Source: Sulfurovum sp.
Lineage (GTDB): Bacteria > Campylobacterota > Campylobacteria > Campylobacterales > Sulfurovaceae
Assembly: GCA_027045015.1 (NCBI GenBank)
Contig: JALUBF010000008.1
Span: 1-39,780, forward strand
Length of the DNA stretch: 39,780 nt
Direction of reading: 5' to 3'
The position numbers and the translations under genes were made by a program. Numbering within the stretch: position 1 is the first letter of the stretch; each line of letters opens with the position of its first letter. The notes beneath the pieces were generated by a model. It was given only the letters and a program-made list of their open reading frames with translations, did no database searches and had not been told where the DNA came from. Of this stretch, positions 1 to 39,780 are shown piece by piece.

Positions 1-88
1 ATTAAAATTATATATCAAACCTATAAATTTCTTTAAAAATATTGCAAATCGCCATATTTTAGACTAATTTGCTTTATTTGACTTTTTA

Positions 89-113
89 TAACATACATTA
101 AAAGTGTATGTTA
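89..113. repeat. Perfect 9-bp inverted repeat TAACATACA-ttaaaag-TGTATGTTA (hairpin or operator candidate)
   Basis: Direct reading; both arms match exactly, 7-nt spacer; upstream of ORF 248..781. Confidence 0.6.
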
Positions 114-247
114 TTGTTGGAATTTAAGGGTGTTTTATATAAAATGTATGATGAATAAATAGTTATATCCAAGTTGCCACATTATCTGGAAATTTGAATA
201 TGCCTATTTATGAGAATAAATTGCTAAATTCAATAGTAGGAAGATAG

Positions 248-781
248 ATGAATTCTGATATATACAATGTAATATTAGTAGGTTACTTTATAGTTTTATT
301 AACAGGTGTTATAAATGGATGGGGCAAAAATAGAAGTATTATTATTTATAAGGACTATGATGATTTAGGACTGACATTTTTAGTACCTGCTTCATTTGTT
401 CTAATAAATTTAATCTTTATATATCTAGGAGGGAATCAACAATTAAGCATGATAATTGGTTTAGTTGTAGCAATTGGATTATTTATTAAATTAGTTTCTA
501 ATACATATAAAGACAATAATAAAAATTTAGGTATAACAATTTTAGTACTTTTAACAAAAGTACCATTGTCTATTATTTGGATTATGAATCTTGTCCAAGT
601 TTTAAATCCTGATGGAAAAAGTTCTAAAAGAAGCAAAAATAGAGGAACTGCTTTAGTGATTTTAACATTCTTAACACCAATTATTGGTATGCTTGTTGTA
701 GAGAAATCTGGAAGTTATTTTAATCCTAAAAGTTGGTTATCAGGTAGAAGAGTCGGCAGTTCTGTTCGAAATAATCTTTAA
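248..781 (+). CDS. Hypothetical membrane protein with several hydrophobic segments
   Basis: 177-aa ORF, AGGAAGAT upstream of ATG; hydrophobic stretches; no family recognised. Confidence 0.75.
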   Translation: MNSDIYNVILVGYFIVLLTGVINGWGKNRSIIIYKDYDDLGLTFLVPASFVLINLIFIYLGGNQQLSMIIGLVVAIGLFIKLVSNTYKDNNKNLGITILVLLTKVPLSIIWIMNLVQVLNPDGKSSKRSKNRGTALVILTFLTPIIGMLVVEKSGSYFNPKSWLSGRRVGSSVRNNL

Positions 782-795
782 TTTAATGAGTCAAA

Positions 796-939
796 ATGCT
801 AGTAACATATAAAAATTTTGATAAATTTGTCAATAACTATTTCCAATACTTACCCAATGAAATTGAAAGGTGGAAACTCCCATCCATCCTCGTTGGGGAA
901 GAGCTAAAATCAAAAACAGTAAAGATAATTCTTACTTAG
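796..939 (+). CDS. Candidate 47-aa small ORF (MLVTYKNFDKFVNNYFQYLPNEIERWKLPSILVGEELKSKTVKIILT)
   Basis: Manual translation; below ORF-track cutoff; protein-like composition but weak RBS. Confidence 0.3.
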   Translation: MLVTYKNFDKFVNNYFQYLPNEIERWKLPSILVGEELKSKTVKIILT

Positions 940-1096
940 ATTTATTATTGACATAATCATCTTCATAGTCATCTAACAAATCTTTGCGTCTTTGTTCTTT
1001 ATCAAACTTAGATAAAAAGTTATTGCGAATGATTGTAAAAGTCATAAATGAGAATATAATAGCTATGACAATATATAAGTAATCACCAAAAGACAT
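932..1096 (-). CDS. Candidate 54-aa small single-TM protein (MSFGDYLYIVIAIIFSFMTFTIIRNNFLSKFDKEQRRKDLLDDYEDDYVNNKSK)
   Basis: Manual translation; ATG overlaps the TAA of the upstream trmL-like gene (TAATG); N-terminal TM segment then charged tail. Confidence 0.7.
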   Translation of the reverse strand: MSFGDYLYIVIAIIFSFMTFTIIRNNFLSKFDKEQRRKDLLDDYEDDYVNNKSK

Positions 1097-1590
1097 TAAC
1101 TATCCTTTAGAGTATTGGCTATGGTTATCTTATTGAAACCATCATAGTTTTGACGTAATGCGTCATATACCACTACACCTACACTTATGCCGAGATTTAA
1201 GCTTCTGCCCTCTCCTCCCATTGGTATGGTGATACATTGATTTGGATTGTTTAAAAGTAATTTTTCATCTATGCCTCTTGTCTCTGGTCCAAAGAGGATA
1301 TGGTCACCTTTTTTAAATGGTGCATTGAAGTAAAGATTGTCTGTTTTAGTTGTTGCCATATATGAATTTTTACCAATAGGATATGCTTTTAGATACTCTT
1401 CAAAACTCTCCCATACAACTAAGTCCAATCTCTTCCAATAGTCAAGCCCTGCACGTTTAACTGCTTTATCGTCTATATCAAAACCTAGAGGTTTTATGAG
1501 ATGTAGAGTTGCACCTAAATTTACACATAATCTACCTATAGTACCTGTATTTTGAGGAATTTGTGGTTCTACCAATACTACATTAAACAT
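1096..1590 (-). CDS. trmL: tRNA (cytidine(34)-2'-O)-methyltransferase, TrmL-like SPOUT enzyme
   Basis: Motifs EPQIPQNTGTIGRLC, LFGPETRGI, IPMGGEGRSLNLGISVGVVVYDALRQ. Confidence 0.88.
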   Translation of the reverse strand: MFNVVLVEPQIPQNTGTIGRLCVNLGATLHLIKPLGFDIDDKAVKRAGLDYWKRLDLVVWESFEEYLKAYPIGKNSYMATTKTDNLYFNAPFKKGDHILFGPETRGIDEKLLLNNPNQCITIPMGGEGRSLNLGISVGVVVYDALRQNYDGFNKITIANTLKDS

Positions 1591-2426
1591 TAAAATATCA
1601 CCGTTTTATTGCCATTTACAAATACTCTATCGTTAAGTACTAGAGATAAGGCACGTGAAAGAACTATCTTCTCTCCATCACGCCCTGCATTTTGCATATC
1701 TCTCCATGAAAAACGATGAGTTACAGGTATAACATCTTGAGCGATGATAGGTCCTTCATCAAGGTCATTTGTCACATAGTGAGCTGTTGCACCTATTATC
1801 TTTACACCTCTCTCATAAGCTTGTTTATATGGATTTGCACCTATAAATGCTGGTAAAAAAGAGTGATGAATATTGATAATCTTATAGGCATAAGCTTTTA
1901 CAAATGTAGGATTTAAAATACGCATATACTTAGCAAGAACTATATAGTCAAAAGTATGTTTGTCTATCTCCTCCATCACTTTGGCTTCATGCTCTTCTCT
2001 GCTGAGTCCATCTGCTGGAATATAGATAAAAGGTATATCAAAACGCTCTACCAATGGTCTAAGTACTTCATGATTACCTATAACCGATACTATCTCTGCT
2101 CCAAGTTCACCTGCTTCATAGCGTACAAGTATATCGCCTAAAGCATGAGACTCTTTTGTTACCATAAGAATAATTTTTTTATCTTTTGGTTCTATTACTC
2201 TTATTTGTGCATCTTTTGGTACAACTTTTTTAAGCTCATCTTTAAGCTCATCTATATCAAAAAGACCCGTAACAATAGTACGCATAAAGAAGCGACTATG
2301 CTCTTTATCTACAAATTCACGGTTATTGTCTATATTTAAATCTCTATCATAAAATACTTTAGAGATTTTATATACCAACCCTTTTGCATCATCACAATCT
2401 ATGAGTACTCTTGCACGTTTTTGCAT
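1590..2426 (-). CDS. purU: Formyltetrahydrofolate deformylase
   Basis: N-terminal ACT-like region plus formyltransferase-like core (NIHHSFLPAFIGANPYKQAYERGVKIIGATAHYVTNDLDEGPII). Confidence 0.93.
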   Translation of the reverse strand: MQKRARVLIDCDDAKGLVYKISKVFYDRDLNIDNNREFVDKEHSRFFMRTIVTGLFDIDELKDELKKVVPKDAQIRVIEPKDKKIILMVTKESHALGDILVRYEAGELGAEIVSVIGNHEVLRPLVERFDIPFIYIPADGLSREEHEAKVMEEIDKHTFDYIVLAKYMRILNPTFVKAYAYKIINIHHSFLPAFIGANPYKQAYERGVKIIGATAHYVTNDLDEGPIIAQDVIPVTHRFSWRDMQNAGRDGEKIVLSRALSLVLNDRVFVNGNKTVIF

Positions 2427-2436
2427 AATCTAAAAC

Positions 2437-3504
2437 CTATCTACTTGCATAATCTGCAACTATATCACCCATCTCAGAACATGTTACCATCTCTTTAGCA
2501 TCATAATTACCAAGGTCACCTGTACGGTACCCCTCTGCTAGTGCTTTTTTGATAGCATCATCTATCTTATTTGCTGTAGTATCTTCTCCCAATGCATAAC
2601 GTAACATCATAGAGGCACTTGAGATAGTTGCTAATGGATTGGCAATACCTTGTCCTGCTATGTCAGGTGCTGAACCATGAATTGGCTCAAACAGACCAAC
2701 CCCTTTACCTGTACTAGCACTTGGAAGAAGTCCAATAGAACCACTTAACATAGATGCTGCATCAGACAATATATCTCCAAAGATATTTCCAGTTAAGATA
2801 ACATCAAACTGTTTAGGATCACGGATAAGTTGCATAGCAGCATTATCTACATACATATGTGTAAGTTCTACTTCTGGATAATCTTTTGCTACCTCTTCAA
2901 CTATCTCTCTCCAAAATTGACTTACCTCAAGTACATTTGCCTTATCTACAGAGCATATGCGTTTATCACGTTTCATAGCTATATCAAATGCTACAACTGC
3001 TATACGCTGTACCTCTTCACGAGTATAAACCATAGTATTGTAAGATTTATCTGCATCATACTCACGTGGCTGACCAAAGTAGATACCACCTGTAAGTTCA
3101 CGTACCACCATTATATCAACACCTTTGATGACTGCTGGTTTAAGACTAGAAGCATTTACTAACTCGTCATATACCATAGCTGGTCTAAGATTAGCAAATG
3201 TTCCCATCTCTTTACGAAGTCCAAGAAGTCCTGACTCTGGACGTAGATGTCTCTCTAAATTATCCCATTTAGGTCCACCAATAGAACCAAAAAGAACTGC
3301 ATCACACTTCTTAACACCCTGAATAGTCTCATCTGGAAGAGGAACACCAGTCTCATCTATAGCAGAACCACCAAGTAACATCTCTTCATACTTAAGATTA
3401 AAACCTTCAGAAACAGAAACAGCATCAAGAACTTTTATAGCCTCATCAATAATCTCTGGACCAATACCATCACCCTTAATAACGCCTATTTTATAACTTC
3501 TCAT
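2437..3504 (-). CDS. leuB: 3-isopropylmalate dehydrogenase
   Basis: [40 protein letters not shown]. Confidence 0.96.
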
Positions 3505-3506
3505 AT

Positions 3507-3998
3507 CTATTTGCTCTCTTCTATCTCTTTTTTTGCAAAGTTTATTAAACCACCTGCATCTACTAACTCTTGCATAAATTCTGGAATTGGATTGAATTTA
3601 TAACTCTTTGCTTGAGATATATTTATAATCTCTCCATTATCCATATCTACTTTTATAGTATCACCCTCTTCTATCTCTACAGCTTCTGGTAATTCAAAGA
3701 TAGGAAGTCCCATATTGAAGGCATTTCTATAAAAAATACGTGCAAATGTAGGAGCAATAATAGCTGAAATACCTGCCTCTTTAAGTGCAATAGGTGCATG
3801 TTCACGACTTGAACCACATCCAAAGTTCTCTCCTGCAACAATAATGTCACCATAACTCATTTTAGATACAAAATCAGGATCTGCATCTTCCATTACGTAT
3901 TTTGCCAATTCTGAAGCATCAGAAGTATTGAGATATCTTGCTGCGATGATTAAATCTGTATCGATATTGTCACCAAATTTCCAAACTTTACCTTGCAA
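3507..3998 (-). CDS. leuD: 3-isopropylmalate dehydratase small subunit (probable TTG start)
   Basis: [37 protein letters not shown] upstream of TTG. Confidence 0.93.
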
Positions 3999-4014
3999 AT
4001 TTTGTCCTTCAAGA

Positions 4015-4030
4015 AAGGGGTATGCCCCTT
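4015..4030 (-). promoter_or_regulatory. Hairpin in leuD 5' leader (AAGGGG-catA-CCCCTT)
   Basis: Perfect 6-bp stem, 4-nt loop between a TATAAT-like -10 (minus, 4044-4049) and the leuD SD. Confidence 0.5.
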
Positions 4031-4102
4031 AAAAATTTTCAAGATTATAGCCAAATAATTAAAATATATCAAATTTGAGCTAAAGAATGAGTGAAATTTC
4101 GG

Positions 4103-4140
4103 TATAATATATTACAATTATTTATGAGGTTTCACCTCAT
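4103..4140 (+). promoter_or_regulatory. rpoD promoter -10 (TATAAT, 4103-4108) and 5'-leader hairpin (ATGAGGT-ttc-ACCTCAT, 4124-4140)
   Basis: Direct reading; precedes SD AAGGA and ATG at 4157. Confidence 0.55.
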
Positions 4141-4156
4141 CTTCTCAAGGATACAA

Positions 4157-5986
4157 ATGGCAGTAAAAGATAGTATGAAAAGAATAGAAGCACTCTTTAA
4201 TTCTAAAAAAAAAGGTGATGTAGTTACACTTGAAAACATCGCTAAAGAATTCAATAGACAACCTACGGCTCCACAAGCAAAAAAAATATATAAATTTTCA
4301 ACTGATTCAAAAATAGAGATTATCTCTGCATCAGAATTTGCAAAATTTTTAACAGCCAAAGAAAAAAAGAAACGTGATGAAGCAAGAAAAAAGTTTATTG
4401 AAAGTAGCGAAGAAGATGGATTTAATCTAAATAAAGAGAAAGAGATTCTTGAGTGGAGTCGTTCTGATTCTCCTGTACGTATGTATCTACGTGAAATGGG
4501 TAAAATACCACTTCTTACAAAAGAGGAAGAGGTTGATCTATCAATGCGTATTGAAGAGGGTGAAGATATTATCATAGATGCTATATGTTCTGTTCCATAT
4601 CTTATTGGATATATTTTAAACTATAAAGAGCCTCTACTAAATCGTGAAAGACGTGTAAAAGAGTTATTTAAATCTTTTGAAGATGAAAAGGTATCTGATG
4701 ACGATACAGATGATAATAAAAAAGATCCTAAAGATAATAAACGAGTAAAACAAGTAGTTGATAGCTTTAAAAAGCTTGAAAAAGCCAAAAAAGATTGGAT
4801 GAAAGCACGTGAAGACTTAGATACTTTCTTAAAAATAGAAGAAGATCCTGTAGCTATACTTCACGAACGTCTTAAAATAGCATACAAAAAAGAGTTACTC
4901 AAAAAAGCTCTTTTAGAGTTAGGACCTACATCTAAACTTATCAATGAGCTTGTAAAAGCTATGGAGACAGCTCTTACTTCTGATGATAGTTTTGATAAAG
5001 AGTTAAAAAGACTTGAGTACAAATTACCACTATTCAATGATATGCTTAGAGAAAATCATAAAAAGATACTTAACAATATTATCAATATGGATAAAGATGA
5101 TATTATTGACTCTGTACCTGAGACTACAATGGTATCTACATATGTTGAGATTAAAAAACTTTTTGAGACAAGAGAAGCTTCTAAAGGTGGTTTTGATTTG
5201 AGTGAAGAGAAACTTCAAGATATATTGGGTCAGATACGTCAAGGTAAAGCTAAGTCAGAAGTAGCTAAAACACGTATGGCAAAGTCCAATCTTAGACTTG
5301 TTGTATCTATAGCAAAGCGTTATACAAACCGTGGACTTCCATTTCTTGACCTTATTCAAGAGGGTAACATTGGGCTTATGAAAGCTGTTGATAAATTTGA
5401 GTATGAAAAAGGATATAAATTTTCAACATATGCCACTTGGTGGATACGTCAAGCTATCTCTCGTGCTATTGCTGATCAAGCTAGAACTATCCGTATTCCT
5501 ATTCATATGATAGAAACTATTAACCGTATCAATAAAATTATAAGAAAATATCTACAAGAGACAGGTAAAGAACCAGATTTGGATACTATTGCCAAAGAGG
5601 TTGGACTCTCTGTAGATAAAGTAAAAAATGTTATAAAGATAACTAAAGAACCTGTATCATTAGAGACACCAGTAGGTGATGAAAATGATGGTAGATTTGG
5701 TGATTTTATAGAAGATAAAACTACACTAAGTCCAACTGATGTTGTCCTAAAAGATGACTTAAACAATCAGATTGATGATGTTTTAGATCAACTAAATGAA
5801 CGAGAGAAAGCTGTTATTCGTATGCGTTTTGGACTTCTTGAAGATGAGAGTGATAGAACATTGGAAGAGATAGGTAAAGAGCTTAGTGTAACACGTGAAA
5901 GAGTAAGACAGATAGAGTCATCTGCTATTAAAAAACTTAAACACCCTAAAGTTGGTAGAAAACTTAAAAACTATATAGAAGAGTAA
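4157..5986 (+). CDS. rpoD: RNA polymerase primary sigma factor RpoD (start revised from 4091)
   Basis: Sigma-70 regions 2-4: [102 protein letters not shown]. Confidence 0.97.
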
Positions 5987-5999
5987 ACAACTCTTCTAT
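5975..5999 (+). terminator. Hairpin spanning the rpoD stop codon (ATAGAAGAGT-aaaca-ACTCTTCTAT)
   Basis: Perfect 10-bp stem, 5-nt loop; no U-tract. Confidence 0.5.
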
Positions 6000-6097
6000 C
6001 ATATCATAACTATCAAGCTACTGATACTTCAATTTTATATTAAAACAATAATAAATTTATAATTAAAAAATTAGATTATCTTAAGAGAGATTTCATT

Positions 6098-6143
6098 AAG
6101 GTAGTAAAGTTTTAACTTTACTACTTTAGTATAAAAATATACT
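6098..6143. terminator. Tandem hairpins between convergent rpoD and RND operon (13-bp stem 6098-6127; 6-bp stem 6128-6143)
   Basis: AAGGTAGTAAAGT-ttta-ACTTTACTACTTT (one G-U) then AGTATA-aaaa-TATACT. Confidence 0.55.
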
Positions 6144-6145
6144 AT

Positions 6146-7846
6146 CTATTGTTTATCATCTATAGTTTTATCAAAATCCATAGCTTTTGTATTGTGCATA
6201 AGCACAGGGACAAAGATAAGAGATACAAATACAGCTGCGACTGTACCTGATATAAGAGCAACTCCCAATCCACCAAATACAGGGTCACTTGCAAGTAGTG
6301 CTGAACCTAAGATAATAGCTACAGCAGTCAGTGCAATAGGTTTAGCTCTAGTAGCAACAGCTACAGCAATAGCCTCTTTTTTCTCCATATTCTCATGTAT
6401 CATAAGTGACTTAGCAAAGTCTATAAGAAGGAGTGAGTTTCTTGAACTAATACCCATTAATGCAATAAACCCAATAAGAGATGTAGCCGTTAAAAAGAAG
6501 GTCTCACTTGTAAAGAAGTTTGCTACCCAGTGACCTACTATCACCCCAATAAGTGATAAAAATGAACCTAACAATATGATACCACTAATAGCAAAACTTT
6601 TATAGTAGATAACCAATAATAAGAATATCAAGATAAGTGCAGCTATAAATGCTCCACCAAGATCCCTAAATGTATCAAGAGTTACTTTCATCTCACCGTC
6701 CCAACGCAATAAGAACTTCTCACCAGTTTTCTTATCTGTCAAATATAGGTCAAACATATATGTACTAAATCCTGCTTTTTTTACTTTATAATCTTTTGAA
6801 AATTCTTTTATCATCATATCTCTAGCATCTAGTAGTGGATAGACTTGTGAAACCATATCTGTCTCAGCTGTAACATTTACCATTCTTGATAGATCTTTAT
6901 GCATAATCATAGGATTTGATTTTACTTTATGAATAGTAACTACTTCACTCAATGCTACCATCATACCTCTTTGATTCATAAGATTTAATTGAGATAGTTT
7001 ATTCTCTAAAGCCTCTTTATTTGATGAGTTTAAACGCTTAGTATTTTTATCTAAAACTAAAAACATATCTAATTGATCTGGCATATTTTTACTATTTTTA
7101 TGAGCTATAACCATACCTTCAAAAGCAAGATATAAAATATTGTTTACTTGCTTAACACTCAAACCACTTTTAGCAATCTTATCTTTATCTACTATCAGTT
7201 CATATTTATCAAAGATATCATCAGCCATAACATCTACATCTACCAAACCATCTGTTTTATTGAAGATATTTGCTACTTTTGTAGATATTTTACGTATTTT
7301 TTTCAAATTATCACCATGAACTTCAAGCACAATAGAAGCCAATGTTGGAGGACCTGCTGGTTGTTCTACAAACTGGATAATTGTCCCTTTAACCAAAGGA
7401 GTACAAGCTTTTTTTACTACTGGTCTAAGTCTGTGAGTTATAAGAAATGATGGCTCTTTTCTTTCATGCTTATCTGTTAAATTTACAGATATTTCAGATA
7501 CATTCTCTGTGTTTTTCATACTAGAACCTTTTACAAGACCAGCATAATCAAGAGGTATCCCTTGAGCTAAAAAGAGTTCAATATTCATTACCTCTTTCTC
7601 TTTTTTTAAGATATCAATAACACATTGACTAACTTTATTTGTCTGTTCTATAGAACTACCTGTTGGAGTATCTACATATATAGAGAATGTATTATCACTC
7701 TTTCCAGGGAGCATCTTTGCCAATACCATTTTAGTAGGAAACATCAGAAGTGAAGCAAAAAATGCAACAGCTGTCAATATGATGACTAAAAATTTCTTCT
7801 TTTTATCACTTAGTATGCCATAGATGAATTTTTCTAAACCTTTCAT
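6146..7846 (-). CDS. RND efflux permease, C-terminal half (second repeat)
   Basis: MFPTKMVLAKMLPGKSDNTFSIYVDTPTGSSIEQT..., GISSRNSLLLIDFAKSL, TRAKPIALTAVAIILGS; matches the second half of AcrB-type proteins. Confidence 0.9.
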   Translation of the reverse strand: MKGLEKFIYGILSDKKKKFLVIILTAVAFFASLLMFPTKMVLAKMLPGKSDNTFSIYVDTPTGSSIEQTNKVSQCVIDILKKEKEVMNIELFLAQGIPLDYAGLVKGSSMKNTENVSEISVNLTDKHERKEPSFLITHRLRPVVKKACTPLVKGTIIQFVEQPAGPPTLASIVLEVHGDNLKKIRKISTKVANIFNKTDGLVDVDVMADDIFDKYELIVDKDKIAKSGLSVKQVNNILYLAFEGMVIAHKNSKNMPDQLDMFLVLDKNTKRLNSSNKEALENKLSQLNLMNQRGMMVALSEVVTIHKVKSNPMIMHKDLSRMVNVTAETDMVSQVYPLLDARDMMIKEFSKDYKVKKAGFSTYMFDLYLTDKKTGEKFLLRWDGEMKVTLDTFRDLGGAFIAALILIFLLLVIYYKSFAISGIILLGSFLSLIGVIVGHWVANFFTSETFFLTATSLIGFIALMGISSRNSLLLIDFAKSLMIHENMEKKEAIAVAVATRAKPIALTAVAIILGSALLASDPVFGGLGVALISGTVAAVFVSLIFVPVLMHNTKAMDFDKTIDDKQ

Positions 7847-9453
7847 TATCTGCTCCCTTTATTGTGATGGTGTTTATGTTTTGGTTTTTTCAAGAGTTTT
7901 AAACTCAAATATGGAGTAAATATGTATGCTATAAACAAAGATGCAATCAATGCTACAGGTACATTATATGGGATAGGCTTCATAAATGACCCCATCATAC
8001 CACCAACAAATGCCATAGGAACCATAGTCAAGATAATAGCCAATGTTGCTACATTTGTAGGTGCTCCAATCTCATCTGTAGCCTCTACAACTATCTCATC
8101 CATCTCTTTACTATCTACATCATGTGCATGAAGATGTCTATGGATATTTTCAATAACAATAATAGCTGCATCGACCAATAGTCCTAAAGATAATAAAAAT
8201 GCAAATAGTGTAATCCTATTAATAGTCTGTCCTGAAAGATATGCTACAAAAAGTGTAATAGCTAAAATGGCAGGAACAGTAAATGTAACTATAATAGACT
8301 CTCTCCAACCAAGTGCAAATATAAGCATAATAGCAATAATAAGAATAGTTATAACAAGGTGATGCATAAGTTCATTAACAGCTTCATCTGCTCTAACTCC
8401 ATAATTTCTAGTAACTAAATAGCCTATACCCTCTTTTGCAAACTCTTTTTTATACTCTTTTAGTACTTTAATTACATCATCAGATACAAACACTGCATTT
8501 GTACCTGCTAACTTAGCAACAGTAAGTGTAACTTGACTCTTCTCTTTACTAAGCTTAGCATCTGCACTCTTTTTAAATAGTATATCTGCTGTTTGAAAAT
8601 TCTGAATATCAACACCTTCAGTAACGGAAGCTACATCTCTAAGATAGATAGCTGAACCCATATATTGAGCGACTATGATGGATTTAACATCTTTTATACT
8701 ATCTATAGCATTTTTTATACCAAATATGACTAATTTATTATCTTTTGTATGACCTTTAACATCAGGCACATCTACAGCTACAGATTGAACTGCTTTCATT
8801 ATTTGACCTAAAGATAGATGATAAGCTGATAATTTTTGCAAATCTACTTCAATATTATATTGAGCTTTTCTAGCACCTTTTAGTGTTGTTTTTGCTACAT
8901 TATCTATGGCATTTAGTCTTTCTTGTAGCTTACTTGCTATCTTATAGAGTTTTATATCATCAACATTACTTCCATCTTTTGCATAAAAAGCTACAGTAAG
9001 TATAGGAATATCTATATCAATATCAAAAGGTTTAATTATTGGTTGCATAACACCTTTTGGCATATCATCCATACTCTGCATTACTTTATCATAGAGTTTT
9101 AAGTTAGAAATTTCTCTATTTTGACCTATATAGTACATAACATTAACTATACCTACATTATTTTTAGCCATACCATAGATATGTTTAATACCCTTAATCT
9201 CTCTCATCTTACGCTCTAAAGGATTGATAATAACTTTTTCTATCTGCTTTGGAGTAGCTCCAGGCATAGCAACTATAATAGCCCCACCAGAGATAGCTAT
9301 CTGAGGATCTTCTTCTCTAGGCATAACATTTAGAGCTAAATATCCCATTATAAGAATGGTTGCTCCAAGCAAAGCAGTTAGAGGATTTCTTAAAAACCCT
9401 TTAGCCAACTTACCAGCATAATCCTTTACTTGATACTCTTTTTTTATACTCAT
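7846..9453 (-). CDS. RND efflux permease, N-terminal half (first repeat), His-rich C-terminus
   Basis: NVMPREEDPQIAISGGAIIVAMPGATPKQIEK, GLLVDAAIIVIENIHRHL; ends KKPKHKHHHNKGSR. Confidence 0.9.
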   Translation of the reverse strand: MSIKKEYQVKDYAGKLAKGFLRNPLTALLGATILIMGYLALNVMPREEDPQIAISGGAIIVAMPGATPKQIEKVIINPLERKMREIKGIKHIYGMAKNNVGIVNVMYYIGQNREISNLKLYDKVMQSMDDMPKGVMQPIIKPFDIDIDIPILTVAFYAKDGSNVDDIKLYKIASKLQERLNAIDNVAKTTLKGARKAQYNIEVDLQKLSAYHLSLGQIMKAVQSVAVDVPDVKGHTKDNKLVIFGIKNAIDSIKDVKSIIVAQYMGSAIYLRDVASVTEGVDIQNFQTADILFKKSADAKLSKEKSQVTLTVAKLAGTNAVFVSDDVIKVLKEYKKEFAKEGIGYLVTRNYGVRADEAVNELMHHLVITILIIAIMLIFALGWRESIIVTFTVPAILAITLFVAYLSGQTINRITLFAFLLSLGLLVDAAIIVIENIHRHLHAHDVDSKEMDEIVVEATDEIGAPTNVATLAIILTMVPMAFVGGMMGSFMKPIPYNVPVALIASLFIAYIFTPYLSLKLLKKPKHKHHHNKGSR

Positions 9454-9455
9454 TA

Positions 9456-10253
9456 TTATGACCTAATAAAAATTTTTGTATACATACCAGGGTATATAGA
9501 CTTATCTTTTTTATCGAAACTCATCTTAATCTTAAACTTGTGTGTCATAGGATTTGAACTTGGTATAATAGAAGTTATTTTACCTGTAGTAGTGAGATTG
9601 ATAGAAGGAATTTCAATTTTTACCTCTTTACCCAACTCAATATCTTTAAGTTGTGTCTCTGAAATATCAGCTATGATTTTTAATCTATCTAAATCAGTTA
9701 AGATAATAGCTGGCATACCAGGAGCTGCCATATCACCTTCATTCAATCTTTTAGATATAACTACACCATCATTTGGGGCTTTTATTTTGAGATAATTGTA
9801 TTGATTTAAAACATCTTCTTTTTGTGCTTTAGCTTGTTCTACTTGCTTTTTAGCAATAGATACCATATCTTTTAGATTTTTAGCAGCTAACTCCATACTC
9901 TCTAATTCAAATTTTGAAACCATTCTCTTTTTATATAATCTTTTATGACGTGCAAGATTTATCAAAATATTATTGTATTGATTCATATTCATCTGAAGAG
10001 CTAAACGAGCTTGAGATATACCAAGTTCAACTTGTCGTAATGATGAATCTATATCTTTAGAATCTATCTCATAAAGAAGTTGTCCTTTTTTAACAATATC
10101 ACCCTCATTAACAAGCATCTTTTTTACAAATCCCATATATCTACTAGTTAATATCTTCTGATTATCAGATACAACTGATCCACTTAACTCTATATCTACT
10201 GCATTAGCAAATGTCAATAGAGCTATACTCAATATAGTTACAATTTTCTTCAT
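9456..10253 (-). CDS. Efflux RND periplasmic adaptor (MFP/HlyD family)
   Basis: Signal peptide, lipoyl-like halves (VNEGDIVKKGQLLYEID ... IKAPNDGVVISKRLNEGDMAAPG), coiled coil, beta-barrel region. Confidence 0.9.
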   Translation of the reverse strand: MKKIVTILSIALLTFANAVDIELSGSVVSDNQKILTSRYMGFVKKMLVNEGDIVKKGQLLYEIDSKDIDSSLRQVELGISQARLALQMNMNQYNNILINLARHKRLYKKRMVSKFELESMELAAKNLKDMVSIAKKQVEQAKAQKEDVLNQYNYLKIKAPNDGVVISKRLNEGDMAAPGMPAIILTDLDRLKIIADISETQLKDIELGKEVKIEIPSINLTTTGKITSIIPSSNPMTHKFKIKMSFDKKDKSIYPGMYTKIFIRS

Positions 10254-10273
10254 ATTTACTCTCCTTTATATCT

Positions 10274-11665
10274 CTATTTTAAAGCTTTTTTAACATTATA
10301 AACTTTTATAGTCTTCTCTTGATTTATCAACGCTTCAAGCTCAAATACTTTTGTATTTCTTTTATTTTTAGCTGTCAATGATTTTAAAAGTACTTCTAGC
10401 TCTTTAGACTGTTTTATCAAAACATCCGAGATAGATACCATACCCTCTTTATATCTAGCTTTGTAGTTTCTATATACTCTTTTGGCAAATCTTAACTGCT
10501 TCGCATAACTTCTAATATCTCCATTGGTACTCAAAATCTCTGTCTTAAGCTTTTTAGCTTTTAGTGCAATACCTTTTTTAGCTAACAATACCTGATTTGC
10601 AACCATAAGATAACGTACTTTTGCCTTTTCTAAATTTGCAAGATCTATACCACCATTAAATAAATTCATCTTAACCTGTACACCTACAGTATATGCATCT
10701 TTATCTCTAAAATCCTTAAATAAAACATCATTTGCACTACTATATTCTGCAAAAGCTCCTACAGTTGGAAGAAAATTTGATCTCTCAACATTAACAGCCA
10801 TCTTAGCTATCTTTTTCCCTAAAAGTGCCTTTTGAATATCTATATTTCTAGCTTCTAAAGATGCCTTTGTAATATGTGGCATTGGTACTCTATCACTAAC
10901 TCTTCTTATAGAACTCACATTTTTGTTAAGTAAAAATGATAAAAATTGATAGGCTAAATCTCTATTTAACTTAGCTTGATTGTACATACTCATAGCCTCT
11001 GCCTTACGAGCTTCCACTTCAAGAACATCAACATTTTTTGCATATCCCTCTCTTCTCATACTTTTTACAATATTGTTTAATTGTCTAATATTACGCATAA
11101 TTTTTGAAAGATTTGAGATATAGTGTTCTACTAAAGAGATGTCATAAAATGCTTTCTTAACTTGAAAAACTTTTTCATTTAGAAGCTTACGTGTATCATA
11201 TTTACTCATACGATATAGTGCATCAGTTATATGTCCATACTCACTTAATTTTCCACCAGTATAGATAGGCAAAACATATTTTAGTTTGGTTTGATAATGA
11301 TTTTTTGGATCTGGATAGTTTAAACTCTTTGGGGCAACAGGTAAAGGATTAGTCTTACCTGACATATCAAACTCAGAAAAACCAAAATCTCCAAAAGTTG
11401 CTTCACGACTTTGAAGTTTAAAACCAAATACATTTCCTGCATCATTTGAACGCATACCAGTAACACTAAGATCTAACTTACCATAGTTATGTCCTCTAGC
11501 AGCTTTAGCTTCATAAGATTTCATATTCTCTTTAAAACGTGCAACCTTTAACTCTAAGTTATCCTTTTTCAAGATATGAATAGCATGATTTAATGTTAAG
11601 TTTTTTATACCTGCAAATATTGGTATAGATATAATTGATATTAGAAATAACTTTCTAATGAACAT
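10274..11665 (-). CDS. TolC-family outer membrane efflux protein (start revised from 11704)
   Basis: Signal peptide MFIRKLFLISIISIPIFAG, outer membrane efflux domain pattern; SD TAGGAG before ATG. Confidence 0.85.
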   Translation of the reverse strand: MFIRKLFLISIISIPIFAGIKNLTLNHAIHILKKDNLELKVARFKENMKSYEAKAARGHNYGKLDLSVTGMRSNDAGNVFGFKLQSREATFGDFGFSEFDMSGKTNPLPVAPKSLNYPDPKNHYQTKLKYVLPIYTGGKLSEYGHITDALYRMSKYDTRKLLNEKVFQVKKAFYDISLVEHYISNLSKIMRNIRQLNNIVKSMRREGYAKNVDVLEVEARKAEAMSMYNQAKLNRDLAYQFLSFLLNKNVSSIRRVSDRVPMPHITKASLEARNIDIQKALLGKKIAKMAVNVERSNFLPTVGAFAEYSSANDVLFKDFRDKDAYTVGVQVKMNLFNGGIDLANLEKAKVRYLMVANQVLLAKKGIALKAKKLKTEILSTNGDIRSYAKQLRFAKRVYRNYKARYKEGMVSISDVLIKQSKELEVLLKSLTAKNKRNTKVFELEALINQEKTIKVYNVKKALK

Positions 11666-11708
11666 ATAGACTCCTAATAAAAGATTTATTGTAGTATTGA
11701 CCACATTA

Positions 11709-11726
11709 ATATAATCAAGATTATAT
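11709..11726. promoter_or_regulatory. Perfect palindrome ATATAATC-AA-GATTATAT overlapping the likely -10 of the efflux operon
   Basis: Direct reading; minus-strand TATAAT lies at 11720-11725, about 55 nt upstream of the tolC-like ATG. Confidence 0.5.
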
Positions 11727-11800
11727 CAAATTGTATTGTATTTAATAATTAAAAAAAATATTTTATATAAATTTTTTTGAATAGTATAGTAGAAATTAAT

Positions 11801-11824
11801 CTTCGTAGTCTATGAACTACGAAG
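11801..11824 (-). terminator. serA downstream hairpin (CTTCGTAGT-6nt-ACTACGAAG)
   Basis: Perfect 9-bp stem, 8 nt after serA stop; poor U-tract. Confidence 0.55.
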
Positions 11825-11831
11825 AAAAATT

Positions 11832-13421
11832 TTAAAGTGTTGCGTAGCTTACACTAATGCAAGCCTCTAATGATGCAAGTGCATCTAAGATAGTTTTAGT
11901 TACTTTTCCATCAACACGCACTACTGCTAATGCTTGCTGTTTACTATCTCTACCCAATCTAAAATCAGATATATTAAGATTATTATCTGCCATAATTTTA
12001 CCAACATTACCAATAACACCTGGAGTGTCTGTATTACGGAAGAATATCATAGTACCTTTTGGCTCTACATCTAAAACATAATCATCTATCTCAATGATAC
12101 GTTGTACAGTATCATCAAATACTGTACCAGCAATAGTAATATTACCATCTATAGTTGTTAATTTAATAGCAACTTTATTTGTAAATCCAGAGTTATTTGG
12201 TTTTACCTCTTTAGCAATAGATATATCACGCTCTTTAGCCACAAATTCTGCATTCACATAGTTTATCTGATCGCCTAAAGATTCAGTTAAAACACCAACT
12301 GTTGCAAATGTCCCCATAGACTCAAGATAGTCAGATATTGGACCTTTAGCCATTACTTTTATAGACTTAACAGCCGATTTTGTAACTTGTGCAGATAGGT
12401 GTCCCATCTTTTGTATAAGTTCAAGATATGGTCTTACAAAATCAGGAAGTTCATTCTCTTTTATTGGTAAGTTTAGTGCATTTGGATAAGAGATTCCCTT
12501 TGCTGCCAATATAGCATTTTCAGCTGCTTGAATAGCAATATTTTTTTGTGACTCTTTAGTATTTGCCCCAAGGTGAGGAGTAACAGTAACATTATCAAGG
12601 TCAAGTAAAGGGTGGTTGGTTGCTGGTTCTTTGTTAAATACATCAATACCTGCTTTTGCTATCTTACCACTTTTTAACCCTTCTACAAGTGCCTCTTCAT
12701 TATATAATCCACCTCTAGCACAGTTGATAAGAATCACTCCATCTTTCATCTTAGCAATCTCTTCTTTATCTATCATTCCAATAGTTTCAGAGTTTTTAGG
12801 TGTATGAATAGTAATAATATCACATGCTAAAATATCTTCAAAATTTTTAGTATAAGCTATATCTAAATCTGTTGCTTTAGATGAATCAACATATGGATCA
12901 TAAGCTAAAACATCCATCTCAAATGCTTTTGCTCTCTTACCAACACGAGAACCGATGTTACCAAAACCTATAATTCCAAGTTTTTTATCTTTAAGTTCTG
13001 TTCCATACCAATCTTGTCTTCTCCAAACACGATCAAGTTTAAGATTGTTATGAGCATAAGGAAAACTTCTTGCACAAGATAGCATATGAGTCATTGTAAG
13101 TTCAACAGCTGCTATAGTATTAGCAGTAGGAACATTCATAATAACAATACCATTTTTAGATGAACCATCAATATCAACATTATCAACACCAACACCTGCA
13201 CGAACAACAGCAGTGACTTTTTTAGCAGATGCTAAAAAGGCATCATCTACATCTGTAGAAGAACGTGTAATAGCAACATCAGCTAAAGGAATAATATCTG
13301 AAATAAGTTTATCTTTTGGCTCATCTGCTGCATTTATAAACTCTATTTCACTATCATTAGCTAATATATCTAGCCCATCTTGATGAATATGGTCACAAAC
13401 AACAATTGTCTTTTTTGACAT
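11832..13421 (-). CDS. serA: D-3-phosphoglycerate dehydrogenase (long form, C-terminal ACT domain)
   Basis: VVRAGVGVDNVDIDGSSKNGIVIMNVPTANT, LGIIGFGNIGSRVGKRAKAF, INCARGGLYNEEAL, C-terminal ACT. Confidence 0.96.
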   Translation of the reverse strand: MSKKTIVVCDHIHQDGLDILANDSEIEFINAADEPKDKLISDIIPLADVAITRSSTDVDDAFLASAKKVTAVVRAGVGVDNVDIDGSSKNGIVIMNVPTANTIAAVELTMTHMLSCARSFPYAHNNLKLDRVWRRQDWYGTELKDKKLGIIGFGNIGSRVGKRAKAFEMDVLAYDPYVDSSKATDLDIAYTKNFEDILACDIITIHTPKNSETIGMIDKEEIAKMKDGVILINCARGGLYNEEALVEGLKSGKIAKAGIDVFNKEPATNHPLLDLDNVTVTPHLGANTKESQKNIAIQAAENAILAAKGISYPNALNLPIKENELPDFVRPYLELIQKMGHLSAQVTKSAVKSIKVMAKGPISDYLESMGTFATVGVLTESLGDQINYVNAEFVAKERDISIAKEVKPNNSGFTNKVAIKLTTIDGNITIAGTVFDDTVQRIIEIDDYVLDVEPKGTMIFFRNTDTPGVIGNVGKIMADNNLNISDFRLGRDSKQQALAVVRVDGKVTKTILDALASLEACISVSYATL

Positions 13422-13497
13422 AGTTTAACCTTTTATAATTTTAATAAGTAAGTAGGGAAATAATACGAGTCGTACTATCCGACTACTGAAGTAATAT

Positions 13498-13525
13498 GAT
13501 GTACTTTGCTTTCACAAAGTACATC
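13498..13525 (-). terminator. rpsA downstream hairpin (GATGTACTTTG-6nt-CAAAGTACATC)
   Basis: Perfect 11-bp stem, 10 nt after rpsA stop; no U-tract. Confidence 0.55.
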
Positions 13526-13534
13526 TAAAATATT

Positions 13535-15199
13535 TTATTTTTTAAGCATATCAGCGAAAGCATCACCAAGAGTCATACTATCATCTTTATCATTTTCATT
13601 ATTGAATTGATCCATAGCTTCTCTCTCTTCTTGACGTTCAAGTCTTTTAACAGAAACTCTGATTCTATCAGTATTACCATCAATAAATGAGATAACACCT
13701 TTAATCTCTTGACCTTTTTCTATCTCATCAAATTTAAGAGGATAAAGATCTTCACTTCTGATAAGTGCATCAATATTATCTTCAAGAGATATAAAGACAC
13801 CAAACTCTTTTTTATCTTTTACTGTACCAGTTACAATGCTACCATTTTTATGTGTTTGAGCAAATGCTTTTACAGGAGAATCTTCAAGTGCTTTTTTAGA
13901 TAGTGAAATTTTACCAGCATCTCTATCTATTTTAATAATCTTAACTTCTACTTCATCACCAACTTTAAGTTCTGATTTAGCATTTTTAGATTTATCCCAA
14001 GATATCTCTTGATTATGTAAAAGACCTTCAACAACTCCAACTTTTACAAATGCACCAAAATCAGTAATAGATGTTACTGTACCAGTTACAACATCACCAA
14101 CTTTATTTGATGCAGTAAATGCGTCCATTGGTTTTGGAAGAAGATTTTTAAGACTTACTCTAAGTCTTCTACCCTCTTTATCTACTTCAATTACTTCAAC
14201 ATTGATTTCAGAATTATTCTCTACATAATCTTTAGGATGTTTTACATTTTTATCCCAAGAGATTTCAGATACATGAAGGAATGCTTCAAGATCTTCACCA
14301 AGATCAACAAATACACCATAAGGTTCAATGTTAGAAACTGTTGCAGTTACTGTATCTCCTACACCGATGATTGAATCAATATCAGCCCAAGGATCAGGAT
14401 TTGCATCTTTAATAGAAAGAGAAAGATGTCTTTTCTTTCTATCATATTCAAGAGCAACAACATTTACTTCATCACCTTCAGCAAAATATTTAGAAGGATT
14501 TACTGGACCTTTGTGAGATATTTGTGAATAGTGAACAAGACCGTCCATACCACCAACATCTACAAACATACCATAAGATGTAATCTTCTTAATTGTACCG
14601 ATTACTGGATCTTTATTTTCAAGTAATGTACTAACTATCTCTTCAGTTTTTGCTTTATCACGTTCAATAAGCTCTTTTCTTGAAACAACTACTGAACCTT
14701 TATCTTTATCAACTTTAACGATAACAGCTTTTACTTTTTTACCTATTACATCAACACCTGGTTTAGAAGATAGGTAAGATAGTGTACGAGGCATGAAGAA
14801 TTCAAGACCATCAACTTCTACAACATATCCACCTTTATTTTTCTTAGTTACAACACCTTCGATGATGTACTCTTGTTCATCATCATATTCAGCGATAAAC
14901 TCATTAAGTGCTACTCTAGCTTGAGCTGCTTTATAAGAGATACGTCCTCTACCTTGATTAAGAACTTCTATCTCATCACCAACTTTAAATGTAGCATTAC
15001 CCTCTTCATCTTTAATCTCATCTAAAGATAAATTAGCATCTCTACCACCACCAATATCAACAACTACTAAATTATCTTTTTCATCAATTTTAACAACAGT
15101 ACCTGTAACTAAATCACTTCTTGATTCTGATTTTTTAAACGATTCCTCAAGCATCGCCTCAAAATCTACTTCTTCTATTTCGATATCTTCGAACTTCAT
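13535..15199 (-). CDS. rpsA: 30S ribosomal protein S1
   Basis: Multiple S1 OB-fold repeats (GTVTSITDFGAFVKVGVVEGLLHNQEISWDKS, GMFVDVGGMDGLVHYSQISHKGPVNPSKYF). Confidence 0.95.
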   Translation of the reverse strand: MKFEDIEIEEVDFEAMLEESFKKSESRSDLVTGTVVKIDEKDNLVVVDIGGGRDANLSLDEIKDEEGNATFKVGDEIEVLNQGRGRISYKAAQARVALNEFIAEYDDEQEYIIEGVVTKKNKGGYVVEVDGLEFFMPRTLSYLSSKPGVDVIGKKVKAVIVKVDKDKGSVVVSRKELIERDKAKTEEIVSTLLENKDPVIGTIKKITSYGMFVDVGGMDGLVHYSQISHKGPVNPSKYFAEGDEVNVVALEYDRKKRHLSLSIKDANPDPWADIDSIIGVGDTVTATVSNIEPYGVFVDLGEDLEAFLHVSEISWDKNVKHPKDYVENNSEINVEVIEVDKEGRRLRVSLKNLLPKPMDAFTASNKVGDVVTGTVTSITDFGAFVKVGVVEGLLHNQEISWDKSKNAKSELKVGDEVEVKIIKIDRDAGKISLSKKALEDSPVKAFAQTHKNGSIVTGTVKDKKEFGVFISLEDNIDALIRSEDLYPLKFDEIEKGQEIKGVISFIDGNTDRIRVSVKRLERQEEREAMDQFNNENDKDDSMTLGDAFADMLKK

Positions 15200-15353
15200 A
15201 CCTATCCTTATGTGTACACAAATTTTGCGTCATTATATCTTTATTAAACATAAATAATGCTTATAATCTATCGTTATTGTTAATCACTCCAAAATTTAAA
15301 TAAAGAACTAAATTAAATACTTTCTAAACAACCCTAGCATAAATAGAAATGGT

Positions 15354-17150
15354 TTACAAAATGGATGCTAAACTAACTTTTATCTCCTGAAAACAAGCAT
15401 TCTCTCCCTCATTACTAAGTATTGATGGAGTTAGATAATTGAGACCTTTTGTATTATTTGGTATCACTACACAATTTGTTCTTATATCTTCACTATTTAA
15501 TACTTCTAATTCTAAAGTACCTATCGGTGAAACTACTTTTAAAAGTTCTCCATCTTTGTATCCTAATGATGGATTAACTACTATTTTATTGTCTCTTTTA
15601 AACTGTGTATTTAAAGCATTGGAACTTTTTGGGGAAAGTAACCAAAAATGCTCATCTGTAATCTGATGTTTTTTACTTACGCGTACTTTGGAAAAACTTT
15701 TTGTATTGATAAAATCATCATCATAATCATCTATAAAAACAAACTCATCTTCTCCATCTTCTCCAAAACCACTCTCATAAGGTAAAGCTTCATATGCTGG
15801 AGACAGATACCCATACTCATCTTCACTACACTGTTCTAACCAATCATTGATATAATTCTCTTCACTCTTTAGACCATCAAAGCTAAAGGCATCAAATAGA
15901 TACTTAGTAAACTCATATTCACTAATGGCTGTAGAGTTTTCTACTATCTTGTTTATCTTCTCTACACGATGGTGAGAGTAACTAAGCCTTACATCATTTT
16001 TTTCAAAAAAATTCTTTGCAGGGATAACAATCTTTGCTCTTTTTGATGTCTCATTTTCATAGAGTCCAAAATATATAAGATTTTCTACACTCTCCAACTC
16101 TTTAGATACACGAGAACTATCAGGCATAGACTCAGAAGGATTTCCTCCTTGTACAAGTACAGTAGTAAACTCACAAAAATCTGTTGTCGCTTTAGATACT
16201 CGTTTACAAGATGTTTTAAATGGGTTATCAAATCCTAATTTTGAGTTACCGAGATAGTGTACTCCACAACCCTCTTTACCAAAAAGTCCAAGCATTGATG
16301 CCAAAGAGTCAATAGCATGAAGTGTAGATGCTCCTGTAGAGTACTTTTGTACACCAGTTCCTACTAAAAATACTACCTTTTTATGACGTAGATACTCAAG
16401 TATCTCTCCCATTTGTGATAAATCTATACCAATATATGCCAATATAGCTTTAATCCGATGCTCTTGGGTAAACTCATAAAACTCCTCATAATCACTAGCA
16501 AATTCTTCTAACCATTTGGCATTATGAGAGTTCTCCATACATAAAAAACGAGATAGCATAATAGCCAAATAGTAGTCTGAACGAGGTTGGATTTGTAGAT
16601 ACATATCTGCTTTTTTAGCTATGGGAGTTTTAACTGGGTCAATAACAACTATCTTTTTACCCTCTAAAAATGGTAGCATATGAGAGTTGGTAACTGTAAG
16701 ATTACGCCCCCATACTACAATAGTATCTGCCTTATCTATCTGTTCTAATGGTAAAGTTTTATTTATACCTCTACCCTCCAATATACCAGCTTCACCTGCA
16801 CCATCACATAGACTTCCTCTTGTTAGAAAAGCACCTATCTTTTCCATAAAAAGGTCAGTGACTTCTTGCATTACACCCATATTGCCAGAGCCTCTCCATA
16901 GTAGTGATTTTGAGTTTTTAAAAGTATTTACTACCGACTTCATTACTTCATCTAAGCTAACTTCTACACCATCTACACGAGGCTTGAGTATACGATTTTC
17001 TTTCTGTATGGAGTTATTTATGAGTTTGCATAAAGCACCATTTCCAGCAGGGTGTTTACTATCTCCTGTTAAATGACTCAATGATCCATCTTTTATTATT
17101 ATCTTACACGCATCATAACAATCCAATGCACAAGCTGTTGTTTTTTCCAC
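15354..17150 (-). CDS. Molybdopterin-dependent oxidoreductase with N-terminal 4Fe-4S motif (GTG start)
   Basis: CALDCYDAC...GALC cluster motif; RILKPRVDG; QGGNPSESMPDSSRV; no obvious Tat signal. Confidence 0.85.
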   Translation of the reverse strand: MEKTTACALDCYDACKIIIKDGSLSHLTGDSKHPAGNGALCKLINNSIQKENRILKPRVDGVEVSLDEVMKSVVNTFKNSKSLLWRGSGNMGVMQEVTDLFMEKIGAFLTRGSLCDGAGEAGILEGRGINKTLPLEQIDKADTIVVWGRNLTVTNSHMLPFLEGKKIVVIDPVKTPIAKKADMYLQIQPRSDYYLAIMLSRFLCMENSHNAKWLEEFASDYEEFYEFTQEHRIKAILAYIGIDLSQMGEILEYLRHKKVVFLVGTGVQKYSTGASTLHAIDSLASMLGLFGKEGCGVHYLGNSKLGFDNPFKTSCKRVSKATTDFCEFTTVLVQGGNPSESMPDSSRVSKELESVENLIYFGLYENETSKRAKIVIPAKNFFEKNDVRLSYSHHRVEKINKIVENSTAISEYEFTKYLFDAFSFDGLKSEENYINDWLEQCSEDEYGYLSPAYEALPYESGFGEDGEDEFVFIDDYDDDFINTKSFSKVRVSKKHQITDEHFWLLSPKSSNALNTQFKRDNKIVVNPSLGYKDGELLKVVSPIGTLELEVLNSEDIRTNCVVIPNNTKGLNYLTPSILSNEGENACFQEIKVSLASIL

Positions 17151-17944
17151 TACTTTATCTCCACTTTTATGAGTTTTGAAAATTGTTCTTTAGGTGCATC
17201 TATGTATATCTTGGTACGATATGAAGATATAAACTTTTCATCAGTGACTCTCCATACCTTATCTACCTTATATGGACTCTTCTTTCCATCTAAATATACT
17301 ATCTTTTTATCTATATTATTTAACTCATCTGCATCTAAAAAAAGAACTAACTTTCCACGACTTATATCTTTTATTTTAGCTAAAGCTACTCCTGGAGCTA
17401 CAAAATCTCCTACTCGTACCATCAATTTATATAGATATTTATTCTTAAGTATCACAGATTTTTTCTCTATACTATCTTTAAGTTTCTCTATTTTATACTG
17501 CATATCTACTATCTGTTTTTTTAACGATATAATCTTCTCTTGAGTAGTTAAATACTGAGTCCTTATAGATGTAAAATTACTATAGGCACTATCTTTTTGA
17601 GTTTTAGAAGCTGTTAACAGTCTAGAAATACGCTTATAATAACTCTCTTGACGTTTCATATTACGGTAAAGCCCTTTAGCTATATCTTTATTTATTTCTA
17701 CTATATTATTTAAAAATAATATATCTAACTTACTATCTTTTAGATTTATCTTATCTAGCTTATCATCAATATGTATAATCATTTTACCATCTATCATACT
17801 CCCCTCATCAATCAAATCTACATCAGTAATAAGTCCACTAACAGCAGATTTTAGTACTACAGACTCATAAGGTTCAAGCTTAGCATAATGCACTTTAGCA
17901 AACATAACCAATGGCATAATCATCATAAAAAATACTCTATTCAT
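17150..17944 (-). CDS. Periplasmic adaptor-like (HlyD family) protein with signal peptide
   Basis: Signal peptide, SAVSGLITDVDLIDEGSMIDG lipoyl-like half, long coiled coil, VRVGDFVAPGVALAKIKD. Confidence 0.75.
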   Translation of the reverse strand: MNRVFFMMIMPLVMFAKVHYAKLEPYESVVLKSAVSGLITDVDLIDEGSMIDGKMIIHIDDKLDKINLKDSKLDILFLNNIVEINKDIAKGLYRNMKRQESYYKRISRLLTASKTQKDSAYSNFTSIRTQYLTTQEKIISLKKQIVDMQYKIEKLKDSIEKKSVILKNKYLYKLMVRVGDFVAPGVALAKIKDISRGKLVLFLDADELNNIDKKIVYLDGKKSPYKVDKVWRVTDEKFISSYRTKIYIDAPKEQFSKLIKVEIK

Positions 17945-17989
17945 ATATTCTCTTTTTTATTTTGATTATATCAAAATGGAATTAAGATT

Positions 17990-18712
17990 TTAAATAATAT
18001 GTTCATCACTATTCTCCTCAACCAATATTTTTTTATCTTTTATAGTTAAAACTTTATCACAGTATGGTAAAAGTCTCTCATCATGAGTAACCATAATAAT
18101 AGTTACATCTTGCTCTCTTGTTATCTTCTTTAACATTTTAACAACACTTACTGCTCTTTTTTGATCTAGTGCTGCTGTTGGTTCATCTGCCAATATAATA
18201 TCTGGTTTATTTGCCAATGCTCTAGCTATGGCAATTCTTTGATTTTGTCCACCACTTAATTCACTTGGCATATTGTATAGTTTATCACCCATATCAAGAT
18301 AATCCAATATCTCTTTAACTCTTTGCTTAACAACTTTTGGTTTTTCCCCATTTTGATATGGCAGTAGTGATATATTCTCTTCTATATTTAAAAATGGTAT
18401 TAAGTAGTGAGATTGAAAAATAAAGCCTATCTTTTTACGACGTAATGCTCTATCATCTTTTATCTTCCATTTATTATCATAAACTATTCTATCGCCAATA
18501 ACAATTTTGCCACTTGTTGGCTCTAAAGCACAACCCAACATCATAAGCAGTGTAGTCTTTCCAGAGCCACTTGGTGCAATCAAAGCTACAAACTCACCTT
18601 TTGACAATGAAAAGTTTGCTCCATCTATAACAACTACTTCACTATCAGCCTCTCCAAAACTCTTAACTAAATTTTCAACTTTTATAGCATTTTTATCCAT
18701 ATCAACCTCCAA
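17990..18712 (-). CDS. ABC transporter ATP-binding protein (MacB/LolD/DevA-like)
   Basis: Walker A APSGSGKTT, signature LSGGQNQRIAIARAL, Walker B IILADEP. Confidence 0.93.
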   Translation of the reverse strand: MEVDMDKNAIKVENLVKSFGEADSEVVVIDGANFSLSKGEFVALIAPSGSGKTTLLMMLGCALEPTSGKIVIGDRIVYDNKWKIKDDRALRRKKIGFIFQSHYLIPFLNIEENISLLPYQNGEKPKVVKQRVKEILDYLDMGDKLYNMPSELSGGQNQRIAIARALANKPDIILADEPTAALDQKRAVSVVKMLKKITREQDVTIIMVTHDERLLPYCDKVLTIKDKKILVEENSDEHII

Positions 18713-19847
18713 TAGCTTCTGATGGATTAGTTTTTATCACCTTATATATACCAAAAAGTGAAGCAAAAATTGACGCAATAAGTATAATTATAAATAGTAT
18801 AAATGCATCACTTAACTCTAAGACTATTCTCTTTGGAAATGCCCCTTGTACAAGCCTTGCAAAGATATTTCCTGATATAAATGCTAAAAAACCTAAAAGA
18901 ACAGTCTCTTCAACAATCATTTTAGAGATAGTCCAATTTGATATACCTATTAACTTCAATATACTAATCTCTTTAATCTTCTCTAGTGTCATTGTGTAGA
19001 TTATAAGTGCGATTATTACTATAGATACGATTATTAAAATAACAGTAAACATTCCAATCTGCTTAGATGACTTTTTTATAACTTTTTCAAGTAAAAGTCT
19101 CTTTTGCTCATCTTTTGTAAATACTTTTTTATGTGTTGCCTCTTCTATATTTGTAGCTACTCTTTTAGGATTGTATCCATCTTTTATCTCTGCTATGATT
19201 GCATTTACCAAATGAGGATTCCCACCCTTTATACCTCGGCTTTCATCACTTTTGACTCTTTCATTTGTGTAGGTAAACTGTAACATTTGAGCATCTTTTA
19301 GACTTACAAACATAAGATAATCACCACCATTAGAGACACTCTCTTTTGTAATTCCTACAACTTTAAAGTAATCTCTTCCTAACTTTATGCTCTCTCCTAA
19401 TTTATAGTGAGTTTTTTTAGAGACTACTATCTCGTAATGCTGTTTATTGATTGTTCTACCTGCTATTAATTTATCCATATTAATAACATCTATATTGCTT
19501 AATGGGTCATAACCAACAATCATAACTTTAAAATCACCATAGCAATTTTGCATTTGTATTGTCTCAAATGTAATAGCACTTGCACTTTTAATACCATTTT
19601 GATAAGATATTTGCTCTTTTAAATCTTCATGAACTTTAGAATTTTGTGCAAATGGACCTAATGTATCTTGTTGTACTACCCAAATATCTGCCTTTATATC
19701 ATCTACTAATGATTTAGCATCAAATACCATTCCACGATAAACACCAATCATTATAATAACAATCCCAAGTAGTACACCAACACTAATAGCTGTAACAATA
19801 AACTTACTAAAACTATGGGATATATCTTTATATGCTAGATTAATCAT
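18702..19847 (-). CDS. ABC transporter permease, FtsX/DevC-like
   Basis: N-terminal TM, large extracytoplasmic domain (VDDIKADIWVVQQD), three C-terminal TMs. Confidence 0.85.
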   Translation of the reverse strand: MINLAYKDISHSFSKFIVTAISVGVLLGIVIIMIGVYRGMVFDAKSLVDDIKADIWVVQQDTLGPFAQNSKVHEDLKEQISYQNGIKSASAITFETIQMQNCYGDFKVMIVGYDPLSNIDVINMDKLIAGRTINKQHYEIVVSKKTHYKLGESIKLGRDYFKVVGITKESVSNGGDYLMFVSLKDAQMLQFTYTNERVKSDESRGIKGGNPHLVNAIIAEIKDGYNPKRVATNIEEATHKKVFTKDEQKRLLLEKVIKKSSKQIGMFTVILIIVSIVIIALIIYTMTLEKIKEISILKLIGISNWTISKMIVEETVLLGFLAFISGNIFARLVQGAFPKRIVLELSDAFILFIIILIASIFASLFGIYKVIKTNPSEAIGG

Positions 19848-20973
19848 GATAAATTTTCATACCATTAAAAAGAGTTTTTTTATTGATATTTGGCAGAACA
19901 ATTTTACTATCTTTAGATATACCCTCTACTGCAACCATCTTACCTTCATACCCAATAATTTTAACTTTTTTAAATTGAACTCTATCTCCATTTAAAATCC
20001 AAATACCATTTTCACCATTGTTAATGCTTAAAGCTTTTGTATCTATCTTTATGATATTTTTAAGCAAATTAATAGATATAGATACTCTGGCTTGTTCTTC
20101 TAAATAAAAAGGTATTCGTAGATTCTTAAATGCAACATCTATCTCTCTCTCATAGGTAATTGGATTGTTTATTGGATTTATCTCTACTACCTTACCTATA
20201 TATTTTTTACTACTAGATTGAAGTTTAATAGTTGCTATATCACCTAGTTTTACCTTACCACTTACTCTAGTATCTATATGAGTTGCTACCCAAACATCTT
20301 TAGGGTTCACCATCTCAATTAGAATCTGATTTGGCATAACTATCTGATAGTTAGTTACCATTTTACGTGTTACATAACCACTAATTGGAGCTTCTATAGT
20401 ATAAAGAGCAACTCTTTTATATAGCCCTTTTATATTTGCATCAATCTGGTTAATTTGACTTCTTAAAGAGCCTATATGTGCATCAATACTTGATATTTTT
20501 AACTTTGCACTCTTTTTTATCGTTAAGGATTTTTTAAAATCTAAAGATGAAATAGTTTTACTTTTTAGAAGTTTTACATCTTTATTAAATATATCTAACT
20601 GAAGTTCATAATTTATTTTTGCACTCTGCTTATCTACTTTTAGTGATTTTATATCACTTAAAATCTTATTTTTTAAAGCTTTTTGTTCATCTATTTTATC
20701 ACTCAAATCTACACTATCTACAGTAGCTATAAGTTTACCTTTTTTAATATATTGACCATTAGTTATATTAAAATCTTTTAACCTACCACTGTAAACAGAA
20801 CCTATTTTATAGATATTTTTAGCACCAATATTACCAATACCATTAACCTCTACCTTTATATCTCCAACTATAGGAACTATAGTTTTAAATGTATGCTTTG
20901 GTATATAAACTTTCTCATAAAAGCCAAAAATAATTAAGATAATTATAACTATATAGATAACACTTTTTTTCAT
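19840..20973 (-). CDS. ABC exporter periplasmic adaptor (HlyD/DevB-like)
   Basis: Signal anchor, GSVYSGRLKDFNITNGQYIKKGKLIATVDS, coiled coil, YTIEAPISGYVTRKMVTNYQIVMP. Confidence 0.85.
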   Translation of the reverse strand: MKKSVIYIVIIILIIFGFYEKVYIPKHTFKTIVPIVGDIKVEVNGIGNIGAKNIYKIGSVYSGRLKDFNITNGQYIKKGKLIATVDSVDLSDKIDEQKALKNKILSDIKSLKVDKQSAKINYELQLDIFNKDVKLLKSKTISSLDFKKSLTIKKSAKLKISSIDAHIGSLRSQINQIDANIKGLYKRVALYTIEAPISGYVTRKMVTNYQIVMPNQILIEMVNPKDVWVATHIDTRVSGKVKLGDIATIKLQSSSKKYIGKVVEINPINNPITYEREIDVAFKNLRIPFYLEEQARVSISINLLKNIIKIDTKALSINNGENGIWILNGDRVQFKKVKIIGYEGKMVAVEGISKDSKIVLPNINKKTLFNGMKIYHD

Positions 20974-21058
20974 CTATTACTCCAATTTTTGCAATAGTTT
21001 AACAAAAATATGTTAGGTTAGTGTTAAGAACAAATATATGACTTTCAAAAATTTTATT

Positions 21059-22138
21059 TTAAGTAAACTCCAAAATAAATATAGTACCACTACTACTAGA
21101 TTTAACATCTATATTTATCTTTAACTCAAATGCTAATCTTTTTACAATATCAAGTCCAATTCCACTACTATTTTCACCACTAAATAAACGTTCAAAAATT
21201 TTTTCTGGATTATCTATACCTTTTCCACTATCTTGAATATATAAACTACTTCCTTTTATATAAATTTTTACAAAACCATCTTTTCTATTGTATCTACAAG
21301 CATTAGAGATTATATTCTGTAAAATCTGCTTCAAAGCTTTTGAATTTGTTTTTACAATTAAAGTAAAATCTTCAAATATAAAATTAATATTTGGGTATAA
21401 CATTTTATGCATAGTAACTACTTCATCAACAATATTAAAAACATTAACTTTATCTATCTGAAAAGTCTCTTCTTGTAGTAAAATAGTTAAATTCTCATGT
21501 AACTCAGAGATACTATGTACCCCTTTATTTACTCTTATAAGTGCTTTATTATTCTTAAAATATGATTCTTTTTCTAATAATTTCATATTAAGTTTTATAG
21601 CTGTTATAGGAGTATTTAAATCATGTATTAAATCTTTTATAAATTTATCTAGTGTAGAAATACTATCTTGTAAAGGTTTTATAGCATTTTGTGCTAAAAT
21701 ATAGCTAATAAATCCAAAAAGTATAAGTAATAATAGCTGAGTAATATAAATTTTATATTTTAATACTTTAACTTTATTATCAAAACTCTTTGTAGATTTA
21801 ATAAGTTTTAAATAAATTCCATCTTTTCTAAAAGGTATATACTTTATAAATTCTTTTTTAATATGAAGAAAATTATCAATATTAAAAATATTAAAAAAAA
21901 CTTTCTCAATTTTATAATTATACTCTTCTTTATAACGCTCTAAGCTACTACCCATTTTTATATCTCTAGCGTACTCTATCATTGAGTAACCTTCACTAGT
22001 TAAATATTGATTTTTCATCTGAGTAAAATATAAAAATCCAGCTATAAAGATTAAACTTGCTACACTAAAAAAGTATATAAAGAAGAATTTATAAAAGGCT
22101 ATTTTCTCATAACGCTTCAAAACGATACCCAACACCAC
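21059..22138 (-). CDS. Sensor histidine kinase (GTG start, overlaps RR)
   Basis: Two TMs, H-box IHDLNTPITAIKLNMKLL, N-box ILQNIISNACRYN, SGKGI and SSGIGLDIV. Confidence 0.92.
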   Translation of the reverse strand: MVLGIVLKRYEKIAFYKFFFIYFFSVASLIFIAGFLYFTQMKNQYLTSEGYSMIEYARDIKMGSSLERYKEEYNYKIEKVFFNIFNIDNFLHIKKEFIKYIPFRKDGIYLKLIKSTKSFDNKVKVLKYKIYITQLLLLILFGFISYILAQNAIKPLQDSISTLDKFIKDLIHDLNTPITAIKLNMKLLEKESYFKNNKALIRVNKGVHSISELHENLTILLQEETFQIDKVNVFNIVDEVVTMHKMLYPNINFIFEDFTLIVKTNSKALKQILQNIISNACRYNRKDGFVKIYIKGSSLYIQDSGKGIDNPEKIFERLFSGENSSGIGLDIVKRLAFELKINIDVKSSSSGTIFILEFT

Positions 22139-22754
22139 GTATAGTAATTATAGGTAGACCTATCTTCCTTAAGCTATTTATATGCACTCTTAATGCACCT
22201 TCACTCATCTCGTTACCTTCATTTAAAATATCTAATAGCTCATATTTAGATACATTCTTTCCAAAATTTTGGAACATAAATTTAGTTATTATACTCTCAT
22301 ATGGAGTTAATTTTACAAACTTTCCATCTTTATATAGTTCTTTATTATCAATATCAAATATAAAATTATCTATCTCTATTTTATTATCAATATAATATTT
22401 TCTTAATAATGCTCGAATACGAATCAATAATTCATCAAAATCAAATGGCTTTTTAATATAATCATCTGCTCCTACCTCAAATCCACGAGATAGGGAAGCT
22501 ATATCACTAAGTGCAGTTAAAAATATAACAGGAGTTCTATTACCAGATTCTCTTAAATCTTTCAAAAGCTCAAAACCATTAATAAATGGAACATTTACAT
22601 CAAAAATCATCAAATCAAATTTTGAAATAAATATAACATCTAAAGCTTCTTGTCCATCTTTAACATGCACAACAGAAAATTCCTCTGCATCAAATAATTC
22701 AATAAGTGTTTCACTAAGTATCTCATTATCTTCAAGTAGTAATATATTTTTCAT
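22107..22754 (-). CDS. OmpR/PhoB-family response regulator
   Basis: LLEDN, LMIFDVNVPFINGFELL, GADDYIKKPFDFDELLIRIRALLR, winged-helix C-terminus (LRVHINSLRKIGLPIITIRGVGYRF). Confidence 0.94.
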   Translation of the reverse strand: MKNILLLEDNEILSETLIELFDAEEFSVVHVKDGQEALDVIFISKFDLMIFDVNVPFINGFELLKDLRESGNRTPVIFLTALSDIASLSRGFEVGADDYIKKPFDFDELLIRIRALLRKYYIDNKIEIDNFIFDIDNKELYKDGKFVKLTPYESIITKFMFQNFGKNVSKYELLDILNEGNEMSEGALRVHINSLRKIGLPIITIRGVGYRFEAL

Positions 22755-22813
22755 ATGATTAGTATAGTAAAAATTTATTAAGATAGTATTAAGACTTTTA
22801 GAATAGTTAATAT

Positions 22814-23166
22814 AAGGTGCAACGATAAGCCGGGTTTTGTCGTGGGTAGTTATTTATCTAGGCATATGGTTGCCCATATGCTCAAGCGAAGTACGAATGT
22901 TGATTTAACAACTTACAAAGCTTATACCATATACTTCTTGCTACAGACAGGGTTTACCTAGCTACCTATGTTACCATAAGTACTGGTAGGCTCTTACCCC
23001 ACCCTTTCACATTGACCATATCATATTAAAGATATGGACTACTTACTCTCTGTTGCACTTGCCCTCAGATTACTCTGGCCATCTGTTAGATGGAGTCTTG
23101 CTTTGTGTGTAGCCCGGACTTTCCTCTCGTAACATAAATGTTACCAGCAACTACCTATTGCACCTT
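22814..23166 (-). ncRNA. rnpB: RNase P RNA, bacterial type A
   Basis: Minus-strand GAGAGGAAAGTCCGGGCTACACA and ACAAAACCCGGCTTATCG; terminal P1 stem AAGGTGCAA/TTGCACCTT at the ends. Confidence 0.95.
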
Positions 23167-23212
23167 ATTCGAATTATATCACAAATTAATATTATTTTGT
23201 TACACTTCAATT

Positions 23213-23728
23213 ATGAAAAATTTAAAAAAAGATAAACTAAAAACATTATTGGCTATTATTAAAAAGAATCCGTCTTTAGATATTGCTCATTTTACAGATA
23301 AAGATACTCCACTTATTGAACTACTAGATGAGTATTGCTATATAAATAACTATGGGTATCAGATAAACCTAACCAATAGCTCCATAGAAGAGTCTATAAA
23401 ACAAAAGTATAAATCAAGCTCAACAAAAATAAGGTTATTTCAACTAAAAAGAAAATCTTATCTACTTCAAGCAAAACATTACGATTTTATCTTTATAACT
23501 GCATCTATAGGTAAAGATATGGAGAGTGATTTTTTAAAACGTATATATGGGATTATTGCTAATGCTGGAAATCTTATTGTATTTATAAAAAAAGAAAATT
23601 ATGAGTTACGTTATAGATGGATTGAGCTTTTAGAAGAGCATAACTATGTAGCAACAAATACCATAGATAATCTATGTGATGAGTACGATATTCTAATTAG
23701 CAAAAAGATGCATGGCTGGGGTAATTAA
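23213..23728 (+). CDS. Conserved-looking hypothetical protein next to rnpB (start revised from 23138)
   Basis: ORF with internal ATG at 23213; first 25 codons of the tracked ORF run through rnpB and its promoter region. Confidence 0.7.
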   Translation: MKNLKKDKLKTLLAIIKKNPSLDIAHFTDKDTPLIELLDEYCYINNYGYQINLTNSSIEESIKQKYKSSSTKIRLFQLKRKSYLLQAKHYDFIFITASIGKDMESDFLKRIYGIIANAGNLIVFIKKENYELRYRWIELLEEHNYVATNTIDNLCDEYDILISKKMHGWGN

Positions 23729-23740
23729 ATACCCCGAATA

Positions 23741-24040
23741 CTACTCACATTGAGTAACAATAGAACCTACAAGGTCTATAAATACGGTAGATGTTCTATC
23801 ATCTATATCTTGGTCAACAACTGTTCTTGAAATCTCTTTTTCTAACTCATCATCTAAACCACGCTCTTCAAGCATACGTTCAGCAACGGCAAGTCTTCTA
23901 AATACTTTTTCAACCTCATTCTCAACTATATTCTGATTGGCAGTACGTGCAATCTCAAAATAACTAGACTGTGGTGTTCTACCAAAAAAGTCATCTAATC
24001 CATACTCTTCATACTCATCTTCATCTATCTCTTTACTCAT
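23741..24040 (-). CDS. Small acidic helical protein, possibly DUF2018 (H. pylori HP0242-like)
   Basis: 99 aa, helical heptad-like pattern; resemblance recalled from family knowledge, not searched. Confidence 0.6.
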   Translation of the reverse strand: MSKEIDEDEYEEYGLDDFFGRTPQSSYFEIARTANQNIVENEVEKVFRRLAVAERMLEERGLDDELEKEISRTVVDQDIDDRTSTVFIDLVGSIVTQCE

Positions 24041-24062
24041 AATAATTCCTTGGGGATTTTTT

Positions 24063-24095
24063 GCTCATTCCCACACAAAAGCGATGGGAATGAGC
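24063..24095 (-). terminator. Hairpin after oorC (GCTCATTCCCA-11nt-TGGGAATGAGC)
   Basis: Perfect 11-bp stem; no U-tract on the minus strand (followed by AAAAAA). Confidence 0.55.
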
Positions 24096-24115
24096 TGTGA
24101 GTCTACAGAAAAAAA

Positions 24116-24676
24116 TTATGCTTCAGCTATAGCCTCAGTTGCATATTTTTCACCAAGTTCATAAGCTTTTAAGTTAAGTTCATGTACTTTTTTAGGTACT
24201 TTAGAGAGCATAGTATCTATAAGAAGTTGTCTATCTAATGCTTTTGTGTAAGTATTTGCAATAGCAAGTGCAACTACAGATTGAGTAATAACATTTCCTA
24301 CCTCTTCTTTAGCGATAGTAATAATGGCAATCTCTACGATATTCCATTTTTTTCTATCTTCATCTGTTGGGTGTACAAGGTTTGGTTCAATAACAATTGT
24401 TCCACCTTCACGTACTCCACCTTTAAATTGTTGGTAACTTACATCAGCAACAGAAAGCATAAAGTCAATCTCACCATCAATAGCATAAGGGTAGAAAATC
24501 TCTTTATCATCTAATTGGATATCAACAACTGTTGCTCCACCACGAACTTGTGATGTATAGGTAGCTGTTTTAATTCCATATCCACCTTGTTTAATCTTTG
24601 CAGCAGCAAAAATCTCACCAGCAAGAAGAACACCTTGTCCACCAACACCAGTAAATCTCATTACAATTTTACTCAT
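24116..24676 (-). CDS. oorC: 2-oxoglutarate:acceptor oxidoreductase, gamma subunit
   Basis: RFTGVGGQGVLLAGEI; position after A and B subunits. Confidence 0.93.
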   Translation of the reverse strand: MSKIVMRFTGVGGQGVLLAGEIFAAAKIKQGGYGIKTATYTSQVRGGATVVDIQLDDKEIFYPYAIDGEIDFMLSVADVSYQQFKGGVREGGTIVIEPNLVHPTDEDRKKWNIVEIAIITIAKEEVGNVITQSVVALAIANTYTKALDRQLLIDTMLSKVPKKVHELNLKAYELGEKYATEAIAEA

Positions 24677-24687
24677 AGTTCTTCTCC

Positions 24688-25545
24688 TTATATCTTTTTC
24701 TCAAAGTCATCTTGAGTGATTTTAGCTCTATCACCTTGATGTACTTTTTTAATCTCTTCATACATTTCACAGTACTCTTTTACCTCTGTATCATGTTTTA
24801 AGACACCCGTAGGGAAAAGATTTAACTGCTCTTCTGGAGACATTGCATCATATTTCTTTTTAGAAACTGTATTACTATCAATCCAATCAAGGTTTGCCAT
24901 AGCCGATTGCATTTTGTTTTTTCTACCAAGGTTAATGTGACAGTTAGATTGGATATCTAAGAATGAGAACCCTTTATGCTCCATGGCTTGAACAAATAAT
25001 TTCTCCATCTTTTTAGGAGAATTTACTGTCTCACGACCAACAAAAGATGCACCAGCGGCAATAGCAAGTTCACAAGCATCAAAAGTAGGGTCAATATTCC
25101 CTGCTTTTTGAGATACTGTCCACATACCTTGTGGTGTTGTTGGAGATGTTTGAGAGTTAGTCAAACCATAGATAAAGTTGTTAATAAGAATCATTGTAAT
25201 ATCAATATTTCTTCTACAACCATGAATAGTATGGTTACCACCAATAGCAAGTGCATCACCATCACCTGCTACACAGACAACATGTTTATCTGGATTAGCT
25301 AGTTTAATACCTGTTGCAAAAGCAATAGTTCTACCATGTGTTGTATGAACAGTGTTAAAGTCAACATAAGAAGAGAATCTTCCTGAACATCCAATACCAG
25401 ATACTAAACAGATATCATCTTTTTTCCAACCAAGTTTATCAACTGCACGGATAAATGATTTTAAGATAACACCATCCCCACACCCCCAACACCATAGTGT
25501 TGGCATCTTATTTACTCTTAAGTATTGATCATAATTAAATGCCAT
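24688..25545 (-). CDS. oorB: 2-oxoglutarate:acceptor oxidoreductase, beta (TPP) subunit
   Basis: LWCWGCGDGVILKSFIRA, GIGCSGRFSSYV, VCVAGDGDALAIGGNHTIHGCRRNI. Confidence 0.95.
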   Translation of the reverse strand: MAFNYDQYLRVNKMPTLWCWGCGDGVILKSFIRAVDKLGWKKDDICLVSGIGCSGRFSSYVDFNTVHTTHGRTIAFATGIKLANPDKHVVCVAGDGDALAIGGNHTIHGCRRNIDITMILINNFIYGLTNSQTSPTTPQGMWTVSQKAGNIDPTFDACELAIAAGASFVGRETVNSPKKMEKLFVQAMEHKGFSFLDIQSNCHINLGRKNKMQSAMANLDWIDSNTVSKKKYDAMSPEEQLNLFPTGVLKHDTEVKEYCEMYEEIKKVHQGDRAKITQDDFEKKI

Positions 25546-25546
25546 C

Positions 25547-26683
25547 TTATAGCTCCTTCACTTTTTCAATAATATCACTTGGAGAGAATGGACGACCATT
25601 TGTTTTAGTCAATTTTTCAATATCCAATCTTCCCATACTTCTTTGAACTTCTTCTAAATATTGACCTTGGTTAAGCTCAACAGATAAAACTTTGTCAAAT
25701 TTTTGACCTAATTCATGTAATCTTTTTTCAGGAGATGGCCAAAGCGTAATTGGTCTAAACATACCAACTTTAATACCATCTTTTCTAAGCATATTAATAG
25801 CCTCTTTAATAGCAAGAGATGCTGAACCATAACCAACGATAAGGATATCTGCATCATCTACCATATACTCTTCATTTGATTCAATCTCATCTTGATATTT
25901 TTCAACTTTTTGGAAAAGTCTATCGATAAGTTTTCTACAAGTTTCAATCTCTTCAGTTGGGAAACCAGAAGCATCATGATGAAGACCTGTATAGTGGTAT
26001 CTATATCCTGTAAACATTGGATTAAGTAGTGCTGGTTGATCTTCTTCTACACCATAAGGAAGATAATCTTCAGGAGCACCATCAAATGTTTTTCTAGGAA
26101 CAATTCCTGCTTTTACTGCTTCTAATGTAGGTAGTTCAGCTTTAGCATGCATATGTCCAATAGTTTCATCTAGTAACACAAATACTGGTTGCATAAATCT
26201 ATCTGCAAGATTAAATGCTCTTACAGTTTCAGTATAACATTCTGCAAGATTTCCTGCACAAACTGTGATTGATTTATAGTCACCATGAGATGGATTTTTT
26301 GCCTGAGCAACATCCCCTTGAGATACACGAGTTGGAAGACCTGTTGATGGACCACCTCTCATAACATTGATAACAACCAATGGTACTTCACACATCTGTG
26401 CAAGACCTAAGTTTTCAGCTTTAAGTGAGATACCAGGTCCTGAAGTTGCAGTTAAACTTCTAACACCACTCATACCAGCACCAATAGCTGCTGCTACACC
26501 TGCGATTTCATCTTCCATTTGAATTGCTGCTCCACCAATTTTTGGTAAAAGATCAGAAACAACGTGCATAATCTCACTTGACGGTGTCAATGGATATCCA
26601 GCAAAAAACTTACATCCTGCATCTACTGATGCTATAGCTGCTAATTCATTTCCACTCGAAATAATCTCTCTGATTTCTGACAT
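25547..26683 (-). CDS. oorA: 2-oxoglutarate:acceptor oxidoreductase, alpha subunit
   Basis: GYPLTPSSEIMHVV, EDEIAGVAAAIGAGMSGVRSLTATSGPGISLKAENLGLA. Confidence 0.95.
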   Translation of the reverse strand: MSEIREIISSGNELAAIASVDAGCKFFAGYPLTPSSEIMHVVSDLLPKIGGAAIQMEDEIAGVAAAIGAGMSGVRSLTATSGPGISLKAENLGLAQMCEVPLVVINVMRGGPSTGLPTRVSQGDVAQAKNPSHGDYKSITVCAGNLAECYTETVRAFNLADRFMQPVFVLLDETIGHMHAKAELPTLEAVKAGIVPRKTFDGAPEDYLPYGVEEDQPALLNPMFTGYRYHYTGLHHDASGFPTEEIETCRKLIDRLFQKVEKYQDEIESNEEYMVDDADILIVGYGSASLAIKEAINMLRKDGIKVGMFRPITLWPSPEKRLHELGQKFDKVLSVELNQGQYLEEVQRSMGRLDIEKLTKTNGRPFSPSDIIEKVKEL

Positions 26684-27015
26684 TAGTTAGCCTCCTTATA
26701 ATCTTCAGGTAATCTATACCCATTGTTTGAAATTGCTTCTTGTCTTACTTTAGATGAATCTGTAAGTTTTGCAAATTTAAACTCTTTTCTCTCTGCTACA
26801 TAGATAGCAAAATCTGGACATGAAAGTTCACACTCACTACATCCGATACACGCTTCTGGAGCGATTACACTAATCATTGCACCCAAAGTTGAAGTTGGTT
26901 CTTGTTGCATTGAGAGTACACCTGCAGGACATGCATCAACACAAATATCACAAGCTTTACATCTTGATGTGTTAACCCATACTGGAGTATTCTCAGGAGC
27001 TGTCATTGCTGCCAT
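26683..27015 (-). CDS. oorD: 2-oxoglutarate:acceptor oxidoreductase, ferredoxin-like delta subunit
   Basis: Two 4Fe-4S motifs CKACDICVDACP and CIGCSECELSCP. Confidence 0.93.
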   Translation of the reverse strand: MAAMTAPENTPVWVNTSRCKACDICVDACPAGVLSMQQEPTSTLGAMISVIAPEACIGCSECELSCPDFAIYVAERKEFKFAKLTDSSKVRQEAISNNGYRLPEDYKEAN

Positions 27016-27048
27016 GGTTTCCCCTTTTATTTATAAAATTACGTGAGG

Positions 27049-27121
27049 TTTATTCACTAAAATAAGAATAGCTTAGTTTCACTAATGTAGGTATGAATAA
27101 AGTTTAATTGTAGATATTATA
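27049..27121 (-). promoter_or_regulatory. oorD promoter/leader: -10 TATAAT (27116-27121), inverted repeat TTTATTCA/TGAATAAA (27049-27056/27094-27101), direct repeat TTCACTAA (27053-27060, 27078-27085)
   Basis: Direct reading of a ~190-nt gap between sucD and oorD. Confidence 0.45.
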
Positions 27122-27176
27122 AGTATAAATGTTACTATTTGAAGCAAGGAAAGATAATAAAAAGTAGATATATAAA

Positions 27177-27200
27177 ATTTGTGAGCAAATGCCCACAAAT
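27177..27200 (-). terminator. sucD downstream hairpin (ATTTGTG...CACAAAT)
   Basis: 7-bp stem plus inner GC/GC, 7 nt after sucD stop. Confidence 0.5.
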
Positions 27201-27207
27201 CATAAAA

Positions 27208-28077
27208 CTAAGATAAAACTTCTTTAATAGCTTTACCTATCTCAGCTGGAGAAACAACAACTTTTACACCTGCTGATTCAAGTGCGTCCATCTTCTCTTT
27301 TGCTGTACCTGCTGTTCCACTAATGATAGCACCAGCATGACCCATTCTTTTACCTTTTGGAGCAGTTTGACCTGCTATAAAGGCAACAACTGGTTTAGTG
27401 ATATTCTCTTCAATAAACTTAGCAGCTTGAATCTCTAAGTCTCCACCAATCTCACCAATCATAACTATTGCTTCAGTTTCAGGATCTTCTTGGAACATTT
27501 TAAGAAGTTGTTTATAGCTAAGACCAATAATTGGATCTCCACCAATACCAACTGCTGTTGTGATACCATAACCCTCATTTACAACTTGGTTTGCACCTTC
27601 GTAAGTAAGTGTACCTGACTTAGAGATAAGACCAACATTTCCTTTTTTGAAAATATTCCCTGGCATAATACCTATCTTACACTCATCAGCAGTAATGATA
27701 CCTGGACAGTTTGGTCCAATAGTCATCATACCATTTTTAACTGCACAAGCTTTAGCTGCTTGCATATCTTTAACAGGAGCACCTTCTGTAATAATAACAG
27801 CAAGTTCAATACCAGCTGATGCTGCTTCCATAACAGCATCACCTACAAATGCAGGTGGAACAAATACCATAGAAACTGTTGCACCAGTTGATGCTACTGC
27901 CTCTTTAACTGTGTTAAATACTGGTTTACCAAGATGCTCTTGTCCACCTTTACCTGGAGTTACACCACCTACAATATTTGTACCATATGCCATACACTGT
28001 TCAGCATGAAAAGTACCTTCACTACCTGTAAAACCTTGAACGATTACTTTTGTATCTTTATTTATTAAAATTGACAT
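27208..28077 (-). CDS. sucD: Succinyl-CoA synthetase alpha subunit
   Basis: [42 protein letters not shown]. Confidence 0.96.
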
Positions 28078-28080
28078 CTA

Positions 28081-29253
28081 TTATTCTCCCTTTGCTGCTG
28101 CTACTGCTTTTGCTGCACCATCACCAAGATCAGTTGCTGTGATGATATTATCGATATTTGCATTTTTAAGAATCTCTGCTGCTTCTGGTGCATTTGTACC
28201 ATCAAGTCTTACAATAACAGGTACATTTACATCTACCAATTTAGTAGCTTCCAAGATACCATTAGCAATTCTATCACATCTTACAATACCACCAAAGATG
28301 TTTACAAATATAGCTTTTACATTTGGATTTTTAAGAATAATCTCAAATCCTTTTGCAACAGTTTGAGCATTTGCTGTACCACCAACATCAAGGAAGTTAG
28401 CAGGTGTTCCACCCATATAGTTAATAGTATCCATTGTACCCATAGCAAGACCAGCACCATTTACCATACAACCAATCTCACCATCAAGAGCGATATAGCT
28501 AAGACCATATTGAGATGCTTCTCTCTCATCTGGATCTTCTTCTGATATATCTCTCATCGCTTCAATATCTGGGTGTCTTCCAAGAGCAGAATCATCAAAT
28601 CCCATTTTACCATCAAGTGCTAAAAAATCACCCTCAGCAGTTTTAATAAGTGGATTAATCTCAATCATTTCAGCATCATTTTCCATATATAATTTATATA
28701 GTTTTGATGCAAATTGAATCATCTTTTTTTGCTCTGCTTTATCTGTAATACCAAGACCAAATACAAGCTCTCTACCATGGAAACCTTGGAAACCATAAGC
28801 TGGGTCAACTGCTACTTTTATGATCTTCTCTGGAGTTTTTGCTGCAACAGTCTCAATATCCATTCCACCCTCAGTTGAAGCCATAATAATAGGCATCTCT
28901 GCTGCTCTATCAAGTACTACAGATAGATATAGCTCATCTACGATATTTGCACCCTCTTCAATGTAAACTTTTTGAACCAATTTACCTTCAGGACCTGTTT
29001 GGTGAGTCACCAAAGTCATACCTAAAATCTCATCGGCAAGTTCTCTTACTTCATCTATAGATTTAGCAAGTTTAACACCACCACCAAGACCTCTACCACC
29101 TGCATGGATTTGAGCTTTTACTACCCAAATCTTTCCACCTAACTCTTTAGCATTTGCTACTGCTTCATCTGGTGTATTTGCTATAATACCTCTAGGTGTT
29201 GGAACACCATACTTTTGGAATATTTGTTTCGCTTGATACTCATGAATATTCAC
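28081..29253 (-). CDS. sucC: Succinyl-CoA synthetase beta subunit
   Basis: MNIHEYQAKQIFQKYGVPTPRG, VKAQIHAGGRGLGGGVKLA, FVNIFGGIVRCDRIA. Confidence 0.97.
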   Translation of the reverse strand: MNIHEYQAKQIFQKYGVPTPRGIIANTPDEAVANAKELGGKIWVVKAQIHAGGRGLGGGVKLAKSIDEVRELADEILGMTLVTHQTGPEGKLVQKVYIEEGANIVDELYLSVVLDRAAEMPIIMASTEGGMDIETVAAKTPEKIIKVAVDPAYGFQGFHGRELVFGLGITDKAEQKKMIQFASKLYKLYMENDAEMIEINPLIKTAEGDFLALDGKMGFDDSALGRHPDIEAMRDISEEDPDEREASQYGLSYIALDGEIGCMVNGAGLAMGTMDTINYMGGTPANFLDVGGTANAQTVAKGFEIILKNPNVKAIFVNIFGGIVRCDRIANGILEATKLVDVNVPVIVRLDGTNAPEAAEILKNANIDNIITATDLGDGAAKAVAAAKGE

Positions 29254-29396
29254 GTGTACTCCTTTTTATGTAATGTTTTTATTATATGCCTAAAGATAGT
29301 AAAATAGGGTTAATCAAATAAGAAATATGAAATTTTTAGAAAATGTGTTAAATATCTACACAGTAGATAGTAGTTAATTTTTATGTTGAAGAATAA

Positions 29397-29424
29397 GTAT
29401 ATATACTACAAAGAGTATATATAC
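29397..29424 (-). terminator. Fumarase beta downstream hairpin (GTATATATACT-6nt-AGTATATATAC)
   Basis: Perfect 11-bp stem, 6-nt loop, 9 nt after stop. Confidence 0.55.
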
Positions 29425-29433
29425 AAAATTATT

Positions 29434-29991
29434 TTACTCTGTAACCTCATACTCAGCTCTACCCATTTGGTACAAATCGTTACCATAGGTATCATTGATT
29501 ACTGTTACAGGAAAATCTTTTACTGTTATTTTACGAACAGCTTCTGGCCCTAACTCTGGGTAAGCAATTACCTCTGCTGAAGTTATCTGCTTACCAAGTA
29601 ATGCACCTGCTCCACCTGTTGCTCCAAAGTAGATACCATCATACTCAACACAAGCATCTTTTACAGCCTGATCACGTTTACCTTTACCAATCATACCTTT
29701 TGAACCATTTTTAAGCATAGTTGGAGAGTAAGAGTCCATTCTATAAGATGTTGTAGGTCCTGCACTTCCTATTGGGTCACCTGGTTTTGGAGGAGTTGGT
29801 CCAACAAAATAGATAACTGAACCTTCCAAATCAAATGGAAGCTCCTCACCTTTTTCTATTAGCTCTACAAGTCTTTTATGAGCTGCATCTCTAGCTGTAT
29901 ATAGAGTACCATTAAGTAGTACTGTATCACCTGCTTTTAACTTTTTTGTATCTTCTGATGTTAGTGGTGTTGTTAAAGTATATTGTGCCAT
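29434..29991 (-). CDS. Fumarate hydratase class I, beta (C-terminal) subunit
   Basis: YFVGPTPPKPGDPIGSAGPTTSYRMD, MIGKG, ATGGAGALLGKQI. Confidence 0.93.
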   Translation of the reverse strand: MAQYTLTTPLTSEDTKKLKAGDTVLLNGTLYTARDAAHKRLVELIEKGEELPFDLEGSVIYFVGPTPPKPGDPIGSAGPTTSYRMDSYSPTMLKNGSKGMIGKGKRDQAVKDACVEYDGIYFGATGGAGALLGKQITSAEVIAYPELGPEAVRKITVKDFPVTVINDTYGNDLYQMGRAEYEVTE

Positions 29992-30005
29992 TTCTTACTC
30001 CTTGA

Positions 30006-30857
30006 TTATATAGTAATATGTGTATGTCTTGAACTATGACATTGAACATTCACAGATACAGGAAGAGAAGCTATATGACATGGATTTGACTCAATATGTA
30101 CAGCTAAAGCAGTTTTTGTTCCACCCATACCCATAGCACCGATTCCAAGTTTGTTTATCTCATCTAAAATATCTTTTTCCATCTCTGCCATCTCTGGATC
30201 TTCATTTACAGAGCCAATATCTCTAAATAGTGCATGTTTTGATGAGATACATGCTTTTTCAAATGTACCACCTATACCTACACCTACTGTTATTGGAGGA
30301 CAAGGGTTACCACCTGCATCAGAGATTACCTCTTTAACATAGTTTATAATACCTGCTTTACCTGCTGCTGGAGGGAAGACTCTTGCACGAGACACATTTT
30401 CACTTCCTCCACCTTTTGCTGCATACTCAATATCTATCTTATCTCCTGCTACAATATCAAAATGGATAATAGCTGGTAGGTTGTACCCTACTGTATCTTT
30501 AAGATTGGCACGGCTAAATGGCTCACAAGTTGATGCTCTTAGGTATGCATCTGTATAACCTTGTTCTGTACCTTTATTGATAGCATCTCTAAGAAGTCCA
30601 CCTTTAACTTTTACATCTTCTCCTACTTTTACAAAAAATACTGCCAAACCAGTATCTTGACAAAGTGGTCTTTTTTCATCTTTTGCAATATCTGCATTTT
30701 CAAGAATCTGACGAATCACCTCTTTACTTACTGGTGATTTTTCATTCTCCATAGCCTCTTTTAAAGCATCATAAGTATCTTGTGGAAGATCTGTCCCACA
30801 ATGCACGATAATATCTCTTACTGCTTTAACAATATCGTTAAATTCAATCTCTCTCAT
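30006..30857 (-). CDS. Fumarate hydratase class I, alpha (N-terminal, 4Fe-4S) subunit
   Basis: LCQDTGLAVFFVKVG, GGGSENVSRARVFPPA, MGMGGTKTALAV. Confidence 0.94.
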   Translation of the reverse strand: MREIEFNDIVKAVRDIIVHCGTDLPQDTYDALKEAMENEKSPVSKEVIRQILENADIAKDEKRPLCQDTGLAVFFVKVGEDVKVKGGLLRDAINKGTEQGYTDAYLRASTCEPFSRANLKDTVGYNLPAIIHFDIVAGDKIDIEYAAKGGGSENVSRARVFPPAAGKAGIINYVKEVISDAGGNPCPPITVGVGIGGTFEKACISSKHALFRDIGSVNEDPEMAEMEKDILDEINKLGIGAMGMGGTKTALAVHIESNPCHIASLPVSVNVQCHSSRHTHITI

Positions 30858-30866
30858 ATCTATCCT

Positions 30867-31817
30867 TTATTTAAAAAAATTTTTCTCATTTAATACATCT
30901 ATCATACTCTTAACAGATGCTATACTTTTGGCAAATCGTCTCTTTTGTCCATCACTCAATGTCATCTCAAATAGCTTTTCAACACCACCTGCACCAAGAG
31001 CTACAGGTACACCTGAAACTACATCTGAATGACCATAATGTCCATCTAGATAAACAGCACATGGGTGGATTTGCTTAGTATCTTTCAAAATAGCCTCAAC
31101 CATAATAGCTGTAGCTTTTGCAGGAGCATAGTATGCTGAACCAGTTTTTAAATATCCTACAATTTCTGCACCACCATGCTTAGTTCTCTCTACAACTTCA
31201 ACTATCTCCTCCTCATCAAGTACATCTGTCAATGGAACACCAGCAACTGTTGAAAATTTTGGAAGAGGAACCATATCATCTCCATGTCCTCCCATTACAG
31301 ATGCACGGATTTGTCCAGCACCATAACCAATCTTCTCATGTATAAAGTGTGCCATTCTTGCACTATCTAAAATTCCAGCCATACCGATAACTCTCTCTTT
31401 TGGAAAACCAGATACTTTTAATGCTACATAGGTCATAACATCAAGTGGATTGGAAACCATAATAATAATAGCATTTGGGGCATGCTCTTTAACATCTTCA
31501 ACCACTTGACGAGTAATCTCTGCATTTATCATAAGTAGATCATCTCTACTCATTCCTGGTTTTCTAGGACTCCCTGCTGTAATAACAACTACATCTGACC
31601 CAGCCATATCTGAAGCCTCTTCAGCTACAGAAACCAATGTATGCATACGTGCAGCATTGGCTGCTTGTGACATATCAAGTGCCTTACCTTTTGCTATCTC
31701 AATATCTCTATCACGAAGCATAATCTCATGACAAATTCCACGCATAGCTAAAGAGTATGCTACTGTTGCACCAACATTTCCTGCACCAATAATCGATACT
31801 TTTTTACCTTTATTCAT
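30867..31817 (-). CDS. mdh: Malate dehydrogenase (start revised from 31865)
   Basis: KVSIIGAGNVGATVAYSLA, GSPRKPGMSRDDLL, GHGDDMVPL; AAGGA upstream of the 31817 ATG. Confidence 0.94.
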   Translation of the reverse strand: MNKGKKVSIIGAGNVGATVAYSLAMRGICHEIMLRDRDIEIAKGKALDMSQAANAARMHTLVSVAEEASDMAGSDVVVITAGSPRKPGMSRDDLLMINAEITRQVVEDVKEHAPNAIIIMVSNPLDVMTYVALKVSGFPKERVIGMAGILDSARMAHFIHEKIGYGAGQIRASVMGGHGDDMVPLPKFSTVAGVPLTDVLDEEEIVEVVERTKHGGAEIVGYLKTGSAYYAPAKATAIMVEAILKDTKQIHPCAVYLDGHYGHSDVVSGVPVALGAGGVEKLFEMTLSDGQKRRFAKSIASVKSMIDVLNEKNFFK

Positions 31818-31840
31818 ATTTTTCCTTTTCAAATAAAAAT

Positions 31841-31927
31841 TATAGGGAACCTCCAAGCAAAACATAACTCATATTATCTATATCAATTATGCTTTGCAAC
31901 AAAAGAGGCTATCATCAACTCCCTATA
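31841..31927 (-). ncRNA. Candidate structured 5' leader RNA of mdh/TCA operon (three nested stems)
   Basis: TATAGGGA/TCCCTATA (31841-31848/31920-31927), CCTC/GAGG (31850-31853/31905-31908), GCAAA.CATAA/TTATG.TTTGC (31857-31867/31887-31897). Confidence 0.45.
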
Positions 31928-31958
31928 TTAAGTGAGACTACTGTCTCTATCGCAGAAA

Positions 31959-31964
31959 ATTATA
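31959..31964 (-). promoter_or_regulatory. Likely -10 element (TATAAT) for the mdh operon
   Basis: Minus-strand TATAAT preceding the structured leader. Confidence 0.5.
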
Positions 31965-32237
31965 TTTTACGAAGTATTATTAGTATACACAAAAAGTATT
32001 ATATCTTTATAACAATTAATAGATAAAAGAAGAAAAAAGATAAGGTGTTACAAAAATTAAAACAAAAAGAGTTACCAAGTGATTTTTTAAAGTATAAGAG
32101 ATAAATTGATACATTTTTTCATATTTATTTGAAAAAATAATTTTAAAGTACAATATAAAGTATCCTTTTAATAACTATTATTTATAATAATATCAGATAT
32201 ATAAAAATATACTACTTTAACTATATATGGAGATATT

Positions 32238-32702
32238 ATGGGTCAAATTATTAAAAATATTATTACAAATGAAGAGATTAAAAAACCAGAACCTGTTGAT
32301 GAAGAGATACCATTTGATGGTGGAGTGATGATTACAGAGACAGATAAAGCTGGTATCATCACCTATGCAAATCGTAAATTTAGAAGTATGACAGGCTACA
32401 CTAAAGAGGAGCTTATAGGTTCACCTCACTCTATCAATAGACACCCTGATATGCCAAAATCTGCATTTAAAACTATGTGGGAAACCATAAAAAGTGGAGA
32501 CTACTGGGACGGTATAGTAAAAAATATGAATAAAAATGGCAAATATTATCTTGTTCATGTATGGATTAAACCAAAATTTAACGATAAGAATGAGATTCTT
32601 GGTTATATTGCAGGAAGAACTATCCCAAATAAAGATACTACTAAAGAAATGCTAAAAATATATAAAGATTTAAGAGAAGAGGAGAAAAAAGAGTCTTTAT
32701 AG
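32238..32702 (+). CDS. Stand-alone PAS-domain protein, Aer/CetB-like
   Basis: ITYANRKFRSMTGYTKEELIGSPHSINRHPDMPKSAFKTMWETIKSGDYWDGIVKNMNKNGKYYLVHVWIKP; no MCP or kinase domain. Confidence 0.88.
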   Translation: MGQIIKNIITNEEIKKPEPVDEEIPFDGGVMITETDKAGIITYANRKFRSMTGYTKEELIGSPHSINRHPDMPKSAFKTMWETIKSGDYWDGIVKNMNKNGKYYLVHVWIKPKFNDKNEILGYIAGRTIPNKDTTKEMLKIYKDLREEEKKESL

Positions 32703-32921
32703 ACCCTTTTTAGCCTCTTGTAATGCAGATATAACTGCGTCAATATTATCTTTAGGAATATGTACTTTCCAATCTGGTTGTTCTGCATTTGCTTTAAGTG
32801 ATATACCTATACTTGCTACAGGTTCACTATTGTCTCCATATGGTTTAGATACTAAAGCAATCTTTATCTCTCCATCATCTGTACCACTTAATTTTATATT
32901 ATCAATAACTTTTATACTCAT
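32697..32921 (-). CDS. Hypothetical 74-aa protein
   Basis: AAGGA before ATG; convergent 6-nt overlap with PAS gene. Confidence 0.7.
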   Translation of the reverse strand: MSIKVIDNIKLSGTDDGEIKIALVSKPYGDNSEPVASIGISLKANAEQPDWKVHIPKDNIDAVISALQEAKKGL

Positions 32922-32964
32922 TGTAAATCCTTTTATTTGATATAGATAATTATATCATAAAAGA

Positions 32965-33921
32965 TTAACGATTCTTAACCAAACGCATCAATACTGCTTG
33001 CATCTTACGCCAAAGTCGTATCTCTATAGCTGGAAAACCTGCATACATTTTACCACCATCTAGTGACTTAGTTACCCCACCTTTTCCTGCTACAGTTGTA
33101 AAAGCACCTATCTCCAAATGACCTGCTGTTGCACTCTGTCCACCCATAACTACATTACGGCCTAGTTTACTTGAACCTGCAAGCCCTACTTGTGCAGCCA
33201 TAAGCGAACACTCTCCTACATCACAGTTATGAGCTATCTGTATGAGATTGTCAAGTTTTGTACCTCTACGAATATATGTTGTACCAAATACTGCTCTATC
33301 TATGGTACAGTTTGCACCTATCTCAACACTATCTTCTACAACAACATTACCATTTTGATAGATTTTGATATGCTCTCCTTGCTTAGTATGTGCAAAACCA
33401 TACCCATCACAACCAATAACGCTACCCGAATGAACAATACAATCTTCACCTATATTACTACCATGGTATATAGTTACATTTGGATATAGCAGAGTATTGT
33501 CTCCAACTACTACATTATCTCCAACATAACACCCTGCCATAATAGTTACATTATCTCCAAGAGTTACATCTTTTCCAAAAGTAACACTACTATCTATATC
33601 ACAATTGCTACCAAATATTGGTTTATTTGTATCTGTAGTAACTCTATGTGCAAAAAATTTAGATGCAAATGCAAGTTTTAAGTATGCTTCATCGGTAATG
33701 AGTGCTACTGTAGTAGATGGCAAAAGATCTGCATATTTAGCATCTATAAATACTGCACCTGCTTTTGTTTGGGGAAGTTCAGATATATATTTAGCATCAG
33801 TAAAAAAAGAGAGTTGAGATGATGTAGCCTCTTTTAGTGTATGTATGCCATCTATTTCTATGTCACTACCAGTAAAATCAAGATTTAGTTTTTTTGTTAT
33901 CTGTGAGAGTTTATAAGTCAT
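32965..33921 (-). CDS. lpxD: UDP-3-O-acylglucosamine N-acyltransferase
   Basis: Left-handed beta-helix hexapeptide repeats, [30 protein letters not shown]-like [13 protein letters not shown]. Confidence 0.95.
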
Positions 33922-33936
33922 TCGTTCTCCTTGCTA

Positions 33937-33967
33937 TATATGGTGTTTTCTATGCTAACACCATATA
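33937..33967 (-). terminator. Hairpin between ilvH and lpxD (TATATGGTGTT-9nt-AACACCATATA)
   Basis: Perfect 11-bp stem, 6 nt after ilvH stop; lpxD SD follows directly. Confidence 0.5.
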
Positions 33968-33973
33968 GATAAT

Positions 33974-34453
33974 CTAACGTTCTATAGCTACAACGCCACC
34001 ACGAACAACCTCACAAGGATTGTAACGCTGAGATGCTTCTATAAAATGTTTTATACGTTTTGGTTCATCTGCCACCATTACTATTATCATCTCTTCACCT
34101 ACATTTACAACACCACCATTGTAAGCAGCCGATAAGACAGAGATATCTGCCAAATTCTCAGCTATTGGGAATTTTGCCAATACCATCTCTTTTTCTACCA
34201 TCTCTTCATGCTCTATAACTTTATATACAGGGATAAGTTTATGTAACTGTTTTGTCACCTGTTCCATAAGTCTGCTAGAGCCTTTAGTAGCTATAGTTAT
34301 ATGAGACATATCACTATTTGGTATGGGAGCAACAGTCAATGACTCAATATTATATCCACGTGCAGCAAATAGCGAAGTTATACGAGAGAGTACTGAACTC
34401 TCATTCATCACAATAACAGAGATGACACGTCTTTCATCTATATGATTTTTCAT
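33974..34453 (-). CDS. ilvH: Acetolactate synthase small subunit
   Basis: ACT domain VMNESSVLSRITSLFAARGYNIESLTVAPI. Confidence 0.95.
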   Translation of the reverse strand: MKNHIDERRVISVIVMNESSVLSRITSLFAARGYNIESLTVAPIPNSDMSHITIATKGSSRLMEQVTKQLHKLIPVYKVIEHEEMVEKEMVLAKFPIAENLADISVLSAAYNGGVVNVGEEMIIVMVADEPKRIKHFIEASQRYNPCEVVRGGVVAIER

Positions 34454-36156
34454 TATTCATCTCCTTTTGTAGTCTCTGGTAACATCATATTGAACAATGC
34501 TCCTCCCGATGGAACCATAGGAAGAACATCTTCAAAACGGTTTGTTTGAACATTCATAAAACATACTCTATCTTGTTTTATAGCATCTTTTAATGCTTCA
34601 TCAAACTCCTCTTTTGTAGAAACATCATAACCAATGCCTCCACATGACTGGGCTAATGCTTTGAAGTTTGGTTGGAAACTCAAATCTGTCTCAGAGTAAC
34701 GTTTCTCATAGAAAAATGTCTGCCATTGACGAACCATACCTAAAAAGTGATTATTTAAAATAACATTTATTACAGGTATTTTATATTCAGATGCTGTTAC
34801 AAGCTCTTGCATATTCATAAGTATAGAACCATCACCTGTTATGTTTATAACTATTTTATCTGGACATGCTCTTTTAGCTCCAATAGCTGCTGGGAAACCA
34901 AATCCCATAGTTCCAAGTCCACCAGAGTTTATCCATTGGCGTGGTCTATCAAATGGATAGTGTTGAGCTGCCCACATCTGATGCTGACCAACATCTGAAG
35001 TGATAATAGCATCTTTGCCAACAAGCTCACCAATACGCTCTATAGCCCATTGAGGTTTGATAACCTCATCTGAATCTATATAAGATTGAGGGTGAAGCTC
35101 ATTATAATGATTTAAAACATCTCTCCAAGATTTGTAACGTGCTGTATCTACACCATTTAGTTGTGGCAACATAGCTTTAAGTACTTCTGTTACATCACCT
35201 ACTATAGGATAGTCAACATCTACAAGTTTACCTATGTTTGCTGCATCAATATCTACATGTATAATATCTGCATATTTAGCAAATTCAGATAGCTTACCTG
35301 TTACTCTATCATCAAATCTTGCACCCAAAGAGATAACCAAATCAGTCTCACTCATAGCCATATTTGATGCATAGTTACCATGCATACCAAGCATACCTAA
35401 AAGAAGTGGATTATCTGCACCCATTACACCTCTAGCCATAAGTGTCTCTACAGCTGGTATTTGTGTTTTATTGGCAAACTCTCTTACAAGCTCAGAGGCA
35501 TTTGAAAGTACTATTCCCCCACCAAGATAAAGTAGTGGTTTTTTAGCAGATTTTATAGCCTCAACAGCCTTTTCTATCTGACGTTTATTACCTTTATATG
35601 TAGGTTTATATGTTGGTATATCTACACTATCAGGATAATTAAACTCACCAATATCTACAGTGATATCTTTAGGAATATCCACAAGAACTGGTCCAGGACG
35701 ACCAGAACGTGCAATATAAAATGCCTCTTTAAGTACGCGTGGAAGCTCTTTTAAAGAGTGTACTAAAAAGTTATGTTTAGTACAAGGACGAGAGATACCA
35801 ACTGCATCAATCTCTTGAAAACCATCTGTCCCAATAAGAGAACGTGGTACTTGCCCAGAGATAACAACCATAGGAGTAGAATCAGTATAAGCCGTTGCTA
35901 TCCCTGTTACTGCATTGGTAAACCCTGGTCCAGAAGTAACCATAGCTACACCAACCTCACCTGTTGCTCTTGCATACCCATCAGCAGCATGAACAGCTGC
36001 TTGTTCATGACGATTTAAAATATGTTCAAATCCATTTTGTTTATATATCTCATCATATACATGCATAATAGCCCCACCAGGATAACCAAAAACAGTAGTT
36101 ACACCCTCTGCTATTAACGCTTCACATATCATTTGTGCACCAGACATTTGTCCCAT
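34453..36156 (-). CDS. ilvB: Acetolactate synthase large subunit (start revised from 36168)
   Basis: VFGYPGGAIMHVYDEIY, ARSGRPGPVLVDIPKDI, GDGSILMNMQELVTA, NNHFLGMVRQWQ; SD GGAG before 36156 ATG. Confidence 0.96.
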   Translation of the reverse strand: MGQMSGAQMICEALIAEGVTTVFGYPGGAIMHVYDEIYKQNGFEHILNRHEQAAVHAADGYARATGEVGVAMVTSGPGFTNAVTGIATAYTDSTPMVVISGQVPRSLIGTDGFQEIDAVGISRPCTKHNFLVHSLKELPRVLKEAFYIARSGRPGPVLVDIPKDITVDIGEFNYPDSVDIPTYKPTYKGNKRQIEKAVEAIKSAKKPLLYLGGGIVLSNASELVREFANKTQIPAVETLMARGVMGADNPLLLGMLGMHGNYASNMAMSETDLVISLGARFDDRVTGKLSEFAKYADIIHVDIDAANIGKLVDVDYPIVGDVTEVLKAMLPQLNGVDTARYKSWRDVLNHYNELHPQSYIDSDEVIKPQWAIERIGELVGKDAIITSDVGQHQMWAAQHYPFDRPRQWINSGGLGTMGFGFPAAIGAKRACPDKIVINITGDGSILMNMQELVTASEYKIPVINVILNNHFLGMVRQWQTFFYEKRYSETDLSFQPNFKALAQSCGGIGYDVSTKEEFDEALKDAIKQDRVCFMNVQTNRFEDVLPMVPSGGALFNMMLPETTKGDE

Positions 36157-36207
36157 TACACACTCCATTATTATATTTTATCTGATTATATCAAAATTAA
36201 ATTAGAT

Positions 36208-37110
36208 TTAGACATCTTGACACATTTGTAAAGCTACACCTTCACGTAAACCATCATCTACAACTACACAATCATCAAAATTCAATATAGTATATAGTTC
36301 TTTATAGATAAGTATCCCTGCACTTATAAGCTCTGAACGCCCTACACCTACTGCTATTTCTCTTTGATTAAACGGCATATTAAGAAGTTTTTTTAGATAG
36401 AAGTCCAATTCATCTTTTTTAAGTAGTGTACCATTTATCTTAGTTGCATCATATGTTTCATAGTTAAATCCTAGTTTCATAGAAGCTACAGTAGTAGGTG
36501 TACCTGCTGTTGCTACAAATAAATCAGGTTTTTTTATGGTAGTATAAACCTCATCACAAAATCTTTTCATATCTAACATCTTATTTGGTAATGCATTTTC
36601 CATATCGTTAAGAGTATCAAAACTTTGAGACATAGTTACAATCCCTACTTGAAAACTTCTACTTATAATCTCATTTTCAAACTTAAAGATAACCTCTGTT
36701 GAGCCTCCACCTATATCTATAAGTACAAAACTATCTGAAATATAATTAAGCTTTTCTAGTCTATTCTCAACAGCCATTAATGTAAGTTCAGCCTCTTTAA
36801 CTCCCGATATAACATTAAAAGTTACACCTGTATGCTCTTCTATCTTAGCCAATACACTATCTTGATTTGACGCTCTACGCATAGCTTCAGTAGTAACTGC
36901 TCGTATAGTTTTAGAATCAAAATCAATCAAATCCTTTACCTCATCTATAGCATCTACAATACGCCCAATAGCTTTACTATCTATCTTTCCAGAAGATGCT
37001 AATCCATCAGCAGTTTTTACCACTTTTTCATAAAAAAATAACTCTTTTTTAGTAACACAGTCATATTCCAATACTCTTAAAGTATTTGATCCTAAATCTA
37101 TCGCTATCAT
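36208..37110 (-). CDS. Ppx/GppA family phosphatase
   Basis: AIDLGSNTLRVLEYD, FVLIDIGGGSTEVIFKFEN, FVATAGTPTTVA. Confidence 0.92.
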   Translation of the reverse strand: MIAIDLGSNTLRVLEYDCVTKKELFFYEKVVKTADGLASSGKIDSKAIGRIVDAIDEVKDLIDFDSKTIRAVTTEAMRRASNQDSVLAKIEEHTGVTFNVISGVKEAELTLMAVENRLEKLNYISDSFVLIDIGGGSTEVIFKFENEIISRSFQVGIVTMSQSFDTLNDMENALPNKMLDMKRFCDEVYTTIKKPDLFVATAGTPTTVASMKLGFNYETYDATKINGTLLKKDELDFYLKKLLNMPFNQREIAVGVGRSELISAGILIYKELYTILNFDDCVVVDDGLREGVALQMCQDV

Positions 37111-37130
37111 ATATACCTACTTTTTCATAC

Positions 37131-38150
37131 TCAAATTCTGAAAGAGAATGTAGAACCTTTATCTTTAATACTCTCTATCTCAAGTTTACTTCCATGTAAA
37201 GATAAAATAGTTTTTACTATGGAAAGTCCCAATCCCATAGAGTTGTCCCATGAGTGTGTACCTGAACGATAGAATTTTTTAGTTACCTTATCTATATCTT
37301 TTGAATCTATCCCTACACCTCTATCTTCTACAGACACCAATCCATCTTTTATAGATACTTTAACATCTTTTTTTGAATACTTAAGTGCATTTTCTATAAG
37401 ATTTTTTAGTACCACTTCTATAAGCGTTCTATCTGCTTCTATACTATATATTTTAGATAAAAGAGTTATCTCTCTTTTTGGATATTTATCTTTTAAAGAA
37501 ACTATTACACTTTGAGCTAAAGAATCCAACTCAAATTTACTTTTATGTAGAGTTGTCTCTTTGCTCTCAAACTTATTCCACAACATAAGCCTTGCAAGTA
37601 GTGACTCTATCTTATTCCCATTATTATATATCTTCTCTAAGAACTTATCTTGTAATGGCTTTGGTATTTCACTATCATCTACAAGTGTTTGAGAGTACCC
37701 CATTATAGATGCTATAGGATTTCTAAACTCATGAGCAATAGCTGAAAGCATATCGGCTCTTTGACGATTCTTAAGTTTTAATTTTGCATTATATCGTTGC
37801 TTTATATCTTCACGCTCTTTAGCCTTTTGAAGTACTTTAAGAAGATTTTGATTTATATCTTCAAACTCTTGAGTAAAAAAATTTGTTTTATAGTCAACTT
37901 TTTCTATATTCTCTAAATTAGTAAGATAAGTGTTAATAGTAACAAGTTCATTTTGCATACCACCAGCACCACGAGCTACAGCATATATAAACAGAAAAAA
38001 AGCAAAGGCTAAAAGAGAAATAATTAATAAAAATGTAAAACTATCTTTGATAATAAAATTAAGTACTACTGTAAAAAGCAAAAATATAACTACTGCCATA
38101 ATAACAAGACGTGCCATAACATAGTCTTTAAAGCGTGGACGCGTTAACAT
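37131..38150 (-). CDS. Sensor histidine kinase (start revised from 38183)
   Basis: Two TMs, SAIAHEFRNPIASIMGYSQTL, N-box, GVGID, GLGLSIVKTIL; no adjacent response regulator. Confidence 0.92.
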   Translation of the reverse strand: MLTRPRFKDYVMARLVIMAVVIFLLFTVVLNFIIKDSFTFLLIISLLAFAFFLFIYAVARGAGGMQNELVTINTYLTNLENIEKVDYKTNFFTQEFEDINQNLLKVLQKAKEREDIKQRYNAKLKLKNRQRADMLSAIAHEFRNPIASIMGYSQTLVDDSEIPKPLQDKFLEKIYNNGNKIESLLARLMLWNKFESKETTLHKSKFELDSLAQSVIVSLKDKYPKREITLLSKIYSIEADRTLIEVVLKNLIENALKYSKKDVKVSIKDGLVSVEDRGVGIDSKDIDKVTKKFYRSGTHSWDNSMGLGLSIVKTILSLHGSKLEIESIKDKGSTFSFRI

Positions 38151-38160
38151 AGATACTCTC

Positions 38161-39261
38161 TTACCTATTAAAATTTGATACAAAATTCATAAAAACATCA
38201 TAAAGAGTCTCTACCTCTTTTATGGATGTTCTCTCATTTGGTGCGTGTATAGTGTCATTTATAACTCCAAACTCAACAACATCTATGCCAAATGCACCCA
38301 TAAAACGTGCATCACTTGTCCCACCAGCAGTTGAGAGTTTTGGTTTTATCCCTGCTATATCTTCTATGCTTTGAGTTAATTTTTCTACTACTTTAGAGTT
38401 ACGTTTTGTTACAAATGGGTATGAACCTTGTGTAAGTTTTAAAGAGTAATCAAGCCCTTTAAAGTGCCTTTTTATATGCTCTTTTATATCCTCTTGAGTA
38501 GTCTTGGTAGAGTTACGTACATTGAACATAATCTTAAGCTCCGATGGGGTTACATTGGTAACCTCCATACCTCCACGTATATCGGTAATAACCATCTTGG
38601 AAGGTGCAAAATCTTCATCTCCATCATCAAGATTTACTCCTGCTATCTTCTCAAGAATAGGTGCTATTTGATGCACTGGATTTATGGCTTTTTCAGGATA
38701 AGCAGCATGTCCTTGCTTTCCACGAATACTCAAATATCCATTTATAGACCCTCGACGACCTATTTTTATAGCATCTCCAAATCTACTCTCACAAGTAGGC
38801 TCTGCTACAACACAATACTCTGGCAACATTCCACGCTCTTTTAGATGCTCAAGCATTATTACTGTTCCATAAGTAGCATCACCCTCTTCATCTGATGTAA
38901 GTAAGATAGATAATCTACCATCAAAATCATTTACATCTTTACAAGTTTGCACAAAAGAGGCTACACCAGACTTCATATCTTGTGTACCACGCCCATAAAT
39001 ATTGGCATCTTTTATAAGAGGTACAAAAGGATTACTATCCCAATTCTCTCCTGCTGGCACAACATCTACATGACCAGCAAAGCAAAGATGAGTCCCATCT
39101 CCAAAACGCTTGGATAAAAAGAGGTTTTTTACTCCCTCTTTATTGACATAAATAGCATCAAATCCATCAAGATACTCTTCAATAAATTTCAATGAACCTG
39201 CATCATCTGGAGTAATGGACTTAAAACTAACAAGTTTTAAAAGAAGATCAACTACATTCAT
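38161..39261 (-). CDS. dapE: Succinyl-diaminopimelate desuccinylase
   Basis: LCFAGHVDVVPAG, YGRGTQDMKSGVASFV, LLTSDEEGDATYGT, GGTSDARF, NERTSIKEVE. Confidence 0.95.
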   Translation of the reverse strand: MNVVDLLLKLVSFKSITPDDAGSLKFIEEYLDGFDAIYVNKEGVKNLFLSKRFGDGTHLCFAGHVDVVPAGENWDSNPFVPLIKDANIYGRGTQDMKSGVASFVQTCKDVNDFDGRLSILLTSDEEGDATYGTVIMLEHLKERGMLPEYCVVAEPTCESRFGDAIKIGRRGSINGYLSIRGKQGHAAYPEKAINPVHQIAPILEKIAGVNLDDGDEDFAPSKMVITDIRGGMEVTNVTPSELKIMFNVRNSTKTTQEDIKEHIKRHFKGLDYSLKLTQGSYPFVTKRNSKVVEKLTQSIEDIAGIKPKLSTAGGTSDARFMGAFGIDVVEFGVINDTIHAPNERTSIKEVETLYDVFMNFVSNFNR

Positions 39262-39310
39262 AATATTCTCATTTATATTTTTGATTATTATAGAGTTATT
39301 GTACTTAAAA

Positions 39311-39658
39311 CTATTTTTCTATGCTACCATAGTAAGAGATTATCCCACCTTTATGGTTTATAACTCTTTTATGCCCATTTTGAGCAAATATATCTCTAAC
39401 TTGACCACTTCTGTTTCCTGAGCGACAAGTAAATATAACTATTTTATCTTCTATCTCACTTAAAAGCTCATTTGCCCACTCTCCAAAACTAGATGTAGGC
39501 TTAAGCATATCAACACCTTTTATACGCCCCATATTGTACTCCATATCTTCTCTAACATCTATAAGAAGAAACTCAACACTATTATCATCTCTAGCCTCTA
39601 AAAGTCTCATAAGTTCTTCTGAAGTAATCTCATCGTTTTCTAGTAAAATTTGTAACAT
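39311..39658 (-). CDS. Rhodanese-like domain protein
   Basis: LLIDVREDMEYNMGRIKG, active site loop IFTCRSGNRSGQ. Confidence 0.92.
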   Translation of the reverse strand: MLQILLENDEITSEELMRLLEARDDNSVEFLLIDVREDMEYNMGRIKGVDMLKPTSSFGEWANELLSEIEDKIVIFTCRSGNRSGQVRDIFAQNGHKRVINHKGGIISYYGSIEK

Positions 39659-39780
39659 AATATTCCCTAATATAAAAAAATTTCGTAATTATAGTCAATT
39701 TTTGTTTGATTTACCATTTTAACTACATATCTAATGGACTGATGAGAGTTTCCTTATTTATCTTAGGCACTAAATGAGTA

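Follow-up and report, generated by a model that had tools for sequence, protein, structure and literature searches.

AcrB-type RND efflux pumps are treated as single-chain homotrimers. The window analysed here, a 39,780-nucleotide stretch of contig JALUBF010000008.1 from a Sulfurovum sp. genome, carries an efflux operon in which two consecutive open reading frames (ORFs) each correspond to one half of such a permease. This raises the question of whether a single pump gene appears broken through an error in the data, or whether the pump is genuinely made in two pieces. Our analysis indicates that the locus very probably encodes a proton-driven, AcrB-like RND pump whose permease is produced from two coupled genes that arose through one fission, and whose halves would pair into a trimer.

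The efflux operon and its permease halves

The four genes of the operon lie on the minus strand of the window, in the order outer-membrane protein, adaptor, N-half and C-half. The first gene (positions 10274-11704) encodes a TolC/OEP-type outer-membrane efflux protein (Pfam OEP, E=2.3e-41). It is followed by the gene for a 265 aa periplasmic adaptor, a membrane-fusion protein of the CusB/HlyD_D23 type (9456-10253; Pfam HlyD_D23, E=6.7e-29), which also matches NCBIfam RND_mfp above its cutoff. The RND permease N-half (535 aa; 7846-9453) comprises repeat R1, with TM1, a porter/docking part and TM2-TM6, and the C-half (566 aa; 6146-7846) comprises repeat R2, with an amphipathic helix, TM7, a porter/docking part and TM8-TM12. 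Among the 101 split loci with sufficient upstream sequence, the adaptor gene sits immediately 5' of the N-half in 86, and adaptor and TolC-type genes are both found upstream in 85; the gene organisation of a tripartite RND system is thus present. The TolC/OEP-type gene precedes the adaptor gene in most split loci, and likewise in loci where the permease gene is fused. On the minus strand of the window, a terminator-like hairpin (11800-11825) falls between a gene at 11832-13421 and the OEP gene, a short distance 5' of the latter. Transcription of the efflux operon may therefore start from a separate promoter; a promoter scan gave a signal at background level.

Both permease proteins match Pfam ACR_tran, the N-half over model positions 4-499 (E=1.7e-79) and the C-half over positions 527-821 (E=2.6e-47); other RND models account for what remains of the C-half. 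The C-half also matches NCBIfam RND_permease_2 (model 525-1003). In phmmer searches of the PDB, residues ~1-509 of solved full-length pumps align to the N-half and residues ~520-1030 to the C-half, in agreement with the original prediction that the two ORFs are halves of one pump, split at the internal-repeat boundary. AlphaFold2 models of the N-half and C-half have mean pLDDT values of 80.5 and 75.9, and their pTM values of 0.64 and 0.52, obtained for halves modelled in isolation, represent moderate confidence only. They contain six long membrane-type helices per half (6+6), with large loops between helices 1-2 and 7-8, and the C-half starts with a short amphipathic helix preceding TM7. Foldseek matched the N-half model to AcrD/AcrB and the C-half model to AcrB. 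By family match over both repeats, the permease is AcrB-like (HAE1/ACR_tran-type), but it is predicted to consist of two polypeptides. It departs in this respect from the single polypeptide of AcrB-type permeases: two ORFs are found in the window and its clade, and a single chain only in the outgroup clade.

The halves meet at a TAATG sequence (7844-7848, minus strand), in which the N-half stop codon TAA (7848-7846) and the C-half ATG (7846-7844) have one base in common; the minus strand at the junction reads ATCACAATAAAGGGAGCAGATAATG. A Shine-Dalgarno sequence, GGGAG (7853-7857, minus strand), is located 6 nt 5' of the C-half ATG, within the end of the N-half gene. The two half-gene ORFs, their coordinates and their motifs (GLLVDAAIIVIEN, N-half residues 424-436, and ISSRNSLLLIDF, starting at C-half residue 466), the 1-nt overlap and the GGGAG site had all been described from the nucleotide sequence beforehand, and each was borne out by ORF and residue positions or by the sequence of the junction. 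When a match of at least 4 bases is scored as a Shine-Dalgarno sequence, one is found ahead of 97% of C-half starts, compared with 12% of the ATGs inside the N-half gene, which served as background. Across 118 N/C pairs, an overlap of 1 nt is commonest (53/118), followed by 4 nt (35/118) and direct abutment (0 nt, 11 pairs), and the remaining junctions fall between -14 (overlap) and +13 (gap). That the C-half is translationally coupled to the N-half is the natural inference from this arrangement. At one locus (L208, G214:C5), a TAG stop alone separates the two halves, which share a reading frame; even so, no fused form was seen among the split-clade members surveyed.

Distribution and conservation of the split

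The window comes from a 72-contig draft genome that is 86% complete, which leaves room for an assembly or sequencing indel within a gene that is really one continuous ORF. The original prediction had argued for a real split rather than a random frameshift, and the relatives agree with it: every close relative with complete sequence, except L091, has the same two-ORF arrangement, and no close relative with one ORF across position 7846 was found. All 80 named relative contigs that we fetched carry the split, with separate stop and start codons in each and a Shine-Dalgarno sequence in almost every one. These contigs include Sulfurovum, Nitratifractor and other Campylobacterota records, among them Sulfurovum sp. 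AR (L097); the N-half is broken elsewhere in L091, and three contigs are cut by contig ends. The same split is present in single-contig genomes (G063, G064, G066 and others). In usable close-pair comparisons dN/dS was 0.04-0.10 for both halves, with one C-half comparison saturated. These values, well below 1, rule out a pseudogene and indicate that both halves are under strong purifying selection. An assembly error is refuted by the relatives carrying the same split, and the chance that the window merely records an indel in one draft genome is close to nil. In L091, itself a draft genome, the N-half ORF ends after ~305 residues and the C-half is intact, which could be a sequencing error or a decayed copy.

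A close C-half match was detected in 162 of the 175 genomes of the window's family, and the open frames listed for these are half-length. Across the order (399 genomes), the N-half was found in 275 genomes and the C-half, or its fused equivalent, in 277. Comparison of both lists gave 272 genomes with both, 3 with the N-half only and 5 with the C-half only, and the one-half cases are mostly drafts. In a sample of 20 genomes, mostly without detected halves, a C-half match occurred in a single genome (G175), where the N-half is fragmentary too.

Proposed working of the two-piece pump and its counterparts

The proton relay of AcrB brings together residues from both repeats, D407 and D408 from the first and K940, R971 and T978 from the second (PMC4359379). 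By alignment, the D407 position corresponds to Asp428 in TM4 of the N-half, and the K940, R971 and T978 positions correspond to Arg469, Arg500 and Thr507 of the C-half. All four residues are invariant in 118/118 pairs, and the relay residues are also invariant in 17/17 fused relatives. The relay differs from that of AcrB because the D408 position is mostly Ala (in the window and 108/118 rows, with Asp in 9 and Ser in 1) and the K940 position is Arg (118/118, and in fused relatives too). Since the relay residues are divided, with Asp in the N-half and Arg, Arg and Thr in the C-half, the halves would need each other, and N-half and C-half should work as a pair.

We propose that the ribosome completes the N-half and that the C-half is translated from the same mRNA, either by re-initiation or from a new start at the internal Shine-Dalgarno sequence, so that both would probably be made in similar amounts. 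The two half-proteins, with six membrane helices each, would pair in the membrane. Their pairing would bring the N-half TM4 Asp, present in the sequence, opposite the TM10 Arg and the TM11 Arg and Thr of the C-half, and so rebuild the proton relay. Three N+C pairs, the simplest arrangement, would form a trimer that, judging from homology, docks with the operon's own adaptor and TolC-type channel.

Two other readings of the paired genes have to be weighed against this scheme. Recoding at the junction, by programmed frameshifting or stop-codon readthrough, would produce one long protein and leave the pump a single chain, and it could be argued from the fact that most junctions overlap by 1 or 4 nt and that in 17/118 pairs the halves are in one frame with a stop alone between them. 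Recoding should hold the junction to one frame, but all three relative frames are used (92, 17 and 9 pairs), as are all three N-half stop codons (58 TAA, 46 TGA and 14 TAG). The junction lengths are similarly spread, the Shine-Dalgarno sequence and start codon are kept, and inspection by eye of the junctions in the 118 pairs revealed no common slippery site. Because overlap, frame and stop codon vary between lineages, we judge a recoded, single-chain product to be very unlikely. Two free chains could also, in principle, separate in function, each half forming its own homo-oligomers or one half working with another partner. We found nothing that directly supports such a separation, and the halves nearly always co-occur, adjacent and in unchanged order, with complementary and invariant relay residues. 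Trees of the N-halves and C-halves agree on the paralogue clades, also where a genome has two copies, and their distances correlate (r=0.945); each N-half therefore stays with its own C-half. Functionally independent halves are thus a highly improbable outcome.

A pump with a comparable cut has been engineered: MexB divided artificially at the N-terminal end of helix I-alpha, between TM6 and TM7, is functional (Eda, Yoneyama and Nakae 2003, in PMC4359379). Both are the same kind of RND cut, in the TM6-TM7 linker, and because the C-half starts with an amphipathic helix, the natural cut lies at about the MexB split site. Unlike the engineered MexB split, the present one is natural and apparently ancient, is conserved in many genera and has an evolved start site. 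SecD/SecF is a natural RND heterodimer of 2 x 6 TM, known in fused and separate forms (PMC8277102, PMC4139356), and resembles the window permease as a natural two-gene form of the 12-TM RND fold. It is, however, a protein-export accessory from another RND family and not a tripartite efflux pump. SecD/SecF membership was rejected for the window proteins, which match ACR_tran; the NCBIfam scores of the N-half were far under the cutoffs (28.6 bits vs 500; 20.5 vs 160). MdtB and MdtC likewise provide an RND pump from two different gene products, but each is a full-length 12-TM protein, in contrast to the half-proteins of the window pump. Together they form a heterotrimer (PMC8277102). With the HAE1 pumps AcrB, MexB and AdeJ, the window permease shares its sequence family and fold, an operon with adaptor and channel, the TM4 Asp and the TM11 Arg and Thr. 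Those pumps consist of one ~1050 aa chain that forms a homotrimer, whereas the window permease comprises two chains, and the split clade differs from them at the D408 and K940 positions. A search of titles and abstracts, largely of open-access literature, turned up no naturally split or half-size AcrB-type RND efflux pump, which does not prove that none has been described.

A natural, ancient and widely kept two-chain pump would show that the repeats need no covalent connection, and would favour the model of R1 and R2 as separate rigid modules. Labels, mutations or swaps could be confined to one repeat, and the proton-coupling model could then be tested directly. Annotators should keep the two genes separate and not describe them as pseudogenes or truncated pumps. 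More speculatively, a large Campylobacterota clade may use an obligate six-chain RND pump (three N and three C), in which each repeat can move, be regulated or be swapped independently; on this view the split would be adaptive and maintained, not a neutral accident, and the pumps would form an unrecognised tripartite class. We regard this broader proposal as possible, though on balance doubtful.

Origin of the split and additional copies

The same order also contains single-chain homologues, 1071-1234 aa long, with 38-52% identity over the N-half (L194-L206, L213 and others). They are the closest unsplit homologues, with one continuous ORF and mostly the same operon order, and were found only at ~52% N-half identity or lower; close relatives with complete sequence are all split. 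We built a tree from 61 split, 17 fused and 2 outgroup proteins. In it, the split proteins share one branch (SH-aLRT 100) that contains no fused protein; the outgroup branches are very long, which makes the position of the root uncertain. This topology suggests that a single-chain gene was divided once, long ago, within Campylobacterota, with no re-fusion seen among the surveyed members. The direction, fission rather than fusion, rests partly on the remaining family being single-chain. Channel, adaptor and permease genes follow one another in this sequence in most fused relatives too, and the division therefore appears to have affected the last gene of an inherited operon. Our comparisons thus go beyond the original prediction: they suggest that the split extends across the order, arose once and lies near the site at which MexB was divided artificially.

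Extra split copies were found at L185-L188 and L225-L227. A second, paralogous split RND pair occurs at L185 (3130-6659), and also at L186, L187 and L225-L227. The L185 halves, which overlap by 4 nt, adjoin a histone-deacetylase-like gene (6724-7647), and an adaptor gene (2072-2917) and a FadL/TodX-type outer-membrane gene (649-1905) are located on the opposite strand. The copy at L188 (G116:C16:39462-50015), from the same genus as the window, is a divergent split form with ~49% N-half and ~44% C-half identity. In the tree it clusters with copies found in families f8 and f6; transfer or an old duplication could explain this placement.
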